A stretch of 64,000 nucleotides of DNA from Thermoclostridium caenicola (GTDB taxonomy: Bacteria; Bacillota; Clostridia; DSM-8532): the NCBI RefSeq assembly GCF_900142095.1, contig NZ_FQZP01000002.1:62001-126000 (forward strand), read 5' to 3'. The position numbers and the translations under genes are program-made. This document shows positions 1 through 64,000 of the stretch, piece by piece. How positions within the stretch are numbered: position 1 is the first letter of the stretch; the number at the start of each line of letters is the position of its first letter. The notes under the pieces were generated by a model that saw only the letters and a list, made by a program, of their open reading frames with translations, had not been told where the DNA came from and did no database searches.

Positions 1-144
1 GGCAAAGGAACCGATGGTGATGCCCAATACATAATCGAAGAAGGTCAGTTGGGAGACCTGCTGCTTCCCGATGATGCGTATAAGCACCAGGAGTATCAGG
101 AAAGCCAACAGCGAGCGTATGGTTACCACAAGGATGATCGGCAC
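1..144 (-). CDS. DUF421 (YetF-like) membrane protein, N-terminal part
   Basis: Only the first 48 codons are inside the window; the gene continues past the left edge. The translation is a hydrophobic first membrane segment followed by RIIGKQQVSQLTFFDYVLGI, the hallmark start of the DUF421/YetF family of small membrane proteins of unknown function, often spore- or envelope-associated in Firmicutes. I chose the GTG at 144 because AAAGAGGGG lies at a normal distance upstream (about 152-160). An in-frame ATG at 168 has no ribosome site. The gene is divergent from the multicopper oxidase, so 145-350 holds both promoters. Confidence 0.75.
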   Translation of the reverse strand, partial: MPIILVVTIRSLLAFLILLVLIRIIGKQQVSQLTFFDYVLGITIGSFA

Positions 145-350
145 TGTACTACCCCTCTTTTCTGTCATCAGCCGAAAGGCATTCCAGACATTTCAATGCC
201 AAACTATAGGATTCATAATAAGTCCCCGGGTTATGTATCGCAGGATGGTTTTCCTGAAGCCAAAGCGTATTTTGCAAGGGGTTCCGGTCTGCACAGACTT
301 GTCCCACAATGCATAGGATGTAGCAGAAAAACGATTAAGGAGGGGAATCA

Positions 351-1937
351 ATGCGAATAAGTTTAAGGCCATTTGTGGATCCGCTGCCCATTCCAAGGGT
401 GCTGCAGCCCCTGGAAAGGTGTAAAGATAAAACATACTATGAGGTGAGGATGAAAGAATTCTTCCACCAGTTCCACAGCCAGCTTCCGCCCACCAGGGTC
501 TGGGGTTATGAGGGACAAGTCCCCGGTCCCACTATAGAAGTGGAGGAAGGCGAATGCACACAGGTACTCTGGATAAACGAACTGCCGGACAAGCATTTCC
601 TGCCCGTTGACAGAACGCTTCACGGATCCGGTCACGATATGCCGGAGGTGCGCACCGTGGTCCATCTTCATGGCGCGTCGGTTGAGCCTGAAAGCGACGG
701 ATACCCGGACGCCTGGTACACCAACGGTTTTAAAAAATGCGGGCCGAGGTTCTCCCAGAAGGTTTACACCTACCCCAACAAACAGCGTCCGGCCATGCTC
801 TGGTACCATGACCATGCCCTTGGCATCACCCGCCTCAATGTTTATGCCGGGCTTGCGGGATTGTACATCATCCGCAATGAAGCGGAACGCGCACTGAATC
901 TCCCGTCGGGCATCTATGAGATACCCCTGGTGATTCAGGACAAGAGCTTTAACAGCGACGGCTCGCTGTTCTATCCCTCAACGGTTGATGTGCAGGATCC
1001 TCCGCCCGATTTTCCCGATCCATCCATCACGCCGGGTTTTGCGGGCAACACCATCATCGTCAACGGAAAGGCCTGGCCATACCTTGAGGTGGAGCAGAGG
1101 AAATACCGCTTCCGCGTGCTCAATGCTTCCAATGAGAGGTTCTACCGCATGAAACTGGACAACGGTCAGCCATTCATCCAGATCGGTTCGGACGGCGGGC
1201 TTCTCCAGAGACCTTACACAACCGATGAAATCGTGATAGGGCCCGCAGAGCGCTGCGACCTGGTGATTGACTTCTCCAGCCAGCCGGCTGGTACTACCAT
1301 CACGCTCCTGAACACAGCCAGGACGCCCTTTGACTTCGGCGCGGAGCCCGACCCGTTCACGGACGGAAGGATCATGCAGTTCAGGGTGATTGAGAGGACA
1401 TCCGAGGACACCAGCACTGTCCCGCAGTTCCTGAGCAGCATCCCCAGAATGGACGAGTTTGCCGCCACCAGGACGAGGGATATTTCATTCGACGTGACAA
1501 CCGACCGCTACAACCGGTTCCTGTTCCTTCTGAACAACCATGACTACATGGACGGGGTTACAGAAGATCCGGTTGTGGGAGAAACGGAAATCTGGAGGCT
1601 CATCAACCCCGGATTGGGTGTCCATCCGTTCCATGTCCACCAGATCCAGTTCCAGGTTCTGGACAGGATCCCCTTTGATACGGCGCTCTATGCCCAGACC
1701 GGGTACATCCGGTATACCGGTGAACCCGAGCTGCCTTCGCCGGGCGAAAGGGGCTGGAAGGACACGATCCAGGCATACCCCGGGTATGTGACCCGCCTCA
1801 TCATGCGCTTCGGTCCCTATACCGGAAGGTATGTCTATCATTGCCACATCCTCGAGCATGAGGACCACGACATGATGCGTCCCTTCGATGTGGTTGCCCG
1901 GAAATGCCCGCCGGTCAGGGATGAATGCAAGAAGTAA
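351..1937 (+). CDS. cotA: CotA-like multicopper oxidase (laccase / bilirubin oxidase family)
   Basis: A 528-residue three-domain multicopper oxidase that would oxidise phenolic or metal substrates and reduce oxygen to water. The four copper-binding segments are present in order: HLHGAS (about residue 105), WYHDHALG (151), HPFHVHQIQF (about 425) and YHCHILEHEDHDMM (about 493), which carries the Cys of the type-1 copper site with a downstream Met. The N-terminal PLPIPRVLQP and WGYEGQVPGPTIEV segments match Bacillus CotA, the outer spore-coat laccase. No signal peptide is visible, as expected for a coat protein. AAGGAGGGG precedes the ATG. A strong terminator follows and the gene is monocistronic. 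The exact substrate is unknown; cotA is a family-based symbol. Confidence 0.9.
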   Translation: MRISLRPFVDPLPIPRVLQPLERCKDKTYYEVRMKEFFHQFHSQLPPTRVWGYEGQVPGPTIEVEEGECTQVLWINELPDKHFLPVDRTLHGSGHDMPEVRTVVHLHGASVEPESDGYPDAWYTNGFKKCGPRFSQKVYTYPNKQRPAMLWYHDHALGITRLNVYAGLAGLYIIRNEAERALNLPSGIYEIPLVIQDKSFNSDGSLFYPSTVDVQDPPPDFPDPSITPGFAGNTIIVNGKAWPYLEVEQRKYRFRVLNASNERFYRMKLDNGQPFIQIGSDGGLLQRPYTTDEIVIGPAERCDLVIDFSSQPAGTTITLLNTARTPFDFGAEPDPFTDGRIMQFRVIERTSEDTSTVPQFLSSIPRMDEFAATRTRDISFDVTTDRYNRFLFLLNNHDYMDGVTEDPVVGETEIWRLINPGLGVHPFHVHQIQFQVLDRIPFDTALYAQTGYIRYTGEPELPSPGERGWKDTIQAYPGYVTRLIMRFGPYTGRYVYHCHILEHEDHDMMRPFDVVARKCPPVRDECKK

Positions 1938-1955
1938 AGGATTAGCCAAAAAGGC

Positions 1956-1998
1956 AGGAGAGGCTGTGATTCGTAATCATGCCTCTCCTTTTCTTTAT
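1956..1998 (+). terminator. Rho-independent terminator of the laccase gene
   Basis: AGGAGAGGC at 1956-1964 pairs with GCCTCTCCT at 1981-1989, with further pairing (TGAT/ATCA) inside, and TTTTCTTT follows. It separates the oxidase from the convergent export operon. Confidence 0.85.
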
Positions 1999-2043
1999 GG
2001 GCTGCCAATTATGAAAAGGTCATATACCTTAACGCGTACAGGT

Positions 2044-3756
2044 TCAGGAAAACAAGGCGATAAGCTTTTCCCAGAAGCTTTTTTTCGCTGCCGTCTCCGG
2101 GGTGGAATCCTTCTCTTTTTCAGGCACCTTTACAGCGGGTGTTCTTAGCACGAACTGCACGGAATGGGCCACCCCTTTGTCAGGTGAAGCAAAGGATAAA
2201 ACTTTTTCTTCCTTGCCATTCCGGCCCGTCAGGCCGGAGAGGGCGGTATCGATGCCTTGCTTTATGGCCAGTCCGCCGTCGAGCAGTTCCTGGGCATGGC
2301 CGGGAAGGCTTTTTACGTTTTCATTCATCCTGTCCATGCCGGTTACAAGGGCAGACAACCCGCCGGACAACTGCCTGGCGCCTTCCTCCAGTCCGGAAAC
2401 ACCCTGCTGAAGCTGCCGGGAAGCCTGGGAAAGTGTCGAAACCCCCTGGTCAAGCCCTTTATATTCCTCAGACAATTTTGACACGCCCTCGGTATACTGG
2501 GAAAGCCCGGCATTAAGCGCCGTCAGGTTCTGATATAGTTGTTCCATTCCGGCAATCTGGTCGAGCAGGGATTGGGCCAGCCTGCCCGCCTGGGCGTATG
2601 GGCTGTCCGGGGCTGCAGCATATTGGGCCAGCATGCGAAGCTGTGCCTTTTCAGCTTCTCCTGGGAGATCGGCCTGGATCCCCTGGGCCAGCTGCTGATA
2701 CCCGGCAAGTATGGATTCACCGCTTAATGCCATTTCAGAAAGCCCATCCCGGATGCTTCCCGAACCTCCTGAAAGGCTTTCCAGGGAAGCATCCAATTGC
2801 CGCATGCCCTGCGCCAGCCCTTCCAGTCCTTTTGACAGTTCGGTGCTACCCGAGGACAGCTCATGGAGCCCGGAAGACAATTTACCCGTGCCATTTGACA
2901 GTTCCACAAGGCCATTTCTGAAGGATTCCGCCCCTTTAACCCAGTCTTCCAGGCCCTGGCTCAGATCTTCTATTCCTTGACCGAAGATACCGGCTGAAAG
3001 GGTATTCCCAAAATCAACGGCTGATATGCCGATATTAATGCTGTCCATTTCAAAACCGTGGGCATCCACTACGATACGGAAGCTAGCGGAAGCCCCCGGA
3101 AGGACTGTATAGGTGAGCGTATTGGTCTGCCCTGCAATCACCTGGGTTGCACCTTCGGCTGAGACGATGGTCATCCGGTTCAGATTCACCGGTACCTGTA
3201 TCTGCATGGCAAACCTTTCCCTGAAGTAAGGTTGTGCGGATTCGTCGGGAATGGCCAGAAGTTCCATCTCCACTCTTCCGCTCCTGCCCGCCAAATCGCC
3301 GGCCTCGATGCGATTGCCGTCAAGATAGTATTGGATCCGGAAGGTCCAGGGTAGTTCTCCCCCGCGCAGTTTGCCCTGGTAAAAGAAATCACCGTAGGAT
3401 GCCTTGAGGTCCCAGAGAATCCTGTCGCCCTCAACCTGGGGTCGGATATCTTCAGTCAGGCTCTCAATTTTCTCGTAATCACCGAAATCAACATATAGCC
3501 CATCCCTGGGCACCTTAACATGGTTGACCACATAGATGGAACGTACCGAGCCGTCCTCATTCAGAAGGGCATACACGGTTTCATCCTTGCTTATGGTCTC
3601 AATCATGTCTCCCGCGACGGCCGCATTCCCTGAAACGCCCGCTGCGTTAATCGTAAGGTCACTGCCATCACGAATGCCGGATGACTTCAAACCGGCAAGC
3701 ATGATGAAAACCATGATGACTGCCGTCACAATCATAATTCTGCTTCTGGTTCTCAT
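2044..3756 (-). CDS. YhgE/Pip-like X-X-G repeat membrane-anchored protein, partner of an MMPL exporter
   Basis: A 570-residue protein with one N-terminal membrane anchor (about residues 7-25) and a beta-rich extracytoplasmic region to about residue 260. A long helical stretch follows (about 265-515) with a degenerate heptad in which every third or fourth residue is Gly (LSNGTGKLSSGLHELSSGST and similar). This X-X-G repeat is typical of YhgE/Pip-type proteins that accompany MMPL/RND exporters and phage or type VII-like secretion. Its start codon overlaps the stop of the upstream MMPL gene by four bases (3753-3756), so the two are translationally coupled and probably form one envelope complex. 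The exported substrate is unknown. Confidence 0.75.
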   Translation of the reverse strand: MRTRSRIMIVTAVIMVFIMLAGLKSSGIRDGSDLTINAAGVSGNAAVAGDMIETISKDETVYALLNEDGSVRSIYVVNHVKVPRDGLYVDFGDYEKIESLTEDIRPQVEGDRILWDLKASYGDFFYQGKLRGGELPWTFRIQYYLDGNRIEAGDLAGRSGRVEMELLAIPDESAQPYFRERFAMQIQVPVNLNRMTIVSAEGATQVIAGQTNTLTYTVLPGASASFRIVVDAHGFEMDSINIGISAVDFGNTLSAGIFGQGIEDLSQGLEDWVKGAESFRNGLVELSNGTGKLSSGLHELSSGSTELSKGLEGLAQGMRQLDASLESLSGGSGSIRDGLSEMALSGESILAGYQQLAQGIQADLPGEAEKAQLRMLAQYAAAPDSPYAQAGRLAQSLLDQIAGMEQLYQNLTALNAGLSQYTEGVSKLSEEYKGLDQGVSTLSQASRQLQQGVSGLEEGARQLSGGLSALVTGMDRMNENVKSLPGHAQELLDGGLAIKQGIDTALSGLTGRNGKEEKVLSFASPDKGVAHSVQFVLRTPAVKVPEKEKDSTPETAAKKSFWEKLIALFS

Positions 3757-5846
3757 AGGGATGTCCCCTCCTTTACAGACTTATCCCGCTCCTTTGCCTT
3801 CAGGGTTGTTTTCCCGATCACGCCGTCAAATATTATCAGAAGCTGCGGAAGCAGCACGAGTACGAGCACGCAGCTGATGGCGGCACCTCTGCCCAGCAGC
3901 AGGATCATTTCTGAAACCGCCCGGATGGAAGATGCCACGCCAACCCCCATGCAGGCCACGAACAGGATCATGGCCGATGTGATGACTGACCATCCGGAAT
4001 CGGTCAGGGCTTTAATGGCTGCTTCCTTCTTGCTGTAAGCCTTTCTGTTTTCCATGTACCGGCTGGTCATCAGAATGGCGTAATCAACCGTAGCTCCCAG
4101 CTGGATGGCACTGACCACCAGGTAACCGATAAACGACAAGTTTTCATCCATGAAATAAGGAACTGCCATATTCATCCATATGGAAGTCTCGATGACCAGA
4201 ACCAGCAGCACAGGGATGGTCAGTGATCGGAAAGTCAGGAGGATGATGAGCCCAACGGCACAGATGGATATCAGGCTGACCGTTGAATAGTCCCGGTCCA
4301 CCACCTGCTTGACATCGGACACGCTGCTGGATGAACCCAAAAGGAAATATGCATCGCCATAATGCCCATACGACATCCGTCCGATTTCCTCCACCGCCCG
4401 GAGGGTGGCTGCGCTTTCCACCGGCAGGTCCAGATTGATGATCATGCGGGTATAGTTTGGTGAGGTAAAGTTCTCAAGTAATGCCTCAGGCAGAATTTCC
4501 CTGGGAATGGCCGGATCTGCCAGGGTAACAATGGTCTGGACCGATGAAACATAATCCTTTTCCATCAGAGCATCGGCAAGGCTGATCTCATCGGGAATGC
4601 TCCCCCTGGGCACAAGCAGGACCAGCGGATTGTAGATGCCAAACCTTTCATCTATCCGTTCAACCTTCTTACCAAATTCGGAGTCCTCAACCGAAATCAT
4701 GGCGTTCTCCCCGTAAAGGAACGCATTGGACGCCTGGGCACGATAGGCCGGCACAATGATTATGGCAAGCAGGACAATCACCACGGCTCCATAACGCACT
4801 ATCCCGCTCCCGAGTTTTGAAAGTGACGGCAGCAAAGGCTTATGTTGTGTCCGTTCCAGCAGTCCGTCCGTAAAAAGGGTTATGCCGGGCAGCAGGAAGA
4901 TGACCGTCAGCAGGCTTATCAGCACCCCTTTTGAAAGGACCGCACCCATATCAAAACCGATTTTGTAGCGCATGAACATAAGCGCCACAAACCCCGCGAC
5001 TGTGGTCAGGCAGCTTGCCCCAATGGAAGAAAACGAGCTGATTATGGCTTTTTTCATGGCTGTTTCGGGTTCCACGCCTCGCGCCTTTTCCTCCCTGTAT
5101 CGATGGAGCAGAAAGATGGCATAATCCATGGATATGGCGAACTGCAGGAGGGCGGCACTGGCCTGGGTGATGAATGAGATGCTGCCGAACACCACGTTGG
5201 TGCCCATATTGATGACAACAGAAACCCCCATGACCACAACATAAATGAATGGTTCAAACCAGGAATGGGAGGTCAGGAGCAGAATGATGAAAATGATGGG
5301 CGCTGCGATGATGGCAGCCGAAACAACCTCCCTGATGGTGCTTTCCCTCATGAATTTGGTGGTTACAGCCGAACCTCCGACAGCTCCCTTCTCTCCAATA
5401 ATGGCCTGTATATCGGACACAGCTTTTCCGGTGTTCAGGCTGTAGTCACCCTCATCAAATTCAACCATGAAAAGCGCTGCCCCATCCTTGTAATAGCTCT
5501 CAACCGTTTTGGAATCCAGATATTCCAGGGGCTTATGGATATCTGCCACATCATCCAGCCATATAACCGACTTAACGCCATCCACCCCTGCCAGACGCTG
5601 TTTGATGGCAACGGCTTCAGGGAGGGAGATATTCTCCACCATGACACGCGCCGATCCGGTCAGGGAAAATTCCTTCTCCATGATTTCCAGCGCCTTGCTT
5701 GTTCTCATTTCAGAAGGAAGGTATTTGGCCAGATTGTAGTTGATATCCACCTCGGGGATAAAGCAGGCGCTGAGCACAGTCAGCAGGACAAATATCCAAA
5801 AAATGAGTCTTCTTTTCTTGACAATGACATCAGCTAATCTGTCCAT
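3753..5846 (-). CDS. MMPL/RND-family exporter (YdfJ-like)
   Basis: About 697 residues with the two-fold RND architecture: an N-terminal membrane helix, an extracytoplasmic loop, five clustered helices, then a second copy. The two halves carry SMDYAIFLLHRYREEK and ATVDYAILMTSRYMENR, the conserved helix-4 segments of MMPL proteins whose Asp relays protons. The ATG at 5846 follows GGAGGAGG. Upstream in-frame codons to 5879 overlap a TetR operator and are less likely. It forms an operon with the X-X-G repeat protein and lies downstream of the tetR gene. Family members export lipids, peptides or drugs; the substrate here is not evident. Confidence 0.9.
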   Translation of the reverse strand: MDRLADVIVKKRRLIFWIFVLLTVLSACFIPEVDINYNLAKYLPSEMRTSKALEIMEKEFSLTGSARVMVENISLPEAVAIKQRLAGVDGVKSVIWLDDVADIHKPLEYLDSKTVESYYKDGAALFMVEFDEGDYSLNTGKAVSDIQAIIGEKGAVGGSAVTTKFMRESTIREVVSAAIIAAPIIFIILLLTSHSWFEPFIYVVVMGVSVVINMGTNVVFGSISFITQASAALLQFAISMDYAIFLLHRYREEKARGVEPETAMKKAIISSFSSIGASCLTTVAGFVALMFMRYKIGFDMGAVLSKGVLISLLTVIFLLPGITLFTDGLLERTQHKPLLPSLSKLGSGIVRYGAVVIVLLAIIIVPAYRAQASNAFLYGENAMISVEDSEFGKKVERIDERFGIYNPLVLLVPRGSIPDEISLADALMEKDYVSSVQTIVTLADPAIPREILPEALLENFTSPNYTRMIINLDLPVESAATLRAVEEIGRMSYGHYGDAYFLLGSSSSVSDVKQVVDRDYSTVSLISICAVGLIILLTFRSLTIPVLLVLVIETSIWMNMAVPYFMDENLSFIGYLVVSAIQLGATVDYAILMTSRYMENRKAYSKKEAAIKALTDSGWSVITSAMILFVACMGVGVASSIRAVSEMILLLGRGAAISCVLVLVLLPQLLIIFDGVIGKTTLKAKERDKSVKEGTSL

Positions 5847-5887
5847 AACCTCCTCCAAAAACTGAACATTAATAAACAATCGTTCAT
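5834..5887 (-). CDS. Possible 17-residue leader peptide ahead of the MMPL gene
   Basis: AAGGAG (5892-5897) is followed four bases later by ATG at 5887. This opens a 17-codon frame (MNDCLLMFSFWRRLWTD) that ends at 5834, twelve bases inside the exporter gene. Its first codon lies in the right arm of the TetR operator and it reads through the exporter's ribosome site. Such a frame could couple translation to the exporter, but it may be fortuitous. Confidence 0.3.
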   Translation of the reverse strand: MNDCLLMFSFWRRLWTD

Positions 5888-5888
5888 T
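5871..5888. promoter_or_regulatory. TetR operator copy at the exporter gene
   Basis: AATAAAC-AATC-GTTCATT is an inverted repeat with seven-base arms, a four-base spacer and one mismatch. It has the same arms and spacing as the perfect copy at the tetR start (6528-6547). Two matching sites bracketing the regulator gene and its neighbouring exporter suggest both are repressed by this TetR protein. Confidence 0.7.
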
Positions 5889-5903
5889 TTTCTCCTTAAA
5901 GAC

Positions 5904-5929
5904 AAGCTATTATGAAACCATAATAGCTT
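5904..5929 (-). terminator. Perfect hairpin between tetR and the exporter gene
   Basis: AAGCTATTATG (5904-5914) and CATAATAGCTT (5919-5929) form an 11-bp perfect stem with a four-base loop just after the tetR stop. The following T-run is weak (TTGTCTTT in the minus reading), so it could be a leaky terminator or attenuator rather than a full stop. Confidence 0.5.
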
Positions 5930-5945
5930 ACCACGTCGTTCCCTT

Positions 5946-6527
5946 TTACAGCCGCTTAGGCAGGTCCTTTACGAATACTGTCATGGTCTTTTCCATCAGG
6001 TTCTCCACCCTGTCGAAATCATCCCCTACCTCCCGGATGATCATGTAGATGCTGTCAACAATAGCATTTGCAATTATCTGAAAAATAAAAGGGTCTTTTA
6101 CCTTCCTTCCGTTTTGCGCCAGCTGGACGAGCATTTCCTTTTCAATGCGCCCGGCAATCAGCTCAACCAATCCGTTCCTGATGTTCTCGTACTTGGATCC
6201 CTTGCTGTTGTGGAACAGGATGTACAGCTCCGTGCTGTACTTTCTGTAGATCCCCATGATGGCCGTGATGATGCCCGATATGAGGAGCGGGTCCTCCGCC
6301 TCATTGTATTGGTCAAATATTGCCTGGGTAACAGCCTTCCAAACCGGGTCCATGAGCTCATTGAACAAGGCATCCTTGCTCGGGAAATACCTGTAGATAT
6401 TGCCCACGGTGATATGGGCCTTCATGGCTATGGCACGCATGGATGCCTCATTGTAGCTCTTTTTGCTGAACTCCTCCAGCGCCGCTTGCTTGATGGCGGC
6501 CTTAACTTCATCCTTCAGGTACTGCAT
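5946..6527 (-). CDS. TetR/AcrR-family transcriptional repressor
   Basis: A 193-residue TetR protein. The N-terminal helix-turn-helix is clear: a basic first helix, then SMRAIAMKAHITVGNIYRYF (about residues 28-47). The remainder is helical and variable, as expected for the ligand-binding and dimerisation domain. It lies directly upstream of the MMPL exporter on the same strand and its operator occurs at both start sites, so it probably represses itself and the export pair until a ligand binds. The ligand is unknown. The ribosome site AGGGG is inside the operator, so bound repressor would also mask it at the DNA level. Confidence 0.9.
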   Translation of the reverse strand: MQYLKDEVKAAIKQAALEEFSKKSYNEASMRAIAMKAHITVGNIYRYFPSKDALFNELMDPVWKAVTQAIFDQYNEAEDPLLISGIITAIMGIYRKYSTELYILFHNSKGSKYENIRNGLVELIAGRIEKEMLVQLAQNGRKVKDPFIFQIIANAIVDSIYMIIREVGDDFDRVENLMEKTMTVFVKDLPKRL

Positions 6528-6547
6528 TAATAAACCCCTGTTTATTA
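6528..6547. promoter_or_regulatory. Perfect TetR operator at the tetR start
   Basis: TAATAAAC-CCCT-GTTTATTA is an eight-base perfect inverted repeat with a four-base spacer. It touches the tetR start codon and lies just downstream of the -10 box, a classical repressor position. Confidence 0.75.
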
Positions 6548-6555
6548 TTAATTAT

Positions 6556-6585
6556 ATTATAACGCCTTCCAATATATACCGTCAA
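6556..6585 (-). promoter_or_regulatory. tetR promoter
   Basis: In the minus reading TTGACG (6585-6580) and TATAAT (6561-6556) are separated by 18 bases, a good vegetative promoter. The TetR operator begins nine bases downstream of the -10 box. Confidence 0.65.
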
Positions 6586-6684
6586 CAATCCGGTAAAGAA
6601 TTCCCCTATATACGAAAGGCACCGTGGTGCCTTCGGAAAATCAAAACAATCACATTGCCCCTGTCAGGTTCCTTTACGCCCTGG

Positions 6685-6860
6685 CTAAATCAATTTGTAC
6701 GGATGATAGATCTCTTTGCAGGCAGGGCATTTGTATTCCACATTCTGGTCTTTGTAAGTGTACCTTGAAACCAGCAGCTTTGGTTGCACTTGGGACAGAT
6801 GACTTTTTGCGATTTAATGAGTTTCACCGCCAAATCCCTGGTTAAGTTGGTATTACTCAA
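6685..6860 (-). pseudogene. Small zinc-ribbon protein, broken by one missing base
   Basis: AGGAGG stands eight bases before a TTG at 6860. The frame encodes SNTNLTRDLAVKLIKSQ, then VICPKCNQ. After the A-run at 6779-6781 the sensible frame continues one base out of phase as KLLVSRYTYKDQNVEYKCPA, then CKEIYHPYKLI and a stop at 6685. Restoring one A gives about 58 residues with CPKC and CPAC knuckles, a plausible complete zinc ribbon. Its function is unknown. The break is one of four similar single-base deletions in the window, so error is as likely as decay. Confidence 0.6.
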
Positions 6861-6913
6861 CGCAATATCCTCCTACCTATTCAGTTTACCTGCATTTGAA
6901 CCGTCCCATGCTG

Positions 6914-7441
6914 TCAGCTTCCTTCAACATCCTCTTCAGTGTTATTCCGGATGATCTCCGGTGGCCATTTATCCGTTACCTTATCTTCATTCAAATGATA
7001 CTCCACCTGATCCTGACTCCGGTAAATCTCCCGGTACGGTAAAATATTGATCTTCCCGGAATCCGGATACTCGCAGACATCTATGCCCACGGTTGTCCGT
7101 ATGTCGATAAAGACACAGGGTTTATCCGTATGGTTGTAGAGCTGGTGGGCGCCGCTGCTTCCCATTTCAAAGAATACGATATCCCCTTCAACCAGTTCCC
7201 TGAATCCTTCCGGCGTGCGGAGCATGGCGCTGCCGGAAATAATAATGAACAGTTCCTCCGCATTTCTGTGAAAATGATAGGGAAATGAGAATTTGCCGCT
7301 GTCCAGGGACCTGACATGGAACTGGATATGCTGTGCGTTTGCGATCTTGGATAAATTGGGGCTTGTGTGCCACACATATTCAGGAATGGGTGATCGCAAT
7401 TGCATAAGCGGTAAATCCTTCAGATTAAACACGTTTGGCAT
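6914..7441 (-). CDS. Cupin-fold protein
   Basis: A 175-residue single-domain cupin. Cupin motif 1 is PYHFHRNAEELFIIISG (about residues 53-69), giving the His-X-His and Glu metal ligands. Motif 2 is near GAHQLYNHT (about 97-105), which supplies the last His. The ATG follows GGGAGGG. Proteins of this type include sugar isomerases and small metal-binding sensors, but nothing here fixes a substrate. It is probably single-gene; the downstream zinc-ribbon gene is 54 bases away. Confidence 0.8.
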   Translation of the reverse strand: MPNVFNLKDLPLMQLRSPIPEYVWHTSPNLSKIANAQHIQFHVRSLDSGKFSFPYHFHRNAEELFIIISGSAMLRTPEGFRELVEGDIVFFEMGSSGAHQLYNHTDKPCVFIDIRTTVGIDVCEYPDSGKINILPYREIYRSQDQVEYHLNEDKVTDKWPPEIIRNNTEEDVEGS

Positions 7442-7597
7442 CTTGCAGCCCTCCCTTATTTACGAATGGACTTGTTAACACTTTACGGTCTGTCCTGTTG
7501 CTGTCGGCGGACAGGGCAAATTTGCCGGCGAACGGGCGATGGAGCAGTATATGGCGATGATCGTCGTGAACATTGAAACTGTTTGCGCCCCAGGACT

Positions 7598-8287
7598 TTA
7601 TCCGAAGATCCCCGGCAGCAACCGGTATCCTTTTTTGCTTTTCACAGTTTCAATAAACTCCTGGATGGTGCGGATCTCCCGGTCGAAGGCCATGCCACCC
7701 CGGTAAATTGAGTCGGTATGATGGGCATCCGAGCCGGACAGCATCAAAAGGCCATGTTTTTCAGCATATTCCCTGGCCCTTTCGTTGAACCTGGGGTTCC
7801 GGTGGCTGGCATTGAAGACCTCCACCGCATCCACTTCCTGCGGATACAGGCGTATTTCGGGTATGTAGTACGCCTCCCTGAAAGGATGGGCATGGACGAC
7901 GAATCCGCCATGCCCGCGCACAACTCTAAGATATTTCTCAAGAGGCCATTCAAGCATATCCGGATGTTTCAGAAGGAAATCCTTGCCCAGGCCATAGGTG
8001 AGAAAGTCCGTTCCGTCGTATGTACTCTCCCATCCGAAGAAAACATGGAAGCCGCATTTTTTCCCTTCTTCCAGCGCGTTTTCGTATCCGCGGCAAAAGA
8101 GCTCCACCCGCTCCTTCCAGGGAAGATACCCGGGGATTGCCGTATTGCCGTTAAAGAAATGGTCGGTAACGATGACACCTGAATAGCCCAGGGCCTTGTA
8201 AGCCCGTACCATCTCCGCGCCGCTCCCCGTGGCGCAGGCGCTGGCTTCGGCAGTATGCATGTGTGTTTCATAAAGGTACTCTCTCAT
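7598..8287 (-). CDS. PHP-domain metal-dependent phosphoesterase
   Basis: A 229-residue protein with the PHP-fold ligands: YETHMHTAEAS near the N terminus, VTDHFF (about residue 41), the Glu of GWESTYDG, VHAHPFRE (about 130) and GSDAHHTD (about 187). These His and Asp residues bind two or three metals in polymerase-and-histidinol-phosphatase-like enzymes. Length and motif set match small stand-alone PHP proteins related to HisK and RNase AM; the substrate is not determinable. The methyltransferase-like gene ends 27 bases upstream, so co-transcription is likely. Confidence 0.85.
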   Translation of the reverse strand: MREYLYETHMHTAEASACATGSGAEMVRAYKALGYSGVIVTDHFFNGNTAIPGYLPWKERVELFCRGYENALEEGKKCGFHVFFGWESTYDGTDFLTYGLGKDFLLKHPDMLEWPLEKYLRVVRGHGGFVVHAHPFREAYYIPEIRLYPQEVDAVEVFNASHRNPRFNERAREYAEKHGLLMLSGSDAHHTDSIYRGGMAFDREIRTIQEFIETVKSKKGYRLLPGIFG

Positions 8288-8314
8288 AACTATTCCGTCT
8301 CAACCCATGTTGTT

Positions 8315-9087
8315 TTATCGTGCAACAGCTGTGAAAAACAGCCTTGGGAACCTGAATATGATCTCCCCGTTCTTCTGTTTCGGATAGGCTGCCATCACCC
8401 GTTGCAGTACTTCCTGTTCAAAGTCGGCCTTTTTTTCCTCAGGAAGCGCATCCAGATACGGGCGCAGCCCGGTACCCCGGTACCAATCCATGATGCTTTC
8501 ATGGGATTGCATCACGTGATAATACGTCGTCTCCCAAATATCAAATTCAGGCGTGATATCGGCCAGGATATCGAAATATTCCTCTGCGTCAGGGTATTGT
8601 ACACGCGCTCCTGGGGGAAGTATGCCCTCCACCCGGCAGAGGCGCTGAGTTCTTCCAGGATGCGATGGATGGGTTCCCTCATGTTATAGGGAATCTGAAC
8701 AGCCAGCACGCCATTCTTCCTCAAAAGCTCCATCAGCTTTTTCAGCAGCTGGTGATGGTTGGGAACCCACTGGAGGCAGGCATTGGAAAACACGATATCG
8801 TAGTCGCCTTCCAGTTCAGCCAGATCACCGCTGACATCGCAAAGTCTGAATTCCATGTCGGGGTGATCTGCTTTTGCCTTTTCAATCATATTCTCGGAAT
8901 TGTCTATGCCGATAACCCTGGCATGGCTGAACCGATCTTTCAGCACCCGCGTGCTATTGCCCGGCCCGCACCCCACATCCAGGATCCTTTCCGGGTTGGA
9001 AAGCCTGATGCGGTTGACCAGATCGATGGCCGGCTGAGTTCGCTGGCTCTGAAATTTCAGATACTGTGACGCAGCCCAGCTGGGCAT
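8315..9087 (-). pseudogene. tam: Trans-aconitate 2-methyltransferase-like SAM methyltransferase, frameshifted
   Basis: The first frame from 9087 contains the SAM-binding motif ILDVGCGPGNSTRVL (about residue 36), IGIDNSENMI and FSNACLQWVPNH, strongly like Tam. It runs on to VYNTLT and then loses homology. The matching C-terminal part (EEYFDILADITPEFDIWETT through MDWYRGTGLRPYLDALP) is in the next frame, from about 8584 to 8315. One extra base near 8586 would restore VYNTLTPEEYFDIL and a protein of about 256 residues, the normal Tam length. Tam methylates trans-aconitate, an aconitase inhibitor. GGAGTGA precedes the start. Sequencing error is plausible. Confidence 0.75.
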
Positions 9088-9242
9088 GTGCTCTCACTCC
9101 TTCAGGTTCAGTAATATTCCTCATTCTAACCTTTTTTACCGAAAAAATCAAACCAGGTGGAAATTCCTTCCGGCAAGATTGCTGTTATCCATAGGATCAC
9201 TCCCGGCAATCATGCTAAAAAATCAAACCAATGCCGGCGATA

Positions 9243-9764
9243 TCAGCCATCCGAGCGCCATTTCTCATAATGAACCCTTGACTCGTCAAAACGGTCCACT
9301 TCTCTGCCCTTATCCTGGCCGTGTCCCACCACAACCAGGCCGATGGGAATCATATCGGACGGCATACTCAACAGCTTTGCCACAGCGTCAACCCGTTCCT
9401 GTACAGGATACAAACCGCACCAGACGGAACCCAGACCCAGGCCATGGGCGGCCAGAAGAATGTTCTCTATGGCAGCCGAGCAGTCTTCCACCAGATAGCC
9501 AATATTACTCTCCCTGTCGGTGTCCCCACAGACAATGATGCCGCATCCCGCCTGCGGGAGCATCTTGGCATAAGGATGAAGCCTGGCTATCTCCTCCAGG
9601 GTATCCCGATTACGTACCACCACAAATTGCCAGGGCTGCTTGTTGTGGGCCGAGGGCGCACAGAACCCGGCCTTCAGCAGGAGCTTCAGGTTTTCCTCAC
9701 TCACCGGCTCACCCGTATATCTTCTGATGCTTCTTCGCGTAAACAGAGCTTCCATAACATCCAT
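9243..9764 (-). CDS. Nitroreductase-family flavoprotein
   Basis: A 173-residue FMN-binding nitroreductase fold. The RRSIRRYTGEPV start, the FCAPSAHNKQPWQFVVV segment (FMN contacts) and GLGLGSVWCGLYP near the C terminus are typical of the small NfsA/FRP-type branch. I chose the ATG at 9764, nine bases after GGGAGG. Members reduce nitro compounds, quinones or flavins with NAD(P)H; the natural substrate is unknown. It is isolated between the methyltransferase-like gene and the mechanosensitive channel gene, all on the minus strand. Confidence 0.85.
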   Translation of the reverse strand: MDVMEALFTRRSIRRYTGEPVSEENLKLLLKAGFCAPSAHNKQPWQFVVVRNRDTLEEIARLHPYAKMLPQAGCGIIVCGDTDRESNIGYLVEDCSAAIENILLAAHGLGLGSVWCGLYPVQERVDAVAKLLSMPSDMIPIGLVVVGHGQDKGREVDRFDESRVHYEKWRSDG

Positions 9765-9852
9765 GTGAATCATCCTCCCTTTCTGTATTGATATCTCTAT
9801 TAGTATCCTGAACAGGTACAGATTTTTCCAGGCCCACAAGAAAACACCGATA

Positions 9853-10980
9853 TCATCCTTTTTCTTTATCCGGCAGTTTTTCCATATAAACGCTCATGGA
9901 CGGATAGGCCGGTTTTACACCCAACTCATCCAGTATATGCATGAGTTTGAGAAGGACATCCTCCTTAACCTCCAGGTATTTCTTTCGATCGGTGTCCCTG
10001 GTGAAGAAGTAAAAAATGATCTCAAACCCGTTTTGGCCAAATGAATCAAAATTGACAAAGATGGTCTCAGGGTGGATCCCTGGATGGTTTCCCAGCATAC
10101 TTCTTACCCTGGCAAGCAGTTCTTCCAGCTGTTCAGCCTTTGTGTCATAGGTAACGCTGAGGGAGAAGTCTACTCTTCTCTTCCCCATTTTGGACCAGTT
10201 GGTGATGTTGGACTTGGCCAAACCGGCGTTGGGCACGGTCACCAGAGCCTGGGCAAAGGTGCGGATTCGGGTGCTTCGAAAGCCTATGTCTTCCACTGTA
10301 CCTTCGATGTCAGGCGTCTGGATCCAGTCGCCGAGCTGAAAGGGTTTATCCACCATAATGGTCAGCCCGCCGAAGAAATTGGCCAGGGTTTCCTGGGCCG
10401 CCAGGGCAAACGCAAGACCTCCCAGTCCAAGTCCGGTCAGCAGGGCGCCAAGATCATAATTCCATTCCCTGGCAATCACGCTGATACCGACAATGACAAC
10501 TATCAGCTTAATACCCTTGGCAATATACGGAACCAGCAGCTCGTCCAGCGTGGTGCGCGTCCTGTTGGCAACCTTTTCAAAAATCCTGGCCAGGATATCC
10601 CCCGCCCTGTAAAGGGCCCAAAACACTGAAAAAGCTACCACGCTCCGAAGAATATGCCCGGCAAAGAACTGGCCGGTAACGGGGATGCGGATGAGCAGCA
10701 GGGCGATGAAAAAACCGAATGAAACCACCAATAACCTGACCGGCGGAGCAATGACCTGGACCAGCGCATCATCCAATGTCGTTTTTGTCCTCCGGGTAAT
10801 TTTCTTCAGAAGGGCTATAATGAGATTGACAAAAAATCTGCGCAGCAAAATGGTGAAGACAATAACGACGCACGCAGCCACAATCCTCCAGACTTCAACC
10901 TCCAGAAAAGTATGGGTAAAGATGGCCGTAAACTGCCCCCACAGGATTCTGATATCTTCCAATGCACCAAACACCTCCAT
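9853..10980 (-). CDS. MscS-family small-conductance mechanosensitive channel
   Basis: About 375 residues with five or six N-terminal membrane helices, then the MscS pore and vestibule. The pore-lining helix is Gly/Ala-rich (LGLGGLAFALAAQETLANFF, about residues 195-214). The beta domain follows, with FQLGDWIQTPDIEGTVEDIG and the family feature PNAGLAKSNITNWSKM. Its role is turgor release under osmotic downshock. The start is uncertain: ATG at 10980 has no ribosome site, while GGAGGTG just inside the frame could serve a TTG at 10962. Neighbours do not suggest an operon. Confidence 0.88.
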   Translation of the reverse strand: MEVFGALEDIRILWGQFTAIFTHTFLEVEVWRIVAACVVIVFTILLRRFFVNLIIALLKKITRRTKTTLDDALVQVIAPPVRLLVVSFGFFIALLLIRIPVTGQFFAGHILRSVVAFSVFWALYRAGDILARIFEKVANRTRTTLDELLVPYIAKGIKLIVVIVGISVIAREWNYDLGALLTGLGLGGLAFALAAQETLANFFGGLTIMVDKPFQLGDWIQTPDIEGTVEDIGFRSTRIRTFAQALVTVPNAGLAKSNITNWSKMGKRRVDFSLSVTYDTKAEQLEELLARVRSMLGNHPGIHPETIFVNFDSFGQNGFEIIFYFFTRDTDRKKYLEVKEDVLLKLMHILDELGVKPAYPSMSVYMEKLPDKEKG

Positions 10981-11190
10981 TGGCTTATTGTACCATATTA
11001 TTGCCATACCCGGGATCACATACTACAGCAGGCAAACCACCGTTAAAAAGCATGCCTGTGCGCTCAGGATGTGTTTTTTACCGGCAAGTGGTAAAATAGT
11101 TCTGTCGAATAAAACTACAAGGAACCCGCCCAGACAGCAAGGGAATGAACTTAACCCGTGCAGGAACAGCGGGGAGTTGGAGGTGCCCTG

Positions 11191-12474
11191 ATGATGAATA
11201 TCCTGTCCGTTGACAGCAAACATTTTGAGCAACAGGTATTGAAATCTACCTGTCCGGTTGTGGTCTATTTCCGGTCCGATGATTGCCTGCCGTGCATAAC
11301 ATTTGACGGCATTTTCGAGCGGGTCGCGCCTTCCAGGGAGTCGATCCGCTTTGTGAAGATATTCACACCCGAAAACCGGCAACTGGCCGAGCAGTATGGG
11401 ATCAAATCCTTTCCTACCCTCCTGTTCTTCAGCGACGGAAAAGAGGTTTGCCGGCGTTTGACCGGATATATCAGCTATCAGGAATTCAGGGAAGCTGTGG
11501 ATATGCTGGATGCCCGGATTTGCCCGCCTGATGACAGGGCCGTGGTTCATTGCGACGTGCTCATCATAGGGGCAGGCCCGGCCGGGCTGACGGCTGCCAT
11601 CTATGCCGCCAGGAGCAAATTGTTTACCGTGGTTCTTGAATCAGGTGTCCCGGGTGGGCAGGTCATCACTACCTACCAGGTGGAAAACTATCCCGGAACC
11701 AGCGGCGCCATCAGCGGCTTTGACCTGATGGAAAACATGATCAGGCAGGCACGGGAATTCGGGGCCCGGATCGACGACATGCAGGAGATCGAGGAAGTCC
11801 GGCTTGAGGGAAACGAAAAGCATGTGAGGACCAAAGCGTGCGATTATTATGCCAAGGCCGTCATCATTGCCACCGGGGCTGAGCCGAAAAAGCTTCCTGT
11901 CGCCCAGGAAAGCGTATTCAGGGGCCGCGGCATCCACTATTGCGCCTCCTGCGACGGCGCTTTCTACCAGAACGCGGAACTGGCCGTAGTGGGGGGCGGC
12001 GTTGCCGCGTTTGAGGAGGCCGTATTCCTGACCCGGTTTGCCAGGAAGGTGACCATCCTGATCCGCTCCGACACCCCCAGGGCCCCCAGCTCCTACGTGG
12101 AGGATGCCCTGAAGAATCCCAGGATCGCGATACGCTTTAATACTGTCATAACGAAGGTCCTGGGCGATGATTTCGTCCATGGCGCCGTACTGGAGAACAC
12201 AAAGACCGGCGAGACTTCAGAGATGAAATTGGACGGTATCTTTGTCTATATCGGCTCCCAACCGAACACGCAGCTTTTCAGGCCCTGGCTGAACCTATCC
12301 GACAGGGGTTATATCATCACCGGCGAGGACATGGCCACAAACATACCAGGGGTTTTCGCCGCCGGGGATGTGCGTGAAAAAGAGGTGCGCCAAATCGCAA
12401 CCGCTGTGGGCGACGGTACCATCGCTGGCATCATGGCGGAAAAATACATCCATGCGTCAAAAGAGGCGCAATGA
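11191..12474 (+). CDS. trxB: Thioredoxin-thioredoxin reductase fusion
   Basis: A 427-residue fusion. Residues 1-105 are a thioredoxin fold whose active site is DDCLPC rather than WCGPC, with the cis-Pro in SFPTLLFF. Residues 115-425 are a flavin-dependent thioredoxin reductase: the FAD dinucleotide motif VLIIGAGPAGLTAAIYAA, the redox pair CASCDGAF in place of the usual CATC, the NADPH motif AVVGGGVAAFEEA and the C-terminal GVFAAGDV. A reductase carrying its own N-terminal thioredoxin-like domain could pass electrons within one chain. Start ATG at 11191 after GGAGG. The gene is convergent with the cyclase gene and close to ccdA-tlpA, which also handle thiols. Confidence 0.92.
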   Translation: MMNILSVDSKHFEQQVLKSTCPVVVYFRSDDCLPCITFDGIFERVAPSRESIRFVKIFTPENRQLAEQYGIKSFPTLLFFSDGKEVCRRLTGYISYQEFREAVDMLDARICPPDDRAVVHCDVLIIGAGPAGLTAAIYAARSKLFTVVLESGVPGGQVITTYQVENYPGTSGAISGFDLMENMIRQAREFGARIDDMQEIEEVRLEGNEKHVRTKACDYYAKAVIIATGAEPKKLPVAQESVFRGRGIHYCASCDGAFYQNAELAVVGGGVAAFEEAVFLTRFARKVTILIRSDTPRAPSSYVEDALKNPRIAIRFNTVITKVLGDDFVHGAVLENTKTGETSEMKLDGIFVYIGSQPNTQLFRPWLNLSDRGYIITGEDMATNIPGVFAAGDVREKEVRQIATAVGDGTIAGIMAEKYIHASKEAQ

Positions 12475-12508
12475 AACTGGAAGGATGAGACTTTCCTTCC
12501 GGACGACG

Positions 12509-13138
12509 TCAAAAAAGGCACGGGTGAATCAGCACAGCCCGCACCAGGCTGGCTTCCAGGCCTTTCAACTTCAGAGGCAGCGCGATGAGGGTGTATTGGC
12601 CGGCACCCGCATGGGCCAGGCGCAGCCCTTCCAGGATGATGATACCTGCTTCCATCAGGATCCGATGGGTCAGGTGTCCGGGTTGCCCTCTCTCAATGCC
12701 CAGCGCGTCGATGCCCACACCCCTGACCTTGCAATCCCTCAGGTACCTGGCCCCGGATTCCTCCAGATAGACGAAGTCGTATTCAAAAGTCTCGCTCTGT
12801 GAGTTCCGGGTCTTAAGGAGGACGAAATCGTCGGCTTCAATGGGCTGACCCGCCAGGTCCTGCTCCGTGATTCGGTCTTCCACATGGCTCAGATCCAGCA
12901 CACGGCATTTGGTGACCAGCCTGTCCAACGCCATTTGATCGATGGTACTCCCGTTCTCCAGGATATGGAGCGGCGCATCCAGATGGGTACCCGTATGCAG
13001 GTTCAGGGTTACCCGGGTTTCATAGGCGGAGCCGCCTGAATGATCCCTGGTTACGGTAAACACAGGCCTGTTTTCATCCCTGTTCTTATAAACCATCATT
13101 TCAGGATGAATGGTCATGGAAATATCCAGGATTCTCAT
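12509..13138 (-). CDS. Cyclase / kynurenine-formamidase-like hydrolase
   Basis: A 209-residue protein of the cyclase family (PF04199). The metal-binding signature LHTGTHLDAPLHI (about residues 47-59) is intact, as are the N-terminal ILDISMTIHPEM and VGIDALGIE. Family members are metal-dependent amidohydrolases such as N-formylkynurenine formamidase, but many lack that activity and no kynurenine genes are nearby. The ATG follows AGGAGG. It is monocistronic and convergent with the thioredoxin fusion, leaving 34 bases between stops that hold a small GGAAGGA/TCCTTCC hairpin. Confidence 0.82.
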   Translation of the reverse strand: MRILDISMTIHPEMMVYKNRDENRPVFTVTRDHSGGSAYETRVTLNLHTGTHLDAPLHILENGSTIDQMALDRLVTKCRVLDLSHVEDRITEQDLAGQPIEADDFVLLKTRNSQSETFEYDFVYLEESGARYLRDCKVRGVGIDALGIERGQPGHLTHRILMEAGIIILEGLRLAHAGAGQYTLIALPLKLKGLEASLVRAVLIHPCLF

Positions 13139-13255
13139 GCTGAGGCCTCCTGTCGGACAGTTTTTCGGGCAATGCGCAAAACCATTTACCGGACTTTCAT
13201 TATATCATATAATCATGCCAAAGCTCCCCATAAAGGCCAACCGGTTTCCCGGATT

Positions 13256-13270
13256 TGTGACTTGGTCACA
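13256..13270. promoter_or_regulatory. Inverted repeat upstream of ccdA
   Basis: TGTGAC-TTG-GTCACA is a perfect six-base-arm palindrome 63 bases ahead of the ccdA start. TATACTATAAT (13293-13303) downstream looks like a -10 region without a good -35 box. The palindrome is therefore placed where an activator or repressor would act. Confidence 0.4.
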
Positions 13271-13332
13271 TCCTGCGCAGGATATGGCTTGCTATACTAT
13301 AATCAGGTTATACTAGCGAAAAGGAGCGGACT

Positions 13333-13998
13333 ATGGATTATATTCTTGCCCTGATCGAAGGCATTGTCACATTTGTGTCGCCCTGCCTGCTGCCCATGCT
13401 GCCCATCTATGTTTCCTACTTTGCCGGAGGGCAGGACAGCAAAAGGAGAATGCTCGGCGCCCTTGGTTTTGTGCTGGGTTTTACGCTGGTGTTTGTGTCG
13501 CTGGGAGCCTTTGCCGGATCGGTCGGGCATCTTCTCAGGGAATATGCCCTGGCTATCAACCTGGTAACCGGCGCAGTGGTCGTGCTGTTCGGCCTCAATT
13601 ACCTTGGGCTTCTGAGGCTCCCCCTGCTCAACAAGGTATCCGGGATTGGAAGTACGCCCAAAAATCCGGGTTTTTTCTCATCCATACTGTTCGGCATGAT
13701 CTTTTCCATCAGTTGGACACCCTGCGTCGGCACATTCCTGGGTTCGGCCCTCATGCTGGCGGCCAATTCCCGGAATGCTGCAAAGGGCATCCTGATGCTG
13801 CTGCTTTACTCCTTAGGGCTGGGCATCCCTTTCATCATATCCGCCTGGCTGCTGGACAGGCTGAAAGGAACCTTCGATTTTCTCAGGCGTCATCATGGCA
13901 CCATCAACACCGTATCAGGCCTGTTGCTTGTGCTTGTTGGCCTGGCCATGATGACGGGAATGCTGAACAGGCTTCTGGCCTATCTCTCCCTGCAATGA
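13333..13998 (+). CDS. ccdA: CcdA-type thiol-disulfide transporter
   Basis: A 221-residue membrane protein with six hydrophobic helices. Both redox segments are present: TFVSPCLLPMLPIYVSYF (about residues 13-30) and ISWTPCVGTFLGS (about 122-134), each with the Pro-Cys pair. CcdA carries reducing equivalents from cytoplasmic thioredoxin to extracytoplasmic thiol proteins. AAAGGAG precedes the ATG. The next gene is a membrane-anchored TlpA-like thioredoxin 67 bases downstream, a natural electron acceptor, and a thioredoxin-reductase fusion 0.9 kb upstream is a plausible donor. No cytochrome c assembly genes are visible, so a general thiol-reducing role is more likely. Confidence 0.93.
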   Translation: MDYILALIEGIVTFVSPCLLPMLPIYVSYFAGGQDSKRRMLGALGFVLGFTLVFVSLGAFAGSVGHLLREYALAINLVTGAVVVLFGLNYLGLLRLPLLNKVSGIGSTPKNPGFFSSILFGMIFSISWTPCVGTFLGSALMLAANSRNAAKGILMLLLYSLGLGIPFIISAWLLDRLKGTFDFLRRHHGTINTVSGLLLVLVGLAMMTGMLNRLLAYLSLQ

Positions 13999-14065
13999 GG
14001 CTCCCGGTTCTTTATGGCCTGATGCGGCACGGGGGGAGTAAATATCATAATTCAGGAGGCATTCT

Positions 14066-14689
14066 ATGACCAAAACCACAAAGACTTTGCTTGCCATAGC
14101 GGTATTCGCCGTATTTCTGGCAGGTGCGGTCATCCTCTACAACAACCTGTCGGAGCGGTATCCCGCCGAGAATCCACTGGGCACCCCCGAACCGGGAACA
14201 CAGGAACCGCCGGTGCAAGGGGTTTCGGAAAGCCCGGAACCAGGCACCACTGAAAAAGCCAGACTGGAGGCGCCGGACTTTACCGCCGTCGACGACGAGG
14301 GGAATGAGGTCAGGCTCTCCGACTTCCGGGGAACACCGGTGGTCCTCAATTTCTGGGCCAGCTGGTGCGGACCATGCCGGTCGGAGATGCCCGCCTTCAA
14401 CAAGGTTTCCCAGGAATATAGCGAGGATGAGCTCGTTTTTCTGATGGTGGATTTGGTGGACGGCCAGCGGGAAACGGTTGAAACAGGCAGAGCCTATATC
14501 GAGGAGAACGGTTTCACTTTCAGGGTATTGTACGACACCACCCAGGATGCGGCATATACCTACGGGATTCGTTCCATCCCCAGCACGCTGTTCATCGATA
14601 AGGACGGGTATATCGTTGCCGGTGTTGAAGGCGCGCTCAGGGAGGAAATCCTCAGGCGCGGCATCGCCTTGATACTGGAATCGGAATAA
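14066..14689 (+). CDS. Membrane-anchored TlpA/ResA-like thioredoxin
   Basis: A 207-residue protein with an uncleaved N-terminal anchor (about residues 6-25), a Pro/Glu/Gly-rich linker (about 33-72), then an AhpC/TSA-type thioredoxin fold. The redox site is NFWASWCGPCRSEMPAF (about 98-114) and the cis-Pro lies in IRSIPSTLFIDKDG. It should sit on the outer face of the membrane and be kept reduced by CcdA, encoded just upstream in the same operon. AGGAGG precedes the ATG. The targets could be spore or envelope proteins; ResA and StoA are the nearest known roles. Confidence 0.9.
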   Translation: MTKTTKTLLAIAVFAVFLAGAVILYNNLSERYPAENPLGTPEPGTQEPPVQGVSESPEPGTTEKARLEAPDFTAVDDEGNEVRLSDFRGTPVVLNFWASWCGPCRSEMPAFNKVSQEYSEDELVFLMVDLVDGQRETVETGRAYIEENGFTFRVLYDTTQDAAYTYGIRSIPSTLFIDKDGYIVAGVEGALREEILRRGIALILESE

Positions 14690-14693
14690 TCCC

Positions 14694-15605
14694 TCACGAT
14701 GGGAAAGTCAGGGTTTTTCTCATCAGATCATGACCTGCAATCGTGGGTTCAAATACCTCCTTTGCATGGGACAGCCAGTCTTCGGGACACGCAAGCGCCG
14801 GGCTGAAATGGGTCAGCCAGAGCTCGCAGACCCCTGCCTCCCGCGCCACCCGGGCAGCTTCCGCAAAAAGCATATGCTTTTTGAGAATCGCTTTTTCGGC
14901 ATCCCCTTCATCCCCATACATGCCCTCGCAAACCAGCAGATCGGCTTCCCTCACAAAATCGCACAAGCCATCCACTGGCCGGGTATCCGTACAGTAGCAG
15001 ATCTTAATGCCCCGGCGCGGTTCACCCATTACCTGATCCGGACGGAAACTCCTGCCCTTCCATTCGACGGTCTCCCCCTTCTGGAGCTGCTTCCAATACC
15101 GGACGGGAATATCCAGTTCCCTGGCTTTTTCCGCATCAAAACGTCCGGGTCTTCTCAGCTCGATGCTGTAGGCCAGACAGGGAATCCAATGATCCACCGG
15201 AAAGCACCGGATGAGAAGCCCGTCCATCTCCAGATGGGAAATACCATCTGCAGGACAGGTATACAGGTAAATGGGATACGGCAGTCCAGGCGCTATGGTC
15301 AAAAGCCCGGATACCACTTCCGCAAGGCCGGGAGGTCCGATGAGACGGACAGGCTCCTGTCTTCCGGAATTGGCCAGGGTCAGAAGCAGGCCTGGAAGCC
15401 CGGCCACATGGTCGGCATGGTAATGGGTTATCAGGATAGCGTCCAGGTTTTTGAACCCCCAGCCGGCCATTTTCATCGGGATCTGGGTCCCCTCGCCGCA
15501 ATCGATCAGCATCATTCGTCCGTTGCACCGCACAAGCAGGGATGAAAGCCAGCGTTCCGGCAGGGGCATCATCCCGCCCGTTCCCAGAAGGCATACGTCC
15601 ACCAT
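14694..15605 (-). CDS. rnz: Ribonuclease Z
   Basis: A 303-residue metallo-beta-lactamase-fold endonuclease that trims tRNA 3' ends. The zinc motif is ITHYHADHVAGLPG (about residues 59-72), with further ligands in VDHWIP, YCTDTRP and LTHFSP. The N-terminal LLGTGGMMPLPERWLSSLL resembles the RNase Z / arylsulfatase-like branch, so a related phosphodiesterase is possible. I took the ATG at 15605, eight bases after GGGTGG; a GTG four codons upstream is an alternative. It is convergent with tlpA, with only four bases between stops. Confidence 0.85.
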   Translation of the reverse strand: MVDVCLLGTGGMMPLPERWLSSLLVRCNGRMMLIDCGEGTQIPMKMAGWGFKNLDAILITHYHADHVAGLPGLLLTLANSGRQEPVRLIGPPGLAEVVSGLLTIAPGLPYPIYLYTCPADGISHLEMDGLLIRCFPVDHWIPCLAYSIELRRPGRFDAEKARELDIPVRYWKQLQKGETVEWKGRSFRPDQVMGEPRRGIKICYCTDTRPVDGLCDFVREADLLVCEGMYGDEGDAEKAILKKHMLFAEAARVAREAGVCELWLTHFSPALACPEDWLSHAKEVFEPTIAGHDLMRKTLTFPS

Positions 15606-15746
15606 GATAATTCCCACCCATAAATCGGCCGGGCTGAGCGTAAACGAACCGCTATGGTCCCGGCAATTACTCTTTTTCTATCTTATCACTTTTCTGCGCA
15701 TCCTGACCTCTTGATCACACCAGCCGGCCAAACCGGGCCGGAGGCG

Positions 15747-17345
15747 TCATGCATCTCCTGCAAAAAGCTGCTCTTCCCTTTCGAAAACCGGATCCTCCGA
15801 TGGTCCGGTATTTTTCAGATACCGGCTTACCAGGCGGCTCAGACCATAGTAGGACATGAGAAGCAGACAGGGATAGGTGGGATAGATATAACGCGGTTTG
15901 ATCTCCCACAGCGTGTAAAAACCGATAAAACCAAGCAGGACAATGGCCGGCAGGATGAGCGGATAGGATTTTTTCTCCCTGAGCGTGGATACAAGCCCAT
16001 AAAGCACCAGGATGAGCATCAGAAAATTGGCGGCATGCATGAGCCACCTCACCCAGTCCCTCACAATGGTATCCTTCTCAAAAAAGCCGGTGGCAAAGGT
16101 GGGATAAAGATAGCCCCAACTGCCGATTCCGTAATACTCCGCCTGGAAGGTGCCTTCCGACCAGAGCCAGAGGTTCTTGGTGAGATAGACCTCCGCTGTT
16201 TTCAGCAGCCGCTCGCCCTTCAGTTTTTCCCTGATGCGCTCGGAATAGATCTGTATGCTCCTCTGCCTGTTCTGGAAACCTTCACGCTGGTAGATATTAT
16301 AGGATTTACCGTCATCCCAGTAGCCAAACTTTTCCTCGTTCATGCCCATGTGGATCCACATATGTATGGGTATGGCGTTCTTCCCAAGGGGCTCCTTTAT
16401 CTTCTGCTCGTTAAGGAGCCAGCCGTTGATCAGTTGCAGCGGAAGCCAGGCCAGCAACGCCGTCAGCCCGACGAACACAAGGATTTTGGGAAGGTTCGCC
16501 CTTTTCAGCACCAGGAACAGGGCCACCGCGATCAGGAAGATGGGACCCAAGTGCCTCAGGAAATGTCCCAACGAAATGTAAACTGCGCTCCACAGCAAAT
16601 GCCCCCATTTTCCCGTTTTGGAAAACCGGATGGCCCAGTAAATTGCGGCCGTAAAAAAGGTTGTGGCGAAAATGTCATTGTAGACCAGGTTGTTCAGAAG
16701 GATCATGGGCAGAAAAAACCCGGAGAAGAGCAGGATGCCATAGCTCCTGTTTCGTCTGCCCGGGTTGGATTCCTCATAGATTCTCATGATGAGGTAAGTC
16801 GTAATGGTGGAGGATATGGCGTTCAGGAACTTGGGCACCAGCATGGATTGCGGAAAAAGCCTGTACACCCAAGAAAGCACCAGGGATATGCCGATATTGT
16901 TGGGATACTGGTACAGGTAGCCGCCTTTCTGGAAGGCCCTGTAATTGCCATTGATGAGATCCTGCGCAATCCTGTTGACGATGCTCTGATCGGCAAACTG
17001 GTTGGCCGGAAGGAGCAAAATATACAGCACCTGCACGGCCAGAGAAAGGTAAAGGATGTTTCCGGTGACATATTTTCTGCCCGTGCGGCTCATACCGGCA
17101 CCCAGCCTGTATATCCGCACCGAAACAGCAAAAGACAACCCGGCGGTGAACAGCAGGAGCGGGACGTTCTGCCGTATCCAGGCCGGGTTGTCCCCGTGTT
17201 TGTAGGCGCAATACTCGGCACGACTAATCAGTGTGCATGCAAGGACGCCGAACAGAAACAGCGTCAGGAGCATGACGAGCAATCTGTGTATGACAGTAGG
17301 CTTTCTTCTGGCATCTCCGGCTTTCAATGCGGAATCCCTCTTCAC
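15747..17345 (-). CDS. Membrane glycosyltransferase, GT39/ArnT-like
   Basis: A 532-residue polytopic protein with about eleven hydrophobic helices. An early acidic loop includes PANQFADQSIVNRIAQDL (about residues 112-129), where GT-C transferases keep the catalytic Asp. A large extracytoplasmic loop (about 330-420) and the C-terminal KPRYIYPTYPCLLLMSYYGL, like the RY(F/L)(L/I)P region of the dolichyl-phosphate-mannose mannosyltransferase family, follow. It probably moves a sugar from a polyprenyl-phosphate carrier to a wall or lipid acceptor. No other glycan genes adjoin; the GH3 gene lies upstream on the same strand, 91 bases away. Confidence 0.75.
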   Translation of the reverse strand: MKRDSALKAGDARRKPTVIHRLLVMLLTLFLFGVLACTLISRAEYCAYKHGDNPAWIRQNVPLLLFTAGLSFAVSVRIYRLGAGMSRTGRKYVTGNILYLSLAVQVLYILLLPANQFADQSIVNRIAQDLINGNYRAFQKGGYLYQYPNNIGISLVLSWVYRLFPQSMLVPKFLNAISSTITTYLIMRIYEESNPGRRNRSYGILLFSGFFLPMILLNNLVYNDIFATTFFTAAIYWAIRFSKTGKWGHLLWSAVYISLGHFLRHLGPIFLIAVALFLVLKRANLPKILVFVGLTALLAWLPLQLINGWLLNEQKIKEPLGKNAIPIHMWIHMGMNEEKFGYWDDGKSYNIYQREGFQNRQRSIQIYSERIREKLKGERLLKTAEVYLTKNLWLWSEGTFQAEYYGIGSWGYLYPTFATGFFEKDTIVRDWVRWLMHAANFLMLILVLYGLVSTLREKKSYPLILPAIVLLGFIGFYTLWEIKPRYIYPTYPCLLLMSYYGLSRLVSRYLKNTGPSEDPVFEREEQLFAGDA

Positions 17346-17436
17346 TGCATGATTCTTGACAAAGCTGCCATGTTCCTAATTTGGCTTTCGCCGGATTCCG
17401 CTATACAGCCTGTTGTTGCCAGCAATCATCCCGCTT

Positions 17437-19854
17437 TCAGCGCGACAGCATCTTCGCCAGGCCTTTAAGCCGCTTTCCATTGCACAGCAGAACCAGACCC
17501 TCGATCATTTTTTTGCCGATCCGGCCGCCGGTGTTCTGATTGAGCTGTCTGAGCGGCGCCTCATCAAGGGATTGCATGATCATGCGCAGGGTCTTTTCAT
17601 CGGTATCCCGGTTCATCCTTCTCGCCGCTGCTGCCAGAATCCTGTAAAAGATCCTGCCGGCCAACACCTGACGGATCTCGTTGATGGTGGAATCAGGGGT
17701 AAACGTCCCTTTCCGGTGGATCGGCGGATGCACGACGGGTTTTCCGTACAGGGCGTCAAACTCTTGCTTGGGAATGTTGCAGCCGGGCTTCGGATGATAG
17801 TAGGAGGGCAGCGGTTCCCTTTTGTCCCAGACGGCGGGATCCACCTCACCCGTGCCTTCAATCCGGACACGGCCGCTCAGCCTGATATCCCGGGAAGAAG
17901 CGCCCACCAGGATCTCAAACTCTCCGGACTCCACCTGCCAGCTTTTTGAATGAGTATCGTAAAAGGCAAAGGCCCGCCTGTCCAACCGGAAACGGACTTC
18001 CTTCTCCTCTCCGGGCTCAAGGCTGATCTTGGCGAATTCCTTCAGTTCCTTGTCGGGTCTGAAGATGGTACTTTCAACATCGCGGACATAAACCTGGACG
18101 ATCTCCTTTCCGGCCATGGAGCCGGTATTCCTGATCCGGAAGCTGATGTTCAGGATACCGTTTTCGTCCGTTTTTTCAGGTTCAATAACCAGATCGCTGT
18201 ACGCAAAGCTTGTATAGGACAGGCCGTGTCCAAAGGGGAACAGCGGTTTCACACCGGCCTTATCATAGAAACGGTAGCCCACATAGATGCTTTCACGGTA
18301 TTCAACGCCCTTGGGGCCCATGGGGAACCAGGCGGTTGCCGGGCAATCCTCCAGCTTCTCAGGGAAGGTCTCGGCCAGCTTCCCGCAGGGATTCGCTTTT
18401 CCGTAAAGAAGCTTCCAGAGAGCAGTTCCGCCCCCCTGACCGGAAAGGTAGAGCTCCAGCACCGCCTTGGCGCTGCCTATCCACGGCATCTCCACCGGTG
18501 CACCGTTGCACAGGACAACGACCACATTGGGATTTGCCCTGGCCACCTCCGCAATGAGCACGTTGTGGGCAGGGGGCATCCGCATGTGGATCCTGTCAAA
18601 CCCTTCCGATTCATAGTCATCGGTGAGCCCGGCCAGGATCACCGCCACATCCGCTGCTTTGGCCGCATTGCAGGCTTCTTCAATGAGTTGCCTGTCAGGT
18701 GCGTCGGTTCGGATGTCATATCCCCGCGCATAGGTGATATCGGAAGCATTGGGCAGCGTCATGGCCTGATCATAGGCATTGTCCAGCCGCCACGGATTCA
18801 CCATGGAGCTTCCGGCCCCCTGGTAGCGCGGATGTTTGGCAAACTCACCGATCAAAGCGATGCGCATCCCCTTTTTCAGCGGAAGAATGCCATCCTCGTT
18901 CTTAAGCAGGACAGCGCCTTCACATGCGGCTTCTACGGCCAGCCGATGATGGGCCTCCCTGTCAAAACGGTAGCCATCCGCTTTATTGGCCATATATTGG
19001 AGAATAAGCTTTATAAGCCTTGCCACGGCTTCATCCAAAACCGATTCATCAAGTTCTCCTGACCGTACGGCATCCACGATGGCCTGGTCGTTCTCCGGAA
19101 ATACGCCAGGCATTTCCAGATCCAGCCCGGCCTTCAGGGCAGCCACCCGGTCGCTGACAGCGCCCCAGTCCGACACCACGACACCGTCATAGCCCCATTC
19201 TTCCCGGAGAATCTGGGTCAGGAGCAGCCGATTCTGGCTGGCATAGGTGCCATTGACCTTGTTATAGGCACACATGACGGTGCGCGGACCGGCTTTTTTA
19301 ACAGCCCGTTCAAAACCGGCCAGGTAAATCTCCCGCATGGCCCGTTCATCCACAAAGGCATCGATGGTCATGCGATTGCTTTCCTGGTTGTTGACGGCAA
19401 AATGCTTCAGCGAAGTTCCAACGCCTTTGGACTGAACACCCTGGATCAAGGCGCCCGCCAGTTCGCCGGAAAGAAAGGGATCCTCGGAGAAATACTCAAA
19501 GTTGCGTCCGCAAAGGGGCGAACGCTTGATATTGGCTCCCGGCCCCAGCAACACACCCACATCTTCCTGCAGGCATTCCTCACCCAGGGCCTCTCCGACC
19601 CGGCGCAGCAGATCCCTGTCCCAGGAAGCGGCCAGGCATGATGCCGTCGGGAAACAGGTTGCCTCATAGCTTCCACCCGAAAAATCCTTCGACTGCTTCT
19701 GCTTCCTCAAGCCATGGGGACCGTCGGTAAGCATGACGGACGGCAACCCCAACCTCTCGATGGCCTTGGTGTGCCAATAGTCCTCGCCAGAGCATAGCGA
19801 AGCTTTTTCCTGAAGTGTCAGCCTGTTAACAATCTCCCTGATCTGTTCTTCCAT
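17437..19854 (-). CDS. bglX: Glycoside hydrolase family 3 beta-glucosidase
   Basis: An 805-residue cytoplasmic GH3 enzyme with no signal peptide. The N-terminal barrel contains LTDGPHGLR, GVGTSLKHFAVNNQESNR (substrate-binding Lys-His) and VVVSDWGAV, whose Asp (about residue 232) is the nucleophile. A five-stranded domain follows, and the C-terminal fibronectin-III-like domain includes FPFGHGLSYTSFAY and EIVQVYVRD. This order matches clostridial beta-glucosidases acting on imported cello-oligosaccharides or related beta-glycosides. The extra ~100-residue helical tail is common in this branch. ATG at 19854 follows GAGGGGG. The symbol is family-based; beta-xylosidase or glucosylceramidase-like activity cannot be excluded. 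Confidence 0.88.
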   Translation of the reverse strand: MEEQIREIVNRLTLQEKASLCSGEDYWHTKAIERLGLPSVMLTDGPHGLRKQKQSKDFSGGSYEATCFPTASCLAASWDRDLLRRVGEALGEECLQEDVGVLLGPGANIKRSPLCGRNFEYFSEDPFLSGELAGALIQGVQSKGVGTSLKHFAVNNQESNRMTIDAFVDERAMREIYLAGFERAVKKAGPRTVMCAYNKVNGTYASQNRLLLTQILREEWGYDGVVVSDWGAVSDRVAALKAGLDLEMPGVFPENDQAIVDAVRSGELDESVLDEAVARLIKLILQYMANKADGYRFDREAHHRLAVEAACEGAVLLKNEDGILPLKKGMRIALIGEFAKHPRYQGAGSSMVNPWRLDNAYDQAMTLPNASDITYARGYDIRTDAPDRQLIEEACNAAKAADVAVILAGLTDDYESEGFDRIHMRMPPAHNVLIAEVARANPNVVVVLCNGAPVEMPWIGSAKAVLELYLSGQGGGTALWKLLYGKANPCGKLAETFPEKLEDCPATAWFPMGPKGVEYRESIYVGYRFYDKAGVKPLFPFGHGLSYTSFAYSDLVIEPEKTDENGILNISFRIRNTGSMAGKEIVQVYVRDVESTIFRPDKELKEFAKISLEPGEEKEVRFRLDRRAFAFYDTHSKSWQVESGEFEILVGASSRDIRLSGRVRIEGTGEVDPAVWDKREPLPSYYHPKPGCNIPKQEFDALYGKPVVHPPIHRKGTFTPDSTINEIRQVLAGRIFYRILAAAARRMNRDTDEKTLRMIMQSLDEAPLRQLNQNTGGRIGKKMIEGLVLLCNGKRLKGLAKMLSR

Positions 19855-19982
19855 AGCGACCCCCTCATCTGTAGCCAAGTCTTTATTCCAATTATATCAT
19901 ACCCTTCCTTATAGCCAACGAAGCATGCCGCTCACCGTAAGCCGAACGCCTCTGTCTTAAGCGCAGGGATGTCCCTGACAGG

Positions 19983-20009
19983 CATAAGAAAAAGGCCGCC
20001 AAGGCCTTT
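19983..20009 (-). terminator. Terminator of the DtxR-type gene
   Basis: In the minus reading AAAGGCC-TTGGC-GGCCTTT is followed by TTCTT. It lies about 50 bases after the regulator stop at 20058. Confidence 0.75.
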
Positions 20010-20057
20010 AAAAATTCGCAGTTACCGGGGAACAGGCATGACAGCGCTTTGAACCCA

Positions 20058-20492
20058 TCAATCCTCTGCCGCCGGTTCGTTATGGTTTTGGGAATAGCCA
20101 TACCGGCTCAGAAACTCAGTCAGACGCTCCATGGTATGCGCGCTGACGGCATGCTCCATCCGGCAGGCATCTTCCTCCGCTATGTCCGGATCCACCTGCA
20201 GCACCTCGATGAGAAAGCGCTTGATCTGCCGATGGATCTGCCTGACTTTTTCAGCCATATGGCGTCCCTCATTGGTCAGTTCCACAGGCCCATACATCTC
20301 CTGGCGCACAAGGCCCTGTTTCTTGAATTTGCTGAGCGTTTGGTTCACGCTGGCCTTGGCGATCTGGAGCTTGTTGGCTATATCGGTTACCCGAACCGCT
20401 TCTCCGCTTTCCTCAAGTTCCAGGATAGCTTCCAGGTAGTCCTGCATGGATGCGGAAAGCTTTTTCAGTTCTGAAATGTGAGCCACCCCCAT
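20058..20492 (-). CDS. DtxR/MntR-family metal-dependent regulator
   Basis: A 144-residue regulator. Residues 5-65 form the winged helix: SASMQDYLEAILELEESG then VTDIANKLQIAKASVNQTLS. Residues 70-140 form the metal-binding and dimer domain, including the HAVSAHTMERLTEFL region and EEDACRMEH with His, Cys, Glu and Met ligands typical of DtxR/MntR. It lacks the SH3-like third domain, like MntR. The ATG at 20492 follows GAGAGG. A DtxR-type palindrome sits on its own promoter, so self-repression by iron or manganese is likely. No transporter gene is adjacent, so its targets lie elsewhere. Confidence 0.85.
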   Translation of the reverse strand: MGVAHISELKKLSASMQDYLEAILELEESGEAVRVTDIANKLQIAKASVNQTLSKFKKQGLVRQEMYGPVELTNEGRHMAEKVRQIHRQIKRFLIEVLQVDPDIAEEDACRMEHAVSAHTMERLTEFLSRYGYSQNHNEPAAED

Positions 20493-20506
20493 ACTTAGGC
20501 CTCTCA

Positions 20507-20524
20507 TGTTAGCTTTATCTAACA
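20507..20524. promoter_or_regulatory. DtxR-type operator over the regulator's own start region
   Basis: TGTTAG-CTTTAT-CTAACA (plus strand) is a perfect six-base inverted repeat with the TTAG/CTAA half-sites known for DtxR/IdeR boxes. It begins five bases downstream of the -10 box, covering the expected transcription start. Confidence 0.65.
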
Positions 20525-20529
20525 TTATC

Positions 20530-20557
20530 ATTATAGCCCAACCCTGCCAGAAGTCAA
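20530..20557 (-). promoter_or_regulatory. Promoter of the DtxR-type gene
   Basis: TTGACT (20557-20552) and TATAAT (20535-20530) with a 16-base spacer in the minus reading, immediately ahead of the DtxR-type operator. Confidence 0.7.
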
Positions 20558-20589
20558 GCCAGGAAGACACAGACTGTCATCAGGCTGTC

Positions 20590-20621
20590 AAAAAAGAGGT
20601 ACGATGCCGTACCTCTTTTTT
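20590..20621 (-). terminator. Strong terminator of the glutaredoxin gene
   Basis: AAAAAAGAGGTACG (20590-20603) pairs perfectly with CGTACCTCTTTTTT (20608-20621) around a four-base loop. The stem overlaps the glutaredoxin stop codon and ends in a run of T in the minus reading. Confidence 0.9.
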
Positions 20622-20850
20622 AAGACCCAATCATTTCGTCGATCTTCTTCTGGTCAAATCCGACAATAATCTGCCCGTTGATGTCGATTACCGGAACTCC
20701 TCTCTGACCGGATTTCTCGATCATTTCGATGGCTTTCCGGGGGTTTCTGGATACATCGATATCTTCGAAAGCGATGTTTTTGGAGGCCAGATAGTTTTTT
20801 GCCATGGTACACCACGGGCATGTAGGCGTGGAATAAACCTTTACAGTCAT
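20620..20850 (-). CDS. NrdH/glutaredoxin-like small thiol protein (CPWC)
   Basis: A 76-residue glutaredoxin fold with the redox site STPTCPWCTMAKNYL at residues 7-21, the cis-Pro in RGVPVIDINGQ and the C-terminal GFDQKKIDEMI. CPWC differs from the CPYC of classical glutaredoxins and the CVQC of NrdH. Short proteins of this kind are usually reduced by thioredoxin reductase in glutathione-free bacteria. I took the ATG at 20850, seven bases after GGAGG. The promoter just upstream is overlapped by a CsoR-type operator and the CsoR-like gene is the next one upstream, so the protein is probably induced by copper (or persulfide) stress. A copper-thiol repair role is inferred. Confidence 0.88.
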   Translation of the reverse strand: MTVKVYSTPTCPWCTMAKNYLASKNIAFEDIDVSRNPRKAIEMIEKSGQRGVPVIDINGQIIVGFDQKKIDEMIGS

Positions 20851-20891
20851 CTCATTCCCTCCTTTGCACATCCGGTGACAACCCAGCCGTG

Positions 20892-20912
20892 ATATACCCC
20901 CTATGGGTATAT
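20892..20912. promoter_or_regulatory. CsoR-type copper operator
   Basis: ATATACCC-CCTAT-GGGTATAT is a perfect eight-base inverted repeat of the TACCC(C)-GGGTA type bound by CsoR repressors. Its right end overlaps the -10 box of the glutaredoxin promoter (20911-20916). Confidence 0.75.
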
Positions 20913-20939
20913 TATAGCAAAATTCTACAATTTCCACAA
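20911..20939 (-). promoter_or_regulatory. Glutaredoxin gene promoter
   Basis: In the minus reading TTGTGG (20939-20934) and TATAAT (20916-20911) are 17 bases apart. The -10 hexamer overlaps the CsoR-type palindrome, so repressor binding would block polymerase. Confidence 0.7.
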
Positions 20940-21021
20940 ATCTTTTTGGTTCCCCACCTATCTTGGCTTGATACTGCCGGTCCAATCCAGACAATTCATG
21001 GATGCGCAAAAGAGGCAAAAA

Positions 21022-21303
21022 TCAGTCCGTAAGGTGCGTAAGGCTTTTTATGGCTCTGGACAGCTCTTCCGCCGCTTTTTCCCTGTCCTGCGCCGAAACC
21101 ATGTCCTCCAGGCATGATACGGCATGCCGCTCCAGGATCAGGCTGCCCACCTTTTGAAGCGCCGCCCTGGCTGCCGCAATCTGGGTCAGTATATCCATGC
21201 AGGGCTTATCTTCAGCGATCATCCGCAAGCCCCTGTTCTGCCCTTCGATACGGCTGAGCCTTTTGATAAGGTCTTCCCCTGACGTTTTGTGCCGAGTCGG
21301 CAT
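21022..21303 (-). CDS. csoR: CsoR-family copper-sensing repressor
   Basis: A 93-residue all-helical CsoR/DUF156 protein. The copper ligands are at the family spacing: Cys in EDKPCMDIL (about residue 44), His 25 residues later and Cys four residues after that in ERHAVSCLED. The His argues for Cu(I) sensing (CsoR) rather than persulfide sensing (CstR), whose members keep only the two Cys. RIEGQNRGLRMI in helix 1 is typical. The ATG follows GGAGG. It is upstream of the glutaredoxin gene on the same strand, with a CsoR-type operator between them. No copper ATPase or chaperone gene is in the window. Confidence 0.9.
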   Translation of the reverse strand: MPTRHKTSGEDLIKRLSRIEGQNRGLRMIAEDKPCMDILTQIAAARAALQKVGSLILERHAVSCLEDMVSAQDREKAAEELSRAIKSLTHLTD

Positions 21304-21413
21304 AAACCTTCCTCCAGATCCAGGATGTCATTATTTTATAGGATTCAGCCTGCTCCTTCAATGTGCGGCCGTTTCCGGTTTGATTTATCCGTTATTGCCA
21401 ATAAGATTGATAC

Positions 21414-21441
21414 CTGTTACAATATATGTAACAGTTATAAT
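21414..21441 (+). promoter_or_regulatory. Inverted repeat and -10 box ahead of a lipoprotein gene
   Basis: CTGTTAC-AATATAT-GTAACAG is a perfect seven-base inverted repeat (21414-21434) immediately followed by TATAAT (21436-21441). It occupies the -35 to spacer region of the probable promoter for the gene at 21564, the usual position of a repressor operator. The cognate regulator is unknown. Confidence 0.5.
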
Positions 21442-21563
21442 ACTGGAAGAATATTTCTATTATGTTGTAACCATCTTAGTATTTGAATATTTTCTGATTG
21501 ATAATTGGTAAGAAAATGGGTATTATAATATTTGAATCTGAAAATAAAAAAGGAGGAAATCAA

Positions 21564-22133
21564 ATGAAGCATAGATATGCTGCATTGATGATTCTCATGC
21601 TTTGCGCATTCGTTTTGGCAGGATGCGGCGCAGAACCCGCTCCCAATGTCACAACTCCTCCTGCCAATACCGGTGGTTCTACCAGCAGCCCTGATGCCTA
21701 CTCAACACCATCCATGGTAACCGACGCTGCAGGATTTGAAAAGGCCATCAGCAAGGACGGTGTGTGGATTATCTGCCTTCTGAACGACCTGACCATCAAC
21801 AAGGAGCTTGTTCTGGATGGTACCTTCACCAACGGCAAGAAGGACGACAAGGGTAATGATATCATCCAGAGGAAGATCGCCCTCTATGAGCAGGATCAGA
21901 ACCGCAACATCACGGCCAGATACACACTCGCCGTTCCCAAGCTGACCATCAACAGCCCCAACGCCAGCATCCAGCATGGTACATTCAAAGGCGATCTGTA
22001 CGTTAATGCTGAGAACTTCCAGCTGGTGGATACCACAGTGGAGGGTAATGTTTACTTCGCTTCGGATGCCATCAAGAACAGCTTCAAGATGGACGAAGCC
22101 AGCAAGATTACCGGCGAACAGAAGGTTCAGTAA
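21564..22133 (+). CDS. Lipoprotein of unknown function
   Basis: 189 residues. A lipoprotein signal ends in the lipobox FVLAGCGAEP (Cys about residue 21), then a Thr/Ser/Pro-rich linker (about 25-50). The mature domain, about 140 residues, resembles one rung-series of a right-handed beta helix: repeated hydrophobic strands such as LTINKELVLDG, PKLTINSPNASIQHG, GDLYVNAENFQLVD and GNVYFASDAIKNSF, each a potential coil. That pattern suggests a small surface beta-solenoid that binds polymer or wall, but no family was recognised. AGGAGG precedes the ATG and a strong terminator follows, so it is a monocistronic gene. Confidence 0.8.
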   Translation: MKHRYAALMILMLCAFVLAGCGAEPAPNVTTPPANTGGSTSSPDAYSTPSMVTDAAGFEKAISKDGVWIICLLNDLTINKELVLDGTFTNGKKDDKGNDIIQRKIALYEQDQNRNITARYTLAVPKLTINSPNASIQHGTFKGDLYVNAENFQLVDTTVEGNVYFASDAIKNSFKMDEASKITGEQKVQ

Positions 22134-22160
22134 GACTGACCGCTGGCTATGCAGAAATTG

Positions 22161-22193
22161 AGAGGGCTGCAGCAAAGCAGCCCTCTTTCTTTC
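22161..22193 (+). terminator. Terminator of the lipoprotein gene
   Basis: AGAGGGCTGC (22161-22170) and GCAGCCCTCT (22177-22186) form a 10-bp perfect stem followed by TTCTTTC. It separates the gene from the convergent MerR gene. Confidence 0.85.
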
Positions 22194-22956
22194 AGCTTTT
22201 TTGGCCCGTGTATATCAGGATGGCATCTCGCAGGAAGGCGGCCATACCCGGCTGTTCCTTGTCGTAATGGGCTCTGAACCTCTCATCAGCCACATACATC
22301 TCCGCCAATCCCGCATGGGCCTCCCTGGAGTAATCGTCCCAGAAGAAGCACAGCCACTGCCGGTGCAGGTCGGCAGCCTCCTGGGCAAGCTCACTGGCCG
22401 GATCGCCGCTCTTGAACGCTTCCCGCAGAACCTCTGTCAGCTCATTGGACAGCGCCTCCAGTTGCGCATGCTGCTCCCTGGTCATGTTCAGCACTTTCCG
22501 GCCTGATTGGTCCACGGCTTCATCACCGTATTTCTCACGGGCCTCCTTTCCGAATTTTCTCTCATTCTCCTCAACAAGCTGCTGTTTGAAACCCATGAAT
22601 TTTTCCTGATCGCTCATTTCCATTCTCCCTCCGCATGCCGCAATGGTCTTCTCCACATTGGCCAGGAGCAGATCCAATTGGGCCCGTTTTTCCAGAAGCT
22701 TCTCACGGTGTTCCATCAGCGCCTGCATCCTGTCAAAGTTGGGTGAGGAGAGGATCGCCATGATCTTCTCCAGGCTGACGCCCAGCTCCCTGTAAAAGAG
22801 GATCTGCTGGAGCCTGTCAACTTCCCTTGTTCCATAAATCCGATATCCCGACGGATTGATTCTGGCCGGCTTCAGAAGACCAATCTCGTCATAATACCGG
22901 AGTGTCCTGGGGCTCACGCCTGCCAGACGTGCCAGCTGCTGAACGGTGTATTCCAT
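22192..22956 (-). CDS. MerR-TipAS transcriptional activator (Mta/TipA-like)
   Basis: A 254-residue regulator. Residues 1-70 are a MerR winged helix (VQQLARLAGVSPRTLRYYDE, then INPSGYRIYG). A coiled-coil dimer helix follows to about 115. The C-terminal TipAS antibiotic-recognition domain (about 130-250) includes KYGDEAVDQSGRKVLNMT and the final HYDKEQPGMAAFLRDAI. TipAL and Mta bind drugs through this domain and activate multidrug genes. The promoter has the long spacer typical of MerR-regulated genes, so it probably autoregulates. No drug exporter is directly attached, although a nitroreductase gene lies upstream on the same strand. Confidence 0.9.
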   Translation of the reverse strand: MEYTVQQLARLAGVSPRTLRYYDEIGLLKPARINPSGYRIYGTREVDRLQQILFYRELGVSLEKIMAILSSPNFDRMQALMEHREKLLEKRAQLDLLLANVEKTIAACGGRMEMSDQEKFMGFKQQLVEENERKFGKEAREKYGDEAVDQSGRKVLNMTREQHAQLEALSNELTEVLREAFKSGDPASELAQEAADLHRQWLCFFWDDYSREAHAGLAEMYVADERFRAHYDKEQPGMAAFLRDAILIYTGQKS

Positions 22957-22974
22957 GATATCGCCTCCGAAACC

Positions 22975-23005
22975 ACCTTACACCTTTACGCAACGTCAAA
23001 GTCAA
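22975..23005 (-). promoter_or_regulatory. MerR-type promoter with a 19-base spacer
   Basis: In the minus reading TTGACT (23005-23000) and TAAGGT (22980-22975) are 19 bases apart, the stretched spacing that MerR-family activators correct by twisting DNA. The spacer carries ACGTTGCGT and AAGGTG segments seen in TipA/Mta-type sites. Confidence 0.7.
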
Positions 23006-23021
23006 CAGCTTTTTCGTAAAA

Positions 23022-23768
23022 TCAGATCCCGGAGACAGAAATCACATATTCATAGCCCGCAGGTGCTTCCGGAAACTCAGGCTGCCTGGCAAAAACCGGG
23101 TCCTTCCCAAGATGAAGCCCGGCCAGCCAAACATGGCATAACGCAATACCCATATCGATTTGATTGAGCCTTTCATAGATCAGGGCTTTCAATCCGCCGG
23201 TTCTGATACAATAGGCATGTATCCGATCGGCCTCCTTTTTGAAATACCAGGGCTGGCTGTTGACCGAAGATGGAGCCAGTCTGGCTGCTTCCAGCAAGGG
23301 ATCCTCAGGGACATTGGCTATCTTGCCGAGGGGTTTTCTCTTAAACTCCGACAGACTATCCCGATACAAAGAACCCGCAGCTTTCCCAAAAGCCATCGCG
23401 ATGACGAACTCCATCCCGGGCTTGATGGCAATATTTCCCGAAGGCTTGGCTAAACCCACCCAGCAGGAGCCAAGCCCCATGGCAGACAGGGCAAGGTCCA
23501 TCTGCTGCAGAATGAAACCCGCATTAACCAGGTACCCTTCCCTGTTTTCCGATGACATCACGAGATAGTGGGGAGCTTTGAGGGCCAGCAGACCGCGTAT
23601 GGTATCGCCCTGTACAAGGCTGATATCGGTCCGGATATCAAAGAGCGGCTTCAGGGAAGGAAGGAGCCTGGATACCTCATCCGTCACCGAAGCATCCAGG
23701 GGCGTCATCTCATATTTCCTAACCGATTTTCTCCTGAAAATAGACTGGTAGAGCCTTTCAAAATCCAT
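23022..23768 (-). CDS. Nitroreductase-like flavoprotein, TM1586 type
   Basis: A 248-residue putative nitroreductase of the doubled half-domain type. An N-terminal FMN-binding half includes FRRKSVRKYEMTPLD and LGSCWVGLAKPSG, and a C-terminal half includes LEAARLAPSSVNSQPWYFKK with a long tail. This organisation matches the TM1586-like family, whose natural substrate is unknown. The ATG at 23768 follows AAAAGGAG. It is divergent from the LysE-type exporter gene; a perfect palindrome lies between them, closer to lysE. Confidence 0.8.
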   Translation of the reverse strand: MDFERLYQSIFRRKSVRKYEMTPLDASVTDEVSRLLPSLKPLFDIRTDISLVQGDTIRGLLALKAPHYLVMSSENREGYLVNAGFILQQMDLALSAMGLGSCWVGLAKPSGNIAIKPGMEFVIAMAFGKAAGSLYRDSLSEFKRKPLGKIANVPEDPLLEAARLAPSSVNSQPWYFKKEADRIHAYCIRTGGLKALIYERLNQIDMGIALCHVWLAGLHLGKDPVFARQPEFPEAPAGYEYVISVSGI

Positions 23769-23909
23769 AATCCCATCTCCTTTTCCGTACGTCATATATA
23801 CGTTTGACGCCGCCGAAAGTCTTATCCGGACGATGAAGTTTATGTGCCCGGATTCACACGGCGCCAGAAATATGAGATAATAAGGGACAATCGGCAATGC
23901 CAAACCGAA

Positions 23910-23925
23910 CCTGTGGTACCACAGG
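23910..23925. promoter_or_regulatory. Perfect 16-base palindrome upstream of the LysE-type gene
   Basis: CCTGTGGTACCACAGG is fully self-complementary without a spacer and ends 21 bases before the TTG start at 23947. It is a good candidate operator, or a short 5' RNA hairpin, for the exporter gene. Confidence 0.5.
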
Positions 23926-23946
23926 ATACCAGAAGGGTGATCCGTC

Positions 23947-24591
23947 TTGTATACTTTTATACGGTCTTTTATCATCGGGTTTTCCGGGGCCATGATGCCC
24001 GGTTCCCTGCTCACCTATACCGTCGAAAAAAGTCTGAAGATCGGTCCGAAGGCCGGTCCGCTGGTTTCCCTGGGCCATGCGCTCCTGGAACTGGTGCTGG
24101 TCATCCTGCTGTTCATCGGAGTCGGCCAATATCTTGAAACACCCCTGGCCCAGATGATCATCGGATTCCTGGGTGGCGCCGTGTTGATCTTTTTTGGCGG
24201 CAGTATGATCAGGGATGCGGCGAAAGGGAAACTCCAGATTGACATGAAGAGCGCGTCAGCCGCCAAAAGCGGTGGGATTATCCTGGGAAGCATGCTGGTC
24301 AGCGCTTCCAATCCCTATTTTGCAGTATGGTGGGCGGCCGTCGGGCTGGGACTCATGATGGAAGCCTATAACCTTATGGGGGTGGCCGGTGTTGTGCTGT
24401 TTTACACGGGCCATATCCTGTCCGATTTTTCCTGGTACACGTTGGTGTCTTTTATCATCGGCAAGACCCGGAAGTTCATCAACATGAAGATCTACAGGAT
24501 CATCATCGTCGTTCTGGGAGCTGTGCTCATCGCTTTCGGCGCCGGTTTCCTGGTTTCGTCGGTGAAAATGCTTTTAGGGCCTGTTTCCTGA
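23947..24591 (+). CDS. LysE/RhtB-family exporter
   Basis: A 214-residue six-helix membrane protein of the LysE superfamily. The N-terminal SFIIGFSGAMMPGSLLTYTV carries the conserved Gly-Pro/Pro-Gly turn of helix 1, followed by GHALLELVLVILLFIGV and the central ASNPYFAVWWAAVG motif of helix 4. Family members export amino acids or related small molecules. The gene starts with TTG at 23947, seven bases after AAGGGTG. A 16-base palindrome just upstream may be its operator. It stands alone, convergent with the giant activase gene; the substrate is unknown. Confidence 0.85.
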   Translation: MYTFIRSFIIGFSGAMMPGSLLTYTVEKSLKIGPKAGPLVSLGHALLELVLVILLFIGVGQYLETPLAQMIIGFLGGAVLIFFGGSMIRDAAKGKLQIDMKSASAAKSGGIILGSMLVSASNPYFAVWWAAVGLGLMMEAYNLMGVAGVVLFYTGHILSDFSWYTLVSFIIGKTRKFINMKIYRIIIVVLGAVLIAFGAGFLVSSVKMLLGPVS

Positions 24592-24640
24592 ACCTTAGGT
24601 TTCTCAGCGACCCATCCGTATCCTTTGCCGGAAGCCGTCG

Positions 24641-27600
24641 TTATACCATGCCGCTCGCCTTTTTGGCCTTGTGGCCGTATGGGCCCTGGACCGGGCGGTT
24701 GTCCGGTTTGCCATGCTGCAATTCCTCAAAAGCCCGGGACAGCATGAGCTTAATCCGGTTGAGCTGGTTCACTTCGCTGGCGCCGGGATCGTAGTCCACG
24801 GCCACGATATTGGTTCCGGGATAAACCCTTCTGAGTTCCTTGATCATGCCCTTGCCGGTGACGTGGTTGGGCAGGCAGGCAAAAGGCTGCATGCAGATAA
24901 TATTCCTGACCCCTTTTTGAATCAGTTCCACCATCTCGCCTGTGAGAAGCCATCCTTCACCCGCCTGATGCCCGATGTCCAGCACGGTTTGAGCTCCCTT
25001 TGCGATGTTCTCAATGGTTTCAGGCTCATAGAAGCGTTCGCTGGCGGCAAGCGCTTCCCGGTAGGGTTTCCTGAACTGCTCGATGATCCGGATGGCGGCC
25101 TTGCCCAGAAGCTGCGCCGATTTTCTTCCGGAAAGGTACCTGTACTTGTAATCCTGGTTATAGGCGCAGTACAGGAGAAAATCCGTCAGGCCCGGCACGA
25201 CGGCCTCCGCTCCTTCTTCCTCCACTGTCCTGACCACGTTGTTGTTGGCCGTCGGATGGAACTTGACCAGTATTTCACCCACCAGGCCCACCTTGGGCTT
25301 GACGTCATTGACGATCTCCAGCCGGTCGAACTCTTCCACGATGCTTTCGATATTGCGTCTGAATTCGGCATAATCAGCCCGTGCCAATGAACGCTTGCAG
25401 ATTTCAGTCCATTTTTCATAGAGGGCGTTGGCCGACCCCTTGATCTTCTCGTAGGGTCTTACCCGGTACAGGACATTCATCAGCAGATCACCATAAACAA
25501 GGCCCATGGCAGCCCGCTTCAGAAGCCCGTAGGAAAGCTTGAGCCCGGGATTCTTCTCCATGCCGTTGGCATTGAGGGAAATGACGGGAACATGACCAAA
25601 ACCGGCATCCTTAAGGGCTTTCCTGAGAAATGCGATGTAGTTGGTCGCCCGGCAGCATCCTCCGGTCTGGGTGATCATGACGCTGGTATTGCTCGTATCA
25701 TAGGCTCCCGACTTCAGGGCTTTGATGATCTGGCCGACGACAAGGATGGAAGGATAGCAGGCATCGTTATTGACATATTTCAAACCCTCATCGATGGCCT
25801 GGTGGTCAATGGCGGGGAGCACCACTACCCTGTAGCCCGACAGGTTGAAGGCTTCTTCCAGGAACTGAAAATGAATCGGGGACATTTCGGGAGCCAGGAT
25901 GGTATGCTTTTCCCTGTGTTCCGGCAGGAACGGCACCTTGACGAACCTGGCAGATCCTTCGGGCCTGGCGGTCTGCCTCTTCTCCCTTTCCAGGATGGCG
26001 GCCTTCAGGGAACGCAGCCTGATCCTTGCGGCTCCCAGGTTGTTGACCTCATCGATCTTGAGCACGGTATACAGCTTTCCGTGGGCATTCAGGATCTCCT
26101 GAACCTGGTCGGTGGTGACGGCGTCCAGTCCGCATCCGAAGGAATTCAGCTGCACCAGTTCCAGATCCTTTTGGGTCGCTACAAAGGATGCCGCCGCATA
26201 CAGCCTGGAATGATACGCCCACTGATCCACCACCCTCAGCGGCCTTTCTACCCTGCCAAGATGAGCTAACGAATCCTCGGTGAAGACCGCCATGCCCAAT
26301 GCATTGATCAGCTCGGGAATCCCGTGGTTGATCTGGGGATCGAGGTGATAGGGCCTGCCGGCAAGTACGATCCCCTTCACGCCTGCTTCCCGGATCTGCT
26401 GAAGCGCTTCCTCCCCTGCCTTCCGTATCTCTTTCCTGAAGGATTCCTGCTCACGGTACGCCTTTTCCACGCTTTTGGCGATCTCCTGCCTGCTGATGCC
26501 GAAAGGCGAGAGTTCCCGGAAAAGTCTCCTCATCAGCCTCCTCTTGTTGTCATAGGGCAAAAAGGGCTTCATATAAAGGATATTTCTTTCCCTCAGCGCA
26601 TCCGCATTGTTCTTGATGACCTCAGGATAGGAAGAGACTATGGGGCAGTTGAAATGGTTGTCCGCATCCTTTTGCTCCCGGTTTTCCTTCACGATGCAAG
26701 GATAAAAGATGAAACCGACGCCCTTGTCCACCAGGTCCATGATATGCCCGTGGACCATTTTGGCCGGATAGCATACAGACTCCGACGGAATGGTCTCCAT
26801 CCCCTTATTGTACAGCTCAGGTGTTGACCGTTCCGACAGTTCCACCCGGAAGCCCAGTTCAGTGAAGAAGGTAAACCAGAAGGGATAATTTTCATAGATG
26901 TTCAGGGCCCTGGGAATGCCTACCACTCCCCGGCGCGCTTCGGAAAGGGGCAAGGGCTTGTAGCTGAAAAGCCTGTTGTACTTATAGGCAAACAAGTTGG
27001 GAAGTTTGCTGTCCCCGGCATCCTTTCCGGAACCCCTCTCGCACCGGTTGCCGGATATGAACCGTTCGCCGTTCCCGAAATCATGGATGGTCAAAAGACA
27101 TCTGTTGGCACAATGCCGGCATCGCGTGATGCGGCTGGACAAATGGAAGGCATCCAGTTCCCCGGCCTTTGCCATCTGCGACCGGGCGCCTTCCCGATAC
27201 CTTTCCCTGGCGATGAGGGCCGCACCGTATGCGCCCATGATCCCGGCAATATCGGGGCGTATGGCCTCTTTCCCCGTAATCAGTTCAAAGCATCTGAGCA
27301 CCGCATCATTATGGAAGGTGCCGCCCTGAACGACTATCCTTTCCCCGAGTTCCTCCGGGTTCTTCAGCTTGATGACCTTGAACAGGGCATTTTTGATGAT
27401 GGAATAGGACAAGCCCGCCGAAATATCTCCGAGACTTGCGCCTTCCTTCTGGGCCTGCTTGACCCGGGAATTCATGAAGACCGTACACCTTGATCCCAGA
27501 TCCACCGGGCTCTCGGCCAGCAGCGCTTCCCTGGAGAAGGCATCGACATCCATATCAAGGGATCCGGCAAAGGTGTCCAGAAACGATCCGCAGCCCGACG

Positions 27601-28927
27601 AGCAGGCTTCGTTGAGCAGGATGCTCTCAATATTGCCATCCTTCACCTTCAGGCATTTCATATCCTGCCCGCCGATATCCAGGATGAAATCAACACCGGG
27701 GCAGAAATGCTCCGCAGCCTTGTAATGGGCAATGGTTTCAATCTCGCCCGTGTCAATCCTGAGGGCAGCCTTCAGCAACGCTTCCCCATAGCCGGTAACC
27801 GCCGACCAGGCGATCTCCTTTCCGGCCGGGAGCTGGCGGTACATGGCTTTCAGAGCCTTTATGGTGGATTCCAGCGGACTACCCTCATTGCTGCCGTAAT
27901 GGGTGTACAGGAGCGCGCCATCCTCGTCGATGAGGGCTATTTTTGTGGTGGTGGAACCCGCATCGATCCCCAGGAACCATTTCCCGACGGCATCTTCGGG
28001 CTTGCGCCTCAATACCTTGTGGGCGTCATGGCGTTTTTTGAAAGCCTCATATTCCTGCCTGTTTTTGAAAAGGGCAGGCAGACGGCTGGTTTCCGTAAAG
28101 ACCTTTCCTGCGTTCCGGTCAAGCCTGTCCAACAGAGCCTTAAACCTTACCGGTTGCTGGTTGGAAGCGGAAAGAGCGGCACCGATGGCCACAAACAACT
28201 GGGCATGCTCGGGGATGACGACCTGCTCCTCTGCCAGTGCCAGAGTCTCCACAAAACGTTTCCTGAGTTCGGGCAGGAAATGCAAAGGTCCCCCCAGGAA
28301 AGCGATTCTGCCCCGTATGGGCCTTCCGCATGCCAGGCCGCTGATGGTCTGGATCACAACGGCCTGGAATATGGAAGCGGCAATATCGTTCCTGTCGGCA
28401 CCCTCGTTCAGAAGCGTCTGGACATCGGTTTTTGCAAACACGCCGCACCGCGCCGCTATGGGATAAATCACCTTATGATGCCGGGCCATCTCGTTAAGCC
28501 CGGCTGCGTCCACCTTGAGCAGGGAGGCCATCTGATCGATGAATGCGCCCGTCCCGCCGGCGCAGGTACCGTTCATCCTCTGCTCCAGGCCTCCGCTGAA
28601 ATAGGTTATCTTGGCATCCTCTCCGCCAAGTTCGATGGCTACATCGGTTTCAGGGTGGAAGGCCTCGATAGCCCTGGCTGCGGCTATGACTTCCTGGGTA
28701 AACGGGACCTCCATCTGCCTGGCGCAGTTCATTCCACCCGAACCGGTTATGCTTAAGGTCACTTCGGCGTTCCCAATCAGGCGGCTGATATCAGTAAAGA
28801 TATCCCTCAGCTTGTTCCCTATGTCGGCATAATGCCTCTCATATCGGCTGAAAACCATTGCACCGGTGTGGTCAAGGATAACCACCTTGATGGTGGTCGA
28901 GCCAATATCAACGCCTATACGATACAT
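24641..28927 (-). CDS. Giant 2-hydroxyacyl-CoA dehydratase activase / double-cubane-type protein
   Basis: 1,428 residues in one chain. There are two successive ASKHA ATPase (BadF/HgdC-type) domains: the first (about 4-255) has [15 protein letters not shown] and cluster Cys in [11 protein letters not shown] and AARCGVFA. The second (about 315-575) has [15 protein letters not shown] and cluster Cys in [11 protein letters not shown] and SRCTVFM. A Cys knot (CRHCANRC, about 605) precedes a DUF2229 domain with [19 protein letters not shown] and NHFNCP. An HgdB-like C-terminal part has [22 protein letters not shown] and [14 protein letters not shown]. Known relatives use ATP to push electrons to a very low potential on Fe-S clusters. 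The substrate is unknown and no CoA-transferase or dehydratase subunits adjoin. It is monocistronic. Confidence 0.88.
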
Positions 28928-29170
28928 AACCGAACCGACCTCACCTGTAATATCTATTCATATTCGTCATCTATTATAATACAAACGAAAAAAGTATTTA
29001 AGAAGTCCAGCCTTTTGGAAAACCGGCCCATTCTGCCCAAACCATGTTATAAAAATAACGCAAATGGTCTCCCTGCCTGCCGGGTGATATAATGGGGTTA
29101 AGGTATTCCCATCACGGATGAAGACCGCATATTGCGGGCATACTGTCCAGTGCTGGCAGGAGGTTGGCAG

Positions 29171-30658
29171 ATGATGGAAAGCATTCGTATTCCCTGCATT
29201 TTCACCATATTCGGCGGAACCGGCGATCTGACGCACAGGAAGCTGATTCCGGCCATATACAACTTGACCTTGGAAGGATTGCTGCATCCCGGGATGATGA
29301 TTGTGGGCGTGGGAAGGCGACCCCTGAGCACAGAGGAGTACCGGGATAATCTCCTGGCGTCGGTCATGAAGCATTCCCGGTTTCCCCTCAGGACCGATAT
29401 CTGGGACAGGCTCAAGGAAAGGATCCATTATTTCAGAATGAACCTGTCCGAATCCGAGGATTTTTCCTCTCTGAAGAACTGGCTGGACGAACTGGACAGG
29501 ACAGCGGGCACCCAGGGAAACAGGCTGTTCTACCTGTCGGTAGCCCCCACCCTCTTTGAGCCCATCGTCCTGAACCTGCACAGGTTCGGCATGGTGACCA
29601 ACCAGGGTGCCTGGCAGCGGGTCATGATCGAAAAGCCTTTCGGCAGAGATCTCAAATCTGCCGCCTATCTCAATCAGGTCATTGAAAGCGTTTTCCCGCC
29701 GGAGAACATCTTCCGGATCGATCATTACCTGGGCAAGGAAATGCTCAGGAACCTGATGGTGATACGCTTCGGCAACGCACTGTTTGAAAGCATTTGGAAC
29801 AGCCGTTATATCGAGAATATCCAGATCACCGCCGGTGAGACGGTGGGGGTGGAAACCCGGGCAGGCTACTATGAGCATTCCGGCGCCCTCAGGGACATGC
29901 TGCAGAGTCACCTGCTCCAGCTTCTTGCCCTGGTGGCCATGGAACCTCCCATCAGCCTGGATGCCAAATCCATCAGGGATGAAAAGGTGAAATTCTTAAG
30001 GAGCCTTCTGAAAATGGACGACGAGCTTCTCAGGAGCCATATTGTCCGCGGGCAGTATGGGCCAGGCATCATGAACGGCCAGACCGTCAGGGGATACCGG
30101 CAGGAAAAGGGAATCCATCCCGCATCCAACACCGAAACCTTCATCGCCATGAGAATCCTGGCAGGCAATTTCCGCTGGGGAGGCATGCCTTTTTATCTCC
30201 GGACAGGCAAGCGCATGCCCAAGAAATCAACCTATGTGGTCATGGAGTTCAAATCCATGCCGGAAATCCTGTACTTCAAGGAGTACAAAGGCATGCAGCC
30301 AAACCTGCTTGAGATACACATACAGCCCAAGGAAGGCATTTCCCTGCAGTTCAATGCCAAAAAGCCAGGATCCGGAAATGAAATCACCACCGTCACGATG
30401 GACTATTGCCAGAACTGCGACTACGAAAGCAATTCGCCCGAGAGTTACGAGCGCCTGATAGCCGATGCGCTGCGCAACGATCAGACCCTTTTTGCAAGCT
30501 GGGAGGAGATCGAAGCCTCCTGGAGCTTTGTGGATAATATCACCAGGTATTGGGACAAGGAAGCGGTTGACTTTCCCAATTACGCACCCGGGACCTGGGG
30601 GCCGCCCGCATCCGACGAGCTTCTGGCCAGGTACGGGCATCATTGGTGGAATTTATGA
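29171..30658 (+). CDS. zwf: Glucose-6-phosphate 1-dehydrogenase
   Basis: 495 residues, standard length. The N-terminal Rossmann motif is FTIFGGTGDLTHRKLIPA (about residues 10-27), EKPFGRD supplies the next conserved segment, and the active site is FRIDHYLGKE with its catalytic His. The C-terminal beta+alpha domain contains FYLRTGKRMPKK and the terminal WGP. The enzyme oxidises glucose 6-phosphate and makes NADPH. ATG at 29171 follows GGAGG with seven bases between; a second ATG is adjacent. It is transcribed away from the activase gene with a 243-base divergent region, and no gluconate or transaldolase genes adjoin. Confidence 0.95.
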   Translation: MMESIRIPCIFTIFGGTGDLTHRKLIPAIYNLTLEGLLHPGMMIVGVGRRPLSTEEYRDNLLASVMKHSRFPLRTDIWDRLKERIHYFRMNLSESEDFSSLKNWLDELDRTAGTQGNRLFYLSVAPTLFEPIVLNLHRFGMVTNQGAWQRVMIEKPFGRDLKSAAYLNQVIESVFPPENIFRIDHYLGKEMLRNLMVIRFGNALFESIWNSRYIENIQITAGETVGVETRAGYYEHSGALRDMLQSHLLQLLALVAMEPPISLDAKSIRDEKVKFLRSLLKMDDELLRSHIVRGQYGPGIMNGQTVRGYRQEKGIHPASNTETFIAMRILAGNFRWGGMPFYLRTGKRMPKKSTYVVMEFKSMPEILYFKEYKGMQPNLLEIHIQPKEGISLQFNAKKPGSGNEITTVTMDYCQNCDYESNSPESYERLIADALRNDQTLFASWEEIEASWSFVDNITRYWDKEAVDFPNYAPGTWGPPASDELLARYGHHWWNL

Positions 30659-30700
30659 CAGGTATTCAGAGGCCCTGGAGCATGCTTCAGGGCCTGCAAC

Positions 30701-31492
30701 TTATACTTCTTCCGAAGAGCGACGGACGCCCGGCACCGCCGATACGCTTCCGGTCTTGGGTTCCGTCGGGAAATTCGCCACAGACTCCGGGGCATGGGTC
30801 GTAACCGGCGGGCTGACAACGGGAGCAATTGTCGGCTTTCTCTTCATGATAAGGCAGATGATGAAGATGGCCCCCGCAAGGAGCAGGATCCAGTATGGAA
30901 ATCCGCCTCCACCCTTCTTGAATACCACAAGCGCCGTCTCGCCGCTGAAATAAGCCACATTGCTTTTTTGGATCTCTGCGCCGCCGGTGAGGTATTGAAT
31001 ATCTCCCGGAACGATGATGGTCAGCTTAATAATGCCGTATGACTCCTGTTCAAATCCGGGAGTATAAACCACATACAGATCTTCCGGGATATCTTTTTCG
31101 TTCACGGCCCTGCCCTTTTTGTCAACCAGGCCGTCCAACCCGATGCCATCCTTCATCCGGTAATGCCGGACCGTCCCGAAGAAGGAGCCATCGCCCATGT
31201 CGTTGATATTGGAAATGGAAAGGAGTGCCGTTATGATCCCCTTTTCCTTATCTTCCTTTATGCTTTTCAGTATGGCCACGTTCTTGCCTGCTCTCTGATT
31301 CTGCTTTTCAACGATTTCCTTTATGGTTTTTTCCACTTCGCTTTTGGACAACAGGCCAGACGTATCAATCGTGTAGGTGATATCGCAGGAACCGTTACCG
31401 TTGACCCGCATTTCCACAGCGATGCACCCTGAGAGCATGGCAGTCATCAGTATAACGGACAGAATGGTCATGAACCTTTTAGACTTTTTCAT
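30701..31492 (-). CDS. LppM-like lipoprotein with a C-terminal membrane helix
   Basis: 263 residues. A signal peptide ends in the lipobox TAMLSGCIAVEM (Cys about residue 23). The extracytoplasmic beta/alpha domain (about 24-195) begins with a short mirrored strand (VEMRVNGNGSCDITYTID), as in LppM/DUF3153-type proteins. A transmembrane helix follows at about 200-220 (FPYWILLLAGAIFIICLIM) and a Pro/Ser-rich cytoplasmic tail. So the protein would be anchored at both ends. Function is unknown. It is convergent with zwf. The gene's 5' side opens on a 320-base gap before the next lipoprotein. Confidence 0.72.
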   Translation of the reverse strand: MKKSKRFMTILSVILMTAMLSGCIAVEMRVNGNGSCDITYTIDTSGLLSKSEVEKTIKEIVEKQNQRAGKNVAILKSIKEDKEKGIITALLSISNINDMGDGSFFGTVRHYRMKDGIGLDGLVDKKGRAVNEKDIPEDLYVVYTPGFEQESYGIIKLTIIVPGDIQYLTGGAEIQKSNVAYFSGETALVVFKKGGGGFPYWILLLAGAIFIICLIMKRKPTIAPVVSPPVTTHAPESVANFPTEPKTGSVSAVPGVRRSSEEV

Positions 31493-31812
31493 GAGCAGAT
31501 CCTCCCGGAATCAAATCATTTCATTGAACCCAGCCGGTGGTTATCCTGCCGCTTGTTAACATATTACCATATTGATCCATCTGTTTGCCATCGGGAACCA
31601 ATAACTCTATCAAATTTCCAAAGGTCTTTAATATGAAAACCGAATCCTGCAATGCGGCAAACTGCGCAAGCGTTCCGGGCCGTCCATTTTCAAAGGGCGT
31701 CTTCATGCATAAATGCAATCAACAAGGTGACACTAACAAATGTCCCGATTGACACGGCATGCTTGCCTGCAGCCCATGCCCCGTACATGGCAGACATGGA
31801 GGAGTGACCATC
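31493..31812. other. 320-base intergenic gap between divergent lipoprotein genes
   Basis: It holds the two divergent promoters and a 60-odd-codon minus frame ending at 31521 (C-terminal QYGNMLTSGRITTGWVQ). That frame looks protein-like but lacks a ribosome site; it may be a gene remnant. No convincing hairpin or known RNA was seen. Confidence 0.4.
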
Positions 31813-32703
31813 ATGAAGCCATCCAATGGATTATTTCATAGAACCATCCTGATAACGGCAGCATTGTGCCTGTTCCTTACGTCATGCGGAAACAATAAGG
31901 AGGAAGAAAGCAAGAAAAAGGAACAGCAGGAACAGGAGAAAGCCATAAAAGCCCTTGAAGAGATAGAGGCCCTGAACGAAACCATCATTCAGCTTTTGGA
32001 CGGCCCGTCAAATCCGGGAAAGAGTGAAGGCAAGAAGCAGCATGATCAACAGCAGGGGCAGCAACAAGGTCAGCAGCAGTCACAGGGTCAACAGCAAGGA
32101 CAACAGCAGAGCGGTCAACAAGGCCAGCCGCAGGAGCAGGGTCAGCAACAAGGCAATGAAAAACAGATGGAAAAGCCCCAGGATAAGATTTGGGATGAAG
32201 TCAACAAGAATATCATTGAGCTTCATTCCTTGTTCAACGAATACATCCCTGTAGCGGCCAAGCTGGGGGCAAGCGCCGATCTAAGCGTCAACGCCAACAA
32301 TACCCTCAACCAGCTGACCAAAATGGCTGAGACCAGAAACCACAACGAGGTGCTGAATGAGGCCAACAACCTCCATAAGGCCATTTGCGACTATTTTGTC
32401 CTGCACCAGGACAAAAGAGCGCCTGCCAAACTCCTCCTGTTCCATGCACGGCGGGTCATGCTGGCCTCCAGGCTGGGGGACTGGCAGACCGCTGACGCAG
32501 CCGCCAATGCGATGAAAGAACTTTGGAACACTCAGAAGACCGCTTATGGCGATGAGCAGAAGGACGCTGTCGCCATGCTGGACCTTTCGGTTTCAAACCT
32601 TGTGGGCGTCGTGGCTGAGCAAAACCAGAACCTGGTAGCCATAAAAGGGCTTATCGTCCTCCAGAATATCGCCGAACTGGAAAAAAGCCTTGAAGAAAAA
32701 TAA
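31813..32703 (+). CDS. Lipoprotein with a glutamine-rich low-complexity segment
   Basis: 296 residues. The signal ends in the lipobox CLFLTSCGNNKEEE (Cys about residue 26). A charged Lys/Glu/Gln coil leads into a Gln/Gly-rich tract (about 75-125; units such as QQQGQQQGQQQSQGQQQGQQ) coded by CAG/CAA/GGT repeats. A helical C-terminal domain follows (about 130-295) with several predicted long helices and no Cys. The repeat probably acts as a flexible wall-spanning linker. No family was recognised. ATG at 31813 follows GGAGG. Repeat length may vary between strains. Confidence 0.75.
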   Translation: MKPSNGLFHRTILITAALCLFLTSCGNNKEEESKKKEQQEQEKAIKALEEIEALNETIIQLLDGPSNPGKSEGKKQHDQQQGQQQGQQQSQGQQQGQQQSGQQGQPQEQGQQQGNEKQMEKPQDKIWDEVNKNIIELHSLFNEYIPVAAKLGASADLSVNANNTLNQLTKMAETRNHNEVLNEANNLHKAICDYFVLHQDKRAPAKLLLFHARRVMLASRLGDWQTADAAANAMKELWNTQKTAYGDEQKDAVAMLDLSVSNLVGVVAEQNQNLVAIKGLIVLQNIAELEKSLEEK

Positions 32704-32730
32704 AGGCGCCGGAAACTTCCGGCCGCCTTT
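32702..32730. terminator. Hairpin after the Gln-rich lipoprotein gene
   Basis: AAAGGCG-CCGGAA (32702-32714) pairs with TTCCGG-C-CGCCTTT (32717-32730), leaving one bulged C. It lies between convergent genes; the T-run is short, so it could act in both directions. Confidence 0.55.
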
Positions 32731-32756
32731 AGTGGGGATTTGGGGCTACATATGGA

Positions 32757-33932
32757 TTATGTCCTGGATTTCCTCTTTGAGATAACGTCAAATGCAACGG
32801 CGACAAGGAGTACCAGGCCCTTAATGGTCATCTGCATATCGATGCCCACACCCATGATGCTCATACCGTTGTTCAGTACGCCCATGACCAGGGCTCCGAT
32901 AATGGCGCCGATTACCGTTCCCACGCCGCCGTAGGCGGATGCGCCGCCGATGAAGCAGGCTGCAATGGCATCCAGCTCAAAGTTCTGGCCCGCCACAGGA
33001 GAGGCCGAGTTGATGCGCGAGGAGAAGCTGATTCCGGCAATTGCCGCCAGGACGGACATGTTCACATAGGTGAAGAACAGCACCTTGTTGGTGTTGATGC
33101 CCGAAAGCTGCGCAGCCTTCTCATTGCCGCCCATGGCATAGATATAGCGCCCGGGAACGGTTTTTTGCGTAAACACGGTATAGCCAAACACCAGTGTGCC
33201 GATGATGACGAAGATAATGGGAATACCTTTGTATGCGGCCAGCCAGTAAGCCAGAAGCATGATGCCGCCTACAACCACGACGCACTGGATGATAAAGAAC
33301 AGGAAGTGCGTATTCTCAAAGCCATATCCGGCGCGTTCCTTGCGCTTTTTGAGGGCCATGAAGACATACAGCAGGGACAGGACCACACCCACCACAATGG
33401 TGGTCACATTGAAGCCTGCACCGAAGAAATTCAGGAAGTCCGGAATGAATCCGCCGCTGATCATCTGGTATTCCTTGGGATACGGCGCCAGAGTGAGTCC
33501 CTGCAGGATGGTGTTGGTGAGCCCCCTGAATATCAGCATGCCGGCCAGTGTGACGATGAACGCCGGAATCCGGATATAGGCAATCCAGAATCCCTGCCAG
33601 AGCCCGATGATAAACCCTATTCCCAGCGTGATCAGAAGCGCCGGAAGCATGGGCATTTTCATATTGATCATCAGGGTTCCCGAAATCGCGCCGACAAACG
33701 CACACACAGAGCCCACAGAAAGGTCGATATTGCCTCCCGTCAGGATGCAGAGCGTCATACCGATGGCCAGAATCAGCACATAGCTGTTCTGGAGAACGAG
33801 GTTCGTCACGTTCATGGGGTAGAGGAGCACTCCGTTGGTGGCGATTTGGAAGAAGATCATGATGACCACGAGCGCGATAAGCATGGCATATTGTCGCATG
33901 TTGTTCTTAATGGTTGTGCCTATTTTCTCCAT
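32757..33932 (-). CDS. mmsB: Sugar ABC transporter permease (MmsB/GguB type)
   Basis: A 391-residue permease of the BPD_transp_2 (ribose/xylose/multiple-monosaccharide) group. About ten helices are visible. The Gly-rich signature GGNIDLSVGSVCAFVGAISG (about residues 65-84) and the C-terminal FIGGASAYGGVGTVIGAIIG are characteristic. The extra hydrophilic segment in the middle (ALKKRKERAGYGFEN) and the overall length match MmsB/GguB/XylH-type permeases rather than RbsC. The start is four bases beyond the stop of the ATPase gene. With MmsA and the ChvE-type binding protein it makes a pentose/hexose importer. Confidence 0.93.
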   Translation of the reverse strand: MEKIGTTIKNNMRQYAMLIALVVIMIFFQIATNGVLLYPMNVTNLVLQNSYVLILAIGMTLCILTGGNIDLSVGSVCAFVGAISGTLMINMKMPMLPALLITLGIGFIIGLWQGFWIAYIRIPAFIVTLAGMLIFRGLTNTILQGLTLAPYPKEYQMISGGFIPDFLNFFGAGFNVTTIVVGVVLSLLYVFMALKKRKERAGYGFENTHFLFFIIQCVVVVGGIMLLAYWLAAYKGIPIIFVIIGTLVFGYTVFTQKTVPGRYIYAMGGNEKAAQLSGINTNKVLFFTYVNMSVLAAIAGISFSSRINSASPVAGQNFELDAIAACFIGGASAYGGVGTVIGAIIGALVMGVLNNGMSIMGVGIDMQMTIKGLVLLVAVAFDVISKRKSRT

Positions 33933-33935
33933 GAG

Positions 33936-35471
33936 TCACACTACCTCCCTGTTACTCTGCATAATGCATTTCATAATGCTTTCCGAAGAGGCTTCCTCCC
34001 GGCTGAGTTCTCCCACGATGCGCCCCTCGTTCATCACATAGATCCTGTCGCACATGCCCAGGATTTCGGGGAGCTCGGATGAGATAAAGATAATGGATTT
34101 TCCTTCATCGGCCAGCTGGTTGATGATGGTGTAGATCTCGTACTTGGCGCCCACGTCGATGCCCCTGGTGGGTTCGTCCAGGATCAGGACGTCGGGCCGG
34201 GCAAATATCCACTTGCTAAGGACCACCTTCTGCTGGTTTCCGCCCGATAGATTGCCCGTTTTCTGCAGAATGCTGGACGATTTGATAGCCAGCTTGGAGC
34301 GGTATTCCTCGGCCACCATGATCTCCTTGTTCTCATCAATAAACATCCGCCTGCTGATCTTTTTCAGGCTGGGCAGCGTGATATTGTGCCGGATATCGTC
34401 AATCAGGATAAGGCCGGCGTTTTTCCGGTCCTCGGTAAGGTAAGCTATGCCATGCTCGATGGCCTGGCGGACCGAGTTAAGCTCCACCGGCTTTCCGTCC
34501 TTGATGATCTGCCCCGAGATACGGCTGCCGTAAGCCTTGCCGAAAACGCTCATGGCAAACTCGGTTCTTCCGGCTCCCATCAGTCCGGATATGCCGACAA
34601 TCTCGCCTTTGCGAACCTTGATGCTGACGTCCTTGATCACTTTCCTGTCGGGGATCACCGGATGGTATACCGTCCAGTTCCTGACCTCGAAGGCCACTTC
34701 CCCGACCTTCGGCTCCCTCTTTGGGAAACGGTTGACCATGGTTCGTCCGACCATACCCTTGATAATCCGATCCTCGTCAATGACATCCGTACCGACCTTG
34801 AGGGTTTCAATGGTTGCCCCGTCCCTCAGGATGGTGATGGAATCAGCCACCCGCATGACCTCGTTGAGCTTGTGGGAGATCAGGATGCAGGTAATGCCAT
34901 CGCTTTTCAGCTGCAGGATCAGTTCCAGCAGGTTGTTGGAATCCTCCTCGTTCAATGCAGCCGTCGGTTCGTCCAGGATCAGGAGCTTGACCTTTTTGGC
35001 CAGGGCCTTGGCGATTTCAACCAGCTGCTGTTTTCCCACGCCGATATCCTTAATCAGGGTGTGGGAACTTTCGTTCAACTTCACCCTTTTGAGTAGTTCC
35101 CTGGCCTCCATGTGGGTCCTGTTCCAGTCGATAAAACCACGCTTATGGCGCTCATTTCCCAGGAACAGGTTTTCCCCGATAGACAGGTAGGGCTCAAGGG
35201 CCAGTTCCTGATGGATGATGGCGATGCCCATTCTCTCGCTGTCCTTGATATCCCTGAAGGCGCAAACCTTTCCTTCAAAGATGATCTCACCGCTGTAAGT
35301 GCCATGTGGATAGATGCCGCTGAGGACATTCATCAGAGTGGATTTCCCTGCCCCGTTCTCACCGACCAGGGCATGGATCTCGCCGGCTTCAACCTTGAAA
35401 TTCACATTGTCAAGGGCTTTGACGCCGGGAAAGACCTTCGTGATATTCCGCATCTCCAGGATTGTTCCCAA
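33936..35471 (-). CDS. mmsA: Sugar ABC transporter ATPase, two fused NBDs
   Basis: 511 residues with two ATPase domains, as in RbsA/MmsA. The first has Walker [10 protein letters not shown] (about residue 37) and Walker [12 protein letters not shown]. The second lacks the Lys of Walker A ([13 protein letters not shown]), the usual degenerate site of this family, but retains [14 protein letters not shown] and [16 protein letters not shown]. The start is TTG at 35471 after GGGAGGAG. A terminator-like hairpin lies between the upstream binding-protein gene and this one, so its level should be well below that of the binding protein. Sugar identity cannot be fixed from sequence. Confidence 0.93.
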
Positions 35472-35533
35472 GTCCTCTCCTCCCCCTGTCCTTTTATAAA
35501 TCAGAAAAGTCCCTTCGACTCTTTACGAATAGG

Positions 35534-35582
35534 AAAAACGGGTTTGGAGGCGGCAAAACCGAAGTCCTGCCGTCTCCAAACC
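35534..35582 (-). terminator. Attenuating hairpin between chvE and mmsA
   Basis: GGTTTGGAGGCGGCA (35541-35555) pairs with TGCCGTCTCCAAACC (35568-35582), with one G-U pair. The minus reading then continues CGTTTTTCC. A second small hairpin (about 35585-35600) stands between it and the chvE stop. It should stop most transcripts after the binding-protein gene and protect that mRNA's 3' end, while read-through supplies mmsA and mmsB. Confidence 0.8.
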
Positions 35583-35612
35583 GGACACCCGTCAGGGTGC
35601 CCGGCAAGCCTG

Positions 35613-36683
35613 TTATTGGATGTCAGCCTCGGTGTAGTACCCGCTGTCGATGAGGAGCTGCTTGTAGTTGTTCTTGTCCGCGAAAACAGGCTCGCAAAGG
35701 TAGGAGGGAACAATCTTCACGCCGTTGTTATAGGTTTTGGTGTCGTTGACCGGAGCCTCCTTGCCCTGGAGCAGTGCGTCAACCATCTCAACAACCTTTG
35801 CGGCAAGAGTTCTGGTATCCTTGAAGACCGACATGGACTGCTTGCCTTCAATCATGGCCTTCACATTGGGCTTGTCACAGTCCTGACCGGTGATGACGGG
35901 ATAGGGCTTGTCAGCTGTGCCGTAGCCGTTGCTGTCAAGTGAAGCGATGATACCGATGGCAAGGCTGTCGTTGGGAGACAGGACGGCATCCAGTTTTTCT
36001 CCGCCGGAGTAGAATGCCGTGATCAGGTTATCCATCCTGGCCTGCGCTTTAGCGGAGTCCCAACCCTGGATAGCGATCTTGGTAAATTCGGTCTGCCCAC
36101 TGGGAATTCTGAGCTGCCCATTGTCTATGTACTTCTGAAGGACGCTCATCGCACCGTCATTGAAGAAGTAGGCGTTGTTGTCATCGGGGGATCCGGCGAA
36201 CAGCTCGATGTTGTAGGGGCCTTTTCCGTCCTTCAGGCCAAGGGCTTCTTCGATATATGATCCCTGAAGCACACCAACCTTGAAGTTGTCAAAGGTAGCA
36301 TAGTAGTCCACGTGTTCAGACTGCATGATGAGGCGGTCATAAGCGATAACCTTAACCTTGGCATCGGCAGCCTTCTTGAGCACATCAGTAAGGGCTGAAC
36401 CGTCGATGGAAGCGATAACGAGAACCTTGCAGCCCTTGGTGATCATGTTCTCAATCTGCTGGATCTGCATATTGACGTCATTGTTGGCATACTGGAGATC
36501 TACCTGGTAGCCCTTTGCTTCCAGCTGTTTCTTCATGTTTTCGCCATCCTGATTCCATCTCTGGAGAGACTGGGTCGGCATGGCCACGCCGATAAGATTG
36601 CCTCCGCCCTGACCGCAACCCGTCATGGCGAACATGCTGATAAGCAGGGTCAGAATAAGAACCAGTGACAGTTTCCTTCTCAT
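35613..36683 (-). CDS. chvE: ChvE/multiple-sugar-type ABC binding lipoprotein
   Basis: 356 residues. A lipoprotein signal ends at FAMTGCGQGG (Cys about residue 22). The mature periplasmic-binding fold starts IGVAMPTQSLQRWNQDGENM and contains the sugar-binding segments VDLQYANNDVNMQIQQIEN, VIAYDRLI, ATFDNFKVG and ITGQDCDK, as in ChvE/MmsE/XylF proteins. These bind pentoses, glucose or galactose. ATG at 36683 follows GGAGG. It heads the transporter unit chvE-mmsA-mmsB. A TACAAT -10 box (36734-36729) and a TAAAC-CT-GTTTA palindrome (36716-36727) lie upstream, suggesting repression as well as YesN control. Confidence 0.92.
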   Translation of the reverse strand: MRRKLSLVLILTLLISMFAMTGCGQGGGNLIGVAMPTQSLQRWNQDGENMKKQLEAKGYQVDLQYANNDVNMQIQQIENMITKGCKVLVIASIDGSALTDVLKKAADAKVKVIAYDRLIMQSEHVDYYATFDNFKVGVLQGSYIEEALGLKDGKGPYNIELFAGSPDDNNAYFFNDGAMSVLQKYIDNGQLRIPSGQTEFTKIAIQGWDSAKAQARMDNLITAFYSGGEKLDAVLSPNDSLAIGIIASLDSNGYGTADKPYPVITGQDCDKPNVKAMIEGKQSMSVFKDTRTLAAKVVEMVDALLQGKEAPVNDTKTYNNGVKIVPSYLCEPVFADKNNYKQLLIDSGYYTEADIQ

Positions 36684-36715
36684 GATTGACTCCTCCATTC
36701 CAATGTATTAGGCCT

Positions 36716-36734
36716 TAAACCTGTTTACATTGTA
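36716..36734 (-). promoter_or_regulatory. Possible chvE -10 box and operator
   Basis: TACAAT in the minus reading (36734-36729) is followed at once by TAAAC-CT-GTTTA, a five-base inverted repeat over the expected start. No good -35 box is present, consistent with activator dependence. The palindrome resembles LacI/CcpA half-sites but does not meet the full cre consensus. Confidence 0.35.
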
Positions 36735-36897
36735 TATGGAGGAGCCTTCGAACTCACTGGACTGAATTAAGGAAATGCTGTACCTTTTTAAACCCGTCTT
36801 TCGGTTTTGCAGAGCAATGGGTAAAATCTTAAGATTAAAAATTTCCTGTTATATTACTGCCGGGACAACACGCAGCGCCTTCCCTTATGCTCAGGTC

Positions 36898-37977
36898 CTA
36901 AGGGATTTGCGGCCACTTCTCCCTTGGCACATTGATAAAAATATCCTCCAGGCGGTGAAAGCCGTCCTTGATGATGGTATCCATCATATTATCCTTTGTC
37001 ACCGCGATTGGGTCAAGTCTGAGATAGGGCACCTGAAAGGTTCCGTCAAAAATGGTTTCCTCCACCTTCAGGTCTTCCCCCTGGACCATCCTGATCGCCG
37101 CTTCAGCCGCTGCCTTGGCAATCTTGTCTATGGGCTTGTAGACGGTCATCAGCTGCGTGCCTTCCACAACCCGCTGGCAGGCGGAAAGGTCCGCATCCTG
37201 GCCAACCACGGCCACTTCTCCTGCCAGCCTTTTTTCCGAAAGGGCCTCAATGGCTGCATGGGCCAGCGTATCGTTGGCCGCGATGATAGCGTGGATATCG
37301 GCACCTTCTTCCAGAATCTGCTCCACATAGCTGAAGGCTTCTTCATATGCCCAGTCGCGGGCAGAAGTTTCGTAGATTATTTTGATATCGCCCTTGTTGA
37401 CAGGTTCACGAAGCACGTTCATATATCCCTGGTATAACATGAAGCTGTTGTAGTCGGTGGGCGCTCCCTTGATGATCATGTAATTACCCTTGGGAACCTT
37501 TTCTAAAAGGGCTTTGGCCTTGAGCTCCCCGACCTTTACATTGTCAAAGGAGATATACAGATCCGCCCCGGCGTTCCTGATCAGGCGATCATAGCAAATC
37601 ACCCTGATGCCGGCCCTTTTGGCCAGTCTTACCGATTCGGCGCTTGCCTCGGCATCATGGGGGGTGATCACCAGGATGTCGATACCCTGCTCGATCAGGT
37701 ATCTGACCTGCTTCATCTGCTCTTCATTGTCATTATTGGCGTTCTGAATGAGCACCTCGGCGCCGAGCTCCTTGGCCCGTGCCACAAAGATATCCCTGTC
37801 CCTCAGCCAGCGTTCCTGGACGGTCGATCCCATGGAGTAGCCGATCTTGATGGATGCTCCCTGCTCCTTTCCGGATGGCGGCGATGGGATCCCCTTTTCC
37901 GCCGAACACCCGGAAAACGCCAGCAGGCTCAGGCAAAGCATGGCCAGCGCAGTCCTGATAAACCGCTTCACAAACAA
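36898..37977 (-). CDS. Second sugar-binding lipoprotein (XylF/ChvE-like)
   Basis: 359 residues. A lipoprotein signal ends in LLAFSGCSAEKG (Cys about residue 23). The mature binding-protein fold begins IKIGYSMGSTVQERWLRDRD and carries LIQNANNDNEEQMKQVRYL, VICYDRLIRNAGADLYISFD and VVGQDADLSACQRV, like xylose/multiple-sugar binding proteins. I took a TTG start at 37977, eight bases after GAGGGGG. The gene lies between the YesN-type regulator and chvE on the same strand. It has no private ABC genes, so it either shares MmsAB or presents ligand to the sensor. It is similar to but distinct from the ChvE-type neighbour. Confidence 0.85.
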   Translation of the reverse strand: MFVKRFIRTALAMLCLSLLAFSGCSAEKGIPSPPSGKEQGASIKIGYSMGSTVQERWLRDRDIFVARAKELGAEVLIQNANNDNEEQMKQVRYLIEQGIDILVITPHDAEASAESVRLAKRAGIRVICYDRLIRNAGADLYISFDNVKVGELKAKALLEKVPKGNYMIIKGAPTDYNSFMLYQGYMNVLREPVNKGDIKIIYETSARDWAYEEAFSYVEQILEEGADIHAIIAANDTLAHAAIEALSEKRLAGEVAVVGQDADLSACQRVVEGTQLMTVYKPIDKIAKAAAEAAIRMVQGEDLKVEETIFDGTFQVPYLRLDPIAVTKDNMMDTIIKDGFHRLEDIFINVPREKWPQIP

Positions 37978-38028
37978 TAAAGTCACCCCCTCATTCCTCA
38001 AGAAGCGCAATGCGCGCCATGATTCATG

Positions 38029-39615
38029 TCATTCCCTGAACTCGGACGGGCTGAATCCGGTCGCCTTCTTGAACAGCTTGCTGAAATAATTGGGATCATT
38101 GTAGCCAACCTGGTAGCAGACTTCCTTGACGCTGAGCTTCTGGTCCCTGAGAAGCCTCTTGGCTTCCGTGATGCGGATCCGGGTAAGATAGTCGATAAAG
38201 TTCTCTCCGGTTTCCTCCTTGAAAAAGCGACTGAAATACTGTGGACTTAAGCCTGTTTCCCTGGACACCTCTTCCAGGGAGAGATCCCTGTGATAATTGG
38301 CATCAATATAGTTCTTGGCAAGGCTGATCAGATGATGGCACCGCTTGGCCCGCACAGCGCGGATGCCTGCGGTGATGGTTTCAATCAGTTCCTTGCACCA
38401 GTTCTTCAGTATCATGGGTTCATCAAGGCTGAGAAACTCCTTCAGGTAGCTCCGTCCACGCAGGACATCCCTATCCTCGATATCATATTCCAGGGCCTGC
38501 CTATGAAGCAGTACCACCAGTTCCAGAAGCCTTCCCCTGATATCCTCGATCGTGTACTGGGTGTTTGCGGCAAGCTCATCGAAGATCTGCGAAAAGAGAG
38601 TCAGGCATTCCGCCGTCTCACCCATGACAGCCTTCTCCAGAAGCTGCTTTTCCCTGATATTGAAGAAGGTCTGGCTGGAACTTGCCTCCTCCGGGATATC
38701 GCGTATATGAACGATTTCGCTTTCCTTGGCATGCTTGATCGCCCGCATGGATTCTGTATAGGATGTCAGAATGTTTTCGCTTCTCTGAATGCTGCCAATG
38801 CCCATGCGGAAGGATGCGGCAACCTTCCGGGTAATCTTTTCGATGATGTAGTGACCGGCCTCCACGGCCTCCAGCCTCTCTTCATAATCGTCATGCTGCT
38901 CTGGAACCGGAACGTAGCAGATGATGCGATTGAGCATGACAGGGCCCACGACACAGTTCAGACGGCTTTTGATGATGTCCCTGAGCTGGGGATAAAAGGA
39001 CTGGCTCAGCACATTGGAGCCGATCACATTGCCCAGCCTTCCCGACTGCCTTTCCTCCCCAAATTCCAGAGTCATCACATAGCCTGGGCCATCCGGCAGA
39101 TCCAGCAGGCGCCTGTAATTCTCCAGTTCCTGGTTATAGTCCTCGTAGAGGAGGATGGAATAGATGAAACCATGCTCCAGTACGGGCAGAACCTTTTCGA
39201 ATTTTTCCTTCATCTCCAGTTCCAGCTTCTTTTTTTCCCTGGCTTCGGCAATCCGTTGCTCCGCCTGCTGGATGATCTCAACGATCTTCATGCGGTTGAC
39301 GGGCTTGAGCAGATACTCCACCACGCCCAGGTTGACCGCTTCCTTCGCGAATTCAAACTGCTCGCAGGCCGACAGGATCACGATCTGGACCTGGGGATAG
39401 ACCGCCTTGATCTCGCGGATGGCGTCGATGCCGTTGATGCCCGGCATGCGAATATCCATGAAGATCAGATCCGGCTTGACCGTTTCGGCCTTTTCAATGG
39501 CCTCCCGCCCCGATCGGGCAGTTTCAACCTCAACCTGGTCGAAATGCTTTTCCACAATATATCGGATGGAATCCAGCACGATATTTTCGTCATCAACCAC
39601 CAGGATTCGAAGCAT
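38029..39615 (-). CDS. yesN: YesN-type AraC-family response regulator
   Basis: 528 residues. The REC domain (about 1-120) has VVDDE, the phospho-acceptor Asp in LIFMDIRMPGING (about residue 54) and the Lys of YLLKPV. A coiled linker (about 120-150) leads to a degenerate middle domain (about 155-320) and helical region (to about 410). The C terminus carries two AraC helix-turn-helix motifs (LSLEEVSRETGLSPQYFSRF and KLSVKEVCYQVGYNDPNYFS). It should be phosphorylated by the adjacent LytS-type kinase and activate sugar-uptake genes. Its start overlaps the end of the kinase gene by 23 bases. It is the probable activator of the XylF-like and chvE genes downstream. Confidence 0.93.
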   Translation of the reverse strand: MLRILVVDDENIVLDSIRYIVEKHFDQVEVETARSGREAIEKAETVKPDLIFMDIRMPGINGIDAIREIKAVYPQVQIVILSACEQFEFAKEAVNLGVVEYLLKPVNRMKIVEIIQQAEQRIAEAREKKKLELEMKEKFEKVLPVLEHGFIYSILLYEDYNQELENYRRLLDLPDGPGYVMTLEFGEERQSGRLGNVIGSNVLSQSFYPQLRDIIKSRLNCVVGPVMLNRIICYVPVPEQHDDYEERLEAVEAGHYIIEKITRKVAASFRMGIGSIQRSENILTSYTESMRAIKHAKESEIVHIRDIPEEASSSQTFFNIREKQLLEKAVMGETAECLTLFSQIFDELAANTQYTIEDIRGRLLELVVLLHRQALEYDIEDRDVLRGRSYLKEFLSLDEPMILKNWCKELIETITAGIRAVRAKRCHHLISLAKNYIDANYHRDLSLEEVSRETGLSPQYFSRFFKEETGENFIDYLTRIRITEAKRLLRDQKLSVKEVCYQVGYNDPNYFSKLFKKATGFSPSEFRE

Positions 39616-41136
39616 GTATGCATTCCTTCTTTCTTTGCACGCAGATTTTGGGTATGCTGATCACAACTTTTGTCCCGCCGGGTTTGCTGCTTTGGATATC
39701 CATAACCTGATCATAGTCAAAGAAGTTCCTGAGCCGCTGCATCACGTTCCTGGTACCGATTCCCGTGGTATGGCCCGCGGAACCTGACGGTCTGTTGTCT
39801 TCGGCATCATCGCCAAGAATCTGCCGGATTTTTTCCTGGCTCATCCCCACACCGTTATCCTCAACTTCGACGATGTAATTGTCGCTGTCCTGCCGGACCC
39901 TCAGGCTGATGGTACCGCCCGATTCCATCTCGCTGATGCCATGGATGAACGCGTTCTCAATCAGGGGCTGAAGCACCATGCAGGGCACCGGGATACCCAC
40001 CACGCTTTCGTCCACTTCCTGCACAAAATGGATCCTGTCCGCAAACCGCACCTTCAGAAGCGCAATATAGTTATTGATGTTCTCAATCTCATCCCTCAGG
40101 GTTACGGGGGAGTCCAGTCTTCTCAGATTGTAGCGGAACAGGTTTGCAAAGCATTCGATGAACAGATAGGTCCTGTCGGCTTCCTCGAACATGGCCAGCT
40201 GCGCGCCGGCATGAGGGTGTTGAAGATGAAGTGGAGGTTGATCTGCGATTGCAGGGCCTGAAGCTCTGTTTCCTTCAGGTGGCTTTTCATCAGGAGGTTT
40301 TGCATCTCCTGTTCCTTCAGCCGGCTCTCCAGCTCAGCCTTTTCCCTGATGGCGGCAACCTGTTCCTTAATGCTCTGAGCCATGCGGTTGAAAGCATCGG
40401 CCATGATGCCGATCTCATCGTCGCTGTGAACCGATACCGGCTCAACATCATAATTCCCTTTCGAAATATCATCGGCCGCCCTGGCCAGGCTGATAATGGG
40501 CTGGGTAGTCTTGAAGGTCATCCGCAGAATAAAGATGATGTTGAAAACGATGATGGCCAGGATGAGCAGCAGATTGATCAGGAAGATGTATCCCAGCCGT
40601 CCGGATATCAGGGTATAGACCTTGGTGTTTTCCTGGAACTGGTTATGCATCAGCCGGTTGATATAGAGGTTGATATAGTCGTAAACACGACTGGCTTCGG
40701 TATAATGCTGTATGTACCCTTCAATATCCCGGCCGCGCTTGGCATTGACCGCATTGTCGCTGAAGTCCAGGTAAGTGATTATCATATTGCCGATATCGTG
40801 GAGCAATAAACCGCTCTCGGTACCGTAGGCCATCCCCCTGATATTCTCACCGGTCTCCCTGAGGCTGGCGGAATAGCGGTAATAATTCTTGAGGCTTTCG
40901 GAATGGCTGGTTGACAGGTAGCTTTCCAGGGTGCTCTGAACATTGGCCACGTTATCGCTGATTTCGCTCAGGTATTGGTTGTTCTCAAAAATGGCATCCA
41001 TGCCCGAGGCCAGCATCCGGGCATTGAAATAGGAAAAAAAGCACGCTACCGCCATGAGCAGTGTCGTCACCATAAAATAGAGAATCAGTTTTCTTCTGAT
41101 CCGATTCAATGTCAGGAACCTGATTAGCCTTTTCAT
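39593..41136 (-). pseudogene. LytS/YesM-type sensor histidine kinase, frameshifted
   Basis: The first frame (from 41136) has a membrane helix (about 13-35), an extracytoplasmic four-helix-like sensor (36-180), a second helix (about 186-208), HAMP (about 212-262) and a coil. It then reaches the phospho-acceptor box QINLHFIFNTL before going out of phase. The second frame supplies AGAQLAMFEEADRTYLFIEC, RYNLRRLDS, VLQPLIENAFIHG and DNGVGMS, the HATPase core. One added A near 40212 gives NTLNAGAQLAMFEE and a normal kinase of about 514 residues. The start overlaps the binding-protein gene by four bases. Note Leu in place of the usual Pro before the active His. Confidence 0.85.
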
Positions 41137-42167
41137 CGCTCCGCCTGATCCTTTTCCATGTTCTCCGGCAATGTGTGGAGATAGTCCTGGATATTGTCGT
41201 ACGTGATGACCTTTGCCCCTGTATCCACATAGGTGGACGTCAGCCTGTTCTGCTTTATTTCAACCAGTGAACGGATGCTTTCATAGCCGATCATATACGG
41301 GTTGGCCACAACGGTACCGTATATGACGCCCTTTTCAATGTATCGGAGGATCTCGGGTGCATCGTCATAACCAATAACCGTAATCTTTCCCACCTTATTC
41401 AGATCAACGATGACCTGGGCTGCGCTGATGGTGTCCCTGGCGCTGGTGCAGATAATGGTATCCACTTCGGGATAATTGATGAGAATTCTTCTTGTTACCT
41501 CTTCCGCGCTGAAGAAACCCGTGCTGGACGAAAAGGTCCTGATAGTCATACCGGGCATGTCCTTCAGGGCATCCTTGGTACCGGCAATGCGGAGGTTCTG
41601 GGGAACGTTCTCGGTGCCGTCCACATAATCGCTGAGGATGATGGCAATATTGGCCTTCTCGCCCTTGGCTTCCAGCACCAGCTTGCCCGATTCGCGGCCC
41701 AGATTGAAGGTATTGGTGCCCACATAGGCGCTTCGCTTGCTGTTCTTTGCCTCCGCTTCTACCGTAATGACGGGGATGCCCGCCTCAACGGCCTTGTCGA
41801 TGAGCGGCGTAAACTTCTCCTCGTCCAGCACATGGGTCACAATGCCGTCCACCTTGGATGCAATGGCGATATCCAGATACATCATCTGCTCTTCCAGGTT
41901 GGTAAATGGCGGAAAGTTGAATTCAACGGCGACATGGTATTCTTCGGCGGCAGCAAGGCAGCCCTCCCTGACAGATTGCCAGAAAGTATCGTCTGCCTGT
42001 CCGATGACGGCAAAATGGTATTCCGGTTTGTAGCCATTATTCCGCAGCGTGTTCTTGACATTGAGCAGGTTGAATCCCTGGCTCTGGAAATAGCTGACTA
42101 AAAAAATAACCAGGAGCCCAGAAACCAGGAGCATGATGATAATTCCTATGGCAAAAGCCTTTTTCAT
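41133..42167 (-). CDS. Membrane-anchored periplasmic-binding-fold sensor (XylFII-like)
   Basis: 344 residues. An N-terminal uncleaved helix (about 5-27) with no lipobox Cys anchors a type I periplasmic-binding fold (about 50-325): FAVIGQADDTFWQSVREGCL, FPPFTNLEEQMMYLDIAIAS, KVDGIVTH, YVGTNTFNLGRESGKLVL and VIGYDDAPEILRYI. It heads the operon and is translationally coupled to the LytS-type kinase. In Clostridium beijerinckii a comparable protein, XylFII, binds xylose and docks onto LytS to trigger YesN; by analogy this should be the ligand-sensing subunit of the kinase. A TATAAT box lies at 42211-42206. The ligand itself is not determinable. Confidence 0.85.
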   Translation of the reverse strand: MKKAFAIGIIIMLLVSGLLVIFLVSYFQSQGFNLLNVKNTLRNNGYKPEYHFAVIGQADDTFWQSVREGCLAAAEEYHVAVEFNFPPFTNLEEQMMYLDIAIASKVDGIVTHVLDEEKFTPLIDKAVEAGIPVITVEAEAKNSKRSAYVGTNTFNLGRESGKLVLEAKGEKANIAIILSDYVDGTENVPQNLRIAGTKDALKDMPGMTIRTFSSSTGFFSAEEVTRRILINYPEVDTIICTSARDTISAAQVIVDLNKVGKITVIGYDDAPEILRYIEKGVIYGTVVANPYMIGYESIRSLVEIKQNRLTSTYVDTGAKVITYDNIQDYLHTLPENMEKDQAER

Positions 42168-42205
42168 GGCAGCCTCTCCCGCCGGATACGTTGCTTGTCA
42201 GAATA

Positions 42206-42211
42206 ATTATA
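42206..42211 (-). promoter_or_regulatory. -10 box of the sensor operon
   Basis: TATAAT in the minus reading, about 40 bases before the sensor gene start, without a convincing -35 hexamer. Confidence 0.4.
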
Positions 42212-42302
42212 GCATAAAGTTGACACAAGATTTAAACCGGATGCCCTGTTTCCTGATCTTCCCTTTCAGGCGGCCTCCAGGCTTTTCCAACGCCGCAGAC
42301 AT

Positions 42303-42326
42303 AAAAAAAAGCCTCTGTCCGAGGCT
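42303..42326 (-). terminator. Terminator of pdxA2
   Basis: In the minus reading AGCCTC-GGACA-GAGGCT is followed by eight T. It stops transcripts of the gene at 42340. Confidence 0.9.
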
Positions 42327-42339
42327 GCGTTTTCCGTTG

Positions 42340-43344
42340 CTATATGCTCCTGTTGTAATGAGGCGCGTATTTTGCCGCCACCCTCACCGCTTCCGCCATG
42401 CTGACCGCGCTTGCCTTTCCCGTTCCCGCGATATCAAAAGCCGTTCCATGGTCCACAGAAGTGCGCAGAAAAGGTAATCCGACGGTCAGGGCAATGGTCC
42501 GCTCGAAATCCAGGGTTTTTGTGGCGATGTGGCCCTGATCATGGTACAGCGACAGCACGGCGCTGAAGCGTCCTGTCAGGGCCAGATGGAACACCGAATC
42601 GGCGCCAATCGGGCCGGCCACATCATAGCCAAGCCTTCTGGCTTCCTCAATGGCCGGTTCAATATGCCGCACTTCTTCATCACCAAAAAGGCCATGCTCC
42701 CCGCAGTGGGGATTCAAACCTGCCACCGCCAGGGTGCCACGGGTGATGCCCAGCCGGCGAAGCGCATCCGTACATCTTTTGATATAATCGAGTACCCTTT
42801 CCCTGGTGATCAGGTCGCAGGCTTTACGCAGGGAAACATGGCGCGTCAGGAAAAACACCCTCAGGTTTTTTACCTCGAACAGTGTGAGCGGATCCTGTGT
42901 TCCGGTAAGCCCGGCCAGGATCTCGGTATGCCCGATGTATTCTACCCCTGCGGCTTTCAGGGATTCCTTGTTGATGGGGGTTGTGGCAATCGCATCCACT
43001 TTCTGATCCAGCGCAAGCTGCACGGATTTTCCGATGAATTCATAGGCCGCCCTTCCCCCCATGGCCTGAACCCTGCCCATCTGAAGTCTTCCGATATCCA
43101 CATTGGCCAGATCGATCAAATCGATTGTACCCGGTTTGTAAAGGCCTTCCTGCGGTTCGTCAATCCCGTGGATCTCCAGCTTCAGGCCGCAAAAATCCAT
43201 AGCCTGCCTGACAACCTCCCGATCGCCTATCACGAGAGGCCTGCAGATATCATAAAGTTCCTTGTCGGTCAGGGCTTTCACCACAATTTCTGGTCCTATT
43301 CCCGCCGGATCCCCCAGCGGTATCGCTATGCATGGTCTGTTCAT
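42340..43344 (-). CDS. pdxA2: PdxA2-type 4-phospho-threonate/erythronate dehydrogenase
   Basis: 334 residues of the PdxA fold. The N terminus is [19 protein letters not shown], with ATTPINKES and [12 protein letters not shown] in the middle and the metal/NAD segment [18 protein letters not shown] near residue 270. The QGHI version of this motif, rather than QGLP, is typical of PdxA2 enzymes that oxidise 4-phospho-D-threonate or -erythronate in four-carbon acid-sugar breakdown, rather than vitamin B6 PdxA. The partner kinase DtnK/OtnK is not in the window. ATG at 43344 is eight bases after AAGGAG. The HEPN gene ends 43 bases upstream. Confidence 0.85.
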
Positions 43345-43387
43345 GCTGTTTTCTCCTTGCATCGACAGCGCTTTTCGGTTAGGCGTT

Positions 43388-43810
43388 TCAACGGCCGAGG
43401 TAGGCTGCGATCTGTTCGAAATACCGTTCATAACTGCTTATCATGTCGGGTATCGAACGGTAAATGGCTTCATCGTCCGCCTTGTCATAGCCATGCGCCA
43501 GGAGATTCCTGATGCCGGTGGACGATGCAATCTGCAGGGCGTAGCTCTTGTCGATGATCCCGTTCTCGGCAAGCTCCATGAAGGAGTTGAAATAGTCCCT
43601 CTCCGGGCTGGGTCTGATGCCTGCCAGTATCAGGTTGTTTATCTCTGTGGCGCTCTCCACGATCTGCCGGATTTCCTGCTTCAGGATATGCCTGATGGGC
43701 GGACTCTCCCGGTAGGTCTTGTGCGTGACCTCGGAAGCAAACTTCCTGAACCGGCCGAAAAGCTTAACCATCTCATCGAGTTTTTCCGCTATCTCAGCTT
43801 TGGATCCCAA
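43388..43810 (-). CDS. HepT/DUF86-like HEPN-domain protein without an adjacent MntA
   Basis: 140 residues, all helical, of the DUF86/HepT group. The HEPN catalytic motif R-X4-H-X-Y is intact in [15 protein letters not shown] (about residues 104-118). I chose TTG at 43810, eight bases after GAGGAG; upstream codons would overlap the perR gene. In HepT-MntA toxin-antitoxin pairs a nucleotidyltransferase gene adjoins, but no NTase motif is visible here. It may instead be an orphan YutE-like protein. It follows perR by 37 bases on the same strand and precedes pdxA2, so it could be co-transcribed with both. Confidence 0.75.
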
Positions 43811-43847
43811 ACTGAACAACTCCTCTTCCTGGCGAATACCCCGGATA

Positions 43848-44276
43848 TCAATCCTGTGTTCCGTTTGCCAGGCATTCCGGGCAGATACCGTTATAGTAAA
43901 CATTTTTGTCGTGGATCAGGAATCCATCCAGATCGCTGGTGTCATGGGCGGAACCTTTCAGTTCAAAATCTCGGATCATCCCGCAGGAATCGCACTTGAA
44001 ATGCCCATGGTAACTCATATCGGCATCATAGCGGGTTTCATTTTCCTCGATGGTAATGACCCTTGCGATTTTGGATTTGACAAAAAGGTTCAGCGTGTTG
44101 TAAACCGTTGTTTTGGACAGGGTAGGTATCTCTTTCACCAGCGCGGTATAGATCTCATCCACTGTTGGATGGCTCTTTTTGGTCAGCAGGTATTCCATGA
44201 TCCTGATCCTGGCATAGGACGGCTTGATGTTCTCCTTCAGCAGCATAGCTCCGATGATCTCTACCTTATTGCTCAC
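43848..44276 (-). CDS. perR: PerR-type Fur-family regulator
   Basis: 142 residues. The winged helix (IKPSYARIRIMEYLLTKKSH then PTLSKTTVYNTLNLF) precedes the sensor/dimer half with YDADMSYHGHFKCDSCG and a second CPEC pair. The two CXXC pairs hold structural zinc, while the His/Asp set resembles PerR, which senses peroxide through metal-catalysed His oxidation. Fur or Zur specificity cannot be wholly excluded. Start: a GTG at 44276 follows AAAGG; an upstream ATG at 44321 lacks a site. AT-rich DNA ahead contains TATAAT and the repeat TTGTA-ACTAA-TACAA, a possible self-operator. Confidence 0.83.
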   Translation of the reverse strand: MSNKVEIIGAMLLKENIKPSYARIRIMEYLLTKKSHPTVDEIYTALVKEIPTLSKTTVYNTLNLFVKSKIARVITIEENETRYDADMSYHGHFKCDSCGMIRDFELKGSAHDTSDLDGFLIHDKNVYYNGICPECLANGTQD

Positions 44277-44944
44277 CTGACTCACATCCTTTGCACTCTT
44301 ATATATATCATTATACCACACTTGTATTAGTTACAATTTTAATTTAGTTACATTTATACTATTCTCTCGCCGTCCTTCTGTCAATACCCTTTCGAGCCAT
44401 TGCTGCCGGACAGCATAATTTTTTCAGTTCATACCAACAGAAATCGCTTGCAAAGATGTGCGCCCTGCCGCCGTACCCCTACAGCCGACAGCATCTGGGC
44501 ATAAGATACACCTATTATAATATAGTGATCTTTGTCTGTAAATGTAATCGGTTTAGATACTTTTTGTCCCATTTTGCAAAAAATCCGCATGGATGAATAA
44601 AAACGCGCATTCATGGAGCATATTTGACAATGCACACCCTCGATTTTTCCTGACAATTTCTGCAAGGGTTCACGGTGGGGACGGTCTTGCAGAACCCTTA
44701 CGGCATAAGACCGACAGGCCTGAACCACGCTGCCGGACATTTGCATCCCCAGAATTTACAGGTTGATCAGGCCTTCATCCGCCCCTTAAAATGGTGGAGC
44801 CTTCGGGGCGGCTTCATACGGTACCGTGCACTGTTGACGGCACGATTAGGTAACGGATCCCAATCGGACGGACCGGCGCAGACAGGCACCGGGCGGAAGC
44901 CCCATCACGGTGATTCCCCCGGAAAACCGAAAGGAGAGTATACC
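44277..44944. other. Gene-free region and leader of the NlpC/P60 gene
   Basis: About 670 bases. The left third holds the perR promoter (TATAAT about 44310 in the minus reading, with TGTAACTAA repeats). The right third, 44655-44944, is G+C-rich and full of potential stems: TTCTGCAAG/CTTGCAGAA around 44657-44694, CGGTCTT/AAGACCG around 44682-44713 (mutually exclusive with the first), and CCGCCCC/GGGGCGG at about 44779-44811. It may be a structured 5' leader. A clear c-di-AMP (ydaO) riboswitch core, common before such hydrolases, was not recognised. Confidence 0.4.
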
Positions 44945-45754
44945 ATGAAAAGGAAGATCATTATCGGAACCTGCGCCCTGTTGGGTGCAGGCCTTATATA
45001 CATTGTCGCGGCCCTGGGTTCCTCCCCGGGAGGAAAAGTGCTCACGGCAGATGACAGCGTAAGGTTTGAAGCAACCGTTCATGAAGGTCCCGGCACCAAC
45101 CTGAAGCCTTTCCCGCCGGCAGTGGCAGACCATCAGGCGGAGCATCAGCTGCTCAAAGCAGCATCAGTCGCGGAGGCAACAGTTTCAGAAATCACCCCGG
45201 AGGCACCGGAAAAGCCGACCCCCAGCGCGACGCCCAAGGCTTCAGCCAATGCCACGGTCAAAGTTACAGCCAAGAACACGGCCAAGACCACTCAGAAAAC
45301 CGCGTCCACGCCTGCTTCCACTCCCAAACCAGGCACAGCAACCAGCACTGTCACCACACCGCCGGCCAATTCCGAAGGATTGGCAGGGAAAGTGATCATC
45401 ACGGCCAAAAAATATCTTGGGGTTCCCTATGTCTGGGGCGGCACCTCACCTTCCGGATTTGACTGCTCGGGATTCATCCAGTATGTTTACGCCCAGAACG
45501 GCGTTACGCTGCCCAGGACGTCAGCGGAACAGTATGGAGCGGGCAAGTCCATTTCCAAGGCCGACCTGAAGCCGGGAGACCTGGTTTTTTTTGAAACCTA
45601 CAAACCCGGACCGTCCCATGTAGGCATCTATCTGGGTAACAGCCAGTTCATCCATGCCAGCTCCGGCAGCGGTAAAGTCATGCTGTCAAACCTGACCTCC
45701 TCGTATTATACCGAGCACTACATCGGTTCCCGAAGGGTGCTGAACCAGCCGTAA
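44945..45754 (+). CDS. Secreted NlpC/P60 peptidoglycan endopeptidase
   Basis: 269 residues. A signal or anchor segment (about 4-22) is followed by a low-complexity Thr/Ala/Pro/Lys linker (about 70-140) and a C-terminal NlpC/P60 domain (about 148-267). The catalytic Cys is in SGFDCSGFIQYVYAQNG, the His in GPSHVGIYLGN and the third residue (His) in FIHASSGSG. These enzymes cut D-Glu-diaminopimelate bonds in wall peptides and act in growth or sporulation. ATG at 44945 follows AAAGGAG. A long, stem-rich leader precedes it and a hairpin follows, so it is transcribed alone. Confidence 0.92.
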   Translation: MKRKIIIGTCALLGAGLIYIVAALGSSPGGKVLTADDSVRFEATVHEGPGTNLKPFPPAVADHQAEHQLLKAASVAEATVSEITPEAPEKPTPSATPKASANATVKVTAKNTAKTTQKTASTPASTPKPGTATSTVTTPPANSEGLAGKVIITAKKYLGVPYVWGGTSPSGFDCSGFIQYVYAQNGVTLPRTSAEQYGAGKSISKADLKPGDLVFFETYKPGPSHVGIYLGNSQFIHASSGSGKVMLSNLTSSYYTEHYIGSRRVLNQP

Positions 45755-45761
45755 CAGCAAA

Positions 45762-45786
45762 GCTCCGTCCTCACACAGGACGGAGC
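45762..45786. terminator. Bidirectional hairpin between the NlpC/P60 and antiporter genes
   Basis: GCTCCGTCCT (45762-45771) and AGGACGGAGC (45777-45786) form a 10-bp perfect stem between convergent genes. The T-run is better in the minus reading. Confidence 0.7.
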
Positions 45787-45834
45787 ATATTCATATCTGT
45801 CCCATATTCAATCAGGCATCGGTACCATACCGCA

Positions 45835-47025
45835 TTATGCAATGGAATGCTTGTTCTGGTAAACAATCTTGAGCAGAATGGGCGTAATGATGGTCGTGAC
45901 CACAACCGTTACCACCAGGGGCGCGACAAAAACTTCCGGCATAAGCCCCAGCGCCAGTCCTTTGTTGGCAACGATCAGCGCCACTTCACCACGGGAAACC
46001 ATGCCAATTCCCACCCTGAGAGAGTCCCTGCCATCGCATCCCGACAGCCTGGCTCCAACGCCGCAGCCGACGATTTTGCTGATAACAGCCACCACTATAA
46101 GCAGCAAAGTCATGAGCAGCATGGTGCCGTTCAGATTAACTTTGCTGATGGATATTCCCACACTGGCAAAAAACACCGGGGCCAGCAGCATGTAGGACAG
46201 GATATCAAATCTCCTGTTGATGAAATGCACCTGCCTGGTATTGGACAGGACCACGCCTGCAATAAATGCGCCTGTGATATCAGCCACACCGAAATAATGC
46301 TCGGCAACATAGGCCAGAATCAGGCAGAAGGAAAATGTTATGAGCACATAGCGTCTTCGCTCCTTCTGACCGCCGGTAAGTCTTTCAAAAATGACATAGA
46401 AGACGAACCCCGCGGCGACAGCCAGTACGAAGAAGGCCACGATCTTCCCGAGGATAACCCAGACATTTACCGAGGTATCGGCAGTACCGGATACAATGGT
46501 CAGGAGGATGATGCCAAGCACATCGTCGATGAGCGCGGCGCTGACAATAATCGTTCCGCTCTTTGAATTCAGATGTCCCAGTTCCTTAAGCGTTTCAACC
46601 GTGATGCTGACCGAGGTTGCCGTAAGAACCGTACCCATAAAAACATTCTGCAGGAAGGCCTTCTGGTCCATATTCGAGAACCCGCCGTTGAAAAGGGCAG
46701 CCAATGTGAAGCCACCGGCCAGGGGTATGATGACACCAAGGGAAGCCACCAGTATGCCCGACTTTCCGCTTCGCTTCAGTTCCTTCAAATCCATCTCCAT
46801 ACCGGCAGAGAACATGAGCACAATGACACCAAGTTCCGCCAGCTTTTTAATCAATTCAGACTCGCTGACGATGCCAAGAACCGCCGGCCCCATGATGACA
46901 CCGGCCACCAGGGCCCCTACCACCTGCGGCATTCTGACACGTTTCGAGAAAATTCCGAATATTTTGGTACACAGCAAAATTAATGCCAAATCCAAAAGAA
47001 ACTCATAAAAGTTGTCGTGTCCCAT
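45835..47025 (-). CDS. CPA2/Kef-type cation:proton antiporter
   Basis: 396 residues with about twelve membrane helices of the monovalent cation:proton antiporter-2 family. Characteristic segments are RMPQVVGALVAGVIMGPAVLG, GVIVLMFSAGMEMDLKEL, SAALIDDVLGIILLTIV (the paired Asp near residue 165 bind the cation) and GMVSRGEVALIVANKGLALG. No C-terminal TrkA-N/RCK nucleotide domain is present, unlike KefB/C. It would move Na+ or K+ against protons to control pH or ion balance. ATG at 47025 lies nine bases after GGAGG. Confidence 0.92.
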   Translation of the reverse strand: MGHDNFYEFLLDLALILLCTKIFGIFSKRVRMPQVVGALVAGVIMGPAVLGIVSESELIKKLAELGVIVLMFSAGMEMDLKELKRSGKSGILVASLGVIIPLAGGFTLAALFNGGFSNMDQKAFLQNVFMGTVLTATSVSITVETLKELGHLNSKSGTIIVSAALIDDVLGIILLTIVSGTADTSVNVWVILGKIVAFFVLAVAAGFVFYVIFERLTGGQKERRRYVLITFSFCLILAYVAEHYFGVADITGAFIAGVVLSNTRQVHFINRRFDILSYMLLAPVFFASVGISISKVNLNGTMLLMTLLLIVVAVISKIVGCGVGARLSGCDGRDSLRVGIGMVSRGEVALIVANKGLALGLMPEVFVAPLVVTVVVTTIITPILLKIVYQNKHSIA

Positions 47026-47192
47026 TGCATTAGTCCTCCGCGAACCCTTGTATATAAATATAACCAATGGACAAGTGTATCATAAAAAAAACATGATTGC
47101 ATCAGGTAATATTTTAAATTTTTTCCGCTCAGGCCGATTTGCTTTCGTGTATAATAATAAGATAAGCGAAACAATATACAGAGGTGGACAAG

Positions 47193-48068
47193 GTGTTTGA
47201 AAAGCTCAGAGAAAAGATAAAAAGCTGGAAACAGCCCAGAGAGGTAATCCCTTCGGCTGATCTTTATCAACTCCTGTATGGGCGGGTCGAAAACCTGCCG
47301 TCCACCGAGGATATAGAAATCGCCTGCGATCTGGAAATAGCCAAGCGGCCTGTCCAGGTGGCTGTGGTCCGTGTAGGCGATATCGCATGCGAGCCGGAAA
47401 AATTGCATATGATGCTGAAATACTGTACCGAGATCAGCGATTCCGACGAGGTTTTGCCCGTCAGCGACGGATGCAATCAGGTTATCCTGCTGTTTTTCAG
47501 GGATACGATCTGGGAGGAGCAAGCCCGGGATATCCTGGAAGACCTGAAGAAGGCTTTTCTAGAAAAATGGCCGGAGGACAGCCTCTGCATCACCCTTGGT
47601 ACCCTCGAGGAGTATGTACGTGAGGGAGAGCCAGCCTGGCGGAGGTCCTATAAAACGGCCATCGGTCTTCAGGATTACCGCTATGTCAAACCCAAGGGCA
47701 AAATCATCGCCTATTCGGATATCGTTTCCAGAAGACAGAGATATCCCCTGGGCGTTGAATTCAACTTTGATCGCCTGAAGAAATGCCTGGAAGCCGATGA
47801 CGCCGGATTGCACTGCAAATGGCTTGCGGATACCTATAAAACACTTTCGGAAAGCGGACAGGATACATTTGGGCTGTTGTACCATCTCACACTGGAGATC
47901 GTGGTCAATGTCGTTTCCCTGTTCCGGGAGAGGGGGCTTGTTGCCGAAGCCTACCTCGAAAAACCGGAAAAACTGGTGCATGAGGTGCTGAGCATAGATA
48001 ACCCGCAGGATCTGCATCGTTGGACGGATGACTTTCTGGAAAAATGCCGGAAAGCTCTCAGGCAATAA
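47193..48068 (+). CDS. Stand-alone YesN-type middle (degenerate GGDEF-like) domain protein
   Basis: 291 residues, cytoplasmic, no recognised enzyme signature. Residues about 50-175 resemble the middle domain of YesN-type regulators: [18 protein letters not shown], ending with [20 protein letters not shown], then a shared helix [20 protein letters not shown]. The rest is helical with [17 protein letters not shown], like the same regulators' linker. It lacks both the REC receiver and the AraC DNA-binding domain. GTG at 47193 follows GAGGTGG. It is divergent from the antiporter gene and precedes mscL by 38 bases, so an envelope-signal or adaptor role is possible but unproven. Confidence 0.75.
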
Positions 48069-48106
48069 GCCGGTTGAGCTGTTTTCTGAGCGGGGGGTGT
48101 CTTATC

Positions 48107-48517
48107 ATGCTGGACGATTTTAGAAAATTTGCCATCAGGGGCAATGTCCTCGATCTGGCCATAGGTGTTATCATAGGCGGAGCCTTCGGCAAAATCGTAA
48201 CATCCCTGGTCAACGATATCATTATGCCCGTTATCGGACTGTTTCTCGGGAAGATCGATTTTTCAAACCTATCCATTCAGGTCGGTGACGCCACCATCAA
48301 CTATGGTCTTTTCTTCAACAATGTGGTGGACTTTCTGATCATCTCCTTTTCCATCTATTTTGTGATCAAAAGGATGAACAGGATCACCGGAAAGGACAGG
48401 AAGGAAGAGCCCGCAACCAAAAAATGCCGTTTTTGCTGCTCCGACATCGACATCAAGGCCATCAGGTGCCCCCACTGCACTTCCATGCTGGACGAAACGC
48501 AGGACTTAAGGGCATGA
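48107..48517 (+). CDS. mscL: Large-conductance mechanosensitive channel with zinc-ribbon tail
   Basis: 136 residues. Residues 1-95 are Msc[21 protein letters not shown] (helix 1 with the pore Gly/Ala pattern), [20 protein letters not shown] and the second helix [19 protein letters not shown] 40-residue tail ends in a four-Cys knuckle [18 protein letters not shown], like other clostridial MscL proteins. It opens under severe osmotic shock. GGGGGGTG precedes ATG 48107. It probably shares a transcript with the preceding YesN-middle-domain gene, 38 bases upstream. Confidence 0.93.
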
Positions 48518-48597
48518 GGACGGATTGGATATATCGGACGAACCGGGCTTGTACCGGTGCTGAAGCATGACCTGGTATGCAGAAAGGAGTACAGTCA

Positions 48598-49827
48598 ATG
48601 AACCGCAGCATTCTGGAGAAATACGCAAGGCTGGCCATTAAGACAGGAATCAATATTCAACCGGGACAGATCGTTGTCATCAACGCTCCCCTGGATTGTG
48701 CCGAATTCGCAAGAATTGCAGCCGAAACCGCCTATCGCGAGGGTGCCGGGGATGTTGTAATCAACTGGTATGATGAGCTTTTCCAGAAAATCCGGTATCT
48801 GAACGCTCCTGACCAGGTCTTTGACAGCTTTCCCGAATGGCGGCGGATGCTTTATGTGGATCACGCAAGGGAAGGGGCTGCTTTCCTGAGCATATATGCC
48901 GACGATCCGGAATTGATGAGGGAAGTATCCCCGGAAAGGCTGGCAAGGGCAAACAAGGCCAAGAACACCGCTCTGAAAGAGTACTACGAAAGGATCATGA
49001 GCAATAGAAACAGTTGGTCCATCATCGCTTTACCAACCATGTCATGGGCATCACGGGTGTTCCCGGAGGATGCGCCCGACAAGGCCATTGAAAAGCTCTG
49101 GGATGCCATCATCAAAGCCGTGCGCCTTGATGCCGCCGACCCGGTTGCTGTATGGAAAGACCATCTGAAAAGCCTGAAGCAGCGTCTGGATTTTCTCAAC
49201 GGTCACAGGTTCAGGTTCCTGAAGTTCCATAATTCCCTCGGGACCGACCTGACCATTGAACTGCCAAAGGAGCATCTCTGGACCGGCGGGGCCGACTATA
49301 CTCCAGAGGGTGTGGAGTTTATTGCCAATATGCCCACGGAAGAGGTCTTTACACTGCCTCTGCGGACAGGAGTCAACGGCACGGCAGTGGCCTCCATGCC
49401 ATTAAGCTACAATGGCCGGCTGATCAAGGACTTTTCATTGACCTTTAAGGAGGGAAGGATCGTCGACTTCAAAGCCGGAGAAGGCTATGATTCCCTTAAA
49501 ACACTGATTGAGACTGATGAAGGCTCCCGCTACCTGGGAGAGGTAGCCCTGGTTCCGGCAGACTCACCCATCGCAAAATCCAACATTCTGTTCCTGAATA
49601 CGCTCTTCGACGAAAACGCATCCTGTCACCTGGCCATCGGACGGGCCTATCCCACCAATCTCAGAAACGGAATCCAAATGAGCCAGGAAGAGCTGGATGA
49701 AGCCGGCGTAAACGATTCCATTGTCCATGAGGATTTCATGATCGGAACGCCCGACATGGATATCACCGGCATTCTCCCTGACGGCGGAGAAATCCCTGTT
49801 TTCAGGAACGGCCGCTTTGCTTTCTGA
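48598..49827 (+). CDS. M29 family aminopeptidase (AmpS/AmpT type)
   Basis: 409 residues of the thermophilic aminopeptidase family (peptidase M29). The C-terminal metal centre is readable: EGVEFIANMPTEEVFTLP, DEGSRYLGEVALVP, LFDENASCHLAIGRAYP and VHEDFMIGTPDMDITG, which supply the Glu, His, Tyr and Asp ligands. It is a cytoplasmic dinuclear metallopeptidase that removes N-terminal residues from peptides. ATG at 48598 follows AAAGGAG. It follows mscL by 80 bases, and a 199-base gap separates it from DUF1846. M29 members vary in specificity, so no substrate is assigned. Confidence 0.93.
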   Translation: MNRSILEKYARLAIKTGINIQPGQIVVINAPLDCAEFARIAAETAYREGAGDVVINWYDELFQKIRYLNAPDQVFDSFPEWRRMLYVDHAREGAAFLSIYADDPELMREVSPERLARANKAKNTALKEYYERIMSNRNSWSIIALPTMSWASRVFPEDAPDKAIEKLWDAIIKAVRLDAADPVAVWKDHLKSLKQRLDFLNGHRFRFLKFHNSLGTDLTIELPKEHLWTGGADYTPEGVEFIANMPTEEVFTLPLRTGVNGTAVASMPLSYNGRLIKDFSLTFKEGRIVDFKAGEGYDSLKTLIETDEGSRYLGEVALVPADSPIAKSNILFLNTLFDENASCHLAIGRAYPTNLRNGIQMSQEELDEAGVNDSIVHEDFMIGTPDMDITGILPDGGEIPVFRNGRFAF

Positions 49828-50026
49828 ACATGGGCATATTGCGCCCTGATGGGAGCAGAGCCATGGCGGCAGCCGTTCCTCGGGCAGCAAAGTACGTTTT
49901 GAGAAACAAGATGGTTTTCACCGGCCAGGCGATTGACCGGATGGAACCATTATGTTATTGTTTGTAAGGGTAAAAAAAGAGTCCTTTTTGTTGATTTAAT
50001 TTAATATGCATTTTTAGGGGTCCATC

Positions 50027-51511
50027 ATGACAAGAGTAGGATTTGATAACGAGAAATACCTAAGTTTGCAATCACAGAAGATACGCGAGAGGATCGCTCT
50101 GTTTGGCGGCAAGCTTTATCTTGAGTTCGGCGGAAAACTGTTTGACGACTATCATGCTTCCAGAGTCCTCCCGGGATTCAAGCCCGACAGCAAGGTCAAA
50201 ATGCTCCTGCAGCTCAAGGAGCAGGCAGAGATCGTCATTGCCATCAATGCCGATGATATAGAGAAAAACAAGCGGCGCGGCGACCTGGGAATCACCTATG
50301 ATATGGACGTGCTTCGTCTGATCGATGCTTTTCGTGAAATCGGGCTCTACGTGGGGAGCGTGGTCATCACCCAATACCGTTCCCAGTATTCGGCCGATCA
50401 GTTCCAAAAGCGCCTTGAAAATCTGGGGATGAAGGTATACCGGCATTATCCCATACCCGATTATCCGTCCAATGTTCCGCTGATTGTCAGCGATAACGGC
50501 TACGGCAAAAACGACTATATTGAAACCTCCCGTTCCCTGGTGGTGGTTACCGCTCCGGGGCCGGGAAGCGGAAAGATGGCCGTTTGCCTTTCCCAGCTGT
50601 ACCATGAGCATAAGCGTGGCATAGAGGCCGGATACGCGAAGTTTGAAACCTTCCCCATCTGGAACCTCCCATTGAAGCATCCGGTCAACCTGGCCTATGA
50701 GGCGGCAACTACCGATCTTAACGACGTGAATATGATCGATCCTTTCTATCTTGAGGCCTACGGCTCAACAGCCGTAAGCTACAATAGGGATGTGGATATT
50801 TTCCCGGTTCTCAACGCCATCCTGGAAAAAATCAAGGGGCAATCCCCCTATAAAAGCCCTACCGACATGGGTGTAAACATGGCGGGCTATTGCATCATCG
50901 ACGATGAAGTGGTATGCCGGGCATCCGAGCAGGAAGTCATACGTCGCTATTACAATACCTATTGCGCTCTGCGCCAGGGTTTTGCCGATAAGGCCGAGGT
51001 ATATAAGCTTGAGCTTTTGATGAAGCAATTGGGCATATCCTCAAAGGACAGGCCCGTTGTTGACGCTGCACTCGCGCGTGCGGAGGAAACCGGCGGCCCT
51101 GCGGTGGCTATCCAGCTCCATGACGGGCGCATCGTCACGGGTAAGACCAGTTCGCTCCTGGGCGCTTCAGCGGCTGCCCTGCTCAATGCACTGAAAGAAC
51201 TGGGCGGTATCCATCATGATATCCATCTGATTTCGCCCATCGTCATTGAGCCCATCCAGGTTCTGAAAATCAACCACATGGGCAACAGGAATCCCCGTCT
51301 GCATACCGATGAGATCCTGATCGCCCTGTCCATCTGCGCCGCCACCAACCCCACTGCGGCGCTGGCTTTGGAGCAGCTTCCCAAGCTCCGGGACTGCGAA
51401 GCCCATTCAACGGTCATCCTGTCCAAGGTTGATGAAAACGTCTTCCAGAAGCTGGGGATCCGTCTGACATGCGAGCCCCAGTACCAGACCAAGAAGCTGT
51501 ACCATAAATGA
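50027..51511 (+). CDS. DUF1846 family protein
   Basis: 494 residues, the normal DUF1846 length, highly conserved from end to end. Landmarks are the N-terminal GGKLYLEFGGKLFDDYHASRV, VVVTAPGPGSGKMAVCLSQLY (a Gly-rich, P-loop-like segment about residue 173) and LHTDEILIALSICAATNP near the C terminus. Structures of relatives show a Rossmann-like fold but no proven reaction. The P-loop-like segment suggests nucleotide binding. The gene follows the aminopeptidase on the same strand and is followed by fmdB 51 bases downstream. The function is unknown. Confidence 0.92.
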   Translation: MTRVGFDNEKYLSLQSQKIRERIALFGGKLYLEFGGKLFDDYHASRVLPGFKPDSKVKMLLQLKEQAEIVIAINADDIEKNKRRGDLGITYDMDVLRLIDAFREIGLYVGSVVITQYRSQYSADQFQKRLENLGMKVYRHYPIPDYPSNVPLIVSDNGYGKNDYIETSRSLVVVTAPGPGSGKMAVCLSQLYHEHKRGIEAGYAKFETFPIWNLPLKHPVNLAYEAATTDLNDVNMIDPFYLEAYGSTAVSYNRDVDIFPVLNAILEKIKGQSPYKSPTDMGVNMAGYCIIDDEVVCRASEQEVIRRYYNTYCALRQGFADKAEVYKLELLMKQLGISSKDRPVVDAALARAEETGGPAVAIQLHDGRIVTGKTSSLLGASAAALLNALKELGGIHHDIHLISPIVIEPIQVLKINHMGNRNPRLHTDEILIALSICAATNPTAALALEQLPKLRDCEAHSTVILSKVDENVFQKLGIRLTCEPQYQTKKLYHK

Positions 51512-51562
51512 ACTATCCCAGGGGCTCCCAAGCCCCTGGCGCACATGCACGAGGTGATCCAT

Positions 51563-51778
51563 ATGCCTTTTTATGATTTGAGATGCAAATGCGGTGAAGT
51601 GTTCAATATCATGGCCTCCATCAGCGATAAGGAAAACAGGCGGATTACATGCCCCAAATGCGGCAGTAATGAACTGGAAACCGTGTTTTCCAACGTGAAT
51701 GTCATACAATCAAGGGGGACAAACAGGAATGAATGCCCCCATATTGATCGTTGCGGAGGATGCTGCCACAGGGGGTAA
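51563..51778 (+). CDS. FmdB-type zinc-ribbon protein
   Basis: 71 residues. The CxxC knuckles are CKCG (about residues 8-11) and CPKCGS (about 30-35) in the FmdB regulatory-protein pattern PFYDLRCKCGEVFNI. A third Cys/His cluster (CPHIDRCGGCCHRG) closes the protein. The fold binds zinc; a DNA- or RNA-binding role is assumed but undemonstrated. ATG at 51563 lies after GAGGTGATC. It is likely in an operon with DUF1846, and a GGGGGT-AACAC-ACCCCC-TTT terminator follows. Confidence 0.85.
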   Translation: MPFYDLRCKCGEVFNIMASISDKENRRITCPKCGSNELETVFSNVNVIQSRGTNRNECPHIDRCGGCCHRG

Positions 51779-51790
51779 CACACCCCCTTT
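51771..51790 (+). terminator. Terminator of the FmdB gene
   Basis: GGGGGT and ACCCCC pair around AACAC, then TTT. The stem is only six base pairs but all G-C except one. Confidence 0.7.
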
Positions 51791-52308
51791 CCCATTTCAA
51801 ATCGCCATGAACGAGCCTCATTTCCGCCAGTCACTTTTCCGATACATCCGCAAAACAAGAAAAATCTTGCCTTTTTTCAGCCAGCAAATCCATTTTGTCG
51901 TGCCATAAACACAATCTCCATTCATTTGCCTTCCGGCAGGATATATGACGATCGGATCCGCTGAGCCATCCAGACCTATGCGTATTCAACCGGCTTTTGG
52001 TCACTCCCCCTGCGTATCCCATTAAGCAGCCGTCCCACCTGAAAAATATCAATCCCCCTTGCAAAGTCAACTCCAAAACCATAAAACTGGCACTGCCTGC
52101 ATAGCCGTTTGCCGGCATTTGCCGAAGCGGTTGCCTTCCGTTCCATGTTAGCCTGCATAATTTAGTAAAATATTCCAGCCGGACAGGCTTTACCAATTTG
52201 CCACCAATATTTAATTTTTGATCCAGTTATATTATATTAATATTGTAATCAGATAAAAGTTATATTAAAATTGGTTGATATTTGTCGAAAACCGGGAGGC
52301 TTGATGGA
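51791..52308. other. Gene-poor 520-base region with a minus-strand small ORF or structured RNA
   Basis: The plus strand shows no gene. On the minus strand a 57-60-codon frame (about 52158-51976) reads as a compact protein, with CRQCQFYGFGVDFARGIDIF and QVGRLLNGIRRG, but its ribosome site is weak. The same stretch is rich in paired segments (for example CCGGC/GCCGG and a GCATAGCC/GCCTGCATA pattern). It may be a small protein or an uncharacterised ncRNA. The right end (about 52200-52290) is very AT-rich and holds the kinase promoter. Confidence 0.35.
51976..52158 (-). CDS. Possible 57-60-residue small protein
   Basis: The translation from ATG 52158 (or the internal ATG at 52146) ends KPVEYA at 51976. 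Sensible codon use and a cysteine pair (RLCRQCQFYGFG) give it some credibility, yet AGGCTAAC before the second ATG is a weak ribosome site and no family is recognised. It might equally be the sequence of a folded RNA. Confidence 0.3.
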   Translation of the reverse strand: MQANMERKATASANAGKRLCRQCQFYGFGVDFARGIDIFQVGRLLNGIRRGSDQKPVEYA

Positions 52309-53960
52309 ATGGGTCATTTTCAGGTATATCAGGCGCAGTTTACGGTCCGCCGTGGAACCATATCCGACGTAAGGGGCGCCTTTTATCAGATAACGGGCTT
52401 TACCAGGAAGGATTTCCTCAATAAAAGGTTTGATCCTGTTTTCAGAAAGCTATTGAAAGCGACCGTCGAAATCAAGCAGATCAGCCCGGGAGCCGATCCG
52501 GTCACCTGTTTCATATTCACCAGGGACTTTGAGGCCAGGGAAGTAAACGTCTCCGCAAGCATAGGTTCCGATCCGGCATGCATAAACTACAGGATTGAGG
52601 AGACACCCGGCATCCGTTTCGACAGAAGATTCAGCGGTCTGAAAAAGCTGTTTGCAGACAGCAAGCTTGGGGTGTGTATGCTGTCGTCACCCGAACTGAT
52701 TCTGCTGAGGGCAAATGATGCCTTCCTGAATCTCCTGGAATGTGAAGCTGTTCAGGAGCATCACGAGGTTTTGGGTCGCCGTTTGGATGAACTCATCGAC
52801 AGAGAGTTGCTGCCCGGCATAAAAAGCGAGCTGACGAAGGTCATCGGGAAGGATGAATCCCAGCGCTCATTTCAGCTGATCAGCAAGTCCAGAAACCAAT
52901 ACTGCAGCATCGATCTGTTCCCTATCAGCGACAGCCGGAAGAACAGGTATATACTTGGAGTCATCAGGGATATCTCAGAATTTGTTCTGGAGATGGAAAA
53001 GAGCAGGGAGAGAAAAACACAGCTCGAATTCATCCTTGAGAACATGAATGACGGCCTGATCATCACCGACAACCAGGCCAACGTCATCAAATGGTCAAGG
53101 CCCATCAGGAAGCATTGTTTCGGGCTGAGCAGGAAAAAAACGAAGCCCTCAGAAAGGCCATGGCACTTAAGGACGAGTTCCTTTCCCTGATCTCCCATGA
53201 GTTCAAAACGCCTATCAGCGTCATCATTGCGGCCGTCCAGGCCATGGAAGCCCTATTCGGCGGACAGCTCGACACGCGGATAAAAAACTATATCCAGAGG
53301 ATCCGGCAAAACGCATACCGGCAGCTTCGCCTGGTCAATAACCTGCTTGAACTGGCCCGGATCAGTTCAGGGCAGGTCAAAATGCGTGTCAGAAACTACG
53401 ATATCGTTTTTCTTTCTTCATCCATCACCCGTTCGGTCGTCCCCTATGCGGATCAGAAGGGAGTAAAGCTTTTTTTCTCTTCGACCATCCGGGAGAAGAT
53501 CATCGGGATTGATGATGAAAAATATGAACGCATCCTGCTGAACCTGCTGTCAAATGCCATCAAGTTCACGCCAGGCGGCAAATCCGTCTTTGTGCGCCTG
53601 TCCTGCATCGACAGCAAGCAGGGCGGTCAGGTATGCGTCGAGGTGGAAGACGAAGGGATCGGCATTCCCGAAGACCAGCAGGAAATGATCTTTGAAAAAC
53701 TCGCCCAGGTGGAAGGGGTTCAGGCACCCGGAACCGGCGGCACCGGCCTTGGCCTGTCACTGGCCAAGCTCTATACAAAAGCACTGGGAGGAAGCCTATC
53801 CCTGAAAAGCCAGGTGGGCCGGGGTTCCTGTTTTACCCTGCTCTTGCCCGACAGGCAGGCGGACGTACTGGATTCGGTGGCGGAATGCGCCGCATGCGGA
53901 CCCGAACATCCCATACAAAGGGTGGCTATTGAATTCTCGGACCTCTATCCCATGGAATGA
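52309..53960 (+). pseudogene. PAS-domain sensor histidine kinase, frameshifted
   Basis: Cytoplasmic kinase with no membrane helix. An N-terminal PAS-like domain (about 1-110) and a second one (about 115-235, ending NRYILGVIRDISEFVLE) precede a coil and a truncated third PAS start (NDGLIITDNQANVIK). The frame then breaks at the A-run 53089-53091. The next frame continues MVKAHQEALFRAEQEKNEAL, the HisKA box FLSLISHEFKTPISVI (active His) and the HATPase core NLLSNAIKFTPGGK, DEGIGIP and GTGGTGLGLSLAKLY. One more A joins the frames into about 550 residues. Even repaired, the third PAS is mostly missing. ATG 52309 follows GGGAGG. No response regulator adjoins. Confidence 0.8.
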
Positions 53961-54009
53961 CAGGACATTTGGGTTTGAAGCCTTTCAATGAACCGGAAAT
54001 CCATGCAAA

Positions 54010-54044
54010 AAGGTGCCGGTACGCTTAAACAGCGCCGGCACCTT
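54010..54044. terminator. Bidirectional terminator between the PAS kinase and ppdK
   Basis: AAGGTGCCGG (54010-54019) pairs with CCGGCACCTT (54035-54044). The minus reading continues into TTTTT, serving ppdK; the plus reading has TTGTTTA. Confidence 0.85.
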
Positions 54045-54090
54045 GTTTATTGCATCTTCAATCCATTGCGATCAGGCTGTTGACCTTTCC

Positions 54091-56736
54091 TTATTTCTGT
54101 CCCAGCTCGTCGCCCTTCTTCACAGCGGCCTGTGCAGCGGCAAGCCTTGCGATGGGCACGCGGAACGGTGAGCAGGATACATAGTCCAGGCCAACCTTAT
54201 GGCAGAATTCCACAGAGGAAGGATCGCCGCCATGCTCGCCGCAGATACCGAGCTTGAGATCCTGACGAGTCTTTCTGCCCAGCTGAGCAGCCATTTCCAC
54301 CAGCTTGCCCACACCGGTCTGATCCAGCTTGGCGAACGGATCGAACTCATAGATCTTCTTGCTGTAGTAATCTTCAAGGAACTTGCCCGCATCATCACGG
54401 GAGAAGCCGAAGGTCATCTGGGTCAGGTCGTTGGTACCAAATGAGAAGAATTCGGCTTCCTTGGCGATCTCGTCGGCCGTCAGGGCAGCCCTCGGGATTT
54501 CGATCATGGTTCCGACTTTATACTGGAGATCCACACCGGCTTCCTTGATAATGGCATCGGCGGTCTTAACGACGACTTCCTTCACAAACTGAAGCTCCTT
54601 GACGTCGCCAACCAGCGGGATCATGATCTCGGGCACCACCTGCATGCCCTCTTTGTTCACGTTGATGGCTGCTTCAATAACCGCCCTTGTCTGCATCTCG
54701 GCAATTTCAGGATAGGATACGGCAAGGCGGCATCCGCGATGACCCATCATCGGGTTGAACTCATGGAGCCCCTCAACAATGTGTTTGAGCTCGTCAAAGC
54801 TGAGACCCATCTCCTCGGCCAAAGCCTTGATATCCTCATCATCCTGGGGCAGGAATTCATGGAGCGGCGGATCCAGGTAGCGGATGGTTACAGGATAACC
54901 CTTCATCTCGCGGAACAGAGCTTCGAAGTCGCCTCTCTGCATGGGCAACAGCTTGTTCAGGGCCTTTCTCCTCTGCTCCTCGGTACGGGCCACGATCATC
55001 TCGCGCATGGCCTTAATCCTGTCGCCTTCAAAGAACATATGCTCAGTACGGCAGAGCCCGATACCCTCAGCGCCGAACCTGAAAGCCTGGGCCGCATCTT
55101 TCGGTGTGTCCGCATTGGCCCTTACCTTCAGCTTGCGGATGCTGTCGGCCCATTCCATGAAGGTGCCGAAGTATCCGGTCATTTCAGGCTCCACGGTGGG
55201 CAGCTGTCCGGCATAAACGTTTCCGGTGGAACCATCCAGGGAGATCCAGTCGCCTTCCCTGTAGGTGTTCCCGTTCTTATCGATCATGACCTTTTCGTGT
55301 TCCTTGATGGTGATCTCACCGCATCCGGCAACGCAGCAGGTACCCATACCTCTGGCCACAACGGCTGCATGGGAGGTCATACCGCCCCTGGCGGTCAGAA
55401 TACCCTGGGATACATGCATGCCTTCGATATCCTCGGGCGAAGTCTCGTTACGCACCAGGATGACCTGCTTTTCGCCTGCCTGAACAGCAGCAACAGCATC
55501 TTCAGCGGTGAAATAGATTTTACCGGTGGCAGCGCCGGGAGATGCAGGAAGTCCCTTGGCAATCGGCTTGGCCGCTTTCAGGGCCTTAGCCTCAAAGGTG
55601 GGATGGAGCAGGGCATCCAGCTGCTTGGGATCTACCTTGAGAATAGCCTCTTCCTTAGTGATCATGCCCTCGTTCACCAGATCAACGGCGATCTTCAGAG
55701 CAGCCTGCGCCGTACGCTTACCGTTACGGGTTTGGAGCATGAAGAGCTTGCCGCGCTCAATGGTGAACTCCATGTCCTGCATGTCTTTGTAATGCCGCTC
55801 CAGTTTCTCGGCGATTTCAGCAAACTGATTGTAAACTTCGGGATTGGTTTCCTTCAGCTGATCAAGGGACTGCGGCGTACGGATACCCGCAACCACGTCC
55901 TCACCCTGCGCGTTCATGAGGAACTCACCGTAAAGCTTCTTCTCGCCGGTAGCGGGGTTGCGCGTAAAGGCCACGCCGGTACCCGAGTCATTGCCCATGT
56001 TGCCGTATACCATTTCCTGTACGTTGACCGCGGTACCCCAGTCGCCGGGAATGTCGTTCAGACGGCGATATACAATGGCGCGGGGATTGTTCCATGAACG
56101 GAACACAGCCTTGACAGCCTCCAGGAGCTGCACCCTGGGTTCCTGCGGGAAGGGTTCGCCCTTTTCTTTCTGGTAAAGCTCATGGTACTGTTTAACCAGG
56201 GCCTTCAGATCATCGGCATCCAGTTCAGTGTCCAGCTTGACGCCCTTCTTTTCCTTCATCTCATCAAGGAGGTTCTCAAACTTGCTCCTTTCGATGCCCA
56301 TAACCACGTCGCTGAACATCATGATGAACCTTCTGTAGCTGTCATAGGCAAAACGCGGATTATTGGTGAGCTTAGCCAGTCCTTCAACCACCGTATCGTT
56401 AAGACCCAGATTCAGGATGGTATCCATCATGCCCGGCATGGAAGCTCTTGCACCGGAGCGCACAGACACAAGCAAGGGGTTGTCCGGGTTACCGAACTGC
56501 TTCCCGACAATTTCTTCCATCTTGGCAAGATACTCGTAGATCTGATCCTCAATATCCTTGGCAATGACCTGGCCGTCCTCACAATACCTCGTGCAGGCTT
56601 CCGTCGTAATGGTGAAACCCTGCGGAACAGGAAGCCCGAGGCCTGTCATTTCAGCCAGGTTGGCACCCTTTCCTCCCAAAAGGTTCCTCATTGAGGCGTT
56701 ACCCTCACGAAAGAGATAGACGTACTTCTTTCCCAT
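54091..56736 (-). CDS. ppdK: Pyruvate, phosphate dikinase
   Basis: 881 residues. The N-terminal ATP-grasp domain has GGKGANLAEMTGLGLPVPQG (about 22-41) and GNMGNDSGTGVAFTRNP. The central swivelling domain carries the phospho-His in GGMTSHAAVVARGMGT (about 451-466). The C-terminal PEP/pyruvate barrel has GAEGIGLCRTEHMFF, MGHRGCRLAVSYPEI, FSFGTNDLTQMTFGFSRDD and the catalytic Cys region GICGEHGGDP. It interconverts pyruvate, ATP and phosphate with PEP, AMP and diphosphate. In many Clostridia it replaces or supplements pyruvate kinase, saving energy through PPi. The gene follows glyQS on the same strand, 91 bases away, and ends in a strong terminator. Confidence 0.97.
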   Translation of the reverse strand: MGKKYVYLFREGNASMRNLLGGKGANLAEMTGLGLPVPQGFTITTEACTRYCEDGQVIAKDIEDQIYEYLAKMEEIVGKQFGNPDNPLLVSVRSGARASMPGMMDTILNLGLNDTVVEGLAKLTNNPRFAYDSYRRFIMMFSDVVMGIERSKFENLLDEMKEKKGVKLDTELDADDLKALVKQYHELYQKEKGEPFPQEPRVQLLEAVKAVFRSWNNPRAIVYRRLNDIPGDWGTAVNVQEMVYGNMGNDSGTGVAFTRNPATGEKKLYGEFLMNAQGEDVVAGIRTPQSLDQLKETNPEVYNQFAEIAEKLERHYKDMQDMEFTIERGKLFMLQTRNGKRTAQAALKIAVDLVNEGMITKEEAILKVDPKQLDALLHPTFEAKALKAAKPIAKGLPASPGAATGKIYFTAEDAVAAVQAGEKQVILVRNETSPEDIEGMHVSQGILTARGGMTSHAAVVARGMGTCCVAGCGEITIKEHEKVMIDKNGNTYREGDWISLDGSTGNVYAGQLPTVEPEMTGYFGTFMEWADSIRKLKVRANADTPKDAAQAFRFGAEGIGLCRTEHMFFEGDRIKAMREMIVARTEEQRRKALNKLLPMQRGDFEALFREMKGYPVTIRYLDPPLHEFLPQDDEDIKALAEEMGLSFDELKHIVEGLHEFNPMMGHRGCRLAVSYPEIAEMQTRAVIEAAINVNKEGMQVVPEIMIPLVGDVKELQFVKEVVVKTADAIIKEAGVDLQYKVGTMIEIPRAALTADEIAKEAEFFSFGTNDLTQMTFGFSRDDAGKFLEDYYSKKIYEFDPFAKLDQTGVGKLVEMAAQLGRKTRQDLKLGICGEHGGDPSSVEFCHKVGLDYVSCSPFRVPIARLAAAQAAVKKGDELGQK

Positions 56737-56826
56737 TTCTTACCCTCCTAAAAAAGATATTCGAAATACGGCCGTCCGCCGTAGAAACTCAAAGAAAAAC
56801 GGTTCTGCGTCTATTTTCTGTCCACA

Positions 56827-58215
56827 CTAATAAACTAGTCTTTCCCTCAGGTAGGGCTTCAATTCCTCGATGGGTATCCTTTGCTGCTCCATGGAATCGC
56901 GTTCCCGGATGGTTACGCACTTATCCTCAACGGACTCGAAGTCGAACGTCACGCAGTAGGGCGTGCCGATTTCATCCTGGCGTCTGTACCGTTTACCTAT
57001 GCTGCCGGTATCGTCATACTCGCATACGAACTCTCCCAGCAGGCTCTCATAGATTTTGAATGCTTCGTCGGCCAGTTTCTTGGAAAGGGGAAGAACAGCC
57101 ACTTTAACCGGCGCCAAAGCGGGATGCAGGCGCAATACCGTTCTTACGTCGCCTTCTCCCACCTCTTCCTCATCATAGGCATCGCAGAGGAAGGCCAGTG
57201 CAACCCGGTCTGCGCCCAGGGAGGGCTCTATGCAATAAGGTACATATTTTTCATTCTTGATGGGATCGAAGTAGGAAAGGTCTTCTTTTGCATGCTCCAT
57301 ATGCTGGCGCAGATCAAAATCCGTCCGGTGGGCAATACCCCAAAGTTCTCCCCAGCCAAACGGGAAGAGATACTCGATGTCCGTGGTCGCTTTGCTGTAG
57401 TGGGACAGTTCTTCAGGCGAATGATCCCTCATTCGCAGATTTTCCTTCTTGATGCCCAGATTATACAGCCAGTTGATGCAGAATTCCTTCCAGTAATTGA
57501 ACCATTCCATATCAGTACCCGGCTCGCAGAAGAACTCAAGCTCCATCTGCTCGAACTCGCGGGTTCTGAAGGTAAAGTTACCGGGAGTAATCTCGTTTCT
57601 GAAGGATTTACCGATCTGTCCGATACCGAAGGGAAGCTTCTTTCGTGTTGTCCTCAGGACATTCTTGAAGTTTACAAAAATACCCTGTGCGGTTTCGGGA
57701 CGGAGAAAGATCTCATTCTTTGAATCCTCGGTAACGCCCTGATAGGTCTTGAACATGAGATTGAACTTGCGGATATCGGTGAAGTCATGCCCGCCGCAGT
57801 TCGGACAAGGAATCTTATGTTCCCTGATATAGTCCATCATGGCCGCGTGGTCCGTGGGATCCACGACCATGGATATATTGTTTTCTCGGTTATAATCCTC
57901 AATGATGTTGTCCGCTCTGTGACGCGTTTTGCACAGCCGGCAGTCAATCAACGGGTCGGAGAAGCCTCCCACATGTCCGGAAGCCACCCAAACCTGGGGG
58001 TTCATCAGGATGGCGCAATCCACGCCCACATTGTACGGGCTTTCCTGGATGAACTTTTTCCACCAGGCCCGTTTCACGTTATTCTTGAATTCCACGCCCA
58101 GCGGCCCGTAGTCCCAGGCATTGGCCAGTCCGCCGTATATTTCCGAGCCCTGGTAGATAAACCCCCTGTTCTTGCATAATGCAACAATCTTGTCCATGGT
58201 TTTTTCAAACTGCAT
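56827..58215 (-). CDS. glyQS: Glycyl-tRNA synthetase, single-chain dimeric type
   Basis: 462 residues, class II synthetase of the archaeal/Clostridium-like alpha2 type rather than the alpha2beta2 GlyQ/GlyS. Motif segments include [57 protein letters not shown] (motif 2), [14 protein letters not shown] (motif 3) and the C-terminal anticodon domain with [15 protein letters not shown]. It charges tRNA-Gly. I took ATG 58215, eight bases after AGGAGG. It sits after rpoZ in a long housekeeping run. No T-box leader was found ahead of it. Confidence 0.97.
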
Positions 58216-58310
58216 TCCGGTATCCTCCTGCATTCACTTCTGTTTTGCATGCCATGACGATCCGCATCTTTCGAATGCGGCTTGCGCCCAAGCATGCAAC
58301 TGACACAGCT

Positions 58311-58580
58311 TTATTGCTCTTCTGAAACGTTTTCGTTTTCCTGGACGGTTGTTTCGGAACCTTCCGGAGTATTCTGGTTAACCTGTCTCTGAATCTTGTG
58401 GTAGGTTACTTTTCCTTCATCGATTTCCCGAATGGCAATGGTCACGTCCTTGGTTGAGGGGTACCCTGTGAGTTTTTTTGCGCCGTTTGTCAGCATACGG
58501 GCGCGCTTTGCGGTCAGGATGACCAGCGTATAGCGGCTATCCACCTTTTTAAGCAATGAAGACATTGCCGGATCAATCAT
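58311..58580 (-). CDS. rpoZ: RNA polymerase omega subunit
   Basis: 89 residues with the conserved omega core VDSRYTLVILTAKRARML (about 12-29), then ITIAIREIDEGKVTYHKIQ and an acidic tail. Omega stabilises RNA polymerase assembly and ppGpp response. ATG at 58580, with GGGAG upstream, lies eight bases after the gmk stop, the usual gmk-rpoZ pairing of Firmicutes. Confidence 0.93.
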   Translation of the reverse strand: MIDPAMSSLLKKVDSRYTLVILTAKRARMLTNGAKKLTGYPSTKDVTIAIREIDEGKVTYHKIQRQVNQNTPEGSETTVQENENVSEEQ

Positions 58581-58588
58581 CAAAGCAA

Positions 58589-59197
58589 TCACTCCCTGAC
58601 TTTAAGTTGATCTATCAACGCTTTGTTCCTGAATGTTCGCATCTCTTCCGCCCGGACGATGGATACAAACCTTTGGGCTGCCTCCTCAATGGAATCATTC
58701 AGTACTACATAATCATACCGATCAATATACTGAAATTCCTCCAGCGCTCGTTTCAGCCTTCTTTGTATGGTCTCTTCATCCTCAGTGTTTCTGCTTCTCA
58801 GCCGCCTTGCCAGCTCCTCGTAGCTGGGCGGGACGATAAAACACAGGATGCTGTCCCTGAACATCTCCTTGATCTTCATGGAGCCTTCCACTTCTATCTC
58901 CAGGATGATGTTCCTTCCCTTCTCAAGCTCACGGGTGACATATTCCCTGGGCGTACCATAGTAGTTCCCGCAGTATTCTACCCATTCAACCAGGCGTTGT
59001 TCCGCAATCATGGTCTCAAACTGTTCCCGGGTTCTGAAAAAATAATGAACGCCGTCTATCTCGCCGGGACGGGGTTTCCTGGATGTGGCCGAAACTGACA
59101 TGGCAAGATTGTCGGTCAATTCCATGGCTCGCTTGATGACGCTTCCTTTTCCCACGCCGGCAGGTCCGGAAACAACGATAAGCAGGCCGGGATTCAT
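58589..59197 (-). CDS. gmk: Guanylate kinase
   Basis: 202 residues. The P-loop is [18 protein letters not shown] (about 8-25); [19 protein letters not shown] is the GMP-binding region, and [20 protein letters not shown] is near the end of the lid. It phosphorylates GMP to GDP. Its start overlaps the remA stop by four bases (59194-59197), so the two are translationally coupled, and rpoZ follows. Confidence 0.97.
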
Positions 59198-59490
59198 AAT
59201 TCTTCCCCCTGTTCCTGCTCAGGCTCGGTTTCACCCTCCGGGGCGTGCAGGCCGTCCTTGTCGGACAGCCTATGTGCGATGGTTTCAGGCTGGAGCGCCG
59301 ATAGAACGACATGGTCGCTCTCGGTGATGATCACCGCACGGGTTCGGCGGCCATAGGTGGCATCAATAAGGACACCGCGTTCCCGGGCTTCCTGGATAAT
59401 GCGCTTGATGGGCGCCGACTCCGGGCTGACTATGGCAACAATCTTTCCTGCCGATACGATATTTCCAAACCCTACATTGATTAGCTTCAT
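59194..59490 (-). CDS. remA: RemA / DUF370 matrix-gene regulator
   Basis: 98 residues. The DUF370 core is intact: [20 protein letters not shown] and [20 protein letters not shown], ending with [13 protein letters not shown]. An extra Glu-rich tail (about 79-98) is added. In Bacillus RemA binds DNA and activates biofilm and osmoprotection genes. The genomic pairing remA-gmk-rpoZ downstream of yicC is conserved in Firmicutes. AAGGA precedes ATG 59490. Confidence 0.94.
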
Positions 59491-59593
59491 CTTACACAAA
59501 TCCTTAAACGCAATAATTTATTACCGGTTTATGGCATTCCAAATCCGCCATCGCGGAGGGATGACGGATTCTCATGGGAAACTGCCGGTTATG

Positions 59594-60466
59594 CTATTCA
59601 ATATTCTGAACCTGCTCTCTGAGTTTTTCAATCTCGCTTTTCAGTTCCACCACACACCGTGTGATGTCAAGATCGCTGGCTTTCGCACCGATGGTATTGA
59701 CTTCCCTGTTCATTTCCTGGATGAGAAAATCCAGCTTCTTTCCCACCGGGCTTCCCTTCTCCAGCAAATCATTCATCTGATCGATATGGCTTTCCAGCCT
59801 GACAATCTCCTCATCAATGCTGCATTTGTCGGCAAAGAGCGCCACTTCCATGGCCAATCGGGCAGGGTCCACCTTCATGCCGGCCAGTTCCTCGATCCTG
59901 GCTTCCAGCTTCTCCTTGTACTCCCTGACAACCAGGGGTGCCCTTTCCCTGACCTTATCCAGGTAGGCCCTCACGTTCTGCAGGTTCAGGACCATGCTTT
60001 CCTTGAGCTTCTCCCCTTCTTTCTCACGCATTTCAACCAGGGAAGAAACGGCCTGGTCAACGGCCTTTTCAAGAATATTACCTATTCTCTCATCGTCCTC
60101 TTTTTTCTCAACCTTCAGGATATCGGGGAAACGGGCCAAAGTGGAAACCGAAATATCATCCTTAATCCCGAGATGATCGGCCATGGCCTTCAGGGCATCG
60201 CTGTATGCCCGGGCCAGCCTCTCGTCCAGCACAACATCAATCGCATCTTCGGCCTTGTTGTCACAAGTTATGTATACGTCTACCTTTCCCCGTTGAATCT
60301 TATTGGATACAATGCTCCGGACCCGGTCTTCAAAAGCCTGGATCTGTTTCGGCATCCTTAAAAACAGATCAAAATAGCGGTGATTTACCGTTTTAATCTC
60401 TATGGTAAAGGTAATGTCATCCTCCGAGTATTCATAACACCCGAAGCCCGTCATACTCCTTAACAT
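59594..60466 (-). CDS. yicC: YicC/YloC-family endoribonuclease
   Basis: 290 residues with the YicC signature start SMTGFGCYEYSEDD and the C-terminal DUF1732 segment EIVRLESHIDQMNDLLEKG, then KLDFLIQEMNREVNTIGAKA. The family was recently shown to act as RNA endonuclease in E. coli and Bacillus. It is the leading gene of the conserved yicC-remA-gmk-rpoZ cluster. A 45-base gap separates it from cheY upstream. Confidence 0.95.
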   Translation of the reverse strand: MLRSMTGFGCYEYSEDDITFTIEIKTVNHRYFDLFLRMPKQIQAFEDRVRSIVSNKIQRGKVDVYITCDNKAEDAIDVVLDERLARAYSDALKAMADHLGIKDDISVSTLARFPDILKVEKKEDDERIGNILEKAVDQAVSSLVEMREKEGEKLKESMVLNLQNVRAYLDKVRERAPLVVREYKEKLEARIEELAGMKVDPARLAMEVALFADKCSIDEEIVRLESHIDQMNDLLEKGSPVGKKLDFLIQEMNREVNTIGAKASDLDITRCVVELKSEIEKLREQVQNIE

Positions 60467-60511
60467 GCATCGTCTCCTTCAATGGCCCGAAGGCGCTTGT
60501 CCTGCGTCCCT

Positions 60512-60889
60512 CTACTCATTCATGGCAAGAACATTCCTGATGGACTGGAAAACCCTCGACTTTTCAAAAGGCTTGACCACAAAATCCTTGGCACCCTGCT
60601 TGATAGCCTCTATAACCATGGATTGCTGACCCATGGCAGACACCATGATAATATTGGTTTTGGGGCTTACCTTGAGAATTTCGGGAACTGCCTGTATGCC
60701 ATCCATCTCTGGCATGGTAATGTCCAGTGTCAGAATATCCGGCTGATACTTTCTGGCCGCTTCAATCGCTTCCCGGCCGTTTGAGGCTTCTGCGACAACC
60801 TCATAGTTTTCTTCCTGCTCAATAATCTTTCTCAGCAACGTACGCATAAATATGGCATCATCTGTAATCACAAATGTTGTCTTTCCCAT
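60512..60889 (-). CDS. cheY: CheY-like single-domain response regulator
   Basis: 125 residues, receiver domain only. The acidic pair is in VITDDAIFMRTLLR and the phospho-acceptor is in LTLDITMPEMDG (about residue 57). The switch Thr/Ser is at VSAMGQ and the Lys at FVVKPFEKSR. It is very like motility CheY, yet no chemotaxis or flagellar gene adjoins. Its start overlaps the rsmE stop by one base, so it is tied to translation/chaperone genes. It may signal in another pathway or serve CheA elsewhere. Confidence 0.92.
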   Translation of the reverse strand: MGKTTFVITDDAIFMRTLLRKIIEQEENYEVVAEASNGREAIEAARKYQPDILTLDITMPEMDGIQAVPEILKVSPKTNIIMVSAMGQQSMVIEAIKQGAKDFVVKPFEKSRVFQSIRNVLAMNE

Positions 60890-61635
60890 TACTGCATTTC
60901 ACCCATCTCATACATAATAATGGAAATCCCTGAAATCGCTGCGGTTTCAGTTCTGAGAATCCGATTGCCCAGGCTGGCAGTCTGAATGCCCGCCTGATGC
61001 ATCGCATCAGCCTCTTCTTCGGCAAAACCGCCTTCCGGACCAATAAATAGCGCAATATTACCAATATCATTAATATTATAACATTTCAATACTTCTTTCA
61101 AACATTTTTTTTGCTCGTTCTCATAGAGGGCAATGGCCAGATCCGGACATTCAAACCCCCTTAAAATTTCCTTGAGCGTCAATGGGTTCATGATTTCCGG
61201 AACGCATGCCCGTCCGCACTGCTTGGCCGCCTCTACGGCAATCCGGTTCCATCGCGCCATTTTCTTTTCGGTGGATGAACCGTCCAACTGGACCACGGTC
61301 CTTTGGGTCAGAACCGGGACAATCCGGTATACGCCCAGTTCCACGGCCTTTTGGATGATTAAGTCCATCTTCTCCATCTTGGGCAGTCCCTGGTAGAGGG
61401 TCAGCCGAACGCAGGGCTCGGTGCCGGCGGGATGCGACTCCATGATAACAGCCGTTGCCTGATCCCTTCCGATCGCTGTCAGGCGGGCGGTATATTCCAT
61501 GCCGTTTCCGTCAAAAACCTGGATGATATCGCCCTTTCCAAGCCTGAGCACCTGGCTGAGATGTTTCAAATCGCTTCCCTGTATGCTGACAACCCCTTCC
61601 CCGATCTGCCCGGGATTCACCATAAACCTATGCAT
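60889..61635 (-). CDS. rsmE: 16S rRNA (uracil1498-N3)-methyltransferase
   Basis: 248 residues. SPOUT-class RNA methyltransferase with YQGLPKMEKMDLIIQKAVEL and the knotted SAM site ALFIGPEGGFAEEEADAM near residue 198, then the typical end LGNRILRTETAAI. It methylates U1498 of 16S rRNA. It overlaps prmA by eight bases and cheY by one, the normal dnaJ-prmA-rsmE order of Firmicutes. Confidence 0.95.
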   Translation of the reverse strand: MHRFMVNPGQIGEGVVSIQGSDLKHLSQVLRLGKGDIIQVFDGNGMEYTARLTAIGRDQATAVIMESHPAGTEPCVRLTLYQGLPKMEKMDLIIQKAVELGVYRIVPVLTQRTVVQLDGSSTEKKMARWNRIAVEAAKQCGRACVPEIMNPLTLKEILRGFECPDLAIALYENEQKKCLKEVLKCYNINDIGNIALFIGPEGGFAEEEADAMHQAGIQTASLGNRILRTETAAISGISIIMYEMGEMQ

Positions 61636-62560
61636 GGAATGCCAGCGCCACCCATTCTCCCATTTTTTCTTCTTCCATCAGCCAGAATCCTTCAGCTTCC
61701 CATGCGCTAACCACTTCATCCCTTCGGCTTCTGATGATGCCGGACAGGATAATGCGCGTATTTCCATGGGTATAGTTCCGGATGCTGCCGGTCAGAGAAA
61801 GGATAACATCGGCGATGATGTTGATCAGGATCAGATCAAAGGGCTGATGGGGTATATCGTCCAGTACGCCCTTGCGCACCTCGATGCGTTGGGCTTCGCC
61901 ATTGTTGATCACATTTTGCTGCGCCGTTTGTACGGCCGCTTCATCGATATCGACCGCAAGGACGCTTCCGGCACCCAGCTTGGCCGCAACCAGGGACAGG
62001 ATGGCTGTGCCGCATCCCAGATCCAGAACCCGATCACCGGGGTTCAGGTATTTTTCGCCCAGGACGGCGCACATCCTGGTGGTCTCATGGGTTCCTGTTC
62101 CAAAGGCCATGCCGGGATCCAGTTCGATGACGATCTGCCCGTCGCGGGGGGAATAGGCTTCCCAACTGGGCTTGATCACAATTTTATCGGTAAACTGGAA
62201 CGGTTTGAAATAGGCCTTCCAATTGTCCTTCCATTCGGCGTCATCCCGCACCTGCCAGCGGATGGTTCCCGGGCCGACGTCCATATGACGCGACAGTTCA
62301 TCTGTTTTCCGGTGAATGCGTGCCAGGAGTTCCTCCGCTTCCGTGCCTTCCGGATAATAGGCCTTGACGACCACATCGGGGCCATAGCTTTCCGCAAGCC
62401 CGTCATCGGCATAATCAAGGTACTGGTTCGCCTCCGCTGCCAGCCTGAAGGCCTTCGCGTCCACAATCTCGGTGCCGTTGGCCCCTATCTCCATCATAAA
62501 GTCCGACAGAATCTCGGAGGCGCTTTCGCTGGTTGTTACCGATACTTCAATCCACTTCAT
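61628..62560 (-). CDS. prmA: Ribosomal protein L11 methyltransferase
   Basis: 310 residues. The N-terminal substrate-recognition part (to about 100) precedes a Rossmann methyltransferase: DPGMAFGTGTHETTRMCAV, VLDLGCGTAILSLVAAKLGA, AVDIDEAAVQTAQQN and LILINIIADVILSL. It trimethylates L11. It is directly downstream of dnaJ (17-base gap) and overlaps rsmE. Confidence 0.96.
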   Translation of the reverse strand: MKWIEVSVTTSESASEILSDFMMEIGANGTEIVDAKAFRLAAEANQYLDYADDGLAESYGPDVVVKAYYPEGTEAEELLARIHRKTDELSRHMDVGPGTIRWQVRDDAEWKDNWKAYFKPFQFTDKIVIKPSWEAYSPRDGQIVIELDPGMAFGTGTHETTRMCAVLGEKYLNPGDRVLDLGCGTAILSLVAAKLGAGSVLAVDIDEAAVQTAQQNVINNGEAQRIEVRKGVLDDIPHQPFDLILINIIADVILSLTGSIRNYTHGNTRIILSGIIRSRRDEVVSAWEAEGFWLMEEEKMGEWVALAFHA

Positions 62561-62577
62561 ACATTCTCCTGCAGTAC

Positions 62578-63717
62578 TTATTCCTTATTCGTTCCATCCT
62601 TGAACAGATCCCTCATCTTGTTGAAGAAGCCTTTTTTCTGCTCCAGCCCTTCATCGCCGCTGATCTCGGCAAATTGCCGCAGCAGTTCCTTTTGCTTTTG
62701 GGACAGCCTGACAGGCACTTCCACATTCACGCGGATATACTGGTCGCCGCGGGCATTGCTCCTCAAATGCTTGATGCCCTTGCCGCGTATCTTGAATACC
62801 GTACCGGTCTGGGTCCCCTCAGGGATGGTATAGGTCATTTTCCCGTCGATGGTGGGGATTTCGATATCCGCACCAAGCGCTGCCTGCGCAAAAGATATGG
62901 GAACATCGCATACCACATCATATCCTTCCCGCTTGAATATGGGATGCGGTTTGATATGTATGGTTACAAAAAGGTCCCCCGGAGGACCTCCTCTCAGTCC
63001 GGGCTCGCCCTCCCCCCTCAGGGGGATGGTCTGGCCTTCATTTATACCGGCCGGGATATTGATACTGATTCGGGAACTCTTGGTTACACGGCCTTTGCCG
63101 TTGCATTTTTCACAGGGATGGGTGATAACCTTGCCCTCGCCGCTGCACATGTCACAGGTGCGGACATTGACAAACTGGCCGAAGGGCGTTGACTGGGAAT
63201 ACCGGATTTGGCCGGTGCCATGGCAGTGTTTGCAGGTTTCGGGCTGTGTGCCCGGCTTCGCCCCGGAACCTCCGCAGACGCTGCAAGTCTGGAGCCTTGT
63301 CACGTTAAGCTCCTTGGTAGTACCAAAGGCAGCTTCCATAAAGGAGATTTCCATTGCATACTGCAGATCATTGCCGCGCTGAGGGCCGGCCCGCCTGGAG
63401 GTTCTGCTCCTGCCAAAGCCCATGAAACTTTCAAAAAGGTCATCAAGGCCGCCAAACCCGAAATCGAAGCCGCCAAAGCCCGCATTGCCGTCAAAAGCGG
63501 CATGGCCAAAGCGATCATAATTGGCCCGCTTCTCGCTGTCGCTCAGAACGCTGTACGCCTCATTGATCTCCTTGAACTTGGCCTCAGCTTCCTTGTCACC
63601 GGGATTGACATCTGGATGGTATTGCTTCGCAAGCCTTCTGTATGCTTTTTTGATATCGGCCTCGGTAGCGTTTCTGTCTACGCCGAGCACCTCGTAATAA
63701 TCCCTTTTTTCGGCCAA
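62578..63717 (-). CDS. dnaJ: Chaperone DnaJ
   Basis: About 379 residues. J domain [20 protein letters not shown] with the HPD motif [16 protein letters not shown] (about 31-46); a Gly/Phe region with [20 protein letters not shown]. The zinc region has four Cys pairs ([32 protein letters not shown]), followed by the substrate-binding C-terminal half. It stimulates DnaK. The start is TTG at 63717, eight bases after GGGAGGG; an upstream ATG at 63795 is out of a ribosome site. dnaK is expected further right, beyond the edge. Confidence 0.96.
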
Positions 63718-63929
63718 AAGCCAACCCTCCCATTTTTTCTCGATACCTGTCCGCCATGCATGGATTGTATGGGAAAAGCTGCCGGTTCCTTTCAAAAGCC
63801 GGCCTTTGATAATATATCATATCCTAACGGCAACATCCAGAGCGTTGAAAGATATTCCGGAACCCTTGCGCCGTGAGTCGGGAGTGCCGCGCGGATGATG
63901 CCTGCAGCATCAGATTATACCCACAAAGA

Positions 63930-63978
63930 TGAAACGGTAGATGCCGGCAATAAACATATTGCGGCACATACCGTTTCA
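63930..63978 (-). terminator. Large hairpin upstream of dnaJ (probable dnaK-dnaJ attenuator)
   Basis: TGAAACGGTA (63930-63939) pairs perfectly with TACCGTTTCA (63969-63978), with a second inner stem ending in an AT loop. In the minus reading the T-run is weak (TCTTTG). It is probably the 3' end hairpin of the gene to the right, most likely dnaK, giving partial read-through into dnaJ. Confidence 0.55.
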
Positions 63979-64000
63979 TGGGTCAGTCTATGGGAATCCT

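Follow-up and report, generated by a model that had tools for sequence, protein, structure and literature searches.

The window, a 64,000-nucleotide stretch of a Thermoclostridium caenicola contig, carries a gene for a small CsoR-family repressor and, 171 bp downstream on the same minus strand, a gene for a glutaredoxin (Table 1). The csoR product scored 82.6 bits against Pfam PF02583 (cut-off 22.8), which places it in this superfamily, and csoR is the only PF02583 gene in the whole 2.9-Mb genome. The grx product scored 102.5 bits against NCBIfam TIGR02196 (GlrX_YruB, cut-off 88.55) and has the CP[YW]C signature in the form CPWC. Directly after grx lies a gene for an MntR/DtxR-family regulator (20058-20570), as at the loci examined in the congeners G001-G003; there a ZIP-type transporter gene follows mntR, and in the window a beta-glucosidase-like gene (17437-19878) is found instead. 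On the other side, a genus-conserved lipoprotein gene without Pfam or NCBIfam match (21564-22133) is divergent from csoR; farther along are genes for a MerR regulator carrying a TipAS antibiotic-recognition domain (22192-22956) and for a 1428-aa protein (24641-28927) reminiscent, on visual inspection, of double BadF/HgdC-type CoA-dehydratase activators.

Table 1. Features of the csoR-grx locus and candidate redox partner genes in the window.
Feature	Position	Strand	Remarks
csoR, CsoR/RcnR-family (DUF156) repressor, 93 aa	21022..21303	minus	PF02583 match; P2, C35, H60, C64
Weak -35 TTGTGG (predicted)	20934..20939	minus	17-bp spacer to -10
-10 box TATAAT of grx promoter	20911..20916	minus	2-bp overlap with operator; TATAAT/TATGAT at same position in congeners
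Candidate operator, perfect inverted repeat ATATACCC-N5-GGGTATAT	20892..20912	strandless	between csoR and grx
grx, YruB/Cp9-type glutaredoxin, CPWC, 76 aa	20620..20850	minus	NCBIfam TIGR02196; presumed regulated gene
Thioredoxin domain-thioredoxin reductase fusion	11194..12474	plus	probable electron donor of glutaredoxin
CcdA-like membrane thiol transporter	13333..13998	plus	homologue in G089/G185 shares divergent operator region with grx
ResA/TlpA-like thiol-disulfide oxidoreductase	14066..14689	plus	

A sequence-only reading of this DNA had claimed a perfect CsoR-type palindrome over the -10 box of grx, and we confirmed this: two 8-bp arms (20892-20899 and 20905-20912) are 100% complementary around a 5-nt loop and reach into the TATAAT box. 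The promoter is absent from the list produced by a simple promoter scan because its -35 element is weak. When the 19-mer was searched with at most one mismatch, the window contained one site and 100 of 100 shuffled windows contained none, so the palindrome is not a chance occurrence, and the same site was the only one at this threshold in the entire genome. Allowing two mismatches yielded noise (15 sites versus 23 in the reversed control). A second perfect 17-mer, on contig 5 (L003), was rejected as an operator because it falls inside an extended open reading frame judged guaA-like on inspection, and a search for the pattern TACCC-N4-GGGTA, which has the wrong loop length, returned nothing.

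The order csoR-grx is the same in the congeners G003 and G004, where tblastn gave about 62% identity for CsoR and 78-80% for Grx. Across these two species and the window, ATATACCCATAGGGGGTATAT, which comprises the palindrome together with its lead-in, does not vary, whereas most of the flanking intergenic DNA has diverged. The congeners G001 and G002 possess both grx and the operator, and a Pfam search detected no PF02583 gene in either of them. In their DNA the old csoR promoter region (GGTAAAATAATGTCATGCTG) runs straight into the operator and then into grx, and it is this direct junction that points to a clean deletion as the probable cause of the loss of csoR; the two loci (G001:C66 and G002:C99; L083 and L086) amount to a natural csoR deletion experiment. 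The palindrome arms are perfect in G001 and carry one mismatch in G002. Such damage after the loss of csoR would fit a site selected through csoR, although two species cannot prove decay.

Since a DtxR/MntR-family gene adjoins grx in the window and in G001, G002 and G003, including both palindrome carriers that lack csoR, we considered whether the palindrome might be read by another regulator such as this MntR/DtxR-like protein, with csoR an unrelated neighbour. Against this, TACC...GGTA palindromes are of a known CsoR-family type (PMC7533328), one of the csoR-less species has acquired the arm mismatch, and unrelated genomes place the palindrome beside csoR or csoR-copA with no mntR adjacent in the stretches examined; we regard this explanation as highly improbable. 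Taken together, synteny, phylogenetic footprinting and the loss of csoR in two congeners support the proposal, already made in the sequence-only reading, that csoR, operator and grx constitute a regulatory unit.

We then considered what the repressor might sense. The complete Cys-His-Cys spacing claimed for the protein was borne out: Cys35, His60 and Cys64 align with the Cys, His and Cys of the nearest PDB relative, Geobacillus thermodenitrificans CsoR (4m1p, E 6e-16), and the full set is kept in each of the three csoR products of the genus, the window protein and its two orthologues. Nickel or cobalt, for which RcnR uses His64 and InrS-type proteins a His in the RIEGH motif, was rejected on the basis of the ligands, as the window protein has Cys64 and, in RIEGQ, Gln22; its score with the RcnR model was 30.9 of 138 bits. 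The N-terminus raised the possibility of a formaldehyde sensor like FrmR, which requires Pro2 and Cys35 (PMC5016687), given that the window protein combines a Met-Pro start with a Cys at exactly position 35 and that both genus orthologues also start with Met-Pro, unlike the other 43 members of the clade described below. However, no formaldehyde dehydrogenase or frmA/B-like gene was seen alongside in the three species, Pro5 of FrmR is absent, Glu64 of FrmR corresponds to a Cys, and the score of 26 of 133 bits against NCBIfam NF008464 lies below the cut-off, which makes an FrmR-like function very unlikely.

To place the protein within its family, we used a sample of 139 sequences comprising 134 distinct family members, drawn with their gene neighbours from the window genome, from relatives and from 391 genomes belonging to the class, and five PDB-derived reference segments. 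The tree was built from 96 columns by a quick search and has many weak forks (deep-fork support 64-86), and neighbour labels, given where a sequence similar to a seed protein lay within about 1.5 kb, therefore denote links, not demonstrated regulation. The window protein grouped with its G003 and G004 orthologues (SH-aLRT 98) and fell into a set of nine (support 95) whose neighbours include CcdA/ResA (L056, L057), thioredoxin (L059) and rhodanese (L025, L026). The wider clade, separated by a weakly supported deep split, consists of 46 clostridial proteins, 36 of them with redox neighbours (Trx, Grx, RseC, CysK, CcdA/ResA or rhodanese), 10 unlabelled and none next to copA or copZ; redox and cop labels need just three changes on the tree. 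The His ligand was present in 56 of 56 cop-neighbour proteins versus 23 of 42 redox-neighbour proteins (Fisher p 5e-9, relatedness ignored), and within the clade the position is occupied by His in 24, Tyr in 20 and Gln in 2 members, which means that the ligand is lost in 22 of 46. Because the sampled clade never adjoins copA/copZ and often loses the His, the Cys-His-Cys set of the window protein is no proof of copper sensing. In two family-level relatives (G014, G018) members with His replaced by Gln adjoin rhodanese and have an ATACCCC..GGGGTAT palindrome upstream. In ten genomes (G089, G111, G167, G168, G094, G214, G093, G181, G204 and G160) copA and/or copZ adjoin the gene for a second CsoR, which is of a different type, and the redox-type protein lacks the His in G168, G094, G214 and G181; G185 and G189 have only a redox-linked CsoR, which keeps it. 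The presence of a redox-linked and a cop-linked CsoR in one genome resembles the CsoR/CstR pair of Staphylococcus aureus.

The window genome itself does contain a copA, encoding two HMA domains, on contig 57. The earlier statement that copA and copZ are missing therefore holds for the csoR-grx locus but not for the genome. No csoR adjoins this copA, and contig 57 contains no operator within two mismatches; the suggested search for the same operator before copA elsewhere in the genome was consequently negative, the single genomic site (at most one mismatch) being that before grx. As the sequence-only reading proposed, a true Cu(I) sensor could still employ the glutaredoxin in a branch of copper defence devoted to buffering or repair, as Cu(I) attacks thiols, and such a role is conceivable since the genus keeps the His and the genome, despite having copA, encodes no second CsoR, so that no paralogue takes over the copper function. 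The ligand set is complete, as in the structurally known CsoR, and the operator is identical in type to the csoR-copA operators of other clostridia. Yet the copA of the genome has neither operator nor csoR, the closest clade never lies beside copA/copZ and often lacks the His, and many relatives have separate copper-linked paralogues. Geobacillus/Bacillus CsoR, the copZA copper sensor, shares the Cys-His-Cys set and provides the best PDB match, but is found in a copZA context rather than next to grx and falls into another part of the tree. The idea of a copper-induced repair or buffering branch thus found no support in a clade that is devoid of copA/copZ neighbours and often without the His; the copper reading of this repressor is weak and we judge it unlikely.

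We next searched the 391 genomes for TATACCCN5GGGTATA without reference to the position of csoR and examined the adjoining genes. The operator was found before csoR-copA or copA in many clostridia. In other families it was also detected before trxA-trxB in G189, G144 and G093, upstream of trxB-grx in G167 and of grx in G111, and ahead of Grx-like genes in G094 and G168. Further sites precede CcdA/ResA in G181 and, in G214, a Trx-like protein accompanied by CcdA. In G089 and G185, which represent two families other than that of the window, ccdA-resA and a YruB grx are divergent, with a palindrome near each promoter. By manual assignment, about 30 sites precede cop genes (six of them assigned by coordinates next to csoR alone), 14 redox genes, 5 ferredoxin-like and 7 other genes; a reversed-pattern control gave about 26 matches across the class, so some of the unlabelled sites are background. 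Given that the same sequence also precedes csoR-copA, the operator cannot separate a copper from a thiol effector. The palindrome also occurs before small ferredoxin genes (L180, L192, L215) and genes for polyferredoxin-like membrane proteins (L207, L214).

From the observed csoR-grx pair and its operator, the overlap of the latter with the promoter, the conservation of the site, and the clade with its neighbours, we infer the DNA binding, cysteine chemistry and effector of the repressor as follows. Its most probable signal is sulfur or thiol stress, which would make it a repressor of the thiol/sulfane-sulfur type, CstR-like in its logic. The reduced apo repressor would bind the palindrome, cover the -10/+1 stretch of the grx promoter and so prevent transcription; sulfane sulfur, persulfide or disulfide stress would then modify or link Cys35 and Cys64 and thereby release the repressor; and the induced glutaredoxin, fed by the Trx-TrxR fusion, could reduce persulfides, disulfides or peroxiredoxins and in this way restore thiols or reduce sulfane sulfur. 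We assign a probability of roughly 0.6 to this reading, namely that a repressor of the CsoR family governs a thiol-redox regulon and that sulfur or thiol stress triggers its release from the grx operator and supplies a TrxR-linked reductant. The individual steps have precedents: CsoR of Streptomyces coelicolor recognizes ATACCn6GGTAT, from which polysulfide releases it via Cys37/Cys66 (PMC7533328), TTHA1953 of Thermus is weakened by Cys oxidation while Cu, Ni and Co do not weaken it under reducing conditions (PMC10318464), and in Escherichia coli Grx and Trx act as reductants of sulfane sulfur, which induces them via OxyR (PMC6831875).

The proposed thiol/sulfur-stress switch differs from each known system in some respects. 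CstR, the CsoR-like sulfurtransferase repressor and persulfide sensor of Staphylococcus and Enterococcus, has likewise two conserved Cys and a similar TACC..GGTA operator, relatives of the window protein adjoin rhodanese, and many of these genomes contain a copper paralogue elsewhere. In contrast, the window protein keeps His60, which CstR lacks, and the target is a glutaredoxin gene instead of sulfurtransferase/SQR genes; no rhodanese, persulfide dioxygenase or SQR gene is linked at the csoR-grx locus. Identity to S. aureus CstR is low, at about 32%, a value to be taken as approximate. The sulfane-sulfur sensor of S. coelicolor (ScCsoR, SCO0620) is also CsoR-like, with two reactive Cys and the operator type given above (PMC7533328), but is actinobacterial, controls persulfide dioxygenase, rhodanese and TauE, and has 6 bases between the ATACC/GGTAT arms as opposed to 7 here. 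Thermus thermophilus TTHA1953 is a sulfur-linked CsoR-family repressor affected by Cys oxidation and not by metal (PMC10318464), although the sox genes it controls lie far from its own gene and its consensus lacks the G/C run.

As for the reductant, YruB proteins are Cp9-type redoxins, and Cp9 of Clostridium pasteurianum passes electrons from TrxR to a peroxiredoxin (PMC3720550). The Cp9/YruB glutaredoxin-Cp34 TrxR-AhpC system thus involves the same glutaredoxin family and type of TrxR partner (PMC3720550), but there grx forms an operon with the TrxR and peroxiredoxin genes, whereas here it stands alone under a CsoR-type operator. In the sister genus (G006, G012), grx is located directly 3' of a Trx-TrxR fusion gene. 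The fusion encoded in the window, approximately 8 kb from grx, is 50% identical to this homologue and for that reason the probable electron donor of the glutaredoxin. The fusion, CcdA and ResA are probable partners of the glutaredoxin, and none of the three genes in the window is preceded by the operator.

On a broader scale, a widespread clostridial CsoR branch, roughly half of whose members have lost the His, may act as the thiol/sulfane-sulfur switch of anaerobes (OxyR-/CstR-like), exerted via a copper-type operator on thioredoxin, glutaredoxin, CcdA-ResA and cysteine-synthase genes, a generalization to which we give even odds. Its components are of known kinds; what is apparently undescribed is the coupling of a CsoR branch to glutaredoxin and thioredoxin across Clostridia, which we did not find in the open-licence literature. 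"CsoR" genes in clostridial genomes are readily taken as copper sensors, and many annotations would be wrong if the clade senses thiol or sulfur stress; obligate anaerobes would gain a plausible dedicated thioredoxin/glutaredoxin regulator. The retention or loss of the His inside one clade would provide a natural series for the transition from metal to sulfur sensing on one scaffold. Within the same family, a distant second CsoR lineage of the LLKTARGQ type (L044, L045, L047) has thioredoxin immediately downstream, and in two of these three proteins the His is replaced by Gln.
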